NCBI RefSeq assembly: GCF_003464085.1
Contig: NZ_QSDR01000005.1
Coordinates: 62,001 to 126,000 of the forward strand
DNA from: Clostridium sp. AM58-1XD
GTDB taxonomy: Bacteria > Bacillota > Clostridia > Lachnospirales > Lachnospiraceae
Reading direction: 5' to 3'
Length of the DNA: 64,000 bases
The position numbers and the translations under genes were made by a program. Positions 1 through 64,000 of the stretch are shown in pieces. A model generated the notes under the pieces. That model did not search any database and was not told where the DNA came from. It was given only the letters and a program-made list of their open reading frames with translations. Every line of letters starts with the position of its first letter. Within the stretch, counting starts at the first letter, position 1.

Positions 1-376
1 TGTATAGATCCAGGAGGTTCTGTACACATTCCTTCAGCGGTATGAGCGCATCCTGAAAGGAGATATTTATGCATGGATAAAGGGTCATGTCTCCATACAG
101 GCTTGCTGCAAATTCGTAATCCATTCCCGTATAGCTGCTCATATAGGAAACGAGGGAATCGGGATTGAAGTAGGTTCCCTCAGGAAAGGTCATGCGGTAA
201 TCCGCCCATGGATTGGAAAATGTAGTGCCCTCGAGCCTCCCCTGCTGATAAGAAGGTGCAGGATTTCCCTGTGCTGCCGGCAGGCTGTTGGAAACCGTAT
301 CTGCATATATGGGAAAAGCAGCTGAAAGACACAGGAATGCAGCGGCTGTGAAAGAGTAGAGTAAACGATGTTTCAT
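1..376 (-). CDS. Secreted protein of unknown function, N-terminal part (runs off the left edge)
   Basis: The reading frame opens at an ATG at 376 and stays open to the window edge, giving about 125 residues with the C-terminus missing. The start is supported by AGGAGGA seven bases upstream. The N-terminus is a typical signal peptide: MKHR, a hydrophobic stretch, then an Ala-x-Ala type site near PIYADT, so the protein is probably exported. The mature part begins with a low-complexity Pro/Gln/Asn stretch and then a folded-looking segment with several aromatic residues (SYMSSYTGMDYEF). I recognise no family. It is transcribed divergently from the infC operon. Confident as a gene, no function assigned. 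Confidence 0.7.
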   Translation of the reverse strand, partial: MKHRLLYSFTAAAFLCLSAAFPIYADTVSNSLPAAQGNPAPSYQQGRLEGTTFSNPWADYRMTFPEGTYFNPDSLVSYMSSYTGMDYEFAASLYGDMTLYPCINISFQDALIPLKECVQNLLDLY

Positions 377-441
377 GGAAATCCTCCTGATACCATAGGT
401 GTGAAATTCAACAGTTATTTTTGAAAGACCAAATAAGGTTT

Positions 442-470
442 ATTCTAACTCATATGAGAGGAAAAAGCAA
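442..470 (-). promoter_or_regulatory. Candidate promoter for the secreted-protein gene
   Basis: On the minus strand TTGCTT (465-470) and TAGAAT (442-447) are separated by 17 bases, about 65 bases upstream of the start codon. Moderate match to the vegetative sigma factor consensus. Confidence 0.45.
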
Positions 471-503
471 AGAAAAAAAGAAGAGAATGTGAGAAAAAAG
501 TAG

Positions 504-532
504 TTGACTTTTAAAGAGAGACATAGTATATT
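504..532 (+). promoter_or_regulatory. Promoter of the infC-rpmI-rplT operon
   Basis: TTGACT (504-509), 17-base spacer, TATATT (527-532). The start site would be near 539, leaving an untranslated leader of about 210 bases before infC, which fits the L20-type leader that follows. Confidence 0.7.
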
Positions 533-539
533 ATAACAA

Positions 540-751
540 GTTGTGAAAACAACGTACAGGAAAGCAGGTTGTCCGCCTCACCTTGGCACGAGTCAGTGAT
601 CCCGGGTTCATAGTATGAAGTTATTCTGTAAAAGTCCGCTGCGGTGTATTTTTATGGGATGGCAGCATAAACAGGCGGCGGATAGAACTTTTCTATCTGC
701 TTTTTTAATTCATTTAGTTTTTATTTATTTCACTTGTGGAGGTGCACGGCT
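540..751 (+). promoter_or_regulatory. L20-type autoregulatory leader of infC-rpmI-rplT
   Basis: About 210 bases of non-coding leader precede infC. It ends in an intrinsic terminator (678-706). Two upstream segments, GTCCGCC at 570-576 and GTCCGC at 634-639, can pair with the GGCGGAT that forms the 5' arm of that terminator (677-683), so mutually exclusive antiterminator and terminator folds are possible. In Bacillus and relatives ribosomal protein L20 binds the leader of this same operon and promotes premature termination. The position and the switch architecture agree with that; I have not matched it to the Rfam L20 leader model base by base. Confidence 0.65.
678..706 (+). terminator. Attenuator hairpin in the infC leader
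   Basis: A 9-bp stem (678-686 with 692-700, one G-U pair), a 5-base loop and a run of six T, located about 45 bases before infC and far after the promoter. This is a conditional terminator in the leader, not the end of an upstream gene. Confidence 0.75.
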
Positions 752-1258
752 ATTAGCGAGTTAATGATCAACGAACAAATCAGGGATAAGGAAATACGAC
801 TGGTTGGTGAAAATGGGGAGCAGCTTGGAATCATGTCTGCGAAGGATGCTTACAAGATGGCGCAGGAAGCAGAGCTGGATTTGGTAAAAATCGCTCCTAT
901 GGCAAAACCGCCTGTATGCAAGATTATCGATTATGGTAAGTATTGCTATGAATTGGCGAGAAAAGAAAAAGAAGCTAAGAAGAAACAGAAGGTAATCGAG
1001 GTAAAAGAGGTCCGCCTGTCTCCGAATATCGACACGAACGATTTGAATACTAAGACGGGTGCTGCCAGAAAGTTTCTGGAGAAGGGCAATAAAGTCAAAG
1101 TTACCCTGCGTTTCAGAGGCCGTGAGATGGCTCACATGTCGAAGTCAAGATACATTCTGGATGATTTTGCAGAGAGTCTTTCCGACATTGCAGTGATCGA
1201 TAAACCATCCAAAGTTGAAGGAAGAAGCATGGTCATGTTTTTAACTGCAAAACGTTAA
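752..1258 (+). CDS. infC: Translation initiation factor IF-3 (AUU start)
   Basis: IF-3 binds the 30S subunit, blocks premature 50S joining and proofreads start codon and initiator tRNA. The protein has the two expected halves: an N-terminal domain beginning ISELMINEQIRDKEIRL and containing KMAQEAELDLVKIAP, a Lys-rich linker (RKEKEAKKKQK), and a C-terminal domain with KVKVTLRFRGREM. Length is about 168 residues, normal for the family. The start is inferred as ATT at 752: GGAGG lies at 738-742, nine bases upstream, while the next ATG (764) is 21 bases away. AUU starts in infC are known from E. coli and Geobacillus and allow IF-3 to repress its own translation. First gene of the operon with rpmI and rplT. 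Confidence 0.95.
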   Translation: MSELMINEQIRDKEIRLVGENGEQLGIMSAKDAYKMAQEAELDLVKIAPMAKPPVCKIIDYGKYCYELARKEKEAKKKQKVIEVKEVRLSPNIDTNDLNTKTGAARKFLEKGNKVKVTLRFRGREMAHMSKSRYILDDFAESLSDIAVIDKPSKVEGRSMVMFLTAKR

Positions 1259-1287
1259 AATAGACAATTATCAAGGAGGAAATTACA

Positions 1288-1485
1288 ATGCCTAAATTAA
1301 AAACAAGCAGAGCTGCTGCAAAGCGTTTCAAAAAAACTGGAACAGGAAAATTAGTAAGAAATAAAGCTTACAAATCTCACATCTTAACTAAGAAATCTAC
1401 AAAGAGGAAAAGAAATCTTAGAAAAGATATCGTTACGGATGCAACAAACGCAAAAGTAATGAAGCGGATTTTACCATATCTGTAG
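1288..1485 (+). CDS. rpmI: 50S ribosomal protein L35
   Basis: A 65-residue, very basic protein ([20 protein letters not shown]) that is a full-length bL35, a late-assembling component of the large subunit. AAGGAGG lies 8 bases before the ATG. It sits between infC and rplT as in most bacteria, 29 bases after infC. Expression is expected to follow the L20-controlled leader. Confidence 0.97.
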
Positions 1486-1515
1486 GTTTGAGATTAAGAA
1501 GGAGGAAATTGACCG

Positions 1516-1872
1516 ATGGCAAGAATTAAAGGCGGATTAAACGCAAAGAAAAAACACAATAGAGTATTAAAGCTGGCTAAGGGTTACAGAGGAGCCCGTT
1601 CCAAACAGTATAGAGTAGCAAAACAGTCTGTAATGAGAGCACTTACAAGCGCATATGCAGGACGTAAGGAGAGAAAGAGACAGTTCAGACAGCTGTGGAT
1701 CGCTCGTATCAATGCAGCAGCAAGAATCAATGGATTATCATACAGCAAGTTTATGTTCGGCTTAAAGCAGGCCGGCGTTGATTTAAACAGAAAAGTACTT
1801 TCTGACATGGCAATCAACGATGCAGAAGGTTTTGCAAAATTAGCTGAATTAGCTAAGAGCAAACTGGCTTAA
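1516..1872 (+). CDS. rplT: 50S ribosomal protein L20
   Basis: The 118-residue bL20 is full length. The basic N-terminal tail ([20 protein letters not shown]) threads into 23S rRNA, and the globular C-terminal half is the part that recognises both rRNA and, in firmicutes, its own operon leader. GGAGG lies 9 bases before the ATG. It is the last gene of the operon and is followed 20 bases later by a strong terminator. Confidence 0.97.
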
Positions 1873-1891
1873 TTTAACATACACATACGAT

Positions 1892-1922
1892 CCGGAAGGC
1901 GAATACGCCCTCCGGTTTTTTT
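1892..1922 (+). terminator. Terminator of the infC operon
   Basis: CCGGA(A)GGCG paired with CGCC(C)TCCGG around a short AATA-type loop, followed by seven T. It starts 20 bases after the rplT stop codon. Confidence 0.85.
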
Positions 1923-2024
1923 GTATCATAGAGAAAGACTCTGCGATACAAAAAATATTGCGCTCGTTCCGGGCCGCAAAAAGCACAGAACGGTTCGTTT
2001 TGATAGTTGGGCCGGTGAACTGCC

Positions 2025-2273
2025 CTAACTTTTCCATTGATAAGCGGAAATATATGCACTCCTATATAACTTTAAGACTGGTAAATCATCATAGATATAA
2101 AACATGAAAGGGCGTTTTAATAATTGATCTGGCAAGTCCTCATTAACTTCTAATATAAAGCATTCTGTTAAACCGTCAGATGAAGTTTCATTGCCAAGAG
2201 CTATAACCAATGAAGATTCATCAATCACAGCTTTTTCATCTGTATCAAAAAAAGAAATTTCTAATTTTTTCAT
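2025..2273 (-). CDS. Small protein of unknown function
   Basis: An 82-residue frame with an ATG at 2273 preceded by GGTGGTG at about the right distance. The protein is acidic in its N-terminal half (FFDTDEKAVIDESS) and has an aromatic-rich C-terminal half (PFMFYIYDDLPVLKLYRSAY). No signal peptide or membrane segment and no family I recognise. It lies alone between the infC terminator and a tRNA gene. The abrupt C-terminus and the surrounding gene-poor, AT-rich DNA would also fit a remnant of a longer gene. Confidence 0.5.
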   Translation of the reverse strand: MKKLEISFFDTDEKAVIDESSLVIALGNETSSDGLTECFILEVNEDLPDQLLKRPFMFYIYDDLPVLKLYRSAYISAYQWKS

Positions 2274-2631
2274 TTTGTCACCACCATATAATCCTGATAT
2301 GTCAGCCGGTTAAACCGAAGTCTGACGAACGAATGACTGTTGTCAACGATTACATGGTATAATATCCGCACATCGGGCATTATACCTGTTCATGCCGGTT
2401 TTGCCGTTTGCCGCCAAAATCCGGGTGCTAAATTCCGCCAGAGGCATCGTATCTGCTATGCGGATATGGTACTATAAAAATGCAAGCAAATCAATGAAAT
2501 AATGAAAATGGAGGAAACTTATGTTTACAATTGGGCGTTAGCCTGCTGGATAAGTGTTTGCATACCTGTAATGGAGCAGAAGATGTAAAACATTCGAAAC
2601 TGACTGACGGCAGTAACATTTGTAAAGAAGC
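2274..2631. other. Gene-poor stretch with a minicistron
   Basis: No convincing gene. It contains an extended -10 element (TGGTATAAT near 2355-2363) and, at 2521-2541, a seven-codon frame (MFTIGR then stop) with a good GGAGG seven bases upstream. The downstream frame is full of stops, so the minicistron is more likely the decapitated 5' end of a lost gene than a working leader peptide. Confidence 0.35.
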
Positions 2632-2663
2632 AAAAAAAGACCATATCCATCGGATACGGTCTT
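2632..2663 (-). terminator. Terminator of tRNA-Leu(CAG)
   Basis: Read on the minus strand, AAGACCGTATCC pairs with GGATATGGTCTT across a 3-base loop and is followed by a T run. It begins 6 bases after the tRNA 3' end. Confidence 0.85.
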
Positions 2664-2668
2664 AGTCG

Positions 2669-2752
2669 TGCAGAAGAAGAGACTTGAACTCTCACGGTAT
2701 TGCTACCACACGGACCTGAACCGTGCGCGTCTGCCAATTCCGCCACTTCTGC
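2669..2752 (-). tRNA. tRNA-Leu (anticodon CAG)
   Basis: 84 bases fold as a class II tRNA: acceptor stem GCAGAAG/CTTCTGC with discriminator A, anticodon stem CACGG/CCGTG with loop TTCAGGT, long variable arm, and a T-arm containing GTTCAAG. Anticodon CAG (plus-strand 2716-2718) reads CUG. CCA is not encoded. Confidence 0.95.
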
Positions 2753-2786
2753 GTTTTGCTTGTTGTTTCTCTCAAGCACGTAGGTC

Positions 2787-2815
2787 ATTATAAAATATAA
2801 TTGTGTGTTTGTCAA
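2787..2815 (-). promoter_or_regulatory. Consensus promoter of tRNA-Leu(CAG)
   Basis: On the minus strand TTGACA (2810-2815), 17 bases, TATAAT (2787-2792): a perfect vegetative promoter 35 bases before the tRNA. Confidence 0.85.
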
Positions 2816-2882
2816 CATTATTTTCTAAATTTTTTCAAAAATTTTCCTGATTAAAAAAATTACAAAAAATTGTAAAAAACTC

Positions 2883-2911
2883 TTGCAAAAGTAAAATGCC
2901 TATGATATACT
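2883..2911 (+). promoter_or_regulatory. Promoter of tRNA-Leu(AAG)
   Basis: TTGCAA (2883-2888), 17-base spacer, TATACT (2906-2911), about 42 bases before the plus-strand tRNA. No terminator is visible between that tRNA and ddh, so ddh may be cotranscribed. Confidence 0.7.
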
Positions 2912-2953
2912 AACGGACGTCGAAAGCGAGAAGCAAACGACAGAAAACAAAAA

Positions 2954-3037
2954 GCGGGAGTGCTGGAATTGGCAGACAGGCAAGACTAAGGATCTTGTGG
3001 GTGTATGCTCGTGTGGGTTCAAGTCCCATCTCCCGCA
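2954..3037 (+). tRNA. tRNA-Leu (anticodon AAG)
   Basis: 84 bases fold as a class II tRNA: acceptor GCGGGAG/CTCCCGC with discriminator A, D stem CTG/CAG, anticodon stem CAAGA/TCTTG with loop CTAAGGA, long variable arm, T-arm with GTTCAAG. The anticodon is AAG, which reads CUU directly and would read CUC/CUA only if A34 is deaminated to inosine. Most bacteria use GAG here. Confidence 0.93.
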
Positions 3038-3132
3038 TTGGTACAAAAGTGTACAAAGGCGTATTCCAGAAGGAATGCGCCTATTTCAATTGTTATAATC
3101 AGCAGAATACGAGCAGAAAAGGAGAGAGGACA

Positions 3133-4119
3133 ATGACAATAAGAATCGGGATTTTAGGGTATGGCAACCTGGGACGCGGAGTAGAATGTGCGGTAAAACA
3201 GAATAAGGATATGGAGCTGAAGGCTGTTTTTACGAGAAGAGATCCGAAAGATGTTAAGATTCTTACTGATACGGCTAAGGTATATCATGTGGATGATGCG
3301 GAGAAAATGACAGAAGACATTGATGTTATGATCCTGTGCGGAGGAAGCGCGACAGACCTTCCTGTTCAGACTCCTAAATATGCAGAGCTGTTCAACGTAG
3401 TGGACAGTTTTGACACTCATGCGAAGATACCGGATCACTTTAAAGTGGTCGATGCAGCAGCGAAGAAGGGTGGTCGTGTTGGAATAATTTCCGTAGGCTG
3501 GGATCCTGGTATGTTCTCATTAAACCGCGCTTATGCGGAGGCAGTGCTTCCGAACGGCGGCAACTATACATTCTGGGGCAAAGGCGTGAGCCAGGGCCAT
3601 TCTGACGCAATCAGAAGAGTCGATGGCGTGAAAGATGCCAGACAGTATACGGTTCCTGTGGAAGCGGCTTTGGAGGCCGTAAGAAGCGGCAGCAATCCGG
3701 AACTTACGACGAGAGAGAAACATACGAGAGAATGCTTTGTCGTAGCCAAAGAAGGCGCGGATACGGAACGAATTGAACGTGAGATCAAAACCATGCCGAA
3801 CTATTTTGCGGATTACGACACAACCGTTCATTTCATCAGTGAAGAAGAATTAAAGAAAAACCACAGCGGTATTCCCCACGGCGGCTTTGTGATCCGCAGC
3901 GGAAAAACAGGCTGGAATGAAGATAAGAAGCACGTAATCGAATATCGCCTGCAGCTGGAATCCAATCCGGAATTCACATCCAGCGTACTGGTGGCTTATG
4001 CCCGCGCCGCATACAGACTCTGTGCGGAGGGACAGTCCGGATGCAGGACCGTGCTGGATATTGCGCCGTCTTATCTGTCTTCAAAGACTGGAGAGGAATT
4101 GAGAAAAGAACTGCTGTAA
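3133..4119 (+). CDS. ddh: meso-Diaminopimelate D-dehydrogenase
   Basis: Catalyses the NADPH-dependent amination of tetrahydrodipicolinate to meso-diaminopimelate in one step (EC 1.4.1.16), feeding peptidoglycan and lysine synthesis in the cytoplasm. The 328 residues match the family length. Visible features are the N-terminal Rossmann motif GYGNLGRG (residues 8-15), DSFDTHAKIPDHF and SVGWDPGMFS in the substrate-binding region, and FWGKGVSQGHSDAIRR, a strongly conserved block. I chose the ATG at 3133, preceded by AGGAGAG, because an upstream extension of the same frame would run into the tRNA gene. Stands alone, about 95 bases after tRNA-Leu and 20 bases before sufC. High confidence. Confidence 0.93.
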   Translation: MTIRIGILGYGNLGRGVECAVKQNKDMELKAVFTRRDPKDVKILTDTAKVYHVDDAEKMTEDIDVMILCGGSATDLPVQTPKYAELFNVVDSFDTHAKIPDHFKVVDAAAKKGGRVGIISVGWDPGMFSLNRAYAEAVLPNGGNYTFWGKGVSQGHSDAIRRVDGVKDARQYTVPVEAALEAVRSGSNPELTTREKHTRECFVVAKEGADTERIEREIKTMPNYFADYDTTVHFISEEELKKNHSGIPHGGFVIRSGKTGWNEDKKHVIEYRLQLESNPEFTSSVLVAYARAAYRLCAEGQSGCRTVLDIAPSYLSSKTGEELRKELL

Positions 4120-4139
4120 ATACTGCTTGGAGGACAAAT

Positions 4140-4874
4140 ATGCTTACATTAGAACACGTCTCTTTTGATGTCAAAGAGGACAGGGGAGAAAAGGGAATTA
4201 TCAAGGATTTGAGCATGACCCTGGATGACGGGAAGTTTGTCGTAATTACCGGTCCAAACGGCGGCGGAAAATCTACGCTGGCAAAATTGATTGCCGGCAT
4301 TGAGAGGCCGACGGGAGGAAAGATCTATTTCGACGGTACAGATATCACGGATATGAGTATTACAGACAGAGCCAATATGGGAATCAGCTTCGCCTTTCAG
4401 CAGCCGGTGCGGTTTAAAGGGGTGCAGGTGCTCGATTTGATTCGTCTGGCTGCAAAGCAGAATCTGACTGCGGCAGAAGCGTGCAGATATCTGTCGGAGG
4501 TAGGGCTTTGCGCGAAGGATTATATTAACCGTGAAGTCAATGCCAGCCTTTCCGGCGGCGAACTGAAACGGATAGAGATTGCTACCGTACTGGCAAGGGC
4601 CACGAAGCTTTCCGTATTTGACGAGCCGGAAGCAGGAATTGACCTGTGGAGCTTCCAGAATCTGATCCAGGTGTTTGAACGGATGAGAAAAGCAATTCAG
4701 GGCTCGATTCTGATCATTTCACATCAGGAGAGGATCCTTAATATTGCGGATGAAATCGTTGTGATTGCAGACGGACAGATCCTGAAACAGGGGCCGAAAG
4801 ATGAAGTCCTTCCAGGACTTCTGGGAACGGCTTCTGCCGTTGATGTATGCAAGTTCTATCGGGAGGGCGAGTGA
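4140..4874 (+). CDS. sufC: SufC-type ABC ATPase for Fe-S cluster assembly
   Basis: A soluble 244-residue ABC ATPase of the SufC family, which powers a SufB/SufD scaffold during iron-sulfur cluster assembly. Walker A is GPNGGGKST (near residue 39), the signature is LSGGELKR, Walker B is LSVFDEPEAGIDLWSF, and the H-loop is IISHQER. The SufC-specific PEAGID variant supports the assignment over a transporter ATPase. The ATG at 4140 has GGAGG six bases upstream. The partner scaffold gene starts one base after the stop codon. No sufS or sufU is adjacent, so this is a two-gene SufC-SufBD pair like the minimal SmsCB systems of anaerobes. Confidence 0.85.
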   Translation: MLTLEHVSFDVKEDRGEKGIIKDLSMTLDDGKFVVITGPNGGGKSTLAKLIAGIERPTGGKIYFDGTDITDMSITDRANMGISFAFQQPVRFKGVQVLDLIRLAAKQNLTAAEACRYLSEVGLCAKDYINREVNASLSGGELKRIEIATVLARATKLSVFDEPEAGIDLWSFQNLIQVFERMRKAIQGSILIISHQERILNIADEIVVIADGQILKQGPKDEVLPGLLGTASAVDVCKFYREGE

Positions 4875-4875
4875 T

Positions 4876-5791
4876 ATGGATGAGATTCAAAAGACGCTTC
4901 TGGAAGAAGTAGCCGGCCTCATGAGGTGCCGGCAGGGGCATATAATATCCGCTCAAACGGACAGCTGTCAGGAAGAAATACGACGGCGAATATCGACATT
5001 GTCAGCAAGGATGACGGCAGCGGAATCGACATTAAAATAAAGCCTGGAACGAAGCATGAAAGCGTGCATATTCCTGTTGTGTTAAGCCAGAGCGGCCTTA
5101 CGGAGCTGGTTTACAATGACTTTTATATTGGCGATAACGCGGACGTAGTGATCATAGCCGGATGCGGAATTCACAATGGAGGTGATTCCGATTCCAGACA
5201 TGACGGAATCCATCGATTTTCGTAGGGAAAAACGCAAAGGTCAGGTATGTGGAGAAGCACTATGGAGACGGCGACGGGAGGGGAAAGAGGATTATGAATC
5301 CCCGTACGGAAGTAACCATGGAAGAGAACAGCGAACTGGAGATGGAAATGGTTCAGATCAAAGGAGTTGATTCCACAAAAAGAAGTACCCTGGCCAATCT
5401 GGCCGCCGGAGCGAAAATGACGGTGAGAGAACGTCTTCTGACTCATGGAAGCCAGGACGCGGTCAGTGAATTCGAAGTGAACTTAAACGGCGACGGTTCC
5501 AGCGCAAACATCATTTCACGTTCTGTAGCGAAGGAGGAGTCCACGCAGGTATTTATCTCCAAGCTCCACGGAAATGCGAAGTGCGCCGGCCATTCCGAAT
5601 GCGATTCCATTATTATGGAATCGGCAAAGATCAGCGCCATTCCGGAGATTACGGCAAACAACCCGGATGCGGCTCTGATTCACGAAGCTGCAATCGGAAA
5701 GATCGCTGGAGAGCAGATCGTGAAGCTTATGACTCTGGGGCTTACGGAGGCAGAAGCAGAAGCGCAGATTGTCAGCGGATTTTTAAAATAA
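4876..5791 (+). CDS. SufB/SufD-like Fe-S assembly scaffold (frameshifted)
   Basis: Partner of the preceding ATPase. The protein is spread over three frames: MDEIQKTLLEEVAGL from 4876, then HEVPAGAYNIRSNGQ through CGIHNGG, then VGKNAKVRYVEKHYG to the stop at 5791. One missing base near 4918-4921 and one in the T run at 5217-5220 would restore a single 305-residue protein. It is much shorter than canonical SufB or SufD, as in minimal SmsCB-type systems. Conserved features are the beta-helix core with ITKR-like GVDSTKRST, the SRSVAKEES block, and CAGHSECDSIIM, followed by HEAAIGKIAGEQ near the C-terminus. Both lesions look like sequencing errors because the flanking frames are intact. Confidence 0.8.
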
Positions 5792-5823
5792 TTGATAAGG
5801 ATTAAATGATCGACGGAATTAAT

Positions 5824-5892
5824 CGGCGGTGATGCCATATTCGCAGTGAGTACAGACTCGAGGCGGAGTATATGCATCACTGCCGTTTTTTT
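5824..5892 (+). terminator. Terminator after the Suf pair
   Basis: A 12-bp stem (5824-5835 with 5874-5885, one G-U pair) encloses a 38-base loop and is followed by seven T. The loop is long for a terminator, but the stem and T run are good. Confidence 0.6.
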
Positions 5893-6026
5893 CATCCTCC
5901 GGTTGGGCGGCCGTACAGGAACATAAAGAGGGAAAAACCGGGCGGTACCGGTTGGTATACAGTATGGAATGGCAGAGGTGATTTTCGCATACTTATACAA
6001 TAAGGACCGTATGTGGACGGTATTTC

Positions 6027-7744
6027 ATGAACAGTCAAAAAAGAGAAAATTTACTGAATCTGTCGTTGGAGGCCGGATCAGAAGAACGGGAACGGTCGGA
6101 GGCGCTTGCCGTGGGCTATTTCCCCGAAGAGAGGCAGTGGGAACTGGTTGTGCGTTTTTCGGGAAATATAGATTTTTTGGAGGAACGGGGAATCGGGTGG
6201 AGAAACTGACGGGAGGCTATGCTATCCTGACCGTGCCGGAAAGTGAGATTGATTATTTAAGTACGCTGACGGAAATCGAATATATTGAAAAGCCAAAAGC
6301 TCTGTTTTACACGGTAAGCCAGGGGAAGGCGGTATCCTGCATTAATTCGGTCCAGCAGGGGCGGCTTGGATTAAGCGGACGCGGCGTTTTAGTGGCCGTT
6401 ATCGATTCGGGAATTGACTATTATCACGATGATTTCCGCAATCCGGACGGAACCAGCAGAATTTTGGAACTCTGGGATCAGGGGCAGGACCGGGTGTATA
6501 CAAAAGAAGAGATCGACGAGGCGCTTCTTGAAGGGAGCAGACAGCAGGCCCGGCAGGTGGTGCCTTCGGTGGACTCAGGCGGCCATGGAACAGCGGTGGC
6601 AGGAATAGCGGCCGGAAACGGCCGGTCGTCGTCTGGAACGGGAGGAAGCAGCCGGTATCGCGGCGTTGCCTGGGAGAGTGAGCTGCTTGTAGTGAAACTT
6701 GGAAGAAGAGGAGAAGGAGAATTCCCATGGACTACAAGCCTTATGAGGGCCCTTGATTTTGTGGTCCGAAGGGCTGTCTTTTACGGAAAGCCGGTGGCGG
6801 TAAACGTAAGCCTTGGGAATACATATGGTTCCCATGACGGAAGCAGCCTCCTGGAAACGTATATCAATACGATTTCCAATTTTGGAAGGAATGTAATCGT
6901 GATCGGAACAGGGAATGAAGGCGCTGCCGCCGGGCACGTAATGGGTATGCTGAGGGTCAGGCAGACGGAAGAAGTGGAGTTGATCGTAGGGCCATATGAG
7001 ACGGGATTCGGGGTGCAGCTTTGGAAATCGTATGTGGATGAGTTTACGGTAACGCTCATGACACCTTCCGGGCAGAGAATCGGGCCTGTCAGAAAAAGCC
7101 TGGGTATGCAGGGAATGGAATATCTGGATACGAGAATTCTGATCTATTATGGTTTTCCCAGTCCATACAGCCAGGCGCAGGAGATTTACTTCGATTTTAT
7201 ACCTGAACGTGACTATGTGGAGAGCGGGAACTGGAAATTCATTTTGGAACCTCAGAATATAACCGTAGGAAGATATGATATGTGGCTTCCGTCGGCAGGA
7301 ACTTTAAACCAGGCGACCCATTTTCTGCGGTCCGTACCGGATACGACGCTTACGATTCCGTCGGCAGCCGCCATGGCACTTACCGTGGGCGCGTACAACG
7401 CTTCTTTTCAGTCCTATTCCGATTTTTCCGGAAGGGGCTTTACAAGAGTGACAAATCAGGTGAAGCCGGACATTGCGGCTCCCGGAAACGAGATCGAAGC
7501 TCCCAGGAGCGGAGGGGGATACGGCATATTTACAGGAACGTCATTTGCAGCCCCATTTGTGACCGGAAGTGCAGCGCTTATGATGGAATGGGGAATCATC
7601 CAGGGGCATGACCCATATCTTTATGGCGAAAAGGTAAAGGCATTTCTGCAGCGGGGAGCAAGAAAACTTCCGGGATTTACAGAATGGCCGAATCCAATGA
7701 TGGGATATGGTGCACTGTGTTTGAGAGACAGCATTCCCTATTAA
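6027..7744 (+). CDS. Subtilisin-like S8 serine peptidase, Csp-like (frameshifted)
   Basis: A 572-residue peptidase once one G is restored in the GGG at 6195-6197: the first 56 codons from ATG 6027 end in frame +1 with FLEERGIGV, and the rest continues as EKLTGGYAILTV. All three catalytic positions are present: Asp in AVIDSGIDYYHDDF, His in GGHGTAVAGIAAG and Ser in GTSFAAPFVTGS, with the oxyanion Asn in GTGNEG. A prodomain-like region of about 100 residues comes first; there is no signal peptide. The large insert between His and Ser domains is typical of clostridial Csp proteases, which activate the cortex hydrolase SleC during spore germination. Whether this one acts in spores is inference. 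Confidence 0.8.
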
Positions 7745-7926
7745 AATCACAAAATTTCGGGAAATTGCTAATAATTATGAAAAAATAGTAAAAAAATGGT
7801 TAAATAAGAAAAAGCAGTATAAAAAAGCAAGAAAATATGATACAATATGCATAAGTTTCGGTTGTCGGCCCATATAATAGTAACAGGGCCTTTTCGGACC
7901 TTGTGGTCAGAAAGGACGGTGTCGGA

Positions 7927-8934
7927 TTGAACATAAGAGAAACGGCAGAAATGTTAGAAGAACAGTATCTGAGTCCTTATGCCTCTCTCAGCAGAAATAC
8001 GAAAGGGAGGGACAGACAGGAACCTCTCTGCGACATCCGGCCGGAATACCAGAGGGACAGGGACAGAATCCTGCACAGCAAGTCATTCAGGCGCCTGAAA
8101 CACAAGACACAGGTGTTTCTGGACCCGGAAGGGGATCATTACCGTACCAGGCTTACACACACCCTGGAGGTATCCCAGATCGCCAGGACGATTGCAAAAG
8201 CGCTTCGCCTGAACGAAAGTCTGACGGAAGCCATTGCTCTCGGCCACGATCTTGGCCACACTCCGTTCGGCCATTCAGGAGAGAAGATCCTGAATGATAT
8301 CTGCGAGGACGGTTTCGCCCATTATAAACAGAGCGTGCGCGTCGTGGAGCTTCTGGAAAAGGACGGGCGCGGCCTGAACCTGACGAAAGAGGTCAGAGAC
8401 GGAATTTTAAATCACAGAACAAGCGGTCATCCATCTACCCTGGAGGGCGGCGTTGTCAGGCTTTCTGACAAGATTGCATATATTAACCACGACATCGATG
8501 ATGCCATACGGGGAAAGATCATTACAGAAAAGGATCTGCCTTCCTGTTATACGGATGTTTTAGGACACAGCGTCCGGGAGAGGCTGAATACCATGATTCA
8601 CGATATTATCGGGAACAGCCAGGATCACCCGTTTATCGCAATGTCACCGGGCATGGAGGAGACGATGCAGGGGCTGAGAACATGGATGTTTGACCATGTT
8701 TATAAAAATCCCAAGGCCAAGGCTGAGGAAGGTAAAGCCCAGAAGCTGATTGTAGCATTGTATCAACACTATATGGATCATGTGGAAGAACTCCCTCCTG
8801 AGTACCATTATCTGATGGAAGAGATGGGGGAGAAGAAAACACGCGTGGTCTGCGATTATATTGCAGGCATGAGCGACAGCTACGCAATTGATACGTTTGA
8901 AGAGCTGTTCGTGCCGAAGGCATGGAAAGTTTAA
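7927..8934 (+). CDS. dgt: Deoxyguanosinetriphosphate triphosphohydrolase-like protein
   Basis: HD-domain dNTPase that hydrolyses dGTP and related dNTPs to nucleoside and tripolyphosphate. The HD metal site is visible as H in RTRLTHTLEVSQIA, HD in ALGHDLGHTPFGHSGE, and D in RLSDKIAYINHDIDDA. About 335 residues, normal for the short Gram-positive type. I favour the TTG start at 7927, ten bases after AAAGGA; a GTG at 7903 in the same frame is possible but has no ribosome binding site. An extended -10 element TGATACAAT lies near 7838-7846. It begins the dgt-dnaG-rpoD cluster typical of Clostridia, with dnaG 15 bases downstream. Confidence 0.9.
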   Translation: MNIRETAEMLEEQYLSPYASLSRNTKGRDRQEPLCDIRPEYQRDRDRILHSKSFRRLKHKTQVFLDPEGDHYRTRLTHTLEVSQIARTIAKALRLNESLTEAIALGHDLGHTPFGHSGEKILNDICEDGFAHYKQSVRVVELLEKDGRGLNLTKEVRDGILNHRTSGHPSTLEGGVVRLSDKIAYINHDIDDAIRGKIITEKDLPSCYTDVLGHSVRERLNTMIHDIIGNSQDHPFIAMSPGMEETMQGLRTWMFDHVYKNPKAKAEEGKAQKLIVALYQHYMDHVEELPPEYHYLMEEMGEKKTRVVCDYIAGMSDSYAIDTFEELFVPKAWKV

Positions 8935-8949
8935 ACGGCGGAGGAAGTC

Positions 8950-10729
8950 ATGTATTATCCAGAAGAACTTGTAGAAGAAGTGAGAATGAGGAATGACATC
9001 GTGGACGTGATTTCTGGTTATGTAAGGCTTCAGAAGAAAGGAAGCAATTATTTTGGCCTCTGTCCGTTCCACAATGAAAAGTCACCGTCGTTTTCCGTTT
9101 CGCCGTCAAAGCAGATGTATTACTGTTTTGGCTGCGGAGCAGGGGGCAACGTGATTACATTTATTATGGAATATGAGAATTATACCTTCAGTGAAGCATT
9201 AAGGATGCTGGCCGACAGGGCGGGAATTGAACTGCCGAAAGACGATAATTCCAAAGAGGCGAGAGCCAGGGATGATCTGCGCCAGACGCTTCTGGAAATC
9301 AATAGCTGGCGGCTAATTATTTTTACTACCAGCTGAGGCAGCCTCAGGGTGAAGCGGCTACCGATATCTGGCGGACAGGCAGCTGAGCGAGGAGACGATG
9401 AAGCGGTTCGGCCTTGGATATGCGAATAAAACGAGCAACGACCTGTATCAGTATCTGAAATCAAAAGGTTACGACGACGCGGTTTTAAAGGAGACAGGCC
9501 TTGTCACCATAGAGGAACGTGGCGGCAGGGACAAGTTCTGGAACAGAGTCATGTTTCCGATTATGGATGTGAACAACCGGGTGATCGGCTTCGGCGGACG
9601 TGTCATGGGAGACGGTATGCCGAAATATCTGAACTCGCCTGAGACCAGGATTTTCGATAAAGGTAGAAATCTTTACGGCCTGAATTACGCCAGAACATCG
9701 AGAGAAAAACAGATTCTGGTCTGTGAAGGATATATGGATGTGATATCCATGCATCAGGCCGGTTTTACAAATGCTGTGGCTTCGCTTGGAACGGCGCTGA
9801 CTTCTCAGCATGCAGTGCTTTTAAAGCGATATACGGACAGGGTGATCCTGACATATGACAGCGACGACGCCGGAATAAGGGCGGCTCTGCGGGCGATTCC
9901 GATTCTCAAGGAAGTGGGCATTTCTGCAAAGGTACTCAGTATGGAGCCGTATAAGGATCCTGATGAATTCATGAAGAATCTGGGGGCGGATGAGTTCAGA
10001 AAGCGGATTGAGGCCGCCAGAAACAGCTTTTATTTCGAGATCGATGTCATGAGAAAAAATTATGACAGGAATGACCCGGAACAGGAGACGGCGTTCCATA
10101 ATGCGCTTGCGAGAAAACTTTTGGAATTTGAAGAGCCCCTGGAACGGGATAATTACATACAGGCAGCAGCAAGAGAGTACTTTATACGGTACGAAGATTT
10201 AAGACGGCTGGTCAACAGCCTCGGCAGCAGACTGGGAACAGGAGCAGGAGCGGCAGCTGCCGGAAAAGAGGAGGTAAAAACGAGGGAGCCGGGAGGCAGA
10301 AGGAAGGATAAGGAGGATGGCATCAGAAAGTCTCAGAGGCTGCTCCTTACATGGCTGATTGAAAATCCGGTACTCTTTGATAAAATAGAGGGGGTAATTA
10401 CTGAGAATGATTTTTTGGAGCCGCTTTACCACAAGGTGGCCGCGATGGTGTTTGCAGGCCATGCAGCCGGAAATCTGAATCCGGCGGGCATTTTAAACCA
10501 TTTTATTAACGATGAGGATGAATACAGGGAGGCAGCGGCATTATTCAATGCCAGCCTGAATGAATCTCTGGATAATGAAGAACAGAAGAAGGCTTTTTCG
10601 GAAACGGTCCTGAAGGTGAGAAAGAACAGCCTGGATCATTTGAGCAGAAATGTCAGGGACATCGCGGAGCTGCAGAAAATCATTGAGGCGCAGGCGGCGC
10701 TTAAAACACTGCATATTTCCCTGGATTAG
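8950..10729 (+). CDS. dnaG: DNA primase (frameshifted)
   Basis: Synthesises RNA primers at the replication fork. The N-terminal zinc-binding domain is intact (CPFHNEKSPSFSVSP and YYCFGCGAGGN), followed by the RNA polymerase core with FPIMDVNNRVIGFGGR, the Toprim motifs VCEGYMDV and TYDSDDAGIRA, and a C-terminal helicase-binding domain. Two single-base deletions, near 9303-9305 and near 9359, put residues about 118-137 in other frames (KLAANYFYYQL and RYLADRQLSEE are readable in the right order). Restoring them gives a 593-residue protein. dnaG is essential, so these must be sequence errors or else the cell would carry another copy. It lies between dgt and rpoD. Confidence 0.92.
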
Positions 10730-10771
10730 AGGAAACACTATTAGGCAGCAGTGGAAGGGGTGGAATATATC

Positions 10772-11884
10772 ATGGAAAGAGATACAGAATTAGAAGGAAA
10801 ATTAAAAAGTCTTCTTGCTGAAGCGAAGAAAAAGAAAAATATTTTAGAGAGCCAGGAAGTCCTGGATTTCTTTAAAGATGACAACCTGGACAGTGAGAAA
10901 ACGGATAAGATATATGATTTCCTGGAAAACAACGGGGTGGATATCCTGCGCCCGGACGAAGAAGATATCGATCCGGATCTGTTTCTGGAAGAAGAGCTGG
11001 AGGAGGAAGAGGATATCGATATTGAACATATCGACCTTTCCGTGCCGGAAGGCGTCAGCATGGAAGACCCTGTAAGGATGTATCTGAAAGAAATTGGAAA
11101 GGTTCCGCTTCTTTCTACGGAAGAGGAGATTGAACTGGCAAAGCGGGTGGAACTGGGGGATGAAGAAGCGAAACAGAGGCTGGCAGAAGCAAATCTAAGG
11201 CTGGTAGTCAGCATTGCAAAGCGTTATGTAGGCCGTGGAATGCAGTTTCTGGATCTGATTCAGGAGGGAAATCTTGGTCTGATTAAAGCGGTGGAAAAAT
11301 TTGATTACACAAAGGGGTATAAGTTCAGCACATATGCAACATGGTGGATTCGTCAGGCAATTACGAGGTCGATTGCCGATCAGGCCAGAACGATCCGTAT
11401 TCCGGTTCATATGGTAGAGACGATTAACCGTCTGATCCGCGTGTCCAGGCAGCTTCTTCAGGAGCTGGGCCGGGAACCGTCTTCCGAAGAGATCGCGCAG
11501 AGGATGGACCTGCCGGTGGAACGCGTAGGAGAAATTCTCAAGATATCTCAAGAACCGGTATCTTTGGAGACGCCGATCGGAGAGGAAGAGGACAGCCATC
11601 TGGGCGACTTTATTCAGGACGAGCACGTAGCAGTGCCGGCGGATGCAGCTACATTTACGCTGCTCCATGAACAGCTGATGGAAGTGCTGGATACGCTGAC
11701 AGAGAGGGAACAGAAGGTGTTGAAGCTGCGTTTCGGACTGATTGACGGAAGGCCGAGAACGCTGGAGGAAGTGGGCAGGGAATTCAATGTCACACGTGAA
11801 CGAATCCGGCAGATCGAGGCGAAGGCGCTGAGAAAACTGCGCCATCCAAGCCGCAGCAAAAAGCTGAAGGATTATCTGGATTAA
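10772..11884 (+). CDS. rpoD: Primary RNA polymerase sigma factor
   Basis: The housekeeping sigma-70 factor (SigA) that directs RNA polymerase to -35/-10 promoters. The 370 residues show an acidic region 1.1-like N-terminus ([15 protein letters not shown]), region 1.2 [11 protein letters not shown], region 2 with [14 protein letters not shown] and [10 protein letters not shown], region 3, and region 4 with [16 protein letters not shown]. The ATG at 10772 is chosen; GGGGTGG lies about 10 bases upstream, and a GTG at 10751 gives a non-conserved extension. Cotranscribed with dnaG, 42 bases away, as in the macromolecular synthesis operon. Confidence 0.96.
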
Positions 11885-11923
11885 TTACAGAGGATAAGCG
11901 GGAAAACCGGAGCGGAGAACAGG

Positions 11924-12640
11924 ATGAATTTATCATATCGTTTAAAAACAGTTGCTTCCTTCGTACCAGAAGGGAGCATTGTTGCTGATATCGGGACGGA
12001 TCACGGTTATATCCCGATCTATCTGGCAGAACAGGGAAAAATTACCCATGCAGTAGCCATGGATGTGAGAACGGGGCCTCTCGAGAGGGCAGAAGAACAT
12101 ATACGTTCCCATGGTCTGAAGAACGTAATTGAAACGCGTCTGAGCGACGGCCTGAGAGAACTTCGGCCTGGCGAGGCCGATACGGCGGTTATTGCCGGAA
12201 TGGGCGGAGAATTGATGATAAGAATTCTCTCAGAGGGGCGCCATATGTGGCCGACCGTGAAGAGATGGATTCTCTCCCCCCAGTCCGATCTACATAAGGT
12301 GAGAATTTATCTTAGGGAGAATGGATTTCCAATCGAAAAAGAGACGATGATTCTGGACGAGGGGAAGTACTATACCGTAATGGCGGCAGGCAGGAGGGCG
12401 GAGGCTCTCCGGAACTGTACGGGAGAAAAGACGATCTACGACTTTTATGGAAAATGTCTGATTCAGGACAGGAACCAGGTTCTTTCCGGGTATCTGGAAT
12501 GGGAACGCGGCCAAAAAGAAAAATTGCTCGAAGAGCTCCAAAGCGGCGGTGCACAGATGACGGAAAGAGCGGTTCTGCGTATCCGAAGCCTGGAAGAAGA
12601 ACTGAAGCGCATAAAGGAGGCACAGGATGAAATGCAGTGA
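11924..12640 (+). CDS. trmK: tRNA (adenine(22)-N(1))-methyltransferase
   Basis: SAM-dependent enzyme that makes m1A22 in the D-loop of several bacterial tRNAs. The 238-residue protein has the class I SAM motif VADIGTDHGYIPIYL near residues 21-35, the acidic AMDVRTGPLERA block, and AVIAGMGGELM, the TrmK counterpart of the catalytic NPPY-like loop. It ends with a charged helical tail, also typical. It follows rpoD by 39 bases and overlaps the next gene by 14 bases, so the two are translationally coupled. Confidence 0.9.
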   Translation: MNLSYRLKTVASFVPEGSIVADIGTDHGYIPIYLAEQGKITHAVAMDVRTGPLERAEEHIRSHGLKNVIETRLSDGLRELRPGEADTAVIAGMGGELMIRILSEGRHMWPTVKRWILSPQSDLHKVRIYLRENGFPIEKETMILDEGKYYTVMAAGRRAEALRNCTGEKTIYDFYGKCLIQDRNQVLSGYLEWERGQKEKLLEELQSGGAQMTERAVLRIRSLEEELKRIKEAQDEMQ

Positions 12641-13436
12641 AATTATAACCATTTTAGAGGAGCTGGCGCCGGTATCATGTGCATGCGAATGGGATAATCC
12701 CGGCCTGCTTGCAGGGCGCAGCGATAAGGAAGTAAAGAAAATCCTTGTGGCACTGGACGCCACGGATGAAGTAGTTGAGAAAGCGGCGGAGGAGAAAGTG
12801 GATTTGCTGCTTACACACCATCCGCTTCTTTTCCGCCCGGTAAAGAAGATCAACGATCAGGACTTTATTACAAGAAGGATCCTGAAGCTGATCAGGAACG
12901 ACATTTCCTATTATGCCATGCATACGAACTTTGACAGCGCGCCGGGGTGTATGGCCGATCTGGCGGCCGGTCTGCTGGGGATGAAGGAGACGCAGCCTCT
13001 GGAGGAGATGGGCCTGATGAGGACGGCGGACGGAGAAGTGCCCTATGGCATAGGCAAATTTGGACTGCTTCCGGAGAAGATGACGGTAAGGGAAGCGGCA
13101 GAATATGTGAAGGAAAAGTTCGGGCTGAATTTTGTGACGGTTTATGGACTGGATGAGGGAAAAGGAAAGGCGGAGAAAATTGCCGTCTGCCCGGGATCCG
13201 GTGGAAGCGAAATCGAAGTCAGTCTGGCTAAGGGGGCGGAAATCCTGGTGACAGGAGATATCAGCCATCATCAGGGGATCGACGCGGCGGCCAGGAATAT
13301 GGCTGTTATCGATGCAGGCCATTATGGACTGGAATATATATTTATTGGTTTTATGGCAGGGTATCTGAAGGAGCATTTAAAGGACGAAGCAGAGGTGACC
13401 GAAATGCCAGTTCATTTTCCTGTAAGTTTCGCATAG
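12627..13436 (+). CDS. Nif3-like dinuclear metal-centre protein
   Basis: A 269-residue member of the Nif3/YqfO family, toroidal hexamers with two metal ions per subunit and a role that is still debated (GTP cyclohydrolase I type 2 annotations are common but unproven). Metal ligands appear as HH in LLLTHHPLLFRP, H in AMHTNFDSAPGC, and the pair GDISHHQ and IDAGHYGLE near the C-terminus. It overlaps trmK, a near-universal pairing in firmicutes that suggests a link to tRNA or ribosome metabolism. AAAGGAGG lies 10 bases before the ATG. Confidence 0.9.
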   Translation: MKCSEIITILEELAPVSCACEWDNPGLLAGRSDKEVKKILVALDATDEVVEKAAEEKVDLLLTHHPLLFRPVKKINDQDFITRRILKLIRNDISYYAMHTNFDSAPGCMADLAAGLLGMKETQPLEEMGLMRTADGEVPYGIGKFGLLPEKMTVREAAEYVKEKFGLNFVTVYGLDEGKGKAEKIAVCPGSGGSEIEVSLAKGAEILVTGDISHHQGIDAAARNMAVIDAGHYGLEYIFIGFMAGYLKEHLKDEAEVTEMPVHFPVSFA

Positions 13437-13519
13437 GCAGAGGGATTTAAATGGAACCGGGATAGCAGCAGGCAGGTGCAGCAAAGCTGACAATTGAGAA
13501 AAGGAGGATTTCTGACCGT

Positions 13520-15174
13520 ATGATATCAGTAACGGTGAATGGAGAACCGAGGACGTATGAAGAAGGTGCCGCGCTTCTGGAAGCGGCAAGGGAATTTCAG
13601 GACAGATATGAAGATGATATTCTACTGGCATCCGTGGATGGAAAACTGCGTGAACTCTGGAAAAAAATGAAGGATGGTAGTAATATCACATTCCTTACGA
13701 AGCAGGATAAGCCTGGGGTCCAGACATATCAGAGGAGCACGATCCTGCTTTTGCTGAAAGCATTTCACGATGTGGCCGGATCGGAAAATATTGATAAGAT
13801 CACTCTGGAATTTACGCTTGGGAGCGGCCTGTATGGAGAGGCGGCGGGAAAATTCGCACTGGATGAGTCAATGCTTCAGCAGGTGAAGCTGCGGATGGAA
13901 GAACTGGTCCAAAAGAAGATTCCGATCAAAAAGAGAAGTGTGAATACGGACGATGCGATTGCCCTGTTTAAGAAATATGGAATGCATGACAAGGAAAAAC
14001 TCTTTAATTACCGCCGAGTTTCACGCGTCAACATCTACAGCCTGGAAGGATACGAGGATTATTTTTACGGTTATATGGTGCCGGATACGGGGTATTTAAA
14101 GAATTTTGACCTGATCCTCTATAAAAAGGGCTTTGTGCTCATGATTCCCATGTACGGATCTTCGGATGAACTGCCGAAATTTGAGCCTAAGGATAAACTC
14201 TTTTCGATTCTTAAGGAATCCGATGAGTGGGGAGAACGGATGGGCGTGGCTTATGTCGGGCGGCTGAACGAGGAGATCAGCAGAGGAAACAGCCGTGAGC
14301 TGATTCTGATTCAGGAGGCCCTTCAGGAGAAGAAAATTGCCGATATTGCAGGCAAAATCGTCTCCCAGCCCGATAAAAAGTTCGTGATGATTGCAGGACC
14401 GTCTTCGTCGGGCAAAACGACATTTTCCAAAAGGCTGTCCATCCAGCTGCGGGCGCAGGGCCTGACGCCTCACGCCATATCGGTGGATGACTACTTTGTG
14501 GACAGAGAAAACAGTCCGAGGGACGAAAATGGAAATTACAATTTTGAGGCTTTGGAATGTATTGACGTGGAGCAGCTTAATCAGGATATGAATGACCTTT
14601 TAAACGGCAGAACGGTGGAGATCCCGCGGTTTGACTTTAAAAAGGGAAAACGGGAATACAAGGGAGATTTCCTCACAATGGGGGAATCGGATATCCTGGT
14701 TATGGAGGGGATCCACTGTCTGAACGACAGACTTTCCTATGCCCTGTCAAAGGATAATAAATTCAAAATATACATCAGTGCGTTGAACCAGCTGAACATC
14801 GATGAGCACAACAGGATCCTACTACGGACGGACGCCTTTTAAGAAGGATTGTGAGAGACGCCAGAACGAGAGGAAACAGCGCGAAAGATACGATTCGGAT
14901 GTGGACTTCCGTCAGAAAAGGCGAAGAATCCAATATCTTTCCGTTCCAGGAAGAGGCAGATGTCATGTTCAATTCGGCGCTCGTCTACGAAGCGGCTGTG
15001 CTGAAAATCTTTGCAGAACCGCTGCTGTTCCAGATCGAGAAAGGCTGTGAAGAATATGTAGAGGCCAAGCGTCTTCTCAAGTTCCTGGACTACTTCCTGG
15101 GTATCGACAGCGGCCTCATTCCTCAAAATTCCCTGATGCGGGAATTTATCGGGGGAAGCTGCTTCCAGGTATAA
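13520..15174 (+). CDS. Nucleoside (uridine) kinase with N-terminal ubiquitin-like domain (frameshifted)
   Basis: A 551-residue fusion typical of Lachnospiraceae: an N-terminal TGS/threonyl-tRNA-synthetase-editing-like part (residues 1-about 260, VNGEPRTYEEG start) and a C-terminal P-loop kinase of the uridine kinase/phosphoribulokinase family. The P-loop is GPSSSGKTTFSKR, followed by SVDDYFVDRENSPRDENG and VMEGIHCLND. One missing C near 14818 splits it: frame one ends at 14842 and the rest continues as DGRLLRRIVRDARTRG to 15174. AAAGGAGGA precedes the ATG. It probably phosphorylates uridine or cytidine for salvage; the N-terminal half's role is not known. Confidence 0.82.
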
Positions 15175-15239
15175 GCCGCAAGGTTAAGAGGCATTGGTAG
15201 AAATGAGAAATGACGGAAGAAAAGCGTGGTGACAAATTA

Positions 15240-16193
15240 ATGGGACGATATATTGCAAAGAGGATACTGATTGCAGGCGCATCGCTGCTTGCTGTTTTAT
15301 TCATTCTCTTTCTGCTTATGGACCTTCTTCCCGGTTCACCTTTTAATGATGAGAAACTGACGGCGGCCCAGCTGGAAATACTGAATGTGAGGTATGGACT
15401 GGACCGTCCGTTTTTTGTGAGATTTTTTACATATGCGGGACGCATGCTTAGGGGAGACCTGGGGATATCGTATTCTGTGGCTAAAAATATGCCGGTTGAT
15501 GTTCTGCTGGCGGAACGCCTTCCTGTGTCTCTGAAAATCGGCGGTCTTTCCATTTTGACCGGCGGGGCGGCGGGGATTCTGCTTGGCATGGCGGCAGCCG
15601 TAAAGAAAAACAGGGCGGCTGATCTGATTGCGGGAGCCATAGCCGTGATCGGTGTCAGTCTCCCATCTTATGTGCTGGCGTTAGCGCTTTCCTATACCTT
15701 TGGATTTCGGCTGAAATGGTTTCCTCTGCTCTATAAGGCGGAGGCAGCCGGCTGGTCATCCGTTCTTCCGGCTCTGGCCTTGGGGGTGTTCATGATGGCT
15801 GCGGCAGCACGGGTCATGAGAGCTGAGATGATCGAAGTGCTGGAATCCGACTATATGATGTTTGCTGAGAACAGGGGGCTGCCGGGAGGCCGCCTGATTT
15901 TTGTACACGGAATGAGAAATGCGCTGATTCCTGTCATTGCCGTACTGGCACCGATGACGGCGGCAGTCATGACAGGTTCACTGGCGGTGGAGAAGATATT
16001 TTCCATTCCGGGAGCAGGCAGCCTGATGGTGACGGCTATTCAGGCAAATGATTATAATGTGGTGGCGGGCCTGGCTTTCGTATACAGTGCGGTCTACATT
16101 GCCGTTATGCTGGCTGCGGATCTCCTCTATGAACTTCTGGATCCAAGGATCAGGATTACAGGAGAAAGGCAGACAGGGAGAGGCAGAACATGA
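15240..16193 (+). CDS. Oligopeptide/dipeptide ABC transporter permease (DppB/OppB type)
   Basis: Inner-membrane subunit of a peptide importer. The 317 residues carry one N-terminal anchor helix (LIAGASLLAVLFILFLLMDL), the conserved periplasmic LNVRYGLDRPF segment, and five further helices with the BPD_transp_1 EAA-loop region (AENRGLPGGRLIFVHGMRNALIP). I chose ATG 15240, preceded by GGTGAC; an in-frame ATG at 15210 lacks a ribosome binding site. First gene of the B-C-ATPase-SBP operon; the stop overlaps the next start (ATGATGA). Confidence 0.9.
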   Translation: MGRYIAKRILIAGASLLAVLFILFLLMDLLPGSPFNDEKLTAAQLEILNVRYGLDRPFFVRFFTYAGRMLRGDLGISYSVAKNMPVDVLLAERLPVSLKIGGLSILTGGAAGILLGMAAAVKKNRAADLIAGAIAVIGVSLPSYVLALALSYTFGFRLKWFPLLYKAEAAGWSSVLPALALGVFMMAAAARVMRAEMIEVLESDYMMFAENRGLPGGRLIFVHGMRNALIPVIAVLAPMTAAVMTGSLAVEKIFSIPGAGSLMVTAIQANDYNVVAGLAFVYSAVYIAVMLAADLLYELLDPRIRITGERQTGRGRT

Positions 16194-17146
16194 TGAAAGG
16201 AAAGACGGAAGGCAAAGGCAGATTCAGAAGAAAATTAAATAGGAAAACAGCGGCCGGGCTGTGGATTCTAGCGGCTGTCCTGTGCCTGGCAGCGGCGGGA
16301 CCGGCTGTGAGCGGGTATACGTTTGACGACCAGAGGATAGAAGAACAGAATTTGGCTCCCAGAATTCCGGGATTGGAACGGCTGGGGATATTTGACGGAA
16401 CGGAGACGGTCGTGACATCGGAAGGACGAAAGCAGCGAAACCGATATGAGGAAAACGGCCTGGGTGATACGTATTACTGGTTTGGAAGCGATGTTCTGGG
16501 CCGCGATATTTTTACCAGAACATGGATGGGAACAGGAATATCGCTGCTGATCGCATTACTGGCTGTTGCAGCAGATATGGCGGCCGGAGTGGTCTATGGA
16601 ATGGTCAGCGGTTATTTCGGCGGCCGCGTGGATTTTATCATGCAGCGCCTGACGGAAATTATAAGCGGAATTCCCAGCCTTGTGATCGCTACGCTGCTGA
16701 TTCTCGTTCTCCGTCCGGGATTTCTGGCAATTGCCCTTTCCATAGCGGTTACCGGCTGGATTGGAATGAACCGCGTAGCGAGGGCTAAAGTGCTGGAGCT
16801 GAAGGAACGGGAGTACATCATAGCGGCCAGAACGCAGGGCGCCGGTCATCTACGCCTGCTTTTCAGAGAAATTCTTCCCAATATGACAGGTCCGATCCTG
16901 GTAACGACGTTTCTGTCCGTTCCGAATGCCATTTTTACAGAGGCTTTTCTGGCCTTTATAGGCCTCGGCATACCGGCGCCTTATGCTTCGCTGGGAACCT
17001 TGATCAGCGAGGGATTTCAGGTTTTTACCATCCATCCGTATATGATCGTTCCACCCGCTTTTGTATTGATTGCCGTTATGATGGGCTTTAATCTGACGGC
17101 GGACGGGCTCAGGGATATGGCGGACAGAAAGAACAGAGAAGGATAG
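16190..17146 (+). CDS. Oligopeptide/dipeptide ABC transporter permease (DppC/OppC type)
   Basis: Second permease of the importer, 318 residues. A basic N-terminus and first helix are followed by the extracytoplasmic segment with LGTDxxGRD-like FGSDVLGRDIFTRTWMG, the classic OppC/DppC marker, and five helices with the EAA loop YIIAARTQGAGHLRLLFREILPN. It overlaps the preceding permease by 4 bases. Peptide specificity cannot be read from the sequence. Confidence 0.9.
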   Translation: MMKGKTEGKGRFRRKLNRKTAAGLWILAAVLCLAAAGPAVSGYTFDDQRIEEQNLAPRIPGLERLGIFDGTETVVTSEGRKQRNRYEENGLGDTYYWFGSDVLGRDIFTRTWMGTGISLLIALLAVAADMAAGVVYGMVSGYFGGRVDFIMQRLTEIISGIPSLVIATLLILVLRPGFLAIALSIAVTGWIGMNRVARAKVLELKEREYIIAARTQGAGHLRLLFREILPNMTGPILVTTFLSVPNAIFTEAFLAFIGLGIPAPYASLGTLISEGFQVFTIHPYMIVPPAFVLIAVMMGFNLTADGLRDMADRKNREG

Positions 17147-17179
17147 GACAGCAGTAGAACAGCAGAAGGAGTAAGGCAG

Positions 17180-18868
17180 TTGGAAAAACAGTTTGACGAG
17201 AAATGGAAATTGAATAATCGGCTGAAAGAGGACGTGCTCCTGGCCGTACAGAATCTGACCGTTCGTTTTCCGTCGGGCGCCGGGGAGACAGAGGCGGTAC
17301 GGAGTGCCGATTTCTTTGTGAAAAAGGGAGAGGCTGTTGCGATTGTGGGAGAATCCGGCTCTGGAAAGACATCCCTTATGCGGGCATGCATGGGCCTTTC
17401 CGGAACGGGAACTGTTGCAGAAGGAACGATACTTTTCGATTTCGGCCAAGATAAGGGCATGGAAGATATTCTTCATATGGGAAAGAAAGAACGGAGAAAG
17501 AGAGTCTATGGCCACAGAATTGTTATGCTGTTTCAGGATCCGGCTGTCTGTCTGAATCCGACCATGACCATTGGAAGCCAACTGACAGAAGGGCTCCGCC
17601 TTGGCAGAAAAATAGGTAAAAAAGCTGCATTGGAAGAGGCGGCGCATTTGGTGGAAGAGGCCGGTATGGATGGCAGCGGACGCATTCTGGCCTCTTATCC
17701 ACACCAGCTGTCCGGCGGTATGAGGCAGAGAATCGCCATGCTTCTCGCCATGATTCCCAAACCGGACCTGCTCATATGTGACGAACTCTCATCATCTCTG
17801 GACTCCATGACAAGGCGGCAGGTCTTTGAACTGGTGGAGCAGGAGCGGAGAAAACGCGAAATGGCCGTCATTTATGTGACCCATGACCTGGATCTGGCAG
17901 CCAGAAACGCCGATTATGTAGAAGTCATGTACGACGGAAAAATTGTGGAAAGCGGCGCGCCGTCTCGTTTGTTTAAAAATCCAAAGCATGCGTATACGAA
18001 AAAACTTCTGGCCGCCGCAGGAGAAATCAGAGAGGCGCCAAAATTGAAACTGCGGGAAGCCGCATCGGGCAGTCCTCTTCTGGAGGTAGACGGCCTGCAG
18101 CAGTATTTCGGAGGAAAAAAAGGCGGTGGGGTGAAGGCTGTGGACGGCGTCAGTTTCCGCATTTGGCCGGGAGAGATATACGGGCTCGTAGGACAGTCCG
18201 GAGCGGGTAAATCGACGATAGGCCGTATTATCATGCATATCCATGAGCCGGTAAAGGGAACGATCCTGTTTGATGGAAAAGATTATTCCGGACGGCTTAC
18301 CATGAATAAAAAGCGGGAGCTTTACAGCCAGGTTCAGATGATCTTTCAGGATCCGGCCGCCTGCCTGAATCCGGCGAGACGTATCATTGATATTGTGGCT
18401 CAGGCGCTGGACATCCTTCCCGGGAAAATGAATAACGAAGAGAGGGAGAGACGTGTCAGCCAAACGCTGGAAGCTGTGGGGCTTTCTGATGAAATCCTAT
18501 ACCGCTATCCACACCAGCTGTCCGGCGGCCAGCGCCAGAGGGTGGGGATTGCCAGGACGATCATAGGAAATCCCAGGCTTGTGATTGTAGATGAGGCAGT
18601 GAGCGCTCTGGACCCGCTGGTGCAGTTTCAGGTGGCAGGCCTATTAAAGGAGATACAGGAGCGGACGGGAATGGCCATGCTCTTTATTTCCCATGATTTG
18701 AATGTGGTCCGCCGAATATGCGGCCGAATCGGGGTCATGTGCAGCGGTAAGATCGTTGAGGAAGGGCGGACAGAGGAAATTTTTGAGCATCCGTCCCATG
18801 AATATACGAGAATGCTCCTGAATGCAGCTCATGGGTACGAACGGAAAAAGGAGCGGATGGAACCGTGA
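17180..18868 (+). CDS. Oligopeptide ABC transporter ATPase, fused DppD-DppF type
   Basis: Both ATPase subunits of the importer in a single 562-residue chain. Domain 1: Walker A GESGSGKTS (near residue 56), signature LSGGMRQRIAML, Walker B LLICDELSSSLDSM. Domain 2, from about residue 295: Walker A GQSGAGKST, signature LSGGQRQRVGIAR, Walker B LVIVDEAVSALDPL. In both halves the usual Pro after DE of Walker B is replaced (DEL, DEA), but the catalytic Glu is kept. The TTG at 17180 is preceded by AGAAGGAG. Fused double ATPases of this kind occur in several peptide and nickel importers. Confidence 0.9.
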   Translation: MEKQFDEKWKLNNRLKEDVLLAVQNLTVRFPSGAGETEAVRSADFFVKKGEAVAIVGESGSGKTSLMRACMGLSGTGTVAEGTILFDFGQDKGMEDILHMGKKERRKRVYGHRIVMLFQDPAVCLNPTMTIGSQLTEGLRLGRKIGKKAALEEAAHLVEEAGMDGSGRILASYPHQLSGGMRQRIAMLLAMIPKPDLLICDELSSSLDSMTRRQVFELVEQERRKREMAVIYVTHDLDLAARNADYVEVMYDGKIVESGAPSRLFKNPKHAYTKKLLAAAGEIREAPKLKLREAASGSPLLEVDGLQQYFGGKKGGGVKAVDGVSFRIWPGEIYGLVGQSGAGKSTIGRIIMHIHEPVKGTILFDGKDYSGRLTMNKKRELYSQVQMIFQDPAACLNPARRIIDIVAQALDILPGKMNNEERERRVSQTLEAVGLSDEILYRYPHQLSGGQRQRVGIARTIIGNPRLVIVDEAVSALDPLVQFQVAGLLKEIQERTGMAMLFISHDLNVVRRICGRIGVMCSGKIVEEGRTEEIFEHPSHEYTRMLLNAAHGYERKKERMEP

Positions 18869-18891
18869 TGGAACTGAGGAAGGAATCTGGA

Positions 18892-20511
18892 ATGAGACAA
18901 AAAATGATTTCATTTTTAATAATGGTTTTATGCGGTATGTTTCTCGTTTCATGCCGGAAGCCGTCAGAGAGTGAGCCGGTTTTGAAGCTTTCGCTGGATG
19001 CGGAGGTTTCAACGCTGGATGCCCAGGCGGCGGTCGACAGCGCTTCTCTGGAGGTGATCGGGAGTATTATGGAAGGGCTATATGCCATAGACAAAGATGA
19101 AACTGCCGTTCCTGCCATGGCGGAGAGAGAAGAGGTATCTGACGACGGACTGGTACATACATTTTATCTGAAAGAAGCCTGCTGGTCAGATGGAAGCCCT
19201 GTTACAGCAGATGACTTCGTGTACGGCTTTCACAGAGCGGCGGATCCGGCGCTAGCGAATGAAAACGCATATCTTCTGGACATTGCAGGAATCGCCAACG
19301 CGAAAGCCGTTTCGAGGGGGGAACTGCCCTTACATGAACTTGGAATCCGGGCGGTAGACGAGAAGGTGCTGGAGATTACCCTGGACAGGCCTGTGCCGTA
19401 TTTTCAATCGATGCTGGCGTTTCCGCTGTTTTTTCCGGCGAAGGAAGCGTTTGTTGAAGCATGCGGAAATGAATATGCAATGACGCCTGAACGGCTTCTT
19501 ACCAACGGCCCTTTTATGATGGAACAATACAACCCGTCGGCAGTTTCATTTTCTCTTGTAAAAAATCCATATTATAAGGGGGAAGAAGGGAAGGTAGAAA
19601 AAATCCACTATCAGGTAATAAAAGACTCTCAGCAGGCGCTTCTGTCTTATCAGAACGGCGATCTGGATGTGGCTCCGTTAAACGGAGAACAGGCAGACCA
19701 GTTGAAAATCGATCCGGAATTTCATTCCTTCTTTCTCGGTTCCCTGTGGTATATTTCTCCTAACCAGAAGGCGAAAGGGCTGGAAAATGAAAAGATAAGG
19801 AAGGCGCTGGCCGTCAGCTTTGATAAAGAGGCGGTCACGGAGCGGATCATGAAAGACGGCTCAGTACCTGCCGGTTTTGCGGTGCCGAGAGGATTGGGAA
19901 AGGGGCCGGACGGTGCGGATATGCGGGATGACGGCACGGTTTATCTGGAGTACGACAGGACAGCTGCGGCAGAATACTGGAAACAGGCCAGAGAGGAGCT
20001 GGGATTGGGCGAAGGTGATACGATCTCTTATACACTGCTGGTAGAAGATACGGAAGCAGCCTCTCTCATCGCACAGTTTTTTCAGAATCAGGTCGAGAAA
20101 ACGCTCCCTGGTATGATGATCCGTATCGAGAGGGTGCCGAAAAAGGTCAGGCTCTCCAGAATGAAGGATGGGGACTATGAACTGGGACTTGTGAGATGGG
20201 GAGGGGACTACGCGGACCCAACGGCATTTTTGGAAATGTGGACGACGGATTCCCCGTATAATTATGGCTCCTGGTCCGATGCAGAATATGATGCCATGAT
20301 CCGGTATGCAAATAAAGGCTATCTTCACGGAGAAGAGGGAAAGCGGTGGAATACCTTAAAAGAGGCTGAGAAAATAGTTATGGAGCAGGCTGTGATTTTT
20401 CCTGTCTGCCAGAAGGCAAATGCGTATATGGTCAGAAAAACGGTAAAGGGAATGGAATTTCACCCTACAGGAATTAACAGGATTTTTCGAAAATGTGAAA
20501 AAATAGATTAA
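18892..20511 (+). CDS. Peptide ABC transporter substrate-binding lipoprotein
   Basis: Family 5 extracellular solute-binding protein (OppA/DppA type), 539 residues. The lipoprotein signal is clear: MRQKMISFLIMVLCGMFLVSC, with the modified Cys near residue 21. Family markers include LSLDAEVSTLDAQ at the mature N-terminus, WSDGSPVTADDFVYGFHRA, and a C-terminal YADPTAFLEMWTTDSPYN segment. I chose ATG 18892 because AGGAAGGA sits 8 bases upstream; starts at 18865/18868 overlap the ATPase stop codon but add a charged extension before the signal peptide. Last gene of the transporter operon. Confidence 0.88.
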   Translation: MRQKMISFLIMVLCGMFLVSCRKPSESEPVLKLSLDAEVSTLDAQAAVDSASLEVIGSIMEGLYAIDKDETAVPAMAEREEVSDDGLVHTFYLKEACWSDGSPVTADDFVYGFHRAADPALANENAYLLDIAGIANAKAVSRGELPLHELGIRAVDEKVLEITLDRPVPYFQSMLAFPLFFPAKEAFVEACGNEYAMTPERLLTNGPFMMEQYNPSAVSFSLVKNPYYKGEEGKVEKIHYQVIKDSQQALLSYQNGDLDVAPLNGEQADQLKIDPEFHSFFLGSLWYISPNQKAKGLENEKIRKALAVSFDKEAVTERIMKDGSVPAGFAVPRGLGKGPDGADMRDDGTVYLEYDRTAAAEYWKQAREELGLGEGDTISYTLLVEDTEAASLIAQFFQNQVEKTLPGMMIRIERVPKKVRLSRMKDGDYELGLVRWGGDYADPTAFLEMWTTDSPYNYGSWSDAEYDAMIRYANKGYLHGEEGKRWNTLKEAEKIVMEQAVIFPVCQKANAYMVRKTVKGMEFHPTGINRIFRKCEKID

Positions 20512-20540
20512 TTGATTCTTCATGTCAGATAAGGTATAAT
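20512..20540 (+). promoter_or_regulatory. Promoter between the peptide transporter and the antiporter operon
   Basis: TTGATT (20512-20517) directly after the stop codon, 17-base spacer, TATAAT (20535-20540). Transcription would start near 20547, giving a leader of about 260 bases before mrpE that contains a terminator and a large perfect hairpin. Confidence 0.65.
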
Positions 20541-20572
20541 AACCAAGTGAGCAATGAGACATGCAGAAAAAG

Positions 20573-20622
20573 AGGACTGGAATTGAGCATTGTGCTTGCA
20601 CAAAATCAATACGGTCCTTTTT
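20573..20622 (+). terminator. Terminator or attenuator upstream of the antiporter operon
   Basis: AGGAC and GTCCT form the base of an imperfect hairpin with an inner GTGC-TT-GCAC stem, followed by five T. It can end the peptide transporter operon, but it also lies 30 bases downstream of the promoter at 20512, so it could attenuate the antiporter transcript. Confidence 0.6.
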
Positions 20623-20628
20623 ATTGAA

Positions 20629-20690
20629 CAGAATTCCTGAGCCGGCTGCAGAAATGCGGAAAACTGGCTGCAGCCGGCTCAGGAATTCTG
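20629..20690. repeat. Perfect 23-bp inverted repeat
   Basis: Arms 20629-20651 and 20668-20690 are perfect reverse complements (CAGAATTCCTGAGCC... with its mirror) around a 16-base loop. Neither strand has a T run after it, so it is not an ordinary terminator. A second weaker GC-rich hairpin with seven T follows at about 20718-20755. Nothing else is coded between 20691 and 20809. Confidence 0.9.
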
Positions 20691-20809
20691 AAAGAAAATG
20701 AAAAAGGGCGGGATGCCTGCATAAAAGCAGAGATCAGTCCTTTTTTTCTACAGAAGGGATTTTTTATCCATTGTGTTAAAAAAATGTTAAAGAGCAGGGG
20801 GAAGAGGAG

Positions 20810-21333
20810 TTGTTTGCAGTCTTATATTTGATCTTTGTATTGTTGAATGGAAGCTGACGCCGGAAATACTGATATTGGGAATACCTGTTTCAGGCGCCGT
20901 CTACTGGTTCTGCTGCCGGTTTCTCGGATACCGCATGGACTACGACAGGGCCATTTTTAAAGTGATACCGCTGATTATGAAATATGCGGGGATTGCTGTC
21001 TGGGAAGTAGTGAAGGCAAACGTGGAAGTGATCAGGATTGTGCTCTCCCCCAGAATGAACATTGATCCCGTTATTTTTTATTTTAAGACGGACCTGAAGA
21101 CGGCAGGAGCCAGAACGGCGCTGGCCAATACGATTACACTTACACCAGGTACGATTACCGTCTCCATTGTGGAGGACATGCTGTGCATTCACGCGTTGAA
21201 GAGAGAGATGGCGGAGAGCCTTCCCATCTGGCATATGATTCGTATCCTTCATCAGATCGAAGATACGGCGCTGAAGGCTTCAGGCTCCGGCGTGATAATA
21301 GAGAAGAAAGAGGAGGCAGGCGGAAAAGAATGA
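20810..21333 (+). CDS. mrpE: Mrp-type Na+/H+ antiporter subunit E (frameshifted)
   Basis: Small membrane subunit of the Mrp cation/proton antiporter. The N-terminal helix FAVLYLIFVLLNG starts at a TTG at 20810 (AGGGGGA seven bases upstream) and runs into a stop; one missing base near 20851 joins it to KLTPEILILGIPVSGAVYWF and the rest, giving 174 residues. Conserved MrpE elements are IVLSPRMNIDPVIF and ANTITLTPGTITVSI, followed by a soluble C-terminal part (HALKREMAESLP). First gene of the operon; its stop overlaps the mrpF start (ATGA). Confidence 0.8.
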
Positions 21334-21662
21334 GCAGGGAAACATTTCATATGATTCTGATTATTATTATGACTATCATCAGCATCAACATGATTTTCTG
21401 TCTGATCCGGGCTGCGATGGGGCCCAGGTTTTCCGACAGGCTGGTGGCTGTCAATATGGTGAGCACCAAAACGGTACTTATGATCGCGCTCCTGATCAAA
21501 TATTTTGAAGAAAGTTTTCTGGTGGATATCTGCCTGATCTACGCACTGATCAGTTTCCTGACCGTAGTCGCGCTGACCAGGCTTCTGGCGGAGAGCGGAA
21601 AAAAGAAAAAGACGGCAAAAGAGGATAAGCCGGTAATGAAAGAAGGAGGAGAAAACGTATGA
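21330..21662 (+). CDS. mrpF: Mrp antiporter subunit F
   Basis: A 110-residue protein with three membrane helices and the MrpF hallmark GPRFSDRLVAVNMVSTKTV. The last 20 residues are a charged tail (SGKKKKTAKEDKP). The ATG at 21330 overlaps the mrpE stop, and its own stop overlaps mrpG, so E-F-G are coupled as in other Mrp operons. Confidence 0.88.
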   Translation: MSRETFHMILIIIMTIISINMIFCLIRAAMGPRFSDRLVAVNMVSTKTVLMIALLIKYFEESFLVDICLIYALISFLTVVALTRLLAESGKKKKTAKEDKPVMKEGGENV

Positions 21663-21979
21663 CATACTTAATCGGAAGCGTTTTAATGGTGCTTGGAACG
21701 TTTGTGCTGTGCGTGGCTACATTCGGCATATTCCGGTTCCGTTATGTGCTGAACCGTATGCACGTCGCGGCCAAGTGCGATACGCTGGGCTGCCTTCTCA
21801 TCCTGACCGGACTGATGATATCAAACGGATGGAATATGGAGACGGGGAAAATTGCCCTTATTATTATTTTTGTCTGGCTGACAAGCCCTGTGGCTTCTCA
21901 TATGATCGCAGAAGCGGAGATGGACAGCAATGAAGAGATCGAAAAGGAATGCGAGGTGATATACCGTGAAGATATTTGA
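21659..21979 (+). CDS. mrpG: Mrp antiporter subunit G
   Basis: 106 residues, three predicted helices, with the MrpG motif GIFRFRYVLNRMHVAAKCDTLG. AAAGGAGG lies 8 bases before the ATG. Overlaps mrpF by 4 and the next gene by 14 bases. Confidence 0.88.
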   Translation: MTYLIGSVLMVLGTFVLCVATFGIFRFRYVLNRMHVAAKCDTLGCLLILTGLMISNGWNMETGKIALIIIFVWLTSPVASHMIAEAEMDSNEEIEKECEVIYREDI

Positions 21980-22208
21980 GATTATACTGCTGGTATTTCT
22001 AATCATATGTGCGTTCTGCGTACTGAGAAGCAAAAACCTTTTCGTGGCTGCGATTATTTTTATGGCATACAGTCTGATTATGAGCATCATCTGGGCCCTC
22101 CTTCAGTCGCCTGACCTGGCGATCACGGAAGCAGCCGTAGGAGCGGGAATCACGGGGATACTGATCTTTGTGACACTGAAGAAAATTGGAGCGTTAAAGG
22201 GGGAGTAG
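21966..22208 (+). CDS. MbhD-like antiporter subunit (DUF4040; MrpA C-terminal module 1)
   Basis: An 80-residue, three-helix protein corresponding to the first C-terminal module of MrpA, which is a separate gene (MbhD) in Mbh-type systems. The diagnostic stretch is LLQSPDLAITEAAVGAGI, including the conserved Asp and Glu residues thought to line an ion path. Its presence as an independent gene shows that MrpA is split in this operon. Confidence 0.85.
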   Translation: MKIFEIILLVFLIICAFCVLRSKNLFVAAIIFMAYSLIMSIIWALLQSPDLAITEAAVGAGITGILIFVTLKKIGALKGE

Positions 22209-22209
22209 T

Positions 22210-23139
22210 ATGGATTCCGATAAGTACCGTCATTTTTACAGGACCTTTGTAAACTGGGTGGAAAACGGGGATCCCTTCGATCCGGAGGAATTTAAGGAAG
22301 ATGGGATATATTTTGAAGAATCGAAGAAAAGGAGGACGGGCAAGCGTCTGAAACACCGTGCGGAAGGATACGTTGTCCTTCACGGCGTGCCTGTGTTTAC
22401 ACGGGTCTACAGGATAGCCACCAGGCTGATCTGCCTGGCCTGCATGTGCATGCTGCTGCTCGTCGTATCCCACCTTCCGGAATTCGGCAGGGCGGACAAC
22501 CCGTCCAACAATGAGGTTGTAGAACGGTATCTTTCGAAGGGGCTTGATGAGACGGGGGCTACGAACATCGTAACAGGTGTCATCCTGGATTACAGGGCGT
22601 TCGATACCTTTGGAGAATCCGTAGTTCTGTTCCTTTCTGTTATCAGCGTTGTGACACTTTTGAGAACCGGTGAAAAAAAGGAAGACCGGGCAGGAAAAAA
22701 AGAAGAGCCGCTGTGCGGGGGCGGTGGGGACATGATTTTGAAACAGGTGTCTGTCATCTTGATCCCGTTCATCCTGCTCTTTGGCATCTATGTGATTCTG
22801 AACGGGCATCTTTCCCCGGGAGGAGGATTTTCAGGTGGAACAGTGATAGGAGCAGGCCTGATTTTATATGCCAATGCTTTTGGATATGAAAGGATACACC
22901 GCTTTTTCAGCTTCCGAACCTTTACATATATCAGCAGCGGCGCGCTGCTCATCTACGGTATTTCCAAAGGGTATTCCTTTTTCTGCGGCGGGAATCACCT
23001 GGAATCAGGGATTCCCCTGGGCAGGCCGGGAGCCATTTTCAGCGGCGGCCTGATTCTCATTCTGAATATCTGTGTCGGACTGGTGGTAGCCGGTACGGTA
23101 TACTGCTTTTATTCTCTGTTCCGGGAAGGGGAGGTGTAG
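22210..23139 (+). CDS. mrpB: MbhE-MrpB fusion antiporter subunit
   Basis: 309 residues in two parts. Residues about 65-160 resemble the last MrpA module (MbhE), with the conserved ILDYRAFDTFGESVVL. Residues about 175-305 are MrpB, with LNGHLSPGGGFSGGTVIGAG. The first 60 residues are soluble, charged and not familiar to me. It starts one base after the preceding stop. The order MbhD, MbhE-MrpB, MrpC, MrpD fits a cation/proton antiporter with a dismembered MrpA. Confidence 0.85.
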   Translation: MDSDKYRHFYRTFVNWVENGDPFDPEEFKEDGIYFEESKKRRTGKRLKHRAEGYVVLHGVPVFTRVYRIATRLICLACMCMLLLVVSHLPEFGRADNPSNNEVVERYLSKGLDETGATNIVTGVILDYRAFDTFGESVVLFLSVISVVTLLRTGEKKEDRAGKKEEPLCGGGGDMILKQVSVILIPFILLFGIYVILNGHLSPGGGFSGGTVIGAGLILYANAFGYERIHRFFSFRTFTYISSGALLIYGISKGYSFFCGGNHLESGIPLGRPGAIFSGGLILILNICVGLVVAGTVYCFYSLFREGEV

Positions 23140-23141
23140 CC

Positions 23142-23507
23142 GTGAGAATAGAAATGCTTTTTACAAATTATTATGAATCGGCCTCTGTAATCCTGTTCAG
23201 CATCGGCTTTGCCATGCTGCTTCTGCAGAGAAATCTGATTAAAAAGGTCATGGGACTCAATATCATGGATACGTCCGTTTACCTTTTTCTGGCAGCAAAG
23301 GGATATATTGCAGGAAGGGGAGTGCCCATTGCCGTTCCTGGAGAACCTGCTTTGGCAGACAGGTTTGTCAATCCCCTGCCGGGCGGGCTTGTGCTCACCG
23401 GAATCGTAGTTTCGGTCAGCGTTTCGGCCATTTTGCTGGCTCTGATCCAGAAATTTTACAATTATTACGGCACGGTCAATCTGGATGACATGCTGTTCAA
23501 GGATTAA
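23142..23507 (+). CDS. mrpC: Mrp antiporter subunit C (NuoK-like)
   Basis: 121 residues with three helices, homologous to NuoK of complex I: RNLIKKVMGLNIMDTSVYLFL and the VLTGIVVSVSVSAILLAL helix. GTG start at 23142 with GGGGAGG upstream. A loop of about 20 residues rich in Pro and Gly (GVPIAVPGEPALADRF) separates helices 2 and 3, as in MrpC. Confidence 0.9.
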   Translation: MRIEMLFTNYYESASVILFSIGFAMLLLQRNLIKKVMGLNIMDTSVYLFLAAKGYIAGRGVPIAVPGEPALADRFVNPLPGGLVLTGIVVSVSVSAILLALIQKFYNYYGTVNLDDMLFKD

Positions 23508-23521
23508 GGGGAGGTGCTGTC

Positions 23522-25039
23522 ATGATTCATTTTGCAGACAACATTCCCTTTATCAGCCTGTTTCTGATGATGATCGGAGGCGTGGTGACGCCTTTGCTGA
23601 ATAACGAAAAGCGGGCGAGACGGCTGCACATTGCTCTGATTGCGGCGGTGGGGATTCTGTCATTCGTCCTTCTGTACGAAACGATCAGCGGTTATTCTTT
23701 TACGTTCATCATGGGCCATTTTCCGGCCCCATGGGGGAATGAAGTGAGGGCGGGAGCGTTTGAAGCACTTATGGCCTCTGTATTTTCCATCGTCATGCTG
23801 CTTTCTGTCATAGGCAATCTGCGTTCGCTGAAAACGGATATCAGACCGGAGAAGGCGCCTCTGTATTACGTTATGATGAATCTGCTGTTCTGCTCGCTTC
23901 TGGCTCTGATCTATACCAACGATCTGTTTACCGCATATGTATTTATAGAAATCAACACGATTTCCGCATGCGCGATCGTGATGGCAAAGGAGAACGGGGA
24001 AACGATTCTGGCCACGATCCGGTACATGATCATGAGCCTTTTGGGCAGCGGCCTGATTCTCATTGCCATAGCCATCCTGTACAGCCAGACGGGCCATCTT
24101 TTAATGGTACCGATGAAGGCCTCGATCGAAACCATCGTATCCTCTGGGAGAGACGTGCTGCCGCTTAAAATGGGGCTGGCCATGATAACTGTGGGCCTGG
24201 CGGTGAAGAGCGCATTATATCCGTTCAGCTCCTGGCTGCCGGGAGCCCATGGAAGCGCCACGTCGGCGTCCAGCGCAGTCCTTTCCGGACTCGTTCTGAA
24301 GGGCTACATCATTCTTCTGCTCAAAATATTTTTCCGCGTATTCGGACTGGATACGGTAGTTCTCTTTCACATGGACGATGTACTCTTTGTTTTTGGGGCG
24401 TTTGCAATGGTCATGGCGTCTGTAAAGGCGCTGCAGCAGCAGACGATAAAGAGAGTAATTGCTTACTCGTCGATCTCTCAGATCGGCTACATATTCATGG
24501 GAATCGGTATGGGAAATATCGCAGGATATACGGCTGCAGCCTTTCACATCATTTCCCATGCGGCTACAAAGCCCATGCTGTTTACAGCGGCGGGAAGCCT
24601 GATGGATGCGAACGGCCATAAACCGGAAATCAGCAGCATGAGAGGAGTAGGAAGACAGAATCCTGCCGCAGGTCTCGGCATTATCGTGGGCGGTATGGCG
24701 ATGATCGGCATTCCTTTTTTCTCAGGATTCATCTCCAAGATCACATTCGCAATGGCTTCGTTCGGTTCGGAAAAATCCATCGTCACCCTGGGAGCGCTGG
24801 CAGTCAGTACGGTTTTGAACGCCATGTATTACATCCCGCTCATGATGATTGTCTTTTCCGCAGGTGATGTGGGGACTGAGATCAATGAGCACGACCACGC
24901 GGTAAAAAAGCCGTTTTATCACGCTGGAATGCCCTTCTATGGGGCTATGGCCGTTTTTATAGCAGCCAATGTATTTCTGGGAACATGTTATGAGCCGATT
25001 ATCCAGATTATCGGAGACGGCCTGCTTCAATTCGGATAG
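23522..25039 (+). CDS. mrpD: Proton-conducting antiporter subunit, MrpD-like (first of three)
   Basis: A 505-residue, roughly 14-helix protein of the ND2/ND4/ND5 family. The expected ion-path residues are present: Glu in the TM5 region (AYVFIEINTISA) and Lys in the TM7 region (VKSALYPFSSWLPGAHG), followed by the conserved HAATKPMLF. MrpD couples proton and cation movement in the complex. AGGTG lies upstream of the ATG; mrpC ends 14 bases before. Confidence 0.9.
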   Translation: MIHFADNIPFISLFLMMIGGVVTPLLNNEKRARRLHIALIAAVGILSFVLLYETISGYSFTFIMGHFPAPWGNEVRAGAFEALMASVFSIVMLLSVIGNLRSLKTDIRPEKAPLYYVMMNLLFCSLLALIYTNDLFTAYVFIEINTISACAIVMAKENGETILATIRYMIMSLLGSGLILIAIAILYSQTGHLLMVPMKASIETIVSSGRDVLPLKMGLAMITVGLAVKSALYPFSSWLPGAHGSATSASSAVLSGLVLKGYIILLLKIFFRVFGLDTVVLFHMDDVLFVFGAFAMVMASVKALQQQTIKRVIAYSSISQIGYIFMGIGMGNIAGYTAAAFHIISHAATKPMLFTAAGSLMDANGHKPEISSMRGVGRQNPAAGLGIIVGGMAMIGIPFFSGFISKITFAMASFGSEKSIVTLGALAVSTVLNAMYYIPLMMIVFSAGDVGTEINEHDHAVKKPFYHAGMPFYGAMAVFIAANVFLGTCYEPIIQIIGDGLLQFG

Positions 25040-25049
25040 AGGAGGAATT

Positions 25050-26528
25050 ATGGGAGATATTCTGTATTTGCTGCTTCCGGTCGTATTCCCGATAACGTCC
25101 GGAGCGCTGATCTGGGCCGTAAAACCGGGAAGGCGGGCGGTGCGCTGCCTTTCGTTCCTCGCATTTGGAACGGAAATCTTATTTGTGGCGCTGGCCGGAA
25201 TGGCAGCCTTTGGAAAGACGGCCGGAATCTGGCAGCTGTGCCAGGGTCTGGAGATTCGCCTCCGCCTGGACGGGCTGGGTCTTTTAATGGCTGTTCTCGT
25301 TCCATCGGTCTGGCTGCTGGCGGCCGTATTTTCATTCGAATACATGCTCCATGAAGAGGAAGAGTACCGGTTGTTCGGATGTTTTCTCATGTCATCCGGT
25401 GCGCTGATCGGGGTGGCCTGTGCGGCAAATTTCGTAACGCTGTATACATTTTTTGAGCTGATGACCTTAGCCAGTGTTCCCCTTGTATTTCATTCCAGAA
25501 AAAAACAGGCGATCAGGGCGGGTATGGTCTACCTGGCCTATTCCATGTTCGGAGCCTCCCTTGCGCTGGGATCCTTCTTTTTCCTGAGCCACTATACATC
25601 GGATATGAACTTCGCTCTGGGCGGCGTGCTGGAGGCGGAAAAAGCGGCGGGCCACGAAAACTTTCTTCATGTGCTGGCGTTTCTGTCCATCGCAGGATTT
25701 GGAGCAAAGGCGGGCCTTATGCCTCTTCATCCGTGGCTTCCCACGGCACATCCGGTGGCACCGGCTCCCGGAAGCGCCGTGCTTTCCGGGCTGATTACGA
25801 AGGCGGGAATCGTAGCGGTCATCCGCATGGCGTATTACATCTTCGGGGTAGAATTCCTGGCGGGAAGCTGGGTACAGACAGTTCTGCTTTCCATGGCTCT
25901 CATAACGGTTTTTATGGGGTCCATGCTGGCATATAAGGAGAAAAAACTGAAAAAACGCCTGGCCTATTCTTCCGTCAGCCAGCTTTCCTACGCCTTGTTC
26001 GGTATTTTTCTGCTGTCGCCGGAAGGACTTTACGGGGCTTTGCTTCAGGTTGTATTCCATGCATTGACAAAGAATACGCTGTTTCTCTGCGCTGGCGCTG
26101 TGATCTATAAGACGGGGAAGAAGTGGGTCTATGACCTCAGAGGAATCGGTAAAGAGATGCCGGTTGTCATGTGGTGCTTTACCCTGGCCGCTGTTTCGCT
26201 TGTGGGAATTCCGCCTGCCGGCGGCTTTCTTGCGAAATGGCATCTGGCCGTTGGAGCGCTTGAGGGCTCTTACGGTGTAATTTCTTATCTCGGTCCGGCC
26301 GTCCTTCTTATCAGCGCGCTTTTGACGGCAGGATATCTGTTCCCGATTTTTATTGAGGGATTTTTCCCTGGAAATGACTATGACTACGGCAGCCTGAAAA
26401 GTGCAGAGCCGACGCTGCTTATGAAGGTGCCTCTGATCGTGATGAGCAGCGCCCTGTTCCTCATAGGAATGTTCGGAACGCCTCTGTTCACCGCACTGAG
26501 GGAAACAGCCGCGTCTATGATCGTATAG
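25050..26528 (+). CDS. Proton-conducting antiporter subunit, ND5/MrpD-like (second of three)
   Basis: 492 residues, same family as the preceding gene but diverged from it. TM5 Glu is in YTFFELMTLASVPLV and the TM7 Lys in FGAKAGLMPLHPWLPTAHP. HALTKNTLFLCAG matches the TM8-9 region. The ATG at 25050 is supported by GAGGAGG seven bases upstream. It has the short form without the long lateral helix of NuoL. Confidence 0.88.
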   Translation: MGDILYLLLPVVFPITSGALIWAVKPGRRAVRCLSFLAFGTEILFVALAGMAAFGKTAGIWQLCQGLEIRLRLDGLGLLMAVLVPSVWLLAAVFSFEYMLHEEEEYRLFGCFLMSSGALIGVACAANFVTLYTFFELMTLASVPLVFHSRKKQAIRAGMVYLAYSMFGASLALGSFFFLSHYTSDMNFALGGVLEAEKAAGHENFLHVLAFLSIAGFGAKAGLMPLHPWLPTAHPVAPAPGSAVLSGLITKAGIVAVIRMAYYIFGVEFLAGSWVQTVLLSMALITVFMGSMLAYKEKKLKKRLAYSSVSQLSYALFGIFLLSPEGLYGALLQVVFHALTKNTLFLCAGAVIYKTGKKWVYDLRGIGKEMPVVMWCFTLAAVSLVGIPPAGGFLAKWHLAVGALEGSYGVISYLGPAVLLISALLTAGYLFPIFIEGFFPGNDYDYGSLKSAEPTLLMKVPLIVMSSALFLIGMFGTPLFTALRETAASMIV

Positions 26529-26542
26529 AAAGGAGAGAAGAT

Positions 26543-28017
26543 ATGAGAGAAATCTGGCTGCTTGTGCCGATCATTCTTCCGATTCTGACAGGGATGGTCA
26601 TTCTTCTCATCCGCCCGAAAAAGAGAGGCGTTCTCTGGTGGATTACAGGAACAGGCGTTACCCTGACTTCAGCCGCCATTTTCCTGCTGGCGCTTTATCC
26701 GCCGGTTGGCCGTCTGGTGCTCTTTTCCTTTGGAAACAAAATGGTGTTTTCCCTTGGAGCAGACGGGCTTTCCCGGGTATTTGCGGCGATGATCGCTTTT
26801 TTATGGCCTCTGACGACCATGTATTCCTTTGAATATATGAAGCACGAAGGCCGGGAAAATAAATTTTTCTGCTGTTTTTCCATTACATATGGAGTGGTAA
26901 CCGGCATTGCCTTTGCAGGAAGCCTCATTACCATGTATTTTTTCTATGAGCTGATGACTTTTATCACCCTTCCCATGGTAATGCATTCCATGGATAAAAA
27001 GGCCGTCTATGCAGGCAAGAAATATCTGCCTTTTCCATGACAGGGGCGGCGCTGGCGTTTGTCAGCCTGATCGCGATCTATCACTATTCCACTACAATGG
27101 AATTCGTCTGGGGCGGAGTGCTGGAGAGCGGGATTTCGGGAACAGAAGCGACTCATATGTATGCCGCTTTTCTGCTGGCCTTTTTTGGCTTCGGTGTAAA
27201 AGCAGCCATTATTCCATTTGAAAGCTGGCTTCCGACGGCTTCTGTGGCGCCGACGCCGGTGTCGGCCCTGCTTCATGCGGTAGCCGTTGTAAAGGGCGGC
27301 GTGTTCGCTATCATGCGGCTGATATACTGGATATTCGGCCCTGATTTCCTCTATGGAAGCTGGGCTCAGGCCATCGTAATCGGCGTGGCGGGGGCAACGA
27401 TTATATATGGATCGGGAAGAGCGTTTTTTACCCAGCATCTGAAGAGGAGACTGGCATATTCCACGGTCAGCCAGCTTTCCTATATCCTGCTGGGCATTAC
27501 GCTTATGACGCCGGCCGGTCTGTCAGCCGGCCTGACCCACATGATTTTTCACGCATTTATGAAAATCACGCTGTTCTTCTGCGCAGGGGCGGTGCTTTAT
27601 AAGACGGAGCAGGAATACGTTTACCAGATGAAGGGGGCAGGGAAATCCATGCCTGTCATATTTTTCTGCTTTTCCGTCATGGGGCTGGCACTGGTGGGGG
27701 TTCCGCCTTTGGGAGGCTTCATCAGTAAATGCCGGATCGGAATAGCGGCGGCCGGGTCGGGAGTCCTGATTGGGAATCTTGGTGTATGCGCGCTGATCCT
27801 TTCGGCGCTTCTCACCCTGTTTTACATGGCGACGGTGATCGCTGCGGCGTGGTTTCCGGAGAAGGGAAAAGAAGAGAAGATATGGGATGAAAAACATGAT
27901 CCGAACTGGATGATGAAACTGCCCGTCATTACGATCACAGCCGTCTGTGTTCTTCTGGCGCTCAATGCCGGAAAAATGACGGCAGTTTTCGACAGAATTG
28001 CATCCGGAATGCTTTGA
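26543..28017 (+). CDS. Proton-conducting antiporter subunit, ND5/MrpD-like (third; frameshifted)
   Basis: 491 residues once a base missing near 27027-27030 is restored; the first part ends YAGKKYLPFP and the next frame continues FSMTGAALAFVSLI. TM5 Glu in FFYELMTFITLPMVM, TM7 Lys in FGVKAAIIPFESWLPTASV and the HAFMKITLFFCAG block are conserved. GAAAGGAGAG precedes the ATG, 14 bases after the preceding gene. Last gene before the strong terminator at 28046. Confidence 0.85.
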
Positions 28018-28045
28018 AAAACATCAGTATATCCCAATACAGTAT

Positions 28046-28098
28046 AAAATGGGAGGCTGCGAACCAGCGTTAGCTAGGTTTGCAGCCTCCCATTTTTT
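28046..28098 (+). terminator. Bidirectional terminator between the antiporter operon and the transketolase genes
   Basis: AAAATGGGAGGCTGC(G)AACC pairs with its mirror ending GCAGCCTCCCATTTT around a 12-base loop and is followed by six T; the A run on the other flank makes it work on the minus strand as well. The two operons converge here. The bases from 28099 to 28194 hold nothing I recognise. Confidence 0.9.
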
Positions 28099-28194
28099 AT
28101 TTTCCAGGAAAGACCTTGTTCTTATATAGGGAAGAGCGTCTTATAAAATCTTTGCCGTCCTCCCTTCATGAACGGAATTGGACCGATCAAAAAA

Positions 28195-29130
28195 TTACTT
28201 TCTGGAAACTGCCTTCTCTGCGGCAGCAGCAACTGCGTCTGCATCCAGACCGTATTTTTTCAGAAGATCGGCGTATGGGCCGGATTCTCCATGGCGGTCC
28301 TGCATTCCAATCATCTCTGTTGGAACGGCACAGCCGGCTTTTGCCAGAACCTCGGCAACAGCTCCGCCAAGTCCGCCGATAACGCTGTGTTCTTCAGCGG
28401 TGACGATTGCGCCCGTTTCCCTGGCGCATTTTTCGATTAATTCTGCGTCGATCGGCTTAATGCAGTACATGTCCACAACTCTTGCATGGATTCCTTTCGC
28501 TGCAAGAGCTTCGGCGGCAGCGATCGCTGTGCTTACCATAAGGCCGCATGCGATAATGGTTACGTCAGTACCTTCTCTTACAACCATGCCTTTGCCGATT
28601 TCAAATTCTGCTCCTTCCGGATGACAGTCAGGCGCTGCATCTCTGGAAAGGCGGATATACATAGGGGCGTCTACTTCGATGGCTGTCTTAACCATCCAGT
28701 CTGTAATCCCGGCATCGGAAGCTACCATAACAGTAACTCCTGGAAGGGTTCTCATCAGGGCGATGTCTTCTAATGCATGGTGGGTAGCGCCGTCGAAAGC
28801 GTCGGACAGACCGCCGTAGCCGCCCATCATCTTGATATTCAGTCCGGAGTAAGACATGAAAGTTCTTGCAGCAAGGGAACCGAGAGTAGTAAGGAATACG
28901 GCGAATGTATTCACAAACGGAATCTTGCCGCTCTTAGCCATACCAGCAGCCATGCCCATCATTGCATACTCAGAAATACCGCAGTTGTAAAAACGGTCCG
29001 GGAATTCCTTTCCGAAAACTGCAGATTTTGTAGAACCGGATACGTCTGCATCCAACACAACAATGTTTTCATTGGTTGCACCGTATTTTGTAATTGTCTC
29101 TCCATATACGTCGCGAATCGCTTTAGCCAT
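28195..29130 (-). CDS. Transketolase, C-terminal subunit
   Basis: 311 residues covering the pyrimidine-binding and C-terminal domains of a transketolase split in two genes. Visible are VVLDADVSGSTKSAVFGKEFP, the catalytic-cofactor Glu region FYNCGISEYAMMGMAAGMA, and GGLSDAFDGATHHALEDIALMRTLPG. The C-terminal domain includes TAEEHSVIGGLGGAVAE. Its start overlaps the stop of the N-terminal subunit gene (TAATG), so the two are coupled and presumably form an alpha2beta2 enzyme. Split transketolases occur in primary metabolism but also in sugar islands. Here a GntR regulator follows, which argues for a specialised role. Confidence 0.88.
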   Translation of the reverse strand: MAKAIRDVYGETITKYGATNENIVVLDADVSGSTKSAVFGKEFPDRFYNCGISEYAMMGMAAGMAKSGKIPFVNTFAVFLTTLGSLAARTFMSYSGLNIKMMGGYGGLSDAFDGATHHALEDIALMRTLPGVTVMVASDAGITDWMVKTAIEVDAPMYIRLSRDAAPDCHPEGAEFEIGKGMVVREGTDVTIIACGLMVSTAIAAAEALAAKGIHARVVDMYCIKPIDAELIEKCARETGAIVTAEEHSVIGGLGGAVAEVLAKAGCAVPTEMIGMQDRHGESGPYADLLKKYGLDADAVAAAAEKAVSRK

Positions 29131-29957
29131 TACTGTGCACCTCCTAATTCTTTCATCGCTGCTTCGTAGTGTTCGTCCTTAATCGGAGCTCCATGCCATG
29201 TGTTTTTGCCTTCCATGAAGGAAACGCCCTTGCCTTTGACGGTTTTTGCCAGGATAATGCTCGGGACACCCTTGACAGACTTTGCAGCAGCAATAGCAGC
29301 GCTGATCGCCGCACAGTCGTGTCCGTCACATACAACCGTATTGTAGCCGAAAGCTTTGAACTTTAAAGCGATGTCACCCATAGGCATGATTTCATCAGAA
29401 GTACCGTCAAGCTGTACGCCGTTCCAGTCGAGGATCGTAATCAGCCTGTCGGCTTTGAACTTGGAAGCGTTCATGCAAGTCTCCCATACGACACCTTCGT
29501 TGATTTCACCATCGCCTAAGATCGCATATGTATAGGCGTCAATACCGTCATGCATGTCAGAAAGGGCAATACCAAGAGCAAATGGATAGCCTGCGCCTAA
29601 AGGACCGGTAGAAGCTTCTACACCAGGCGTTTCCTTAGAACATGGATGTCCCTGAAGGCGGCTGTTGATCTGGCGGAGAGTCTTCATCTCTTCTTCCGGG
29701 AAGAATCCTTTTTCTGCAAGATTTAAATACAGCATGGGAGCTGCATGTCCCTTGCACAGAATGATTTTGTCCCGGCTTCTGTCATCGATATTTTCCGGGG
29801 TCACATTTGCCTCGTTAAAGTATAGTGTGGTTAGAATCTCACAAACGGAGAGAGAGCCACCTGGATGTCCTGTCTGGATGCCATGCAATGTCTCGATCAG
29901 ATTTTTTCTGAACTTGAGACAAAGAGCATCCAACTCCTGTTTCTTTTCGTTGGTCAT
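29130..29957 (-). CDS. Transketolase, N-terminal (TPP-binding) subunit
   Basis: 275 residues forming the thiamine diphosphate-binding half. The metal/TPP motif is ILGDGEINEGVVWE...AS.FKADRLITILDWNG (GDG at about residue 143), and conserved HGIQTGHPGGSLSVCEILTTLY and LCKGHAAPMLYL blocks are present. AAAGGAGA precedes the ATG. The first gene of a two-gene minus-strand operon directly downstream of the regulator gene (26 bases). It transfers two-carbon units from a ketose to an aldose acceptor. Confidence 0.88.
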   Translation of the reverse strand: MTNEKKQELDALCLKFRKNLIETLHGIQTGHPGGSLSVCEILTTLYFNEANVTPENIDDRSRDKIILCKGHAAPMLYLNLAEKGFFPEEEMKTLRQINSRLQGHPCSKETPGVEASTGPLGAGYPFALGIALSDMHDGIDAYTYAILGDGEINEGVVWETCMNASKFKADRLITILDWNGVQLDGTSDEIMPMGDIALKFKAFGYNTVVCDGHDCAAISAAIAAAKSVKGVPSIILAKTVKGKGVSFMEGKNTWHGAPIKDEHYEAAMKELGGAQ

Positions 29958-29983
29958 TTCGAAAATCTCCTTTCAATAAAAAA

Positions 29984-30625
29984 TTATATAGTGTGGTCAA
30001 AAAAATATAAGAACGCCTTTTTGCGAGCGTTTTCCGTATGTATGGTTACCTGGGATACGATCTCGGATTCGGAACGCTGAAGCAGAGCATTAATAATGGA
30101 AACATGCTCTTCGATAACAGGAGAATTGGTGTCAATATTAAAGAGAATATTCCGGATTCTTGTCTCATGGTCCTGAACGATCCGAAATGTGTTCTCGATA
30201 AACAGGTTGTTGATATAAGGCACCACGGACGAGTGCAGCTCCAGGTCCAGGTTATTGTAGTAAATTTCCTGTTCATGGCTGCTCATGTGATCAGGGGGAT
30301 TCAGAAGCCTCCATCTCATATCCAGAAGCTTTTCATCCTCGATCTTTCCGCAGGCCCGCTTGAAAAGCTGTGGCTCCAGCATGATCCTGGTATCAAAAAT
30401 CTGTTCCAGAAGATGAAAGGTAACAGGGGCTACGAGAATACTCTTTCGGGGATGGATCTCAATGAACCCTTCGTGATGGAGGGTCTGAAAGGCTTCCCGA
30501 ATAGGAGTGCGGCTGACAGACAGCTTTTCCTGAAATACCTTTTCGGAAAGCTCTTCTGAGGGCTTCAACTTACCAGAAACAATCTGCTCTTTAATTATAT
30601 CATAAGCATAATCCGTTTTCGACAT
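29984..30625 (-). CDS. GntR-family (FadR-type) transcriptional regulator
   Basis: 213 residues: an N-terminal winged helix (YDIIKEQIVSGKLKPSEELSE, then SVSRTPIREAFQTLHHEGFIEI) and a C-terminal FCD ligand-binding domain with the metal-ligand positions DLELHSSVVPYINN and EEHVSIINAL. FCD regulators usually sense small organic acids, such as sugar acids or their breakdown products. It is transcribed ahead of the split transketolase and divergently from the sugar operon, and very likely controls both. AGAAGGA lies 10 bases before the ATG. Confidence 0.88.
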   Translation of the reverse strand: MSKTDYAYDIIKEQIVSGKLKPSEELSEKVFQEKLSVSRTPIREAFQTLHHEGFIEIHPRKSILVAPVTFHLLEQIFDTRIMLEPQLFKRACGKIEDEKLLDMRWRLLNPPDHMSSHEQEIYYNNLDLELHSSVVPYINNLFIENTFRIVQDHETRIRNILFNIDTNSPVIEEHVSIINALLQRSESEIVSQVTIHTENARKKAFLYFFDHTI

Positions 30626-30665
30626 GATGTAATATCCTTCTTCTGTTTAATTGGAAAGAGTGTAA

Positions 30666-30680
30666 TATATCACAGATATA
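30666..30680. promoter_or_regulatory. Candidate operator 1 for the GntR regulator
   Basis: TATATC-ACA-GATATA, a perfect 6-bp inverted repeat with a 3-base centre, 41 bases upstream of the regulator's start codon. A 12-of-15 match occurs at 30909-30923. Inferred from position, symmetry and recurrence. Confidence 0.5.
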
Positions 30681-30864
30681 AAGCAATCCATATACCAAGT
30701 AATCTTAAAATGAATCCTCTATAAGTATAGCGATTGATGGAGATAAAATCAATAAAAATATAAAAAAAAACATGAAAAAAAGTGAGATTTTAATGCGATA
30801 AAAATTTTTGAAAATGACAATATTCGTCAATATGCACAAAAAAATACGAAAATATAGTGAAAAA

Positions 30865-30894
30865 TTGACAATTGTGGGGGGGGGGGATTATGAT
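30865..30894 (+). promoter_or_regulatory. Promoter of the sugar operon with an 11-base G tract in its spacer
   Basis: TTGACA (30865-30870) and TATGAT (30889-30894) are separated by 18 bases that include 11 consecutive G (30876-30886). It lies about 75 bases upstream of the first isomerase gene. Loss of a single G would give the optimal 17-base spacing, so tract slippage could switch expression on and off. The whole region 30626-30967 is otherwise very AT-rich and non-coding. Confidence 0.75.
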
Positions 30895-30908
30895 ATATTA
30901 GATACATA

Positions 30909-30923
30909 AATATTACAGATATG
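30909..30923. promoter_or_regulatory. Candidate operator 2 for the GntR regulator
   Basis: AATATTACAGATATG agrees with operator 1 at 12 of 15 positions and falls at about +9 to +23 relative to the presumed start site of the sugar operon, where a bound repressor would block transcription. Confidence 0.45.
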
Positions 30924-30967
30924 ACGAAAGTACTACGGCAAAAGTGGCATGTTAGAAAGGCGATTTT

Positions 30968-32458
30968 ATGGAAAAAAATTATCCGGAAATCAGATTAGGA
31001 CTGGTAATGAGCAGCAGAAACAATTTTTCTGAACAATTATCCGCCGATTCCGCAGCTGATTTGAAACAATTTACGGCAAATGAAAAGATGGATGTTTCCG
31101 TTTGCCCGATTCTTGTGGAAAGGGAAAATAATATCTCTGATATATTAGACTTCCTGAGAAGAGAGAAATGCAATGCATTGGCAGTTGTATTGGGGAATTT
31201 TGGAGCGGAGACGCCGGAGACAATCCTGGCGGAACGTTTTGACGGCCCGGTGATGTTTGCAGGGGTAACAGAAGAATGCGATGAACGGATGTATGATTCC
31301 AGGAGGGATTCCTACTGTGGTATGCTTAACTGTTCCTATAATCTGGGGATTCGGGGGCAGAAGGCATATATTCCCAGATATCCGGTGGGAACATGCGAAG
31401 GTATCGTAAAGGCGATGAAAAAATTCCTTCCGGTGGCAAGAGCCGTCGTAGGGCTGAAGGCTTTAAAAATTATCTCATTCGGGCCGAGACCAGACGATTT
31501 TGTCGCATGTAATGCACCGATTAACGGGCTATACCGGCTGGGAGTGGCAATTCAGGAGAACTCCGAGCTGGATCTGCTGCTGGCATTTAACCGCCATGAA
31601 GGAGATAAGAGGATTCCGGCTGTTGCAGAGGATATGGCCAGGGAATTGGGCAGCGATAAGTATAAAGAGACTCTTCCTGCTATGGCCCAGTATGAACTGA
31701 CCCTTTTAGACTGGATGGAAGAAAACAAGGGAGACAGAAAATATGTGGTATTTGCAAATAAATGCTGGCCGGCATTTCAGCAGGCGTTCCGCTTCCTCCC
31801 TTGTTATGTGCACGGCCGACTGGCAGGAAAGGGGATTCCGGTAGCCTGTGAGACCGATATTTACGGGGCATTATCAGAGTTTATAGGCCTGTGCGCCGGA
31901 GAAAAACCGGTTACGCTGATGGATATTAATAACGCCGTTCCCGATGACATTTATAAAAAGGTGCAGGAAGATGGTTACCCATATCGTCAGGGAGAACTAT
32001 TTATGGCGTTCCACTGCGGAAACACAAATTCCTGTTATCTGATCCGGCCTGAGCTTAAATATAAACTGAACAGAAAAGACCCATATGCGCCTGAAACAGG
32101 AAAGGAGTTAAACAGAGGGACATTAGAGGGGCGGATGATACCAGGGCCGTCTTCGGTTTTCCGCCTTCATGGAGCTCCTGACGGAAGCCTGCTGTCCTAT
32201 GTGGTAAGTGGAGAAATCCTCCCTGTAGAAGTAAATACTTATGGAAATTACGGTTTGATTGGGGTAAGAGAGATGGAACGGTTTTACCGGTATGTGCTGC
32301 TGGATAAACACTTTCCACATCATGCGGCAATTACATTTGAGGATTGCTCAGAAGCGGTTTATGACATATTTGAATATCTGGATATTCCCTATATCGGGTA
32401 TAACCAGCCAGCCAGTATTCATTATGCAAAGGAAAATCCATTTTATAAGGATGTGTAA
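30968..32458 (+). CDS. L-fucose/L-arabinose isomerase-family protein (first of three in the locus)
   Basis: 496 residues related to the FucI/AraA family of manganese-dependent aldose-ketose isomerases. An N-terminal Rossmann-like half carries LAVVLGNFGAETPETIL and FAGVTEE; the central part has NKCWPAFQQ and CETDIYGALSEFI, which matches the metal-binding Glu/Asp region of the family; the C-terminal part contains MAFHCGNTNSCYL and GPSSVFRLHGAPDG. GAAAGG lies upstream of the ATG. First gene of the plus-strand sugar operon. It is clearly different from the two paralogues at 37-40 kb. The substrate is unknown; an aldose or an acidic sugar imported by the adjacent TRAP system is the simplest guess. 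Confidence 0.78.
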   Translation: MEKNYPEIRLGLVMSSRNNFSEQLSADSAADLKQFTANEKMDVSVCPILVERENNISDILDFLRREKCNALAVVLGNFGAETPETILAERFDGPVMFAGVTEECDERMYDSRRDSYCGMLNCSYNLGIRGQKAYIPRYPVGTCEGIVKAMKKFLPVARAVVGLKALKIISFGPRPDDFVACNAPINGLYRLGVAIQENSELDLLLAFNRHEGDKRIPAVAEDMARELGSDKYKETLPAMAQYELTLLDWMEENKGDRKYVVFANKCWPAFQQAFRFLPCYVHGRLAGKGIPVACETDIYGALSEFIGLCAGEKPVTLMDINNAVPDDIYKKVQEDGYPYRQGELFMAFHCGNTNSCYLIRPELKYKLNRKDPYAPETGKELNRGTLEGRMIPGPSSVFRLHGAPDGSLLSYVVSGEILPVEVNTYGNYGLIGVREMERFYRYVLLDKHFPHHAAITFEDCSEAVYDIFEYLDIPYIGYNQPASIHYAKENPFYKDV

Positions 32459-32510
32459 AAGGGAGTCTTTCGCATATGAGAAATAAAAAAATTACTTATG
32501 GAGGTAAAAA

Positions 32511-33605
32511 ATGAAAAAAGTATTAGCAACGTTACTTGCAGTGGGGCTTGCAGCATCTTGCGTGGGATGTGGGGGCTCACCAAAGACGGAGACAACGGCT
32601 GCTCCGGCAGCAACAGAGGCTGCGAAGGAGACAGAAGCAGCAGAGGAGAAGGGAACGGATACTACAGAAGCGGCAGCCAGCGGAGATGTGATCACTCTTT
32701 CCATCTGTGACAGCCAGCCGGCCAGCTCCTTATTGGGACAGGCCATCGGAACCTCTTTTGCAGACGCCCTGGCAGATTTATCCGGAGGAACCATGCAGGT
32801 TCAGTATTACCCGGCGGCGCAGCTTGGCAACGGAACGACATGCATGCAGATGGTTCAGTTAGGTACTCTTGATATGTACCGCTGTGATGCATCCGCATTA
32901 TATGACTATGGCATCGCCAGCATGGCAGTCCCATCCCTTCCTTACATTTTCAGAGACAGACAGCATGCGATCGAAGTAGCGCATAGTGAAATCGGCGATA
33001 AGCTTCTTCAGGACATTACAGATTCCGGGACTGGCTTTGTAGGCGTAGGCTGGCTGGTTGATACGCCACGCGCGTTCTTTACGGCGAAGAAGGAAATTAA
33101 GACGTTAGCAGACTTAAAGGGGCTGAAGATGAGAAGCGTGGAAGCGAACCTGTACCTGGATTATAAGGCGGCACTTGGCATGAATCCGACACCTTTGGCA
33201 TTCTCTGAAGTTTATACTTCTCTGTCTACAGGCGTTATCGATGCAGCTGCAAATACGCTGGATTCTTTCGTTTCCAACAAGCTGTACGAAGTATGTAAGT
33301 ACTTTGTAATGAACAATGGTATGATTCCGGCTTATCCGGTTGTTATTTCTGAAAAGACATGGGCTAAGCTGAATGACGAGCAGAAGGGCTGGGTATTGGA
33401 AGCATGGCAGACGGCAGGCGATTATTTTGCTAAGGAAGGCGATGCTTTAATGGAAGATCAGATCGCTTTTTGTGAAGAACATGGCGTAACTTTCTGTTAC
33501 CCGGAAGACGAAGACGCATGGAAAGAAGCTTGTAAGAACGTTACCGCTGAGTACGGCGAAGGCTTTGAAGATATGATCGCAGAGATTGAAAAAGTAGGTC
33601 AGTAG
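32511..33605 (+). CDS. TRAP transporter substrate-binding protein (DctP family)
   Basis: 364-residue lipoprotein: the signal peptide ends in LAASCVGCGG, and a Thr/Glu/Ala-rich linker follows. The folded domain has the DctP features ADLSGGTMQVQYYPAAQLGN, LADLKGLKMRSVEANLYLDY and EVYTSLSTGVIDAAANTLD. The Arg in GLKMRS is the residue that normally makes a salt bridge with the carboxylate of the ligand, so an anionic substrate is expected. GGAGG lies six bases before the ATG. It forms a Na+-driven importer with the next two genes. Confidence 0.92.
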   Translation: MKKVLATLLAVGLAASCVGCGGSPKTETTAAPAATEAAKETEAAEEKGTDTTEAAASGDVITLSICDSQPASSLLGQAIGTSFADALADLSGGTMQVQYYPAAQLGNGTTCMQMVQLGTLDMYRCDASALYDYGIASMAVPSLPYIFRDRQHAIEVAHSEIGDKLLQDITDSGTGFVGVGWLVDTPRAFFTAKKEIKTLADLKGLKMRSVEANLYLDYKAALGMNPTPLAFSEVYTSLSTGVIDAAANTLDSFVSNKLYEVCKYFVMNNGMIPAYPVVISEKTWAKLNDEQKGWVLEAWQTAGDYFAKEGDALMEDQIAFCEEHGVTFCYPEDEDAWKEACKNVTAEYGEGFEDMIAEIEKVGQ

Positions 33606-33652
33606 TTACAGTAGTCTGACGGTTTTGACAAATCATGATCAGACGGCCGGAA

Positions 33653-33710
33653 GGGATGCTGCAATGCTGAAATCGATTGCAGATTCAGTCATGGGGCATC
33701 CCCCGGTTTT
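33653..33710 (+). terminator. Weak hairpin between dctP and dctQ
   Basis: GGGATGC (33653-33659) pairs with GCATCCC (33696-33702), with an inner partial stem, and CCGG plus four T follow. Leaky terminators at this position would explain the usual excess of binding protein over membrane subunits. A second stem (ACGCAGC with its mirror) follows at about 33722-33747. Confidence 0.4.
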
Positions 33711-33774
33711 AAGTACCCCCGAAACGCAGCCGTATTTGCGCTGCGTCAGATTCTAAAGGAATGGGTGATTAAAG

Positions 33775-34248
33775 GTGAAAACAATTCAGAAAATATATGA
33801 CATCATTTTTAAACTGGTAGAAGGAGTTGCCGTTGTTTTCATGTGGGGCATGGTATGCATTGTGGCATACAGTGTATTTATGCGCTATGTGCTGCATAAT
33901 GCACCGCGATGGGGAGATGAACTGGCGCTTCTGTGTATGGTATGGTTCGGATTTTTAAGTGCGGCCGTTGCGTTAAAAGAGGACCGCCATATCCGCATCA
34001 ATTTTTGGGGAATGTTCCTTTCTAAGAAAATGCACAAGGGTCTGGAGCTGATCGTACATGGAATCGGCCTTGTAGCTCTTTTAGTGTTCTTTAAATACAG
34101 TGTACATCTGGTTGGTCTTGCAGGAATGACAAAAATGACAGGTTCCCGTCTGCCCCTTTCTTATTTATATATGGCAGAGCCGGTAGGAATCGGGATGCTC
34201 ATTGTAGCGATGATAGGAAGGATAGGTGATATAATTGCAAATCGATAG
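33775..34248 (+). CDS. TRAP transporter small permease (DctQ family)
   Basis: 157 residues, four helices, with the family motif FMRYVLHNAPRWGDELALLCMVWFGFL split across helices 1 and 2 and ALKEDRHIRINF after helix 2. GTG start at 33775. Overlaps the large permease by 14 bases. Confidence 0.9.
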   Translation: MKTIQKIYDIIFKLVEGVAVVFMWGMVCIVAYSVFMRYVLHNAPRWGDELALLCMVWFGFLSAAVALKEDRHIRINFWGMFLSKKMHKGLELIVHGIGLVALLVFFKYSVHLVGLAGMTKMTGSRLPLSYLYMAEPVGIGMLIVAMIGRIGDIIANR

Positions 34249-35530
34249 TGTAGCAGTCGCTTTATTATTGGGGATTTTCTTCGGTCTGCTCTTAGCGGGA
34301 GTACATATTTTCCTGGCAGTTATGGCTGCGTCCCTTGTTACGTGTTTTTATATCGGAGTAGATTTACAGACGATGACTATGCAGGTTATTAAGGGGATGA
34401 ATGTGTATTCTCTGATGGCAGTTCCTTTCTTTATTCTTGCTGGTGAGGTAATGGGCGCCGGAGGAATTACAGACCGGCTGGTCGGGCTTTCCAAAAGCTT
34501 GGTAGGATGGATTCGAGGAAGCTTGGCACACGTGAATATCGTTGCCAGCTTATTTTTTGGCTCAATTTCCGGTTCTTCTGCCGCAGATACGGCTTCGATC
34601 GGCTCTATGATGATTCCTATGATGGAAAGAGACGGATATGACACAGACTTTTCCACCTGCGTTACAATGGCAAGTTCTGTAGAAGGCATGCTGATTCCGC
34701 CAAGCCACAACATGGTACTGTTTGCTCTGGCGGCAGGCAACGTATCGATTGCAAGGCTTTTCATGGCAGGCATTGTACCAGGCTTCGTGCTGGCATTTGT
34801 CCTTTGCGTGTACAGCTATATTGTAGCGATTAAGAGAAATTATCCAAAGGGAGAAAAATTCAACCTGAAGGTGGCCTTCCAGTGCTTTGTAAAAGCTCTC
34901 CCGGGGCTGGGAACGGTGCTTATTGTGGTAGTAGGCGTTCTTGGCGGCATCTTTACTGCAACGGAAGCTGCGGCATTTGCAGTCGTATATGCATTGATTG
35001 TGGGTATTTTCATTTACAGGGAAATCAAGCTCAGGGATATCCCGAAGATATTTGCAAAAGCCTTAAAGACAAGTGCGATTATTCTGATTCTCATCGGACT
35101 TTCCAACTGCTTCAGCTGGCTGGTTACCTATATGAATGTGGCGACCTATGTGACGGAACTTATTATGTCCATAACCAATAACACGGTTGTGATTCTTCTT
35201 ATGATAAACGTTTTCCTTCTGATCTGCGGAATGGTAATGGATATGGCGGCTATTATTCTGATCGTTACACCGATCCTTCTTCCGATCGTTACCAATCTTG
35301 GGATGGAGCCATGCCACTTCTGTGCTATGCTCATTTTAAATCTGGGTATCGGACTGATTACACCGCCGGTAGGAAATACCTTGTTTATCGGAAGCGCCAT
35401 TTCCGGACGTACCGTAGGACAGCTTTCTAAAGCGATGATTCCGTTTTACATCATGATGGGAATTGCGCTGGTTTTGATTACTTATATTCCTCAGATTTCC
35501 ACATTCCTGCCAAATCTGTTAGGAACGTGA
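34235..35530 (+). CDS. TRAP transporter large permease (DctM family)
   Basis: 431 residues, about 12 helices. Conserved blocks are FFILAGEVMGAGGITDRLV, FGSISGSSAADTASIGSMMIP, GMLIPPSHNMVLF and, near the C-terminus, NLGIGLITPPVGNTLFIGSAIS. TTG start at 34235 with AGGTGAT upstream. Completes the Na+-coupled importer. The closest well-studied relatives move sugar acids, C4-dicarboxylates or sulfonates. Confidence 0.92.
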   Translation: MQIDSVAVALLLGIFFGLLLAGVHIFLAVMAASLVTCFYIGVDLQTMTMQVIKGMNVYSLMAVPFFILAGEVMGAGGITDRLVGLSKSLVGWIRGSLAHVNIVASLFFGSISGSSAADTASIGSMMIPMMERDGYDTDFSTCVTMASSVEGMLIPPSHNMVLFALAAGNVSIARLFMAGIVPGFVLAFVLCVYSYIVAIKRNYPKGEKFNLKVAFQCFVKALPGLGTVLIVVVGVLGGIFTATEAAAFAVVYALIVGIFIYREIKLRDIPKIFAKALKTSAIILILIGLSNCFSWLVTYMNVATYVTELIMSITNNTVVILLMINVFLLICGMVMDMAAIILIVTPILLPIVTNLGMEPCHFCAMLILNLGIGLITPPVGNTLFIGSAISGRTVGQLSKAMIPFYIMMGIALVLITYIPQISTFLPNLLGT

Positions 35531-35575
35531 TGAATCCGATTCGAATAAGAACATGATAGGGAAGGGGATGGAGCT

Positions 35576-36589
35576 GTGAACTTATTAATTATTGGAGGAA
35601 CCGGTGTTATCAGCAGGGAAATTGTAAACCAGGCTGTAAAAGCGGGCCATAAGGTTACAATCTTTAACCGTGGCAGCAAAAAGTGTGAGGTACCGCCAGA
35701 AGTGACTGTAATAAATGGGGATCGGAATGACAAAGGGGATTTTAAGGCAAAAATGGCGTCTGCTGCCGCAGATACGGTGATCGACATGACCTGTTTTGAT
35801 CGAGAGGCTGCCGAACAGACTGTGGAGGTATTTGGAAATCAGGTGAAGCAGATTATTGTCACCTCCAGCATTGCCGCTTATGACAGGCCGTACAAGAGCT
35901 ATCCGATCCGGGAAGACGAGGAATGCCTGGATACAAAGAGGGAATTCACCTATGGATTCCAGAAGGCAGAGGCAGAGCGGTATCTTGTGTCCCGGATGGG
36001 AAAAGTAAATGCGGCAATTACCATTATCCGTCCTTCTCTGACGTTTGGCCCCGGGGCTGCGAACTTCGGCATTCTTCGCCAGAATCGAAATGTGGTGAGA
36101 AGGATACGGGAAGGAAAGCCGGTGGTGATGATTGGGGAAGGTGTGATTCCCTGGAGTTTTACCTTTGTACAGGATTTGGCAGAGGGATTCCTTTTAAGCT
36201 GCGGCAATGAAAAAACGTATAATGACTGTTTCCACGTTACGAATACGGAGATTGTAATGTGGGAGGATCTGTACAAGGCTGTAGGAGAAGCTGTGGGAAG
36301 AGAGCCGAAATTCGTATATGTGCCAACAGTGCTTCTGCGGGAGATGCTTCCTTCCGTATGTGCTCATCTGAATTTTGAAAAAGTACATTTTTCTGTGTTC
36401 TCGATGGATAAATTTAAAAAGGCGGTTCCGGAATATGAGCCGAAGGTAAGGCTTGTGGACGGAGTGAAGGAGCTTGTGGACTGGTGGGAAGAAACAGATT
36501 TCCCGTATGATGAAGAAAGGGACAGGCTAGAGGACGAAATTTGCAGGTGTTATCAGGAATTCAGAGATAAGCTGGTAAAGCTCATCTGA
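35576..36589 (+). CDS. NAD(P)-dependent epimerase/dehydratase-family (extended SDR) protein
   Basis: 337 residues with an N-terminal Rossmann fold (IIGGTGVISREIVNQA, residues 4-19) and the extended SDR catalytic arrangement: TSSIAAY, then YGFQKAEAER, where YxxxK is replaced by Y-G-F-Q-K. IRPSLTFGPG and VIPWSFTFVQDLAEG follow. Such proteins epimerise or dehydrate sugars, usually nucleotide sugars, but members in catabolic operons act on free sugars or sugar acids. GTG start with GGGGATGGAG upstream, 46 bases after dctM, so part of the operon. Confidence 0.8.
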   Translation: MNLLIIGGTGVISREIVNQAVKAGHKVTIFNRGSKKCEVPPEVTVINGDRNDKGDFKAKMASAAADTVIDMTCFDREAAEQTVEVFGNQVKQIIVTSSIAAYDRPYKSYPIREDEECLDTKREFTYGFQKAEAERYLVSRMGKVNAAITIIRPSLTFGPGAANFGILRQNRNVVRRIREGKPVVMIGEGVIPWSFTFVQDLAEGFLLSCGNEKTYNDCFHVTNTEIVMWEDLYKAVGEAVGREPKFVYVPTVLLREMLPSVCAHLNFEKVHFSVFSMDKFKKAVPEYEPKVRLVDGVKELVDWWEETDFPYDEERDRLEDEICRCYQEFRDKLVKLI

Positions 36590-36605
36590 AAAATGGAGGA
36601 TAGAA

Positions 36606-37070
36606 GTGAGAGGAGATTTTGATCCGAAAGCTCCGGTAATTATTGGCTGTGACCATGGCGGAGTGCGGTTGAAGAAAAGTATTGAGAAATATTTAGATGA
36701 GCAGGGAATTGCATATCAGGATATCGGAACAGATACGGAAGAGGTCGTCCGCTATCCATACTATGCAAAGGAAGTGGCAGAGAGGATTTTAAGCGGAGAG
36801 TTCCAGAGAGGCATTTTGATATGCAGCACAGGCGTCGGGATGTCGATGATGGCAAATCGATATCCTGGAATCAGGGCCAGCCTGGTGGAGAACTGTTATG
36901 CGGCGAGAACGGCGAGGGAACATACGGATGCCAATGTCCTCTGCCTGGGCGGTAAGATTCTCGGTGATTTCCTGGCCCTAGAGATACTGGATGAATGGCT
37001 GAATGCCAGATTTATCGGAGGCCGCCATAATATCAGTCTGGATTTAATAGAAGAATTTGAAAAAAAATGA
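36606..37070 (+). CDS. RpiB/LacA/LacB-family sugar isomerase
   Basis: 154 residues matching ribose-5-phosphate isomerase B and its relatives. The N-terminal GCDHGGVRLKKSIEKYL, the Cys-containing GILICSTGVGMSMMANR and REHTDANVLCLGGKILG are the family signatures. Members isomerise ribose 5-phosphate, galactose 6-phosphate, tetrose phosphates, or, in the sulfo-transketolase pathway, 4-deoxy-4-sulfoerythrose (SqwI). The gene is 17 bases after the epimerase gene and 16 bases before the next isomerase gene. With the split transketolase this suggests a transketolase-based route. GTG start with GGAGGAT five bases upstream. Confidence 0.87.
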   Translation: MRGDFDPKAPVIIGCDHGGVRLKKSIEKYLDEQGIAYQDIGTDTEEVVRYPYYAKEVAERILSGEFQRGILICSTGVGMSMMANRYPGIRASLVENCYAARTAREHTDANVLCLGGKILGDFLALEILDEWLNARFIGGRHNISLDLIEEFEKK

Positions 37071-37085
37071 TGAAGGAGGCAGAAG

Positions 37086-38492
37086 ATGTCGAAAATTCGT
37101 GTTGGTATTTTATCGTTTTCTGACGGCAGGGCAAGCGTCCATGAAGATCTATCCGGATATATTGCAGACTGTTCGTTAAGGATTCGGACAGCTTTGGAAA
37201 AGACGGGAGAGGTCATTATATGCGGGAGTGACCGTACCGTTTCCGGAAACGGTCAGGCAAGGGAATATGCCCTGGAATTAAAGGCAGAGCTGCCGGATGC
37301 GGTCATATTTAATGTACCTGTATTTGCATTTCCGAATTTTTCGCTGATTGCGGCCAGCGTACTGAAGCTACCGGTGCTTGTGATATCCAATGTTAACGGA
37401 GGACTACCCGGACTTGGCGGTCTGCAGGCAGCCAGCAGCCTGATGCGGCAGTGCGGCTATTATTGCGAAAAGGTATGGGGAGATATTGAGGACCAAAATG
37501 TGCTGGCGCGGTGCATGCATTTTCTGCGGGCAGCTCACGCGGTTACAGATATGGCCGGGCAGACCTTTGGACTGATTGGCGGACGGAGTATCGGCATGGG
37601 TTCGGGGACTGCTTCTGCCGACCGGTGGCAGCAGGTGTTCGGTGTGGATATCGACCATATGGATCAATCGGAAATTTTAAGAAGGGCGGAACTGGTTCCG
37701 GAAGACAAGGTAGAACGGGCGGCACAATGGCTGAAAGACAGAGTGAGCATCGCTTACGATTCCGATAAGCTGACGGAGGAATCCCTAAGACAGCAGATCC
37801 GTCATTATTATGCGACAAAAGACATTTGTGAGGAAAAGGACTATGCTTTTGTGGGAGTGAAATGCCATTATGAATTAAGCGCATATTACTGTACGCAATG
37901 TCTGGCTGCCGCATTTTTCAATGACCCCTATGATTGGGACGGACCGAAGGAAACAAGGGTATTTACATGTGAAGCGGACGCTGAGGGCGGACTTACTATG
38001 CAGGTGATGAAGGAGATTTCCGGTCTGCCGGTGATTTTCTCCGATTTCCGTTATTACAGCAAGAAGAAAAATCTATTTTATTTCTGTAATTGCGGCGCAA
38101 TGGCAACCTGGTATGCAGGACAGAGCAGCGTGCCGGAGGAAAATTTAAAGAAGGTTACGTTAAAGCCGATTATCCCTAAGTATGCCGGAAAAGGCTGTCA
38201 TGTGGAATATATTGCGGCAGGCGGACAGATGACATTTGGGAGGATTACCCATACAGACGGTAAATTTGTGTTTTCCGTATTTACGGGGCAGGCAAAGGAA
38301 ATGCCGGAAAGCATGCTGAAGGCAACGTGTGAACAGTGGCCTCATATGTTTGTAGAGCCGGATGTCTCTTATGAGAAGGTGATTGAGTCTTATGACTGCA
38401 ACCACATTCATGGAGTTCTGGGGAATTATGTGGAAGAGATCCGCTACTTCTGCGAGATGAAGGGAATTGAATTTAACTACATACATGAATGA
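37086..38492 (+). CDS. L-fucose isomerase-like protein (second)
   Basis: 468 residues, homologous to the C-terminal and central domains of the FucI/AraA family: GQTFGLIGGRSIGMGSGTA, DYAFVGVKCHYEL, CTQCLAAAFFNDPYDWDG and CEADAEGGLTMQ, in which the Glu and Asp are probable metal ligands, and a C-terminal NHIHGVLGNYVEE helix with two His. It is closely related to the next gene over its full length, so the pair looks like a tandem duplication or two subunits. GAAGGAGG precedes the ATG. Substrate unknown. Confidence 0.78.
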   Translation: MSKIRVGILSFSDGRASVHEDLSGYIADCSLRIRTALEKTGEVIICGSDRTVSGNGQAREYALELKAELPDAVIFNVPVFAFPNFSLIAASVLKLPVLVISNVNGGLPGLGGLQAASSLMRQCGYYCEKVWGDIEDQNVLARCMHFLRAAHAVTDMAGQTFGLIGGRSIGMGSGTASADRWQQVFGVDIDHMDQSEILRRAELVPEDKVERAAQWLKDRVSIAYDSDKLTEESLRQQIRHYYATKDICEEKDYAFVGVKCHYELSAYYCTQCLAAAFFNDPYDWDGPKETRVFTCEADAEGGLTMQVMKEISGLPVIFSDFRYYSKKKNLFYFCNCGAMATWYAGQSSVPEENLKKVTLKPIIPKYAGKGCHVEYIAAGGQMTFGRITHTDGKFVFSVFTGQAKEMPESMLKATCEQWPHMFVEPDVSYEKVIESYDCNHIHGVLGNYVEEIRYFCEMKGIEFNYIHE

Positions 38493-38551
38493 ACGGTCTG
38501 CGATTATGATGTATGTACGGAAGCAGCTCAGGCGTGGAGAATAAAAAGAAT

Positions 38552-39950
38552 ATGAAGAAGAGAAACATACAGCTGATTTTATTTTCGGAGACAAAGATGC
38601 GGGAGGATGTCTATCAAGCCCGCAGAGAGATCCAGGAGCGGGAGCTTAAAAAGCATTTGGATAGGCTCTCAGAGATATTTGATGTAGATTATGTAGATAA
38701 ATGTGAAATCAGAAGTAAGCGGCAGGGGCTTGAAATTGCAAAGAAGGTCAACAAAGGCGCAGGGCCGGTTATCCTATACATTCCTATTTTTATAAATCCT
38801 TCTATTGTGGCCCATACGGCAAAGGCAATCAATAAGCCGATGGCCCTGGTGGGAAACCAGGCCAAGGACAGTTTGAGCCAGCTGGGATTTCTGGCGGCGG
38901 CAGGAGCTATGGACCAGATCGGCGTGGAGTATAAACGAATTCCATATGACGGCGGTGAAGAAGAGGCGGTCAGGGAGCTGACTTCCTGGGCCAACGCTGC
39001 AAACGCTATCGAGGAGCTGAACGGACAGACCTCGGATGTATCGGAGGAAGAAGCCTGGGGATCAGCACAGGAACAGCGGATCTGGCTCTGTGGGAAAAGA
39101 TCTTCGGAGTCGATATCGAGCACATCGACCAGTTCGAAATTGTAAACAGGGGAGCCGGGATTTTGGATGAGGCAATCGATGGCTGCGTCCGTTTTATTGA
39201 AGAGAAATACGGCAGGGTCGAGTATGACGAGAGCAGGAATTTTTCCAGAGAACATTTGAAAAAAATGGCGGCCAGTTATCTGGCGACCAGGAGCATTATC
39301 GATGCATACGAACTGGATTTTATCGGTATCAAATGTCAGACAGAACTGAGCAACCACTATTGCCTTCAGTGCCTGAACGTTCAGATGATGAATGACCCTT
39401 ATGACGCAGACGGAAGAAAATGTCCGGTGGCATGCAGCTGCGAGGCGGATGCAGACGGCGCGTTGTCCATGCAGATACTGAAGTTAATATCAGGCGGCAG
39501 GCCTACGGCTCTGCAGGATATCGCTCAGATTACGCCTGAGCGCTTTGTGTTGGCAAACTGCGGTTCCATGGCTTCTTACTTTGCGGCTTTATCAGAGAAT
39601 TCGGAGGAAAATTTGAAGGAAGTTCACCTTATGCCCCATGGCTTTGGGATGGCAGGAGGCGCTGCAACGCAGTTGTATGCGGGGCAGGGACGTTTACATA
39701 TATGCGTCTGTTCAGAAAGAACGACCAGTATGAAATGGCTTTCTTTACAGGAAATACGGTGAAGGAGGACAGGGAAAAGATTAAGGAATACTCTCCTTAC
39801 AGGCCGACATCCTTTGTAGAGCACCACGTAGACTTAAATGAATTTATGAAAGTGTACAGCTCAAATCACATTCATTGTGTGGAGGGCGATTATACCGCCG
39901 ACCTGGAAGAGTTCTGCAGGATGAAAGGAATCAGGTATTATCATCTGTAA
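38552..39950 (+). CDS. L-fucose isomerase-like protein (third; frameshifted)
   Basis: 466 residues after restoring one base near 39029-39031 and one near 39681-39689. Frames join as IEELNGQT + LGCIGGRSLGISTGTA and ATQLYAGQG + TFTYMRLFRKNDQ. It aligns with the preceding gene throughout: LDFIGIKCQTEL, CLQCLNVQMMNDPYDADG, CEADADGALSMQ and NHIHCVEGDYTADLEEF. I chose ATG 38552, after GTGGAGA; an in-frame ATG at 38513 has no ribosome binding site. Last gene of the sugar operon. Confidence 0.74.
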
Positions 39951-39959
39951 AAATCTATA

Positions 39960-40059
39960 CCCCGAACCATATGCGGGCTGTTGTGAGTGCCATGCGCCAG
40001 TAATTTTTTAGGAGGACAAAGGCGCAAAGCAATTTCTATCAGCTGCATTTGGTTCGGGG
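39960..40059 (+). other. Intergenic region with a long-range hairpin
   Basis: Between the sugar operon and the antiporter gene (39951-40192). A 15-base arm at 39960-39974 (CCCCGAACCATATGC) pairs with 40045-40059 at all but one position around a 70-base loop; only short T stretches follow. It may be the operon terminator or a structured leader. The loop holds an orphan AGGAGG with no frame behind it. Confidence 0.4.
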
Positions 40060-40192
40060 ATTTCCGGTTTTACAGGGTAATCGGAAGACGATAGAGGCAT
40101 AATAGGAAAAAAAGAATTGTAAAAGAGAAGGGGATATATTAAAATGTAACGTAAGATGATAGAAGAAACGCGGAAAAGACAGGGGGAGAAAC

Positions 40193-42147
40193 ATGGGGGA
40201 CTACAGGATAGCATGGGCCGTTTTCTGGCCGTTTGCGGCGGCTGTGATCAGCTATATCATAGGAAAATATGACAAGGCCTGGAGAAATCATTTCGCCTCG
40301 GCGGCTATGGTAATGGAGTTTACATGGCTGCTGTTTCTCTATCCTCATGGAAGCACGGCAGAATTTACGTGGGCCGGATTCTGCGAAGGCGGAATTTATC
40401 TGAAAGCGGACGGATTCCGCTGGCTCTATGGGATGATCGCAGCATTTATGTGGATGATGACGACCCTGTTTTCTGAGGAGTATTTCAGGCATTACAGAAA
40501 CAGGAACAGGTACTACTTTTTTATGCTGATGACATGCGCAGCTACGATCGGCGTGTTCCTGAGCAGCAATCTGTTTACTACCTTCCTGTTTTTTGAGATT
40601 ATGAGCATGACATCTTTTGTGATGGTCATACATGAAGAAACTAAGATGGCTAAAAAAGCCGCAGGAACGTATCTGGCAATCGCCGTGATCGGAGGTCTGA
40701 GCGCTCTGTTTGGACTCTTTATGATATATGCAAAAATCGGAACGCTGGATATGGGGCAGATCGGAATGCTGGCGGATAAAATCGGAAGAGGACCTCTTTT
40801 CTATACCGCCGGAATTCTGATTCTCGTGGGATTTGGGGCAAAGGCCGGCATGTACCCGCTGCACGTGTGGCTCCCCAATGCCCATCCGGTAGCTCCGGCT
40901 CCCGCAAGCGCCCTTCTGTCAGGAATTCTGACGAAGGCCGGCATGTTCGGTGTTCTCGTTATCAGCAGTACCATGTTCTTTCATGACGTCCAGTGGGGGC
41001 GGATGATTCTGGTGCTGGGAACCATAACGATGGTGCTGGGAGCTGTTTTGGCTGTATTTACCATGGATTTGAAACGAACGCTGGCATGCTCATCCATGTC
41101 CCAGATCGGTTTTATCCTGGTGGGCGTGGGGATGCAGGGCCTTCTGGGAGAACACAATGCGCTGGCGGTGAGAGGAACCCTTCTGCATATGGTGAATCAT
41201 TCTCTGATCAAGCTGGTGCTGTTTATGGCAGCAGGCTGTATCTATATGAACCTTCACAAGCTGAATTTAAATGACATCAGAGGATACGGCAGGGGAAAAC
41301 CCTTTCTGACAGCCGTATTCGCCATGGGGACGCTGGGGATTATGGGTATTCCGCTGTGGAACGGATACGTCAGCAAGACGCTGCTTCACGAGAGTATTGT
41401 GGAATATATTGCAATGGCGGGGGAGCGCGGATGGAATACGGCGCCCTACCACGTGCTGGAATGGCTGTTCCTGACGGCAGGCGGGCTTACGGTAGCTTAT
41501 ATGACGAAGCTGTTTATCGCCATATTTATTGAAAAGCCGGCAGGCGGGCAGGAATGCGGCAGGGAAAAGGCCGCTTACATCAATATGGAAAGCAGGATTG
41601 CCCTCGGCTTGTCAGCGGCCTTGCTTCCTGCCCTGGGAATGCTGCCCGGTCTGACGATGGACAGGATTGCCGATCTTGGACAGGGATTTATGGGCGGAAT
41701 AAGCCCGGAACACCAGGTGGCCTATTTTTCAGCGGTAAATCTGAAGGGCGCCGTGATCAGCATGGTGATCGGCAGCATCGTATATATCGTAGTGATCCGC
41801 GGCATGCTGATGGAACGGGCAGAAGATGGGACCATGATATATGTGGAACGATGGCCTGCGCGACTTGATCTGGAGGAAACCGTCTACCGCCCGGTAGTTC
41901 TGAGATTTTTGCCGTTCTGGGGAGCATTTTTTGCCCGCGTTGTCAACGCGCTGTGTGAAGGTGGACTGACGATTATTCTCAAACGGAAAGAGCGGATGAG
42001 AACGGTGCGGCCGAAGGAGGATACGGGATTTTTCGAAGGGACACAGGCGGTGAAAATCCTCACATGGTGCGGTCTACCATGGAATACAGCTTCCTGACGT
42101 TTGGTCTGGGCCTCGTTCTGATGATCGCATATGTCCTCTTTTTCTGA
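40193..42147 (+). CDS. ND5/MrpA-like proton-conducting antiporter subunit (frameshifted at the C-terminus)
   Basis: The fourth ND2/4/5-family subunit of the window, 651 residues with a base missing near 42054-42061 restored; this recovers the C-terminal helix FLTFGLGLVLMIAYVLFF. TM5 Glu is in FLFFEIMSMTSFVMV, TM7 Lys in VGFGAKAGMYPLHVWLPNAHP, and MVNHSLIKLVLFMAAG matches TM8-9. The extra 150 residues after the core resemble the extended C-terminus of NuoL/HyfB-like proteins. It stands alone, 12 kb from the Mrp operon, with its own ribosome binding site (AGGGGGAG), and directly precedes rnpB. It may belong functionally to the Mrp complex. Confidence 0.85.
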
Positions 42148-42154
42148 GCCTGTC

Positions 42155-42183
42155 TGGACAAAAAAAGAATTTCATGATATAAT
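42155..42183 (+). promoter_or_regulatory. Promoter of rnpB
   Basis: TGGACA (42155-42160), 17 bases, TATAAT (42178-42183) with a TG one base before the -10. Twenty-one bases upstream of the RNA. Confidence 0.85.
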
Positions 42184-42204
42184 GCCCGAAGGTTTGAAAG
42201 AACC

Positions 42205-42556
42205 GTTTGAGTAAGACAGATGGTCGCTGCCGCAGAGGCCGAAAGGCTGCGGGAGAGGAAAGTCCGGGCTTCACAGGGCAGGATGCCAGATAACGTCTGG
42301 CGGAGGCGACTCCAGGGATAGTGCAACAGAAATAAACCGCACAGCGTAAGCTGTGTAAGGGTGGAAAGGCAGTGTAAGAGACTACCGCCCGACTGGTAAC
42401 AGGCGGGGCATATGTAAACCCCATTTGAAGCAAGGCCGAACAGGGAGCACAGGGCGGCCCGTCCGCTCCGGGTAGGCTGCTTGAGGCCGGCGGTGACGCC
42501 GGTCCTAGATAGATGACCATCCAACGACATAACCCGGCTTATCGTCTTACTCGAAC
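42205..42556 (+). ncRNA. rnpB: RNase P RNA, class A
   Basis: The catalytic RNA that removes 5' leaders from tRNA precursors. The ends pair as P1 (GTTTGAGTAAGAC with GTCTTACTCGAAC, one G-U). Universally conserved regions are present: GAGGAAAGTCCGGGCT near 42254, the ACAGAAATA segment, AGACTACCGCCC, and the 3' GATAGATGACCATCC...ACCCGGCTTAT. The overall layout is the ancestral class A found in Clostridia rather than the Bacillus class B. Ends are set from the P1 helix and may be off by a few bases. Confidence 0.95.
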
Positions 42557-42576
42557 ATTATAAGGATTGAATAAGA

Positions 42577-42606
42577 AGAAGTGTGCAGAGGCATGCTTCT
42601 TTTTTT
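42577..42606 (+). terminator. Terminator of rnpB
   Basis: A 10-bp stem (42577-42586 with 42591-42600, two G-U pairs) with a 4-base loop and at least six T. Confidence 0.85.
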
Positions 42607-42685
42607 GGAAAAATTTAAAAACGGCTGCCGCGATAGTATGACCAATGGAGGAGGATTTCATCTGCCGCTCTTTTCCTTGAAATTG

Positions 42686-42714
42686 TTTACTTTATTGTCG
42701 AAACATGGTAAAAT
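42686..42714 (+). promoter_or_regulatory. Promoter for the zinc-ribbon gene pair
   Basis: TTTACT (42686-42691), 17 bases, TAAAAT (42709-42714) preceded by TGG (extended -10). About 42 bases upstream of the start codon. Confidence 0.6.
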
Positions 42715-42756
42715 TATCAGTAAAATCCGGAGTAATTATCAGGGAGGAAAATGAGT

Positions 42757-44686
42757 ATGAAATGTATACAGTGCGGTGCGGATCTGGAAGACGACAGCTT
42801 ATTCTGTCCGAATTGCGGAGCAAAATGTGAAAAGGAGCCGGAACCACAGGGGCAGGCGTTCAGCCAGTATGGGGGAACCCAGCAGAGTATGGTGTTCTGT
42901 CCAAACTGTGGCCAGCAGGTAACAGCGGATACCGTATTTTGTCCGAACTGCGGGCAGCAGATCGGAGCGGCGGTTTTGCCTGCGGCAGGCGGTAAGAAAA
43001 AGTGGCTGATACCGGCGGCAATAGCGTCGTGCTTATAGCGGCAGTTGGAATCGGCGGACTGATAATCGGAGCATTTTCCGGTTCAGGATCGAAAAAAGCC
43101 AACAGGGAAAAGCTGGCTTACATAAAGGATGACGGTCTCTACTACACAAATCTCAAGAAGCTGAAAAAAGATCCTGTGGAGTTTACGGATGAGTTGGCAG
43201 AAGACAGCCGGGACTACAGCTTTTCTGGGATTATGATACCAACGAACGTACTTGAATTTTCGAAGGACGGAAAATACTGCTATTATCCGGACCGGATCGA
43301 CTCTGGCGGCGCTTTCCGCCTGATGAAAAAAAAGATCGGGAGCAAAAAGGACAGCGAAAAAATCGACAGCGACGTGAAGTCTTTTAAGGTAGAAGAATCA
43401 GGAATGGTCATTTATCAGAAAAAGAATGACGCTCTTTACGCCTGGGACGGAAAAGAAAAGATCAAACTGGATTCCGATGTGGCATACTATAAAGTTGCGA
43501 AGGAAGGCGGGGCCGTCATATGGGAGATACAGGATGGAGAGGAGTATAAACTTTATTATCAGAAACCGGGAAAAAAGGGTGAAAAGAAGAAACTCGAAAG
43601 CGGTGTATCGGAGATACTGGATACGAATGACGACTTCAGCAGAATCATTATTTTAAAGAATGACGCCGTTTATCTGATTGAAAAGCAGGGAGAGAAGGTT
43701 AAGCTGGCAGGCGATATTCTCGATGTCAAGGGGATGAATGCAGATGATTTGACCTTTTACTATACAGCGGAAGCAGACCAGATCATGACTGCGGCTGACT
43801 ATGTGGCCGATGATGTCGGTCAGGACACATATGATTCTTATCGGTATGACAGCTTGCGGAAAGATCTGCGGGAGAGGGAAATCCAGGACGGCACGAAGGA
43901 GCTGTACTATTTTAATGGCAAAGAAAAACAGCTGATCAGCAACAGGGTAAAGCAGATCAATTTCAGCGGACAGGGCGTGATGATTTACGGACAGCCGGAA
44001 GAAGAGGATATACCTAAGCTGCGCCTGTCGGAAATCTATACGGCCGGAGACGTGGAGAGTTATGTCAGGGAAGCTCAGGACGATCTGGAATTATACCTTA
44101 TAGCAGGCGGGGAGAGCAAGGCTCTGAATGCAGATTCTCTTCAGAGGTTCAAAAACGATAAGGATAATAAGCTGATCTATGCTCTGGAAGGCTTAAATGA
44201 CGAAGAAGAACGGGATCTCGTCACCATCAATTATGGAAAAGGCAAATTCGGAGAAATAAAGACGATTGACGAAGATGTGGAAAATTTGGAAGATCTGTTC
44301 AACGGTTCCATATATTATTATAAGGATCTGACCGCTATGGGTATTCGGGAGATCTATACCGCGATGGGGAAATGGTGATCTCGGACGTGGCCTGCGGTTC
44401 TGTGACTGCGGTTCCGGACAGTGATAAAGTCGTATGTATTACAGACGGAAGTATGGATAAGTACAGAGGCACGTTGACGATGGTCGGAGGAAAAAAGGCG
44501 GAGAATATAACGGATGATGTGACATTTTATGATGTTATCGGAGAAAAATCTATTCTAATGCTGACAGATTACAATTTAGACAGAAGCAGAGGGGATTTGA
44601 AATATTTCGGAGGAAAAGAGCTTAAAATGGTAGATTCCGACGTATCCGGTTTTTTCAGCATTGGCAATGCCAAAGAATGCCCGTAG
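42757..44686 (+). CDS. Double zinc-ribbon membrane protein with beta-repeat extracellular domain (frameshifted)
   Basis: 643 residues after restoring a G near 43026 and a G near 44363. Two N-terminal zinc ribbons (CIQCGADL...CPNCGAKC and CPNCGQQV...CPNCGQQI) are followed by one membrane helix (VVLIAAVGIGGLIIGAFSG, near residue 90) and about 530 residues outside. The outer part contains repeats of the kind DGLYYTNLKKL, DALYAWDGKEKIKL, DAVYLIEKQGEKVKL and KELYYFNGKEKQLI, which suggests a beta-propeller-like fold (DUF5050-like). I prefer ATG 42757, nine bases after AGGGAGG, over ATG 42751. Probably cotranscribed with the next gene of the same architecture. Function unknown; an envelope sensor or scaffold is plausible. 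Confidence 0.75.
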
Positions 44687-44708
44687 CGTGGTATAGGAGG
44701 TAAGGGAA

Positions 44709-45569
44709 ATGAGATGTCCAAGATGCGGAAGCGAGGTATCAGAAAACGCAAAATTTTGTCCAAAATGTGGAAATGTTATGAAAATTACGTGCCCGTCCTG
44801 CGGAAGGATTCATCCGGCAGGAACGAAGTTCTGCAGCGGGTGCGGAACGACGCTGCAGTCTGATTCGGAAACAGGCGGACAGGGAATAAACGGTTCGCAG
44901 TTTCAGAAACAGGGAGGCGTGAATCCGCCTCCAAGAAGAGGGAAAACAGGGCTCGTTATTTTTCTGGTCATATTTGGAATATGCATGGTCGGCGCAGTGG
45001 GCACAGGTGCGTATTTTTTCCTTCGTCCCCAGCCCAAAACGGTAATGGTGGGATCGAGGGAGAAAAAGGAAGAGATAAAAGAAACGGAGAAACAGACAGA
45101 GAAGGCAAAAACAGCGGCGGAGGAAACGTCATCGATGGGTATGGAATCCCTTCCGTCGACGGAACCTAATGTCCCCACTACACCGGCGTATATCCCGCCT
45201 ACAACTGCATATGTGCCGCCTACAACTGCTTATGTTCCTCCTGCTAACCAGCCGACTTTTTCCGGCAATATCCCACAGACGGCTCCTGCCGTGCAGAGCA
45301 GCGATTATGTAATGCCGTACAGTTCCAGCAGATATCTGACATCGGCAGATTTCGCGGGATTTACGAAAGACCAGCTCCGGCTTGCCAGGAATGAAATCTA
45401 TGCACGTCACGGAAGGACGTTCAGCGATCAGGACCTTCAGAATTATTTTAACAGTAAAACATGGTATTATGGAACGGTGGCACCCGAGAATTTCAATGCC
45501 AACGTACTGAATGATTATGAGAAAAAGAACCTTCTGTTAATCAAAGATATAGAAAAGCTGTTTAATTAA
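44709..45569 (+). CDS. Zinc-ribbon membrane protein with YARHG domain
   Basis: 286 residues: two zinc ribbons (CPRCGSEV...CPKCGNVM, CPSCGRIH...CSGCGTTL), a membrane helix (GLVIFLVIFGICMVGAVGTGA is its core, near residues 80-100), a charged and then Thr/Pro-rich linker with the repeated TTAYVPP unit, and a C-terminal YARHG domain (LARNEIYARHGRTF...). YARHG domains are extracellular and often occur in cell-wall-associated proteins. It follows the preceding zinc-ribbon gene by 22 bases with GGAGG before the ATG. Confidence 0.85.
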   Translation: MRCPRCGSEVSENAKFCPKCGNVMKITCPSCGRIHPAGTKFCSGCGTTLQSDSETGGQGINGSQFQKQGGVNPPPRRGKTGLVIFLVIFGICMVGAVGTGAYFFLRPQPKTVMVGSREKKEEIKETEKQTEKAKTAAEETSSMGMESLPSTEPNVPTTPAYIPPTTAYVPPTTAYVPPANQPTFSGNIPQTAPAVQSSDYVMPYSSSRYLTSADFAGFTKDQLRLARNEIYARHGRTFSDQDLQNYFNSKTWYYGTVAPENFNANVLNDYEKKNLLLIKDIEKLFN

Positions 45570-45667
45570 ATGTTTTAGGAAGGATTGGCGAGTGGCGATC
45601 ATAGGGCGGCAGGAATTTTTTGTGTTATTCGGGGCATGATAAAATAAAAATAAATGAGGAATATCAA

Positions 45668-46327
45668 ATGGATGAGCGTATTACAATCAGAAATGAGACG
45701 GAAGCCGATTACAAGACGGTGGAGGAAATAACAAGAAAAGCATTTTGGAATTTATATATTCCCGGATGTATCGAACATTATCTGGTTCATATCATGAGGC
45801 CGCATAAAGATTTTATACCGGAACTGGATCTGGTCATTGAACGGAATCAGAAGGTTGTCGGAAATATCATGTATACAAAAGCAAAGTTAGTGGATGAATC
45901 GGGCTATGAAAAAGAGATACTGACCTTTGGACCTGTCAGCATTTTGCCGGAATATCAGCGGAAGGGATATGGCAAAGAACTGATGGAATATTCTTTTAGA
46001 ATAGCAATCGAGCTTGGCTATGATACGATCGTAATTTTCGGCGACCCGAATAATTATATCAGCCGCGGTTTTAAGAGCTGTAAAAAGTATAATGTATGCC
46101 TTGAAAATGGGACATTTCCAACGGCTATGATGGTAAAAGAGCTGAAAGCAGGGGCATTGGACGGAAGAAAATGGGTTTACCGTGACAGTCCTGTATTTGA
46201 TGTGGATGAACAGGAGGCTCAGTTGTTTGACGGGCAATTCGAAAAGCTGGAGAAAAAGTACCAGACGAGTCAGGAAGGATTCTATATATACAGCCATTCC
46301 AATGTACAGGAACATGGGATGGAATAA
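45668..46327 (+). CDS. GNAT-family N-acetyltransferase
   Basis: 219 residues. The acetyl-CoA binding motif A is VSILPEYQRKGYGKELMEYSF with the Q/RxxGxG/A signature (QRKGYG), preceded by beta-strands carrying VGNIMYTKA and followed by ELGYDTIVIFGDPNNYISRGF, characteristic of the YhbS-like subgroup. The substrate is not predictable. The ATG at 45668 is preceded by GAGGAA. Convergent with pyrI across a long hairpin. Confidence 0.88.
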   Translation: MDERITIRNETEADYKTVEEITRKAFWNLYIPGCIEHYLVHIMRPHKDFIPELDLVIERNQKVVGNIMYTKAKLVDESGYEKEILTFGPVSILPEYQRKGYGKELMEYSFRIAIELGYDTIVIFGDPNNYISRGFKSCKKYNVCLENGTFPTAMMVKELKAGALDGRKWVYRDSPVFDVDEQEAQLFDGQFEKLEKKYQTSQEGFYIYSHSNVQEHGME

Positions 46328-46341
46328 GCGGGTGCAATTAA

Positions 46342-46469
46342 AAAAGAGGATGTTGTAAAAAGTCGAATTAGCTATGCTACTGATACCAGTTCCGTTCCGG
46401 GCAGTGGCCCAAGTCACTACATCTGGTATCAGTGACAATGCTCTATTCCTTTTTACAGCACCCTCTTTT
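46342..46469. repeat. Long imperfect hairpin between convergent genes
   Basis: Outer arms 46342-46362 and 46449-46469 (AAAAGAGG..., 19 of 21 pairs counting G-U) and inner perfect 11-bp arms 46379-46389 and 46423-46433 (ACTGATACCAG) form a 128-base structure. The A-rich left and T-rich right flanks would let it terminate both the acetyltransferase and pyrBI transcripts. It could also be a small mobile palindromic element. Confidence 0.7.
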
Positions 46470-46498
46470 CATTACATGGGAAAGAACGTCTAGAAAGT

Positions 46499-46924
46499 TT
46501 ATTTTCCGTATTTTTCCTCGCAGTAGAGGCAGCGGTAAACTTCGTTTTTTTCATCTGCAAGATAGAAAATATGAGGAAGTTCCTGCTCAATAGAAGTAAT
46601 ACAGCGCGGATTTTTGCAGTGGATCACATTGGTGATACGATTTGGAAGCTTCAGCTGCCTTTTTTCCACGATCGTATTGTTGCGGATGATATTAACCGTG
46701 ATATTATGATCGATGTATCCAAGAGCGTCCAGATCCAAGGTGTCCAGACTGCCTTCGATTTTGATAATATCCTTGCGGCCCATCTTGTTGCTTTTTGCAT
46801 TCTTAATAATGGCAATCTGACATTCCAGATGTTCAAGGCCGAGATTGCGGTAAATCTCCATGCTCTTTCCTGCCTGGATATGATCCAGGACAACGCCTTC
46901 GCTTAATCCGCTGATATTCAACAT
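46499..46924 (-). CDS. pyrI: Aspartate carbamoyltransferase regulatory subunit
   Basis: 141 residues. PyrI binds CTP and ATP and holds the catalytic trimers together. The allosteric domain begins [21 protein letters not shown], and the zinc domain has four Cys: CKNPRCIT and [10 protein letters not shown]. It overlaps the pyrB stop by 7 bases, so it is coupled to pyrB in a B-type pyrBI enzyme. Confidence 0.95.
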
Positions 46925-47841
46925 GATTTTCCCTCCTCCAGTAAAGTCATGATAAGTGCCATTCTGACGTACACACCGTACTGTGCCTGCTTAAAGTATG
47001 CAGCCCTTGGGTCTGAATCAACCTGTACGGAAATTTCATTGACTCTTGGAAGGGGGTGAAGGATGTACATATCATCTTTGGCCAGTTTCATTTTATCTTT
47101 TGTCAGAATATAGGAATCCTTTAAACGGATATAGTCTTCTTCGTTAAAGAAACGTTCCTTCTGCACACGAGTCATGTAAAGGATGTCCAGTTCAGGAAGC
47201 GCGGCATCCAGATTATCGACTTCAAGGAAATCCACATTGTTTGCGACTAATACATCTTCTCTTACATAGCTGGGAACACGCAGCTCCTGAGGTGAGATGA
47301 GGACGAAGCGGATTCCGGTATATCTTACGAGTGCATTAATGAGGGAGTGTACGGTACGTCCGAACTTTAAGTCTCCACACAGGCCAATTGTCAGATGGTC
47401 CAGACGGCCCTTTAATGAGCGGATCGTCAGAAGATCGGTCAGCGTCTGTGTCGGATGCTGGTGGCCGCCGTCCCCTGCATTGATGACCGGAATCTGGGAA
47501 AATTGGGAAGCTACCCTGGGAGCACCCTCCTTCGGATGGCGCATAGCGCAGATATCTGCATAGCAGGATACGACACGGATGGTATCCGCAACGCTTTCGC
47601 CCTTTGCAGCGGAGCTGGCGTCCGCAGAAGCGAATCCGAGTATGCTGCCTCCTAAGTTGAGCATGGCGGCTTCAAAGCTTAAACGCGTTCTTGTACTGGG
47701 CTCATAGAAAAGCGACGCCAGTTTTTTGCCCTCACAGGCATGTGCATATTTTTCGCGGTGTGTTTCGATATCATTGGCCAAATCAAGCAGATCGTTGATT
47801 TCATCCACGGTTAAATCCAGTGGGTTCAGTAAATGTCTCAT
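46918..47841 (-). CDS. pyrB: Aspartate carbamoyltransferase catalytic subunit
   Basis: 307 residues; makes N-carbamoyl-L-aspartate in pyrimidine synthesis. Carbamoyl phosphate-binding motif [13 protein letters not shown], the ASSAAKGES loop from the neighbouring subunit, [17 protein letters not shown], and [11 protein letters not shown] are all present. The start is the ATG at 47841 with AAGGAGG seven bases upstream. An open extension to 47931 in the same frame lies inside the leader and is not conserved. Expression is probably controlled by the leader at 47838-48030. Confidence 0.96.
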
Positions 47842-48011
47842 AATATCCTCCTTATAAGTATCTTCAGAGATCGTCTTCCGGCCAAAATCAAGGCAGAAGA
47901 AGCTACAGGATCCGTACAAAAGAAAAGCCATCTCCTCTCACAGTGGAACAATAATACCTCTGTGAAAAGTGATGGCACATATTCAAAATTGATCGGTTTA
48001 CTTCGGAACAT
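47838..48011 (-). CDS. Candidate pyrBI leader peptide
   Basis: A 57-codon frame starting at ATG 48011 with AGGGAGG six bases upstream, only about 20 bases after the presumed transcription start. It encodes [15 protein letters not shown]... with several Phe codons, spans the attenuator hairpin, and its TGA overlaps the pyrB ATG. The arrangement parallels the pyrL leader peptide of the E. coli pyrBI operon but the sequence is unrelated. It does not look like a folded protein. Inference from position and ribosome binding site. Confidence 0.45.
47918..47975 (-). terminator. Candidate attenuator in the pyrB leader
   Basis: On the minus strand CCATC-ACTTT-TCACAG (47975-47960) pairs with CTGTGA-GAGGA-GATGG (47943-47928), 15 of 16 positions including two G-U, followed by CTTTTCTTTT. 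It lies within the leader peptide frame, so ribosome position could control it. Confidence 0.55.
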
Positions 48012-48037
48012 ACGAAATCCTCCCTGACATTTTTTCC

Positions 48038-48066
48038 ATTATAGTCTATATGTCGGAAAATGTCTA
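48038..48066 (-). promoter_or_regulatory. Promoter of pyrBI
   Basis: On the minus strand TAGACA (48061-48066), 17 bases, TATAAT (48038-48043). Transcription should start near 48031, giving a leader of about 190 bases before pyrB. Confidence 0.75.
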
Positions 48067-48074
48067 CCGGTTTT

Positions 48075-48272
48075 TCAATTTTCTTTATCTCTAATTTTTA
48101 ATACCATCTGCCAGGCATAAATGATTACGGGAATAACGATCGTGCAGAAGAGAGAGGCCATGAGCAGCCGAGGCGTATTGGGGCTTCCTGTAAATGCCAG
48201 GATCAGAGTTGCGAGATAGAGCAGCGCAATGAGTACGACGGCTGTCAGTGCCAGAATTCTTTTTCCATTCAT
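48075..48272 (-). CDS. Small two-helix membrane protein
   Basis: 65 residues: MNGKRI, a hydrophobic helix (LALTAVVLIALLYLATLILAF), a short GSPNTPR turn, a second helix (LLMASLFCTIVIPVIIYAW) and a basic tail. GAAAGGAC lies about 12 bases upstream of the ATG. It ends 9 bases before the pyrBI promoter and is transcribed in the same direction. Looks like a real lineage-specific membrane protein with no assigned function. Confidence 0.6.
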   Translation of the reverse strand: MNGKRILALTAVVLIALLYLATLILAFTGSPNTPRLLMASLFCTIVIPVIIYAWQMVLKIRDKEN

Positions 48273-48346
48273 AATCTGCTTAGTCCTTTCTATATAAAAA
48301 ATACTGCAGTTCCAACGGCGCCTATAAAATATCGTAAGAAGATTGT

Positions 48347-48372
48347 ACTATACTTTTTAAAAACTGTATAGT
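48347..48372. repeat. 7-bp inverted repeat in a divergent intergenic region
   Basis: ACTATAC (48347-48353) and GTATAGT (48366-48372) around an AT-rich 12-base centre, between the divergent genes at 48272 and 48496. It overlaps -10-like sequences on both strands and could be an operator. The rest of 48273-48495 shows only the AAAGGAGG before 48496. Confidence 0.4.
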
Positions 48373-48495
48373 AAAATAAGTAGAAAAGCGCTGCTGTTTA
48401 CAGGCGTCATTTCGTTTCCTGCGCATTGTAAAGCATGATGCGGGGCACGGAGTGAACAGGAAAAAAGCAGAATCCTTGCTGAAAGGAGGGGCTTT

Positions 48496-49344
48496 ATGAG
48501 ATGGAACAGGCGAAGAGCGGTGATCCTTTTACTGGCTCTTTTTATAATATTTCCAACGTGCCGTGCCAGAGCCGACAGTAGTGATGAGGCGAAGGAAAAA
48601 CCGTATCACGGCTGGTATACGGATATTAAAACAGGTAAGCGGTATTATTATGATAAGAATGGAGAACTGCATTACGGGTGGCTCCGCTACACGGGAGACT
48701 GGTATTATTTTACAGTTCTGGGAAACATGGTAAACGATGGTTACCGAAGCATAGACGGAGAACAGTATTTCTTTTATAATACAGGGCAGTTGGCAGCCGG
48801 CACGTATGTAGGGCTTCATTATATGAATGAGAATGGCGTCCATGTGGACGAGCATGATATACGACTCATAGGAAATGGCGATGTCACCATGTATGACAGA
48901 GATATGATCACGGATGCCCTGTACTACGTGCCGCAGAAGTGGGTAACCAGATTTGTGAAGGAAGACTGGGAGTTGATGTATTATACGAAAAAGGCGTATC
49001 TGGAGGCGCCTGATACGAACCTTGGAATCTATTATGTATATCACAAGCTGGATCCTACATATAAGAAGCTGAAATTTACAAAGCCTGATGATCTGGTCAG
49101 AGGATTCGGAGAATATATCGGCTATACGCTGGGACTGTACAGAGAGGGAAATGAGGATATGGCTGTTATGTGGGGGGATGAGATGACGGTAGCAGAGATG
49201 GCTGATATCCCGAATTATTATGAAGACGACCCGGCTTTTTACTTCGGCATCCTGTGCAAGCTTTACTGGGATTCGGAGACGACGAAAGAGCTGGAAGAGG
49301 CGGCCCCTGATACGTATGCCGTCTTGAAGGATCTCCTTCAGTAA
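48496..49344 (+). CDS. Secreted protein with choline-binding-like (cell-wall-binding) repeats
   Basis: 282 residues. The signal peptide (MRWNRRRAVILLLALFIIF...ARADS) is followed at residues about 36-110 by aromatic-rich repeats: HGWYTDIKTGKRYYYDKNGE, HYGWLRYTGDWYYF, DGEQYFFYNTGQLAAG. These are the pattern of choline-binding/glucan-binding repeats, which anchor proteins to the cell surface. The C-terminal 170 residues (from NGDVTMYDRDMITDALYYVP) form a domain I do not recognise; the QKWVTRF and YVYHKLD segments hint at a compact alpha/beta fold. AAAGGAGG precedes the ATG. Monocistronic. Confidence 0.78.
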   Translation: MRWNRRRAVILLLALFIIFPTCRARADSSDEAKEKPYHGWYTDIKTGKRYYYDKNGELHYGWLRYTGDWYYFTVLGNMVNDGYRSIDGEQYFFYNTGQLAAGTYVGLHYMNENGVHVDEHDIRLIGNGDVTMYDRDMITDALYYVPQKWVTRFVKEDWELMYYTKKAYLEAPDTNLGIYYVYHKLDPTYKKLKFTKPDDLVRGFGEYIGYTLGLYREGNEDMAVMWGDEMTVAEMADIPNYYEDDPAFYFGILCKLYWDSETTKELEEAAPDTYAVLKDLLQ

Positions 49345-49455
49345 TGCGCCGTGCTGCCGTAACACATGGCAGTAACACGTCATCTCACAGCACAAAAAGT
49401 CAGGAAAAAGTATCTGTGATCCGTTAAGATCAGTACATACGGAAGGGGCGAGAGG

Positions 49456-50230
49456 ATGGATTGGATTGCAGGTATTCAGTATTCTGTGCGGGTTTACGCT
49501 GGGAGAATACGTTCGGAACAGAAGGCTGTCGCTTGCAGGAAGTGAAATAGTAAACTCCGGTCAGAAAATCATTGATATTGCATTAAAGTATGGTTATGAC
49601 ACGCCGGAAAGCTTCGGCAGGGCATTTACCCGCTTCCACGGGATATCGCCTTCGCAGGTAAAGAATAAAAATGCAGGTTTAAAATCCTTTTCACGACTTT
49701 CTGTAAAACTTATCTTAAGCGGAGGAAATACGATGGATTACAGAATCGAAACGAAGAAATCAGTCCAACTGATTATGAGAAAGAAAAAAGTTTCCGGAAG
49801 TCAGGAGCTTACGGCTGCAGAGATAGCGGAATTCTGGCGGCAGTGCAGCATGGACGGTACGATTGAGTCGTTGTGTAAGTACATTTCTGAGGACAATATT
49901 TTCGGCGGCTGCGTTGTAGGAGCCAGCTTCGGAACGGATGCGTCAGAGGAAGCGTATCCGTATGCAATTGGTGTGGTGTATAACGGCGCACCTATAAAAG
50001 AGGAAAACCTCGTTGTAGAGGAAATCCCGGCGCATACCTATGTTGTGTTCCGATGTGCAGGAAAGATGCCGGAGGCGTTCCAGCGGCTGTATCAGCAGAT
50101 TTCCAGCGAATTTTTCCCGTCAAGCGAGTATCAGCCCTGCGGCGGAACTGATTTCGAAGCATATCCGTCGACAGACATATCGTCTCCGGAGTACTGCTGT
50201 GAAATATGGGTAGCGGTTGAGAAAAAATGA
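49456..50230 (+). pseudogene. AraC-family regulator with GyrI-like domain, first helix-turn-helix deleted
   Basis: The gene opens with MDWIAGIQ at ATG 49456 (GAGAGG upstream), the usual first residues of this family, but then jumps out of frame straight into VFSILCGFTLGEYVRNRRL, the recognition part that normally comes 30-40 residues later. The second helix-turn-helix (IIDIALKYGYDTPESFGRAFTRFHGISPSQ) and the C-terminal GyrI-like effector domain (about residues 95-250, ending CCEIWVAVEKK) are intact. A TTG at 49466 could start the remaining 254 residues. Without the first helix-turn-helix, DNA binding should be impaired. The shared sequence GGTATTCAG at the junction suggests deletion between short direct repeats. 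Confidence 0.65.
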
Positions 50231-50248
50231 GAAGAATTAAGAGAAAGA

Positions 50249-50287
50249 GGAGGAGCCTGCCTATTCGGCAAGCTCCTCCCATTTTTT
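50249..50287 (+). terminator. Terminator of the AraC-type gene, overlapping the end of the ABC-F gene
   Basis: GGAGGAGC (50249-50256) pairs with GCTCCTCC (50272-50279), with an inner TGCC/GGCA stem, followed by six T. It lies between convergent genes and overlaps the last codons of the minus-strand gene. Confidence 0.75.
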
Positions 50288-52171
50288 ATACAGATTTTCC
50301 AGCTGTTCGGCAATCGCCTGCTTTTCCAGGTTCAGTTCAGCCAGTCGGACATGGTCCGTATAGACGTCTTCCTGTACGAGAAGAAGGTCGATTTCGCCGT
50401 CACGGTCCTCCAGCATGAGAATCTCTTCTTCCGTCCTCTTCAGCTCGTTCTGGCGTTTTCGGATACGCGCCTGCTCCTCTTTCTGAGCCTTCCAGTCCAA
50501 CTTTGTATCAGTTGCCGCATTTGCTTCCTCTTTTTCATCGGTAGGAGAGAGGTATATGCGCTCCATCAATTCTTTCTTTTCCAGATAATAATCATAGTTT
50601 CCTATATAGTTAATCAGTTTCCGGCCGGTCAGATCCAGAATTCTGGTAGCGGTCCGGTTGATAAAGTATCGGTCGTGGGATACGTACAGCACGGTTCCAG
50701 TGTAATTAACGAGAGCATCCTCCAGAATCTCTTTGGAGGTGATGTCCAGGTGGTTGGTCGGCTCATCGAGAATCAGGAAATTGGCTTCTGACAACATAAG
50801 CTTGGCAAGGGAGACGCGGCCTCGTTCACCGCCGCTTAAATCGGAGATGCGTTTGAATACGTCGTCCCCTGTAAAGAGAAATGCAGCCAGTATATTGCGG
50901 ACCTGAGTGTTATCCATGTTCGGATATGTATCCTGAAGCTCGTCAAAGAGCGTTTTTTCCATGTGAAGAACCTGATGCTCCTGATCATAATAACCGATGT
51001 GAACACGGGACCCCAAGGTGATTTCGCCGGTATCAGGCTCCATAAGTTCATTGATAATCTTAAGGATTGTAGTTTTACCCGTACCATTCGCGCCGATGAC
51101 GGCAACCCGTTCTCCCCGCTGGACATCCATGTCAACATGGGAAAAAAGCGTCTGATTACCAAAGGATTTGCTCAGATTGCGCACCGTGAGAACGTCATTT
51201 CCGCTGGTGATATTTGGCTCCAGGCGAATGCGCATCTCGTCGTTGACTTCTGCCGGCTTGTCCAGCAGTTCGATTTTATCCAGCATTTTTTCCCGGCTTT
51301 CCGCCCGTTTAATGGATTTTTCCCTGTTGAATGACTTTAATTTTGCGATCACTTCCTGCTGATGTCGAATTTCCTGCTGCTGATTCATCCAGGCTTTAAT
51401 CTGAGCGTCGCGGATCATGGAGCGCTTTTGGCGGTAATCGTCATAATTGCCGGAGAAGACTGTGGAGTGACCGTTGTCCAGTTCCACAATTTTGCTTACC
51501 ACCCGGTTTAGAAAATAGCGGTCATGGGCGACGATGATGACGGCTCCCGGATAATTTAGAAGATATGTTTCCAGCCACGTAATCGATTCCATGTCCAGAT
51601 GGTTGGTCGGCTCGTCCAGCATAATGATGTCCGGACGGGTCAGCAGAAGTTTGCCGAGAGATACACGTGTCTTCTGACCTCCGGAAAGCATGGAGATGGA
51701 TTTTGAAAAATCATTCTCTGAAAAGCCCAGGCCTTTGAGGACGCCGGTTACTTCGCTTTTCCATGCATATCCGTTCTGGAGCTCGAACTCATGATTCAGC
51801 CTGCTGTATTGGGAGAGAAGCTCCTCCAGCTGATCGCCTTCTGCATGTTTCATTTCCGTCTCCAGGGAGCGGATTCGCGCCTCCATTTCGATGACAGGAC
51901 GCTTTACTTCCAGCATTTCGTCAAAAATGGAACGGGAACTGGACAGGTCCTGGTGCTGGGCGAGATAACCCATGGTCTTTCCTTTTGCGAGGACGGCTTC
52001 CCCTTCATCGGCAGAAAGCTCACCGATAATAATTTTTAACAGGGTGGATTTGCCGGCTCCGTTAATTCCGACAATCGCCGCCTTTTCATGATCCTCTATA
52101 TGGAAAGAGACTTTCGACAGCACCTGATTGCCGCTGAAAGCCTTACTGATGTTGCTGCATGATAATATCAT
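50261..52171 (-). CDS. ABC-F family ATPase (ribosome-associated)
   Basis: 636 residues with two ABC domains and no membrane part. Domain 1: GINGAGKST, LSGGQKTRVSLGKLL, DEPTNHLD. An Arm/linker of about 80 residues (SMIRDAQIKAWMNQQQ...KSFNREKSIKRAESREK) contains the P-site tRNA interaction motif region. Domain 2: GANGTGKTT, LSGGERGRVSLAKLM, DEPTNHLD. A charged C-terminal coiled coil of about 75 residues ends the protein. ABC-F proteins act on the ribosome, either as translation factors (EttA, Uup, YdiF) or as antibiotic resistance factors; the C-terminal extension resembles YdiF/Uup. CAGGAGGA precedes the ATG. Confidence 0.92.
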   Translation of the reverse strand: MILSCSNISKAFSGNQVLSKVSFHIEDHEKAAIVGINGAGKSTLLKIIIGELSADEGEAVLAKGKTMGYLAQHQDLSSSRSIFDEMLEVKRPVIEMEARIRSLETEMKHAEGDQLEELLSQYSRLNHEFELQNGYAWKSEVTGVLKGLGFSENDFSKSISMLSGGQKTRVSLGKLLLTRPDIIMLDEPTNHLDMESITWLETYLLNYPGAVIIVAHDRYFLNRVVSKIVELDNGHSTVFSGNYDDYRQKRSMIRDAQIKAWMNQQQEIRHQQEVIAKLKSFNREKSIKRAESREKMLDKIELLDKPAEVNDEMRIRLEPNITSGNDVLTVRNLSKSFGNQTLFSHVDMDVQRGERVAVIGANGTGKTTILKIINELMEPDTGEITLGSRVHIGYYDQEHQVLHMEKTLFDELQDTYPNMDNTQVRNILAAFLFTGDDVFKRISDLSGGERGRVSLAKLMLSEANFLILDEPTNHLDITSKEILEDALVNYTGTVLYVSHDRYFINRTATRILDLTGRKLINYIGNYDYYLEKKELMERIYLSPTDEKEEANAATDTKLDWKAQKEEQARIRKRQNELKRTEEEILMLEDRDGEIDLLLVQEDVYTDHVRLAELNLEKQAIAEQLENLYKKWEELAE

Positions 52172-52210
52172 GGAGAATTCCTCCTGTTCATTTACGTAAA
52201 AGTCAGGTTA

Positions 52211-52239
52211 AGTATAATATAGGTTGTGTATTTTTTCAA
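52211..52239 (-). promoter_or_regulatory. Promoter of the ABC-F gene
   Basis: On the minus strand TTGAAA (52234-52239), 17 bases, TATACT (52211-52216), 40 bases upstream of the start codon. Confidence 0.65.
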
Positions 52240-52252
52240 GGATACAAATTGT

Positions 52253-52281
52253 TTGACATTTATTTGACATATAGCTATAAT
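52253..52281 (+). promoter_or_regulatory. Consensus promoter of rex
   Basis: TTGACA (52253-52258), 17 bases, TATAAT (52276-52281): a perfect match. TTTGACAT occurs twice, at the -35 and again 12 bases later in the spacer. No TTGTTAA-type Rex box is visible, so autoregulation by Rex is not supported. Confidence 0.85.
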
Positions 52282-52330
52282 AGAATGTAGCAAAGTATTT
52301 TTAGTATTTCTAGGCAGGAGGGCGATTGTT

Positions 52331-52996
52331 GTGGCAGAAAAAGATATTTCAAAGGCAGTCATTTCCAGGCTTCCAAGGTATTACCGTTATTTAGGAGAAC
52401 TTATGGAAGACGGAGTGGAAAGGATTTCCTCGAATGAGCTTAGTCTCAAGATGAAGGTAACAGCGTCCCAGATACGTCAGGATCTTAATAATTTCGGTGG
52501 CTTTGGACAGCAGGGATATGGTTATAATGTCAAATACCTGTATACGGAAATCGCAAAAATCCTGGGAATAGACAGACAGCATAACTTAATTATTATCGGT
52601 GCAGGAAATCTGGGACAGGCGATTGCCAATTATGCAAATTTTGAAAAACGTGGTTTTGTGATAAAAGGAATGTTCGACATTAATCCGCGCCTGATCGGAC
52701 TGGTGGTACGTGGAATCGAAATCCGCGGCGTGGATGATCTGGACCATTTTATTGTAGAAAATAACGTTCAGATGGCTGCGCTTACCATTCCTAAGACGAA
52801 AGCGCCGGAGATCGCAGACAGGCTGGTAAAGGCAGGAATCAAGGCAATCTGGAATTTCGCTCATGTAGATCTGGTCGTTCCGGACGATGTCGTCGTAGAG
52901 AATGTTCATCTTTCCGAAAGCCTGATGAGGCTTTCTTACCGCGTATGCAGCCTTCAGGATCAGCAGAAGGAAAAAGAGGAAAATAAGAAGGCATGA
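52331..52996 (+). CDS. rex: Redox-sensing transcriptional repressor Rex
   Basis: 221 residues. An N-terminal winged helix (RLPRYYRYLGELMEDGVERISS, then VTASQIRQDLNNFGGFGQQGYGY) is followed by a Rossmann domain (IIGAGNLGQAIANY) that senses the NADH/NAD+ ratio; high NADH releases it from DNA. In Clostridia it controls fermentation and hydrogen genes. GTG start at 52331 with CAGGAGGG nine bases upstream. Its stop overlaps the acpS start. Confidence 0.96.
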   Translation: MAEKDISKAVISRLPRYYRYLGELMEDGVERISSNELSLKMKVTASQIRQDLNNFGGFGQQGYGYNVKYLYTEIAKILGIDRQHNLIIIGAGNLGQAIANYANFEKRGFVIKGMFDINPRLIGLVVRGIEIRGVDDLDHFIVENNVQMAALTIPKTKAPEIADRLVKAGIKAIWNFAHVDLVVPDDVVVENVHLSESLMRLSYRVCSLQDQQKEKEENKKA

Positions 52997-53367
52997 TAGC
53001 AGGTGTCGGGACCGATATGGTCGAAATCAGCAGGATCAGGAAGGCGTGTGAGAGGCAGTCTTTCCTGGAACGCGTTTATACAGAAGAAGAACGCCGGCAG
53101 GCCGGGGATAACTATTCCCGGCTGGCCGGCAGTTTTGCTGTCAAAGAGGCGGTTTCGAAAGTGTTTGGAACAGGTTTCCGGTCTTTTTCCCCATGCGATA
53201 TCGAGGTGTTGCGGGATGAGAAAGGGAAACCGTATGTAAGACTGTATGGCGGGGCAGACGAATGTTTTCGATCCATGGGGATGATCAGAATAGAGGTATC
53301 CATAACGAATACAAAAGAATACGCCATGGCCTTTGCCGTAGGGGAACGGGCAGAGACGAAAATATAA
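52993..53367 (+). CDS. acpS: Holo-[acyl-carrier-protein] synthase
   Basis: 124 residues. Transfers 4'-phosphopantetheine from CoA to acyl carrier protein. The metal-binding Asp lies in GVGTDMVEISRI and the Glu in AGSFAVKEAVSKVFGTG, both invariant. It overlaps rex by 4 bases and is followed 18 bases later by nnr, a common firmicute order. Confidence 0.94.
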   Translation: MIAGVGTDMVEISRIRKACERQSFLERVYTEEERRQAGDNYSRLAGSFAVKEAVSKVFGTGFRSFSPCDIEVLRDEKGKPYVRLYGGADECFRSMGMIRIEVSITNTKEYAMAFAVGERAETKI

Positions 53368-53385
53368 AGAAAACAGGAGGAGCGT

Positions 53386-54915
53386 ATGAAGTATCTTGTA
53401 AGCAGCAGACAGATGAAGGAGATTGACAGATATACGATTGAAGAAATCGGTATTCCCTCTCTTGTGCTTATGGAGAGGGCGGCCATGAAGGTGGCAGAGG
53501 AGGCTGAGAAGCTCTCTAACCTGTCCGACGAGATACTTTCCGTATGCGGTACGGGCAACAACGGAGCAGATGGTGTTGCAGCCGCGCGGATGCTGAAGCA
53601 AAAAGGATACCGCGTGTCTGTCCTGCTGGCCGGAAACAGGGAACGCGGTACAAAGGAGCTGAGATTGCAGCTGGACATAGCGGAAAAGCTGGATGTACCT
53701 GTCATGGAATTCGGTGAATTCCTTCCTGGAAAATGTGATATTCTGATCGATGCGGTGTTCGGCGTAGGACTTGGGAGACCGATTGAGGGAAAATATAAAG
53801 AACTGATTGAGGTGCTTAAGAACCTTTCTCCAAAGAAAACAATCGCTGTCGATATTCCTTCCGGAATCCATGGGGACAGTGGAGCCGTGATGGGCTGTGC
53901 TCTGCCGGCTGACGTGACGGTGACATTCGGATATGAGAAACTGGGAACGGCCCTCTATCCTGGCAGGGATTACAGCGGAAAGGTGATTGTGGCTGACATC
54001 GGTTTTCCGGAAAAGAGCAGGGAGCATATAGGAGCGGCTGCATTTGCAATGGAGAAAGGAGATTTGGCAGAAATACCGCGCCGTCCTTCTTATTCCAACA
54101 AGGGAACCTTTGGAAAAGTACTGATTGTTGCAGGCGCAAAGAACATGGGAGGGGCGGCTTATCTTTCCGCACTGGCAGCATACAGGGCGGGCGCAGGACT
54201 GGTGAAGGTACTGACGGCTGAGGAAAACCGACTTGTTATTCAGGAAAAGCTGCCGGAGGCTGTTGTAATTACATATAATACCGGCATTATTATGGAAAAT
54301 CCGGAAGAAAGGAACCGCTTTTCCATTCTGGTGGAACGGGAGTGCCGGCAGGCGGACGCCGTTGTTCTGGGACCCGGCCTCAGCCAGGCGCACTATGTCA
54401 AAACAGTAGTGGAAAATGTCCTCAGCTTCGTCTGTTCCCCTGTTATACTGGATGCGGACGGCCTGAATACAATCGCCGAATACCCGGAACTGACAGGGTA
54501 TTATACGGAAAATGTCATCATTACGCCTCATCTTGGCGAAATGGCAAGGCTTACTGGAAAGACGGTATCGGAGATACGGGAAAACCTGCTGGAAACGGCT
54601 GTCAATTACGCAGGGAAGTTCGGAATTACCTGTGTTTTAAAGGACGCAGCCACTGTAGTAGCCGATAAGGAAGGAAAGATATCCGTGAATAAAAGCGGCT
54701 GCAGTGCCATGGCAAAGGGCGGTTCCGGCGATGTTCTGACCGGTATGATTGCAGCACTGATTGCTCAGGGAATGGAAGAATCGGCAGCAGCCCGTATGGG
54801 CGTCTATCTTCACGGCCTGTGCGGGGAGAGAGCGGCTGCGAAGGCAGGAGCGTATGGAGTTCTGGCGCATGAAATTGCAGATGAAGCAGGAAATGTATTG
54901 AAGAAACTGGGCTAG
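53386..54915 (+). CDS. nnr: Bifunctional NAD(P)HX epimerase / ADP-dependent NAD(P)HX dehydratase
   Basis: Repairs hydrated NADH and NADPH. The 509 residues split into an N-terminal YjeF_N epimerase (about 1-215, with GTGNNGADGVAAARML and the DAVFGVGLGRPIEG loop) and a C-terminal ribokinase-like dehydratase (about 225-509, with GGAAYLSALAAYRAGAGLV, DADGLNT and AKGGSGDVLTGMIAALIAQG). GGAGG precedes the ATG. A minus-strand frame of 523 codons lies opposite the gene but has no features of its own. Confidence 0.94.
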   Translation: MKYLVSSRQMKEIDRYTIEEIGIPSLVLMERAAMKVAEEAEKLSNLSDEILSVCGTGNNGADGVAAARMLKQKGYRVSVLLAGNRERGTKELRLQLDIAEKLDVPVMEFGEFLPGKCDILIDAVFGVGLGRPIEGKYKELIEVLKNLSPKKTIAVDIPSGIHGDSGAVMGCALPADVTVTFGYEKLGTALYPGRDYSGKVIVADIGFPEKSREHIGAAAFAMEKGDLAEIPRRPSYSNKGTFGKVLIVAGAKNMGGAAYLSALAAYRAGAGLVKVLTAEENRLVIQEKLPEAVVITYNTGIIMENPEERNRFSILVERECRQADAVVLGPGLSQAHYVKTVVENVLSFVCSPVILDADGLNTIAEYPELTGYYTENVIITPHLGEMARLTGKTVSEIRENLLETAVNYAGKFGITCVLKDAATVVADKEGKISVNKSGCSAMAKGGSGDVLTGMIAALIAQGMEESAAARMGVYLHGLCGERAAAKAGAYGVLAHEIADEAGNVLKKLG

Positions 54916-54951
54916 TTGTGGTATGATTTCAGATAACTGTTCAGGACGGCG

Positions 54952-55015
54952 GGAATGTGAGTGCAAAAACGAGAGCCAAGCTTGTATACTGGCAGGTTTT
55001 TGTGCTCACATTTCC
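54952..55015. repeat. Large imperfect hairpin upstream of alr
   Basis: Arms 54952-54970 (GGAATGTGAGTGCAAAAAC) and 54996-55015 pair with one bulge and one mismatch. The loop holds a short GCCA/TGGC stem. The weak T stretch lies inside the right arm, so it is not a standard terminator. It lies 36 bases after nnr and 118 before alr. Confidence 0.6.
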
Positions 55016-55133
55016 ATTGGGGACCCATATGCTTTTTGCATGACCGTAAGCCATTTGGGAACATGCATCGTGCTGAACCGACATGCTTTTATTTTATAAA
55101 AAAGTTATATCATCCGGGAGGAATGAAGCAGAT

Positions 55134-56339
55134 ATGGAAATTTCAAATATAGATACAGAGGCACTTTCATACAGGATAAAACGATATGAAAGGGGCTACC
55201 TGACGGTAGATCTGGACGCTGTGGTAGGAAACATGAAATCCATGGCGGAAAATCTGGAAGACGGCGTAGGAATGATCGGAATTGTAAAGGCTGACGGATA
55301 TGGCCACGGAGCGGTTAAAATAGCCCAGACGATCAGTCCCTATGTGGAGTTTATGGCGGTAGCAACGGCTGATGAAGCCATTATTTTAAGACGTCATGGG
55401 ATTGATAAACCGATTCTGGTCCTCGGAGTGACGGGAGAGAACCGATTCTCAGAACTGCTGGAATATGATATACGTCCAACCATTTTCCAATATGAAAAAG
55501 CTGAGAAATTGTCAAAAACAGCAGTGAGCATGGGGAAGAAGGGGAAAATTCATCTGGCGGTCGATACGGGAATGAGCCGTATCGGTATGATGCCCGACAG
55601 TAAATCCCTCGAAATGGTCCGGAAGATGAGCCGCCTTCCCGGAGTTGAACTGGAGGGCATATTTACGCATTTTTCCAGGGCGGATGAGACAGATAAAGGA
55701 TGTACAAACGAACAGTATGTCAAATTCTCTTCGTTTATATCGGAGCTGGAAGAGAGTGGAATTCATATACCTGTGCGCCACTGTGCCAACAGCGCCGGAA
55801 TCATTGATTTAAAGAGTATGAATATGGATATGGTACGCGCCGGAATCTCCATCTACGGCCTGTATCCGTCGGATGAAGTAGTTAAAAAACTGGTTCCCCT
55901 TCAGCCGGTTATGGGCTGGAAGAGCTTTGTGAGCTATGTGAAAACGGTGCCGGAGGGAACGCCGGTAAGCTACGGAGGCACCTTTGTTACGGAAAAGGAG
56001 ACGATAGTCGCTACGGTGCCGATCGGATATGCCGACGGATATCTGCGCAGCCTGTCCGGCGTCGGAAGCGTTCTGATTCACGGGCAGCGGGCACCGATTC
56101 TTGGCCGGATATGCATGGACCAGATGATGGCCGATGTAAGCGCAATTGAAGATGTAAAAGAAGGGGACTGCGTCACCCTGATCGGTAAGGACGGGAATGA
56201 GGAGATTACGGTGGAAGAGCTGGCTGAACTAAGCGGCGGATTTCATTATGAAATACTCTGTACCGTGGGAAAACGGATTCCGAGAGTCTATTATACGGAC
56301 GGAAAACCGGTCGATGCAAAGGATTATTTCTTTGAATAG
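55134..56339 (+). CDS. alr: Alanine racemase
   Basis: 401 residues; interconverts L- and D-alanine with PLP for peptidoglycan synthesis. The PLP lysine lies in GIVKADGYGHGAVK (about residue 45), the catalytic Tyr on the second subunit in PVSYGGTFVT, and the RAGISIYGLYPS and GRICMDQMMADVS blocks are conserved. ATG 55134 is chosen, 11 bases after GGGAGG. The neighbour downstream is mazF, the usual alr-mazF association of firmicutes. Confidence 0.95.
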   Translation: MEISNIDTEALSYRIKRYERGYLTVDLDAVVGNMKSMAENLEDGVGMIGIVKADGYGHGAVKIAQTISPYVEFMAVATADEAIILRRHGIDKPILVLGVTGENRFSELLEYDIRPTIFQYEKAEKLSKTAVSMGKKGKIHLAVDTGMSRIGMMPDSKSLEMVRKMSRLPGVELEGIFTHFSRADETDKGCTNEQYVKFSSFISELEESGIHIPVRHCANSAGIIDLKSMNMDMVRAGISIYGLYPSDEVVKKLVPLQPVMGWKSFVSYVKTVPEGTPVSYGGTFVTEKETIVATVPIGYADGYLRSLSGVGSVLIHGQRAPILGRICMDQMMADVSAIEDVKEGDCVTLIGKDGNEEITVEELAELSGGFHYEILCTVGKRIPRVYYTDGKPVDAKDYFFE

Positions 56340-56541
56340 TTTTAAAGATTAGGAAAAACACAGGTCACAGGTCACTGTCATATGATAAATAAGGCGCACG
56401 TAACCGGGCGGTCTTCGAACAGGACCGCGTCGGAAAAATGTGCTGGCAGAATATGGCGAAAGCAGTCGGATTTTTTGTGAATAGGCGCTCTTTGCAGGGG
56501 CAATACTAAAAGAAGGAATTCGATTGACGGAGTGTGAGACA

Positions 56542-56889
56542 GTGATAATCAGACGCGGAGATATTTATTATGCAGATTTAAGACCTGTGGTAGGTTCAGA
56601 ACAGGGCGGAGTGAGGCCTGTGCTTATTATACAGAACGACATTGGAAACAAGCACAGCCCGACAGTCATTTGTGCGGCGATTACGTCCAGGATGAATAAG
56701 GCAAAGCTTCCGACTCATGTCGAACTGGATACGAAAAAATGTGCCATGGTGAAGGACTCTGTCATTCTTCTTGAACAGCTGCGCACCATTGATAAACAAA
56801 GGCTGAAGGAAAAAATATGCCATATTGATGATGAACTTCAGGAGAAAGTGGACTGTGCATTAATGATCAGCCTTGATCTTACTACATAG
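56542..56889 (+). CDS. mazF: MazF/NdoA-type mRNA interferase toxin
   Basis: 115 residues, a complete MazF fold. The catalytic Arg lies in [12 protein letters not shown] and the Thr/Ser in [19 protein letters not shown]; the N-terminus [22 protein letters not shown] is standard. I chose GTG 56542, nine bases after GGAG, because it gives the conserved start; TTG 56524 would add six residues. It cleaves single-stranded mRNA at specific sites. The 200 bases between alr and mazF contain no recognisable antitoxin gene. Confidence 0.9.
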
Positions 56890-56937
56890 TCCGGAGGCAG
56901 AAATGAAAAAAAGGCTTTTAATGCCGGTTAAGAAAAG

Positions 56938-56981
56938 AAAAAGACTCAGAAGCATATTCCGTATGGTTTCTGGGTCTTTTT
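56938..56981 (+). terminator. Terminator after mazF
   Basis: AAAAAGACTCAGAA (56938-56951) pairs with TTCTGGGTCTTTTT (56968-56981) with one G-U; an inner CATA/TATG extends the stem. Works on either strand. Confidence 0.88.
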
Positions 56982-57015
56982 GCGCAGCACAGAAAGTCCG
57001 CACAAACGGAAACGA

Positions 57016-57044
57016 TTGACGAAAAAAGACAAATCTGCTATATT
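57016..57044 (+). promoter_or_regulatory. Promoter for the CBS-domain membrane protein gene
   Basis: TTGACG (57016-57021), 17 bases, TATATT (57039-57044). The start near 57051 places a 14-bp hairpin at the very 5' end of the transcript. Confidence 0.7.
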
Positions 57045-57064
57045 TCTAATATACTACAGAGACA

Positions 57065-57096
57065 AAGGGGTGCTGCAGGTATCTGCGGCACTCCTT
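57065..57096 (+). repeat. GTGCTGCAG hairpin, copy 1 (5' UTR of the CBS protein gene)
   Basis: A 14-bp stem (57065-57078 with 57083-57096, two G-U pairs) and a GTAT loop. A nearly identical hairpin occurs at 59290-59319. No T run follows. Confidence 0.7.
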
Positions 57097-57135
57097 CAAG
57101 TTGTAAAGGTAAATCCAAAGGAGTAAAATTATATC

Positions 57136-58436
57136 ATGGACAGTGAGTATTCGGGGATAAAAATACTGATTTTCCTCATTTTCGTTCTGCTGGAGGCATG
57201 CTTTTATGGTTTCGGGGCAGCCATTCAGAACGTAAACACATCGGAACTGGAAGAAGAGATGGAAAGCGGAAGCAAAAAGGCAAGAGAGCTCCTTCGTATT
57301 GTAAACAGGCCAACCAGGTTCGTTAATGCAATCCAGGTGCTTACCAATCTTGCTGCCATGGCCGTGGGAGCCTATCTGCTGGAAGGCACGCTTCCTGGAG
57401 TGCCTTTTCCTTCTGCCGTATTAAAGGGGCTGGAGGGAATTATCTGCATTATTCTGATTGTAAGCTTCGGAATCGTGATCCCGAAAAGATGCGCAGCCAA
57501 GAACCCAAAGGCATGGGGATATGCAGTGATCAAGCCGGTGCTGGCCGCTGCTGGCCTGCTTCGGCCGGTGGTGTGGATTGTAACAGGATCTGCTGGGTAT
57601 GCCTGAAGCTCGTAGGGATCGATATGTCGGCCAGTCAGGAGAATGTGACGGAAGAAGACATCATGTCCATGGTGAACGAAGGGCATGAACAGGGCGTTCT
57701 GGAGGCCAGCGAAGCGGAGATGATCACGAATATCTTTGAACTGGATGACAAGAAAGCGGAAGAAATCATGACCCACAGAAAAAATGTGGTGGCGCTGGAC
57801 GGAACGATGTCTCTTAAGGACGCCGTACATTTTATTCTGGAAGAAGGTTATAATTCCCGTTTTCCCGTCTACGGAGAAGATATTGACGATATAATCGGTA
57901 TTCTGCATATGAGGGATGCTCTCGTATTTTCTGAAAAGCAGAAATATGCAGACATGCCTTTGAGGGATGTGCCGGGGCTTCTGAGAGAGGCTCATTTCAT
58001 ACCGGAAAGCCGTAATATTAACACGCTGTTCAAGGAGATGCAGTCTCAGAAGATCCATATGGAAATCGTGATTGACGAATACGGTCAGACGGCCGGAATC
58101 GTAACGATGGAAGATATTCTGGAGGAAATCGTAGGAAATATTCTGGATGAATACGATGAAGAGGAAGAATTTATAAGGCCTCTGGAAGACGGCTCTTATA
58201 TCATAAACGGTATGGCATCTCTGGACGAACTGGGAGACACACTGGAGATTACCTTCGACGAGGAGGATGAGGAAGGATATGAGACGGTCAATGGATTTCT
58301 GATTTCAAAACTGGACCGGATTCCGGGAGAGGACGAGAAGCCGGAGATTATTTACGGAGGATACCGCTTTAAGGTGCTTAAGGTGGAAAACAAGATGATC
58401 AGCATCGTGAAAGTAATAAAGGAAGCGTCTGATTAA
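57136..58436 (+). CDS. CNNM/CorC-like membrane protein with CBS pair (frameshifted)
   Basis: 433 residues once a base missing near 57590-57594 is restored (PVVWIVTGSA joins WVCLKLVGIDM). An N-terminal DUF21 membrane domain of about four helices is followed by ENVTEEDIMSMVNEGHEQG, two CBS domains (IMTHRKNVVALDGTM... and ...PGLLREAHFIPESRNINTLF, MEIVIDEYGQTAGIVTMEDILEEIVG), and a CorC/HlyC C-terminal domain. Family members export Mg2+ or other divalent cations; the haemolysin name is historical. AAAGGAG lies upstream of the ATG. Confidence 0.83.
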
Positions 58437-58525
58437 TACTTGCCATTGGCAGAAAATGATGATAGAATACAAAAGATGTACATTTATGGATGAAAAAAGA
58501 GGAAAGAAAAGGAGAGGAATACGTT

Positions 58526-59257
58526 ATGTCAGGACATTCCAAGTTTGCCAATATTAAACATAAGAAAGAGAGAAATGATGCAGCGAAGGGCAAAGTCTTC
58601 ACCGTCATTGGAAGAGAAATTGCAGTTGCAGTCAAGGAAGGCGGACCAGATCCTGCAAACAACAGCAAGCTGCGCGATGTGATCGCGAAAGCAAAAGCCA
58701 ACAACATGCCGAACGACACGATAGACAGAGGCATTAAGAAAGCGGCTGGAGATGCCAATTCCGTTAACTATGAAGTAATCACATATGAAGGATACGGTCC
58801 GAGCGGCGTTGCGATTATCGTGGACACTCTGACTGACAATAAAAACCGTACGGCCGCAAATGTGAGAAGTGCGTTTACAAAGGGCGGCGGCAATGTAGGA
58901 ACACCTGGTTGTGTATCCTATATGTTTGATAAAAAAGGCCAGATTATTATAGACAAGGAAGAATGCGACATGGATCCGGACGAGCTGATGATGGTGGCTC
59001 TCGATGCAGGCGCAGAGGACTTTTCAGAAGAAGAGGACAGCTATGAAGTGCTGACGGCACCGGAAGATTTCAGTGCTGTACGCGAAGCCTTGGAAGCAGC
59101 CGGTATTCCGATGGCTGAGGCAGACGTAACCATGATTCCTCAGACATGGGCAGAGCTTACTTCGGAAGAAGATATCAAGAAGATCAACAGAATTCTGGAC
59201 CTTCTGGATGAGGATGACGACGTTCAGGCTACTTACCATAACTGGGACGAGGAATAA
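58526..59257 (+). CDS. yebC: YebC/PmpR-family regulatory protein
   Basis: 243 residues, full length. Starts with the family signature [21 protein letters not shown] and contains [27 protein letters not shown] and [17 protein letters not shown]. Long annotated as a transcriptional regulator; recent work on YebC2-type proteins shows a ribosome-associated role in translation of proline stretches. ATG 58526 has AAAAGGAGAGG upstream. Confidence 0.94.
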
Positions 59258-59289
59258 TCCGTCGGAAATAACAGAATACACATAATCAG

Positions 59290-59319
59290 GGGAGTGCTGC
59301 AGGTTTCTGCAGCACTCCC
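59290..59319 (+). repeat. GTGCTGCAG hairpin, copy 2 (upstream of the M28 peptidase gene)
   Basis: A perfect 13-bp stem (59290-59302 with 59307-59319) and a GTTT loop, 32 bases after yebC and 44 before the peptidase gene. Shares the core GTGCTGCAGGT-TCTGC-GCACTCC with copy 1. Confidence 0.75.
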
Positions 59320-59363
59320 TGTAAATTGTAAACGAGTTTATACTTGAAGATGGGGAAAATGAG

Positions 59364-61363
59364 ATGAAAGACATGAAACGGAAATTTTTCGAAGCGGTGG
59401 ATGCAGACGCTTCTTATCGCTTTGCAAAAAAAATGGAAACCTACAGGACGAATCCTGTTCTTGGCTTTCGAACAGCAGGTTCAGAGGCGGAACGGATGAC
59501 GGGGGAGATGATCCGTGAAGAGATGGAACGGATCGGGCTTGCCGACATCCATAAGGATGAAATACATCTGGATTCCTGGGAATTTAAAAAGGCCGTAATG
59601 CGATATGAAGACCATACGGGAAGGGTGTTTGAATTTCAGCTGGGAGCCTATCAGACGGATTTCCATACGGAAGGCTTTCAGGAGTTCCCCGTAGTTTACC
59701 TGGGAAAGGGAACGGCAGAGGAGTACAAAGGCCGTGATGTGAAAGGGAAAATTGTACTTGTGGATATCAACCAGAGAGAGGAATGGTGGATTAACTTTCC
59801 CGTTTACCAGGCGCATTTAAAAGGAGCGGCGGCTCTTGTGGCGGTACAGGAAAACGGGTACGGAGAAATTGATGATACCTCCCTGAATGCCCAGGATATT
59901 GCCGGGCCGGCAGACGCTCCGGCATTCTCCATGTCCAGAGCGGATGCCAATGTTCTGAAGACCGCCCTGAAAGAGGAAGAGGAGATCGTGGTATTGTTTG
60001 ATGCGGAATCATCTGTCAGAAAGGATCAGCTTTCCTATAACGTCTGGGGTATTATCCCAGGGGAGGAAGAAGACAATAAAATACTTTTGACAGCCCACTA
60101 TGATTCTTACTACAGCGGATTCCAGGATGACAACTGTGCAGTTGCCATGATGCTGGGAATCGCCGAGGCCTTTCTGAAAATCGGATACAGACCGGAAAAA
60201 ACGCTCATATTCTGCGCTATGGCCGCGGAAGAATGGGGGATTGTGGATTCCAAGTACGACTGGTCCACCGGCGCCTGGCAGCAGATGTTTAAAATCAGCC
60301 TCAGTGGCAGGGGGAAGTCATGGCAAATCTGAATTTTGAACTTCCGGCCCATGTACATGGAAAGAAGGGGGCTGTCAGAGGAACATATGAATATTACGGA
60401 TTTCTGAAGGCATTTCTGGAGAATCTGCCGGATGAACTGGACGTCAAAAGGATATATCCGGAAGGCATCGAAGTGAGGGAACCGGTAGAAACATGGTCGG
60501 ATGATTTCTCCATTGCAATTTCCGGAGTTCCGTCTATGGTGAACGAATTCAGTGCAGGGAGTTTTATGGAAACCCACTATCATTCCCAGTTTGACAACGA
60601 CAGCTATTATGATAAAGACGTATATCTCTTTAACCACAAACTGTTCGGCCTCCTTGTCATGGCCTTTGACGAGCTCTCCGTTGCACCTGTAAATCTGAAA
60701 CGCTTGTTCCAGGCGGTCAGAAGGAGTGTGAAGCCGGTGACTGGCAAGGAAGATCAGGAAGGTCTGCGGCGTCTGATGGACCGGCTGGATGAGGCGGAGA
60801 TAATGGGAGACCGACTGTACCGCCGCGTAACTGCAGTTAACAGAAGGGAAGAGCAGATCAGCAGAGGCGAACGGATGAATCTTCAGCGCCGTCTGCTGCG
60901 CCTCTTCCGAAAAGGACAGGATTCCTTTGTGAGGCTGGATTGGAAAGATTCTGTTCTGTTTCCGCAGGAGGCCGTGCAGAACAATCTGCGATACCTGCAA
61001 AAAGCAGAGGAATGTCTGAAACAGATGGACGGAGAAGGAGCATTGAAAGCTATTTATCAGATCGATAATAATTCCTATGCGTTCCAGTTTGACGAAGAAG
61101 TATTTCTGCACTTTACGGAATACGTCCTGACTCAGGAAAAAGACAGGCTGCAGTGGGGAGCCGGAAGAATTGTCCATCACGAGAATCTGTTCGGCGTGGT
61201 TGCCGGACTCAGAAACAAGGTGAAACACGGGCAGACCGATTTTACAGAAGAAAGAAACATTCTGAAAGCGGTAGAAGAAAAACAGCAAATATGTTATGAT
61301 GATGACATCCGATATATGGTACAGGCAGTAGACGTCATGATTGACGAAATGAAAAAGGCTTAA
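59364..61363 (+). CDS. M28-family metallopeptidase (frameshifted)
   Basis: 666 residues after restoring a base near 60297-60301, which joins GAWQQMFKI to PQWQGEVMANLNFELPAH. Zinc ligands are visible: His and Asp in LLTAHYDSYYSGFQDDN, the general-base/ligand Glu pair in AMAAEEWGI, and a late His in ETHYHSQFDNDSYYD. A PA-like insert (residues about 115-210, VVYLGKGTAEEYKG...GKIVLVD) precedes the peptidase core. No signal peptide, so an intracellular aminopeptidase is likely. GGGGA lies 8 bases before the ATG. Confidence 0.82.
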
Positions 61364-61376
61364 AAGAGGTGTAATA

Positions 61377-62009
61377 ATGGAAAGCCAGAAGTTGTACCGG
61401 GTGCAGAAAGAGGACCTGCCGAAGCTCAGGGAGCTTTTGACGCAGTGCTTTGCCGAAGATCCCCTGTATCTGAGCCTGATTCCTGATGAAGAGACAAGGA
61501 AACGGCTGCTCCCGGAATTATTCGAATGCGATTTGACGGAATTTTTCGAAATCTGCAAGATTTACGCGGACAGTCCAAAACTGAACGGTATCTTGGTCGT
61601 ATCGGACGGCTCAGAGGAATATAATCCGGTTCAGTATTTTCTCACTGAGGCAAAAGCTTCCCTGAAGACGGATGAATATCTGATTAAAGAAGACAGAAGC
61701 TTTAAGACGTTTTGGAATTTTGTAATCGGACGTGATTATCTAAATTCCAGCTGGACGGACCAGCTTCATAGGGAGGAACGGCTTCATATCATTTATCTGG
61801 CTGTCAGGCCGTCCATGCAGCATCATGGAATATCTGCGTATTTGATGAATGAAGCGATCGCATATGCGGAGAATAAGAAAATGATGATTTCCCTGGAAAC
61901 CCATAATGAAAAAAATGTAACGCTTTACCAGCATTTTGGATTTAAAATATTCGGAATTGTGGAGAAACACTTCCGGCTGAAACAGTATTGTATGGTAAGA
62001 GAGCTATAG
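61377..62009 (+). CDS. GNAT-family N-acetyltransferase
   Basis: 210 residues. The acetyl-CoA-binding core is LHIIYLAVRPSMQHHGISAYLM (motif A variant QHHGIS), followed by ISLETHNEKNVTLYQHFGF, the typical motif B of GNAT enzymes. The substrate is unknown. It begins 13 bases after the peptidase gene with AGAGGTG upstream and precedes eda by 21 bases. Confidence 0.85.
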   Translation: MESQKLYRVQKEDLPKLRELLTQCFAEDPLYLSLIPDEETRKRLLPELFECDLTEFFEICKIYADSPKLNGILVVSDGSEEYNPVQYFLTEAKASLKTDEYLIKEDRSFKTFWNFVIGRDYLNSSWTDQLHREERLHIIYLAVRPSMQHHGISAYLMNEAIAYAENKKMMISLETHNEKNVTLYQHFGFKIFGIVEKHFRLKQYCMVREL

Positions 62010-62030
62010 AGAGGCGAAAGGAGAAGGCGA

Positions 62031-62678
62031 ATGAAAAAAGAACAGGTTATTGCGAAGATGAAAGAAGAGGGGCTTGTAGCCGTTGTGCGTGCGGAGAGCA
62101 AGGAGAAAGGCGAACGGGTGATCGACGCCATTGTGGAAGGCGGCATCCATTTTATAGAAATCACCATGACTGTCCCTAAAGCGATGGAGATTATTGAAGC
62201 GATGGTTGACAAATACAGCAGCAGGCCGGAAATTGTCATCGGCGCCGGTACGGTTCTGGATGGGGAGACGGCCAGAATGGCGATTCTGGCAGGAGCGTCC
62301 TATATCGTCGGACCGGGATTTAATCTGGATATGGTTAAGACATGCAACCGCTATCGTATTCCTGTCATACCTGGCGTAATGACGCCTACAGAGGCAGTCA
62401 CTGCCATGGAAGCCGGCTGTGATATCCTGAAAATATTCCCGGGCAACGTGCTGGGGCCTGGCGCGATCAGCTCATTCCGCGGACCCCTTCCCCAGGGAGA
62501 GTTCATGCCTACGGGAGGCGTGGACGTGGATAACGTAGAGAAATGGATGAAGGCAGGCGCCTGTGCAGTCGGTACGGGCAGCAGCCTGACGAAAGGCGCC
62601 AAAACCGGCGACTACGCGGCAGTTACCGCGAAGGCCAGGGAATTCGTAGAGGTCGTTAAAAAAGCGAGAGGCCAGTAA
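62031..62678 (+). CDS. eda: 2-dehydro-3-deoxyphosphogluconate (KDPG) aldolase
   Basis: 215 residues. Cleaves KDPG to pyruvate and glyceraldehyde 3-phosphate (and may act on 4-hydroxy-2-oxoglutarate). The general-base Glu lies in VVRAESKEKG, the phosphate-binding and Schiff-base regions in AGTVLDGETA, VGPGFNLDM, PVIPGVMTPTEA and CDILKIFPGN (Lys is the Schiff-base residue). GAAAGGAG precedes the ATG. It pairs with kdgK 280 bases downstream to finish uronic acid catabolism. Confidence 0.93.
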   Translation: MKKEQVIAKMKEEGLVAVVRAESKEKGERVIDAIVEGGIHFIEITMTVPKAMEIIEAMVDKYSSRPEIVIGAGTVLDGETARMAILAGASYIVGPGFNLDMVKTCNRYRIPVIPGVMTPTEAVTAMEAGCDILKIFPGNVLGPGAISSFRGPLPQGEFMPTGGVDVDNVEKWMKAGACAVGTGSSLTKGAKTGDYAAVTAKAREFVEVVKKARGQ

Positions 62679-62712
62679 TTCCGGCGCATTCGAAAGGAAA
62701 ACAACACATGCT

Positions 62713-62746
62713 CAGGGGGTGCAGCCAAAAGCAGCTGCAGCCCCTG
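62713..62746 (+). terminator. GC-rich hairpin after eda
   Basis: CAGGGG(G)TGCAG pairs with CTGCA(G)CCCCTG around a 10-base loop. No T run follows, so termination is uncertain. It directly abuts the tandem repeat. Confidence 0.4.
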
Positions 62747-62819
62747 ATTGTTACGAGCACTTAACGGTCGTCTTATGACCGTTTACGTGCGATACATGCA
62801 AAGCACTTAGCGAGGTATT
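62747..62819 (+). repeat. Structured tandem repeat, copy 1
   Basis: About 72 bases starting ATTGTTACGAGCACTTAACG. Contains a hairpin AACGGTC-GTCTTAT-GACCGTT (62763-62783), then ACGTGCGATACATGCAAAGC and CACTTAGCGA. Repeated at 62839-62909. Confidence 0.85.
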
Positions 62820-62838
62820 GTCGAGCTTAGTGGTTTGT

Positions 62839-62909
62839 ATTGTTACGAGACTTAACGGCCGTCTTATGGCCGTTTACGTGCGATACATGCAAAGCACTTA
62901 GCGAATAAT
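62839..62909 (+). repeat. Structured tandem repeat, copy 2
   Basis: 71 bases nearly identical to copy 1. Its hairpin is AACGGCC-GTCTTAT-GGCCGTT: both arms have changed so that pairing is kept. It ends about 50 bases before kdgK. The 19 bases between the copies contain a degenerate CGAGCTTAGTGG fragment that resembles part of the unit. Confidence 0.85.
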
Positions 62910-62958
62910 CCATGCCGTCCGGGCAGAAATTGAGAAGAAGTTGAGAGGAGTATAGGAC

Positions 62959-63990
62959 ATGGCGAAAATCGTAACTATGGGAGAAATCATGATGAGGCTT
63001 TCAACACCGAATCATGAGAGGTTCATACAGGCGGATGAATTTGAGGTGAATTACGGCGGTGGAGAGGCGAATGTGGCGGTATCCCTGGCAAATTACGGCC
63101 ACGAGACGGATTATGTAACAGCTGTTCCCGGCAATCCTATTGGAGAATGCGCCGTGGCCGCTCTCAGAAAATATCATGTAGGGACAAGCCATATTGCCAG
63201 ATGGGGCGAACGGCTGGGGATTTATTTTCTGGAAAGCGGAACGGCTATGAGGCCGTCCAACGTCATCTATGACAGGGCCGGTTCCTCCATTTCAGAGGCT
63301 CCTGCGGAGCTTTTTGATTTTGATCAGATTTTTGAGGGAGCGGACTGGTTTCACTTTACAGGAATTACGCCGGCCCTTGGGGAAAGAGCGGCTGAACTGA
63401 CAAAAAAGGCACTTCAGGCGGCAAAAGCCCATCAGGTTACGGTTTCCGTAGATCTAAACTACAGAAAAAAACTGTGGTCTCCAAAAGAGGCGCAGAACGT
63501 TATGACAGACCTCATGCAGTATGTGGATGTCTGTATTGGAAACGAGGAAGATGCAGAAAAGGTTCTTGGATTTACACCGGAGGGAAGCGATGCTGCTGCG
63601 GCCCGCCTGGAACTTGACGGTTACCATACTATGTTTGAAAGAATGAAAGAGCGGTTTGGCTTCCGATACGTAGTGAGTTCTTTGAGGGAAAGCTACTCGG
63701 CGTCCCACAACGGTTGGTCCGCCTGTATATTGGACGGAAAGACTGGGGATTTTTATTACTCGACGAAATATACGATACATCCGATTGTAGACCGCGTCGG
63801 AGGCGGAGACGCCTTTGCGGCAGGGATTATCAGCGGACTGGCGGAAGGGATGGATATCCGGGGGACGCTGGAGTTCGCGGTAGCTGCTTCGGCATTAAAG
63901 CATACGATACATGGAGACTTTAATCTGGTAAGCAGGGAAGAGGTAGAAAAATTGGCGGGTGGAGACGGTTCCGGACGGGTGGACCGTTAG
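62959..63990 (+). CDS. kdgK: 2-dehydro-3-deoxygluconokinase (PfkB-family sugar kinase)
   Basis: 343 residues. Phosphorylates KDG to KDPG, the substrate of the upstream aldolase. PfkB signatures are present: NYGGGEANVAVSLANYG near the N-terminus and DRVGGGDAFAAGIISG near the C-terminus with the catalytic Asp. GNEEDAEKVLGF marks the KdgK subgroup. GAGAGGAG precedes the ATG. The link with eda supports KDG over fructose or ribose as substrate. The stop codon lies 11 bases before the window edge. Confidence 0.9.
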   Translation: MAKIVTMGEIMMRLSTPNHERFIQADEFEVNYGGGEANVAVSLANYGHETDYVTAVPGNPIGECAVAALRKYHVGTSHIARWGERLGIYFLESGTAMRPSNVIYDRAGSSISEAPAELFDFDQIFEGADWFHFTGITPALGERAAELTKKALQAAKAHQVTVSVDLNYRKKLWSPKEAQNVMTDLMQYVDVCIGNEEDAEKVLGFTPEGSDAAAARLELDGYHTMFERMKERFGFRYVVSSLRESYSASHNGWSACILDGKTGDFYYSTKYTIHPIVDRVGGGDAFAAGIISGLAEGMDIRGTLEFAVAASALKHTIHGDFNLVSREEVEKLAGGDGSGRVDR

Positions 63991-64000
63991 CAGTGAAAGC

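Follow-up and report, generated by a model that had tools for sequence, protein, structure and literature searches.

The window, by which we mean the whole 64-kb stretch of DNA analysed here, contains a series of plus-strand genes that begins with a gene for a 496-aa L-fucose-isomerase-like protein (30968..32458; Pfam Fucose_iso_C, 1.6e-13). Homologues of this protein (P0002-P0009) are 65-82% identical to it, and its closest named relative, at 82%, is from Lachnospiraceae bacterium 62-35. Next come the genes of a TRAP transporter, namely the solute-binding protein DctP (32511..33605; family match), the small permease DctQ (33775..34248; Pfam) and the large permease DctM (34235..35530; family match), which occur together as a DctPQM set and all exceed their Pfam cut-offs. 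These are followed by genes for an NAD-dependent epimerase/dehydratase family protein (35576..36589; Pfam), an RpiB/LacAB family sugar-phosphate isomerase (36606..37070; family match) and a second L-fucose-isomerase-family protein (37086..38492; Pfam Fucose_iso_C, N1 and N2). A probable third isomerase-like gene (38513..39950, also on the plus strand) is present as three open frames, at 38513-39145, 39163-39762 and 39702-39950; the first piece had no family match in Pfam, and the middle piece scored 19.3 bits for Fucose_iso_C, below the cut-off of 29.3. The apparent splits between these frames may reflect either sequencing indels or a true pseudogene. Because the isomerase and TRAP genes share a strand and are separated by small gaps, we predict that they form one operon.

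Divergent from this operon, on the minus strand, is a gene for a GntR/FCD transcription regulator (29984..30625), for which both Pfam domains scored well above their cut-offs (GntR, 50.6 bits against 27, 1.5e-13; FCD, 46.6 against 24.3, 5.7e-12). Behind the regulator lies a two-part transketolase (28195..29957, minus strand), its N part at 29130-29957 and its C part at 28195-29130; the parts match the two halves of transketolase models, and their scores, as halves would, fall short of the cut-offs set for the whole protein. A 20-nt direct repeat occurs in two copies, with 80% identity, to either side of the divergent promoter region on the plus strand, one upstream of the GntR gene (30667..30686) and the other just 3' of the operon's predicted -10 hexamer (30910..30929). 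They are possible, weak candidates for GntR/FCD sites, and by a rough estimate their 13-nt core is unsurprising in such AT-rich DNA.

The sequence-only reading had placed a promoter with a G run in its spacer in front of the isomerase gene, and re-reading of the sequence bore this out in every position. The -35 hexamer TTGACA (30865..30870, plus strand) matches the consensus at 6/6 positions and is joined by the five nucleotides ATTGT (30871..30875) to an uninterrupted run of 11 G (30876..30886), the candidate slippage site, for which we also have the recurrence among relatives described below; the two nucleotides AT (30887..30888) separate the run from the -10 hexamer TATGAT (30889..30894), a 5/6 match. 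The spacer is 18 bp at present, so loss of one G would give 17 bp. A promoter of the type of porA has a homopolymer of eight or more between a recognisable -35 and -10, and this arrangement is what we found at 30865-30894. No Rfam family matched at this promoter at gathering thresholds. Elsewhere in the window, a class A RNase P RNA gene is found at 42208-42557 (plus strand).

The surroundings are AT-rich, as had been remarked, the intergenic region (30641-30967) having 27.5% G+C compared with 47.8% for the window. Apart from the G11 tract, no G or C run in the 64 kb reaches 7, the next longest being 6. When the window was shuffled 100 times with its dinucleotides preserved, 3 of the shuffles contained a run of 11 G, both strands considered. 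Scored by its two hexamers, the site reaches 11/12, the best value among the 19 promoter-like sites on both strands of the 9.6 kb from 30600 to 40200, and an equally good match straddled an arbitrary 11-bp segment at 14 of 63,811 other plus-strand positions (spacers of 16-19 bp). Elsewhere in this intergenic region the positions tested scored 9 at best, and at the tract itself the opposite strand scored 6.

An earlier caution about base deletions in this sequence was fair: open frames appear split at about 27.03 kb and at 39.15-39.7 kb, and the exact length of the G11 tract in the molecule is therefore uncertain. The first of these splits falls in the frame at 26543-28017, where it may again reflect sequencing indels or a true pseudogene; by eye, the product resembles an antiporter- or NADH-dehydrogenase-like membrane protein. 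Separately, the model match of a DnaG primase frame (9398-10729, plus strand) begins only at position 150, and the start of this frame may be split or miscalled.

For comparison with relatives we used a family sample of 397 genomes centred on a Cuneatibacter genome, whose assignment to the Lachnospiraceae rests on that centre and on its named members (G001, G005 and G006). The rpoD DNA of the window matched 392 of the 397 genomes, the best matches listed being 75-79% identical; with identities of at most 79% among these matches, the genus of the window seems to be absent from the sample, and the window most likely comes from a member of the Lachnospiraceae whose genus was not sampled. Searches for DNA orthologous to the operon gave the same picture at several ranks. 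Identity was at most 53% among the 80 loci kept from a scan of genome contigs and at most 54% among the matches listed from the 397 family genomes, and a search of 369 family genomes, which overlap the 397, returned none at E <= 1e-175. The genus search returned two genomes, at 50 and 52% identity, and the order search (186 genomes, E <= 1e-180) returned none. The G11 tract of the window is known from one sequence, and the length differences described below belong to other promoters.

The arrangement itself, as opposed to this particular operon, recurs in the family. Sites of the form TTGACN{3,12}G8N{0,4}TANNNT were present in 50/397 genomes and absent from 347/397, whereas the control with the pattern reversed was found in 1/397. 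In the genus of G373, at a looser threshold of 7 G, 30/60 genomes matched against 7/60 for the reversed pattern, a control frequency that is not negligible. A query made for G066 drew the same genomes as that for G373 but one, so the two appear to be congeneric.

We also approached the question from the tracts, taken irrespective of promoters. At least one run of 10 or more G was present in 46 of 120 genomes taken from the family sample (the source of loci L106-L240), giving 144 tracts, or 142 after merging; 16 were dropped because they had N nearby, were longer than 13 or lay too close to the end of a stretch, which left 126 usable. A promoter score of at least 10/12 was reached by 12/126 tracts on the G strand and by 0/126 on the C strand (p = 0.0004); the other tracts scored 4-9 on the G strand, and C-strand scores never exceeded 9. 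Together with the anatomy of the site, the two comparisons (50/397 against 1/397, and 12/126 against 0/126) lend good support to the view that the G run of the window lies in a promoter spacer.

The same tracts yielded some observations outside promoters. A single genome, G066, accounts for 28 runs of at least 10. Open frames of at least 150 codons contain 48/126 of the tracts on the G strand and 16/126 on the C strand, and in 9/126 the tract marks a change from one open frame to another, the pattern expected of translational phase variation. The dinucleotide TA directly follows 54 of 114 non-promoter G runs, a number that seems above the expectation from base composition.

The collected G-run promoters comprise 77 rows, or 74 distinct sites, of which 72 were scored; the sites of L271 and L301 fall outside the geometry. 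The G tract abuts the -10 hexamer in 60/72 sites, whereas in the window AT intervenes. Spacers range from 12 to 22 bp, with 19 bp the commonest (22/72) and 18-20 bp accounting for 46/72. A 17-bp spacer occurs in 8/72 G-run sites compared with 36/93 ordinary promoter matches (p = 7e-5), the latter being those matches in the fetched loci that lack a G run, and their spacer lengths peak at 17 bp; when the comparison is restricted to the same six -10 hexamers, the G-run figure is 7/58 (p = 4e-4). The sequence-only reading had taken 17 bp as the ideal that one G less would restore. That fits the ordinary promoters in these loci but may fail for G-run promoters, with their commonest length of 19 bp. 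The preference for 18-20 bp could mean either that most cells are in a weak state or that the optimum for a G-rich spacer exceeds 17 bp.

Placement of the 72 sites relative to genes is consistent with use as promoters: 1/72 lies inside an open frame of at least 150 codons on the same strand and 5/72 inside one on the other strand, and the longest downstream frame, which 65 of the sites have, starts at a median distance of 71 nt from the -10 hexamer. By a simple hydropathy rule devised for this analysis, an N-terminal signal or membrane stretch is present in 43/63 first proteins and in 44/171 other frames (p = 6e-9), the control frames having been chosen by length and possibly including spurious ones. 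Pfam was applied to 37 of the 62 listed first proteins, and for 16/37 no family matched at E <= 0.001. Among the remainder were surface-type families (BspA-type leucine-rich repeats, Ig-like Big_2 domains and choline-binding repeats), transport and secretion proteins (ABC solute-binding proteins, a TctC receptor, a type II/IV secretion ATPase and ABC ATPases) and others (GGDEF proteins, a type I 3-dehydroquinase and an enolase-superfamily enzyme). Promoters of the porA type usually, but not necessarily, serve surface or secreted proteins; in the operon of the window the first gene encodes a predicted enzyme, not a surface protein, and the second the solute-binding protein DctP.

One other locus has the layout of the window. 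In L304 (genome G210) a promoter of the form TTGACA-N9-G10-TAAAAT and a GntR/FCD gene are arranged divergently, and the genes downstream of the promoter encode, in order, an enolase-superfamily enzyme, a zinc dehydrogenase and a TRAP DctP protein. Between the window and L304 the regulators are 27% and the DctP proteins 25% identical, values so low that we attribute the resemblance to layout and not to recent descent. L304 was the only locus to match both the regulator and DctP of the window among 133 site loci, most of which are 1-5 kb long.

If the tracts slip, their lengths should differ between otherwise similar promoters. We compared 14 related pairs, hand-picked from a longer list, sharing members and representing genomes of different species rather than cells; tract lengths differed in 8 and agreed in 6, with the reservation that assemblies, probably metagenomic in many cases, may give the length of a G run wrongly. 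The clearest case is that of L314 and L316, which have tracts of 11 and 10 and spacers of 18 and 17 bp within flanks that are 98-99% identical and free of indels over 450 bp; L316 has 21 ambiguous bases in its flanks, which the identity excludes. The tract also differs in L340/L326 and L313/L326 (9/10), L346/L337 (13/11) and L356/L359 (9/8), and again in L357/L358, L339/L368 and L350/L353, but in these last three the upstream flanks align poorly (46-58%). Tracts are equal in L340/L313, L364/L332, L315/L317, L371/L323, L341/L315 and L341/L317, yet in L364/L332 an added A alters the spacer. The G-run promoter pattern is further present in 10 virus-derived IMG/VR contigs. One pair of these, L377 and L383, has 12 G against 15 nt that include two T, between flanks 99.8-99.9% identical over about 4.6 kb without indels, a difference that lends weak support to slippage; in the pairs L377/L379 and L374/L381 the tracts agree.

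Comparative and indirect evidence, namely the anatomy of the site, its recurrence in relatives with a bias of strand and orientation, the scatter of spacer lengths and the differences in tract length between related promoters, points to a porA-like promoter of the isomerase-TRAP operon that is tuned by slippage at the G11 tract, and we consider this the probable explanation. The G11 run would then be the slippage-prone spacer of a sigma-70-type promoter driving the operon. Gain or loss of a single G at replication would alter the distance between -35 and -10 and with it the level of transcription, and the outcome would be a mixed population of cells with stronger or weaker uptake of the sugar. 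By analogy with porA, activity would be highest at G10, with its 17-bp spacer, intermediate at G11 and low from G12 upwards. Ordinary control by substrate is probably superimposed by the divergent GntR/FCD protein. We infer slippage at this tract, its effect on transcription, the part played by the regulator and the use of the predicted promoter itself.

A G run could instead be a fixed and stiff structural spacer that confers a constant strength – perhaps a weak one that depends on the regulator – without any switching in the population. The clustering of 46/72 spacers at 18-20 bp would suit an optimum for G-rich spacers that is different but nonetheless fixed, and so would the equal tracts of 6/14 related pairs; against this, spacers span 12 to 22 bp among the 72 sites, and the tract of L314/L316 differs while 450 bp of flank remain free of indels. 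We regard a fixed spacer as unlikely. A real tract without any role, the operon being transcribed from a promoter elsewhere and the flanking hexamers being there by chance, might be suggested by the unremarkable number of promoter-like sites between 30600 and 40200 (19, compared with 15.3 expected from shuffles), but only the G11 site among them reaches 11/12, and the recurrence measured against reversed-pattern and opposite-strand controls argues against chance; such an explanation seems to us quite improbable.

That the G run has the wrong length or is absent, as an artefact of assembly or sequencing, is suggested by the split frames at about 27.03 kb and 39.15-39.7 kb. The tract is embedded in well-formed promoter sequence, however, and the same combination occurs in independent genomes, once (L304) in a similar operon, which makes an artefact very improbable. 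A recombination switch such as an invertible promoter, reported for Clostridioides difficile in the available part of PMC11868660, would call for flanking inverted repeats; no inverted-repeat pair of at least 12 was found in 30500-31100, and we give this alternative almost no credence.

Slippage-tuned transcription of the operon may be one instance of a wider phenomenon. The recurrence of the pattern in about one eighth of the relatives sampled, in many cases ahead of genes for secreted or membrane proteins, suggests that slippage varies expression from cell to cell in this family. We lean, with less confidence than for the operon itself, towards the view that the Lachnospiraceae hold a widespread set of slippage-controlled TTGACA-N-G8-11-TATAAT promoters that phase-vary surface proteins and nutrient-uptake operons, the window containing one metabolic switch of the set. 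The surface targets would be BspA-type leucine-rich-repeat, Ig-like and choline-binding-repeat proteins and a pilus-type ATPase, and the uptake targets TRAP, tripartite tricarboxylate and ABC solute-binding proteins. A commensal population with such a set would bet-hedge over the substrate that it takes up. Should gut Clostridia apply the switch to surface proteins and to sugar uptake, the surface and diet genes expressed could vary among isolates or metagenome bins of one species that have the same genes, and accurate reads that already exist could reveal the states. The G-run promoter pattern would offer a simple genome-wide marker for slippage-controlled genes.

Pathogens such as Neisseria, Treponema and Streptococcus pyogenes provide the best-known cases of promoters switched by a homopolymer, judging by the accessible portions of PMC7864442, PMC2791445 and PMC7098570. 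A limited literature search, in which TRAP and sugar operons were not among the terms, listed no report of such switching in the Lachnospiraceae, and no case of G-run promoter switching in Clostridium or Firmicutes was among the matches listed. One match, PMC9210968, deals in the part available with the phase-variable cwpV of C. difficile, and its poly-g refers to poly-gamma-glutamate. The proposed mechanism is of a known kind; its spread in the Lachnospiraceae and its use on a catabolic operon were not found described in this search.

Each of the closest known systems shares some features with the window. The invertible promoters of C. difficile vary expression by phase within the Clostridia, but do so by site-specific inversion, according to the extract of PMC11868660. 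In S. pyogenes, one-base changes in an intergenic T tract alter the transcript levels of two divergent genes, Spy1336 and R28-Spy1337. As presented in the available sections of PMC7098570, this case shares with ours a host from the Bacillota, an intergenic homopolymer and a regulator as one of the divergent genes, and differs in having a poly-T tract, a surface-protein/regulator pair and changes in the spacing of direct repeats rather than a G run in a spacer. The tprL gene of Treponema pallidum has a promoter-region poly-G of 7 to 11 that varies within isolates, as excerpted from PMC7864442; it encodes a surface antigen of a spirochaete. Homopolymer length also controls transcription of opc in Neisseria meningitidis, and the tract is placed over the -35 in the text available from PMC7864442 and between -10 and -35 in that from PMC2791445; it is a poly-C tract, whereas in our material 0/126 G10+ tracts scored at least 10 on the C strand. 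In porA and fetA of the same species the homopolymer, as in opc, is placed between -10 and -35, and in these two it is thought to alter the binding of sigma factor (PMC2791445, in part); the porA tract is poly-G, and its spacing is best at 17 nt (PMC7864442, in part). The promoter of the window likewise has its homopolymer between -35 and -10; it belongs to another phylum, however, and where porA and fetA encode outer-membrane proteins, it precedes a catabolic TRAP operon that diverges from a GntR/FCD gene.
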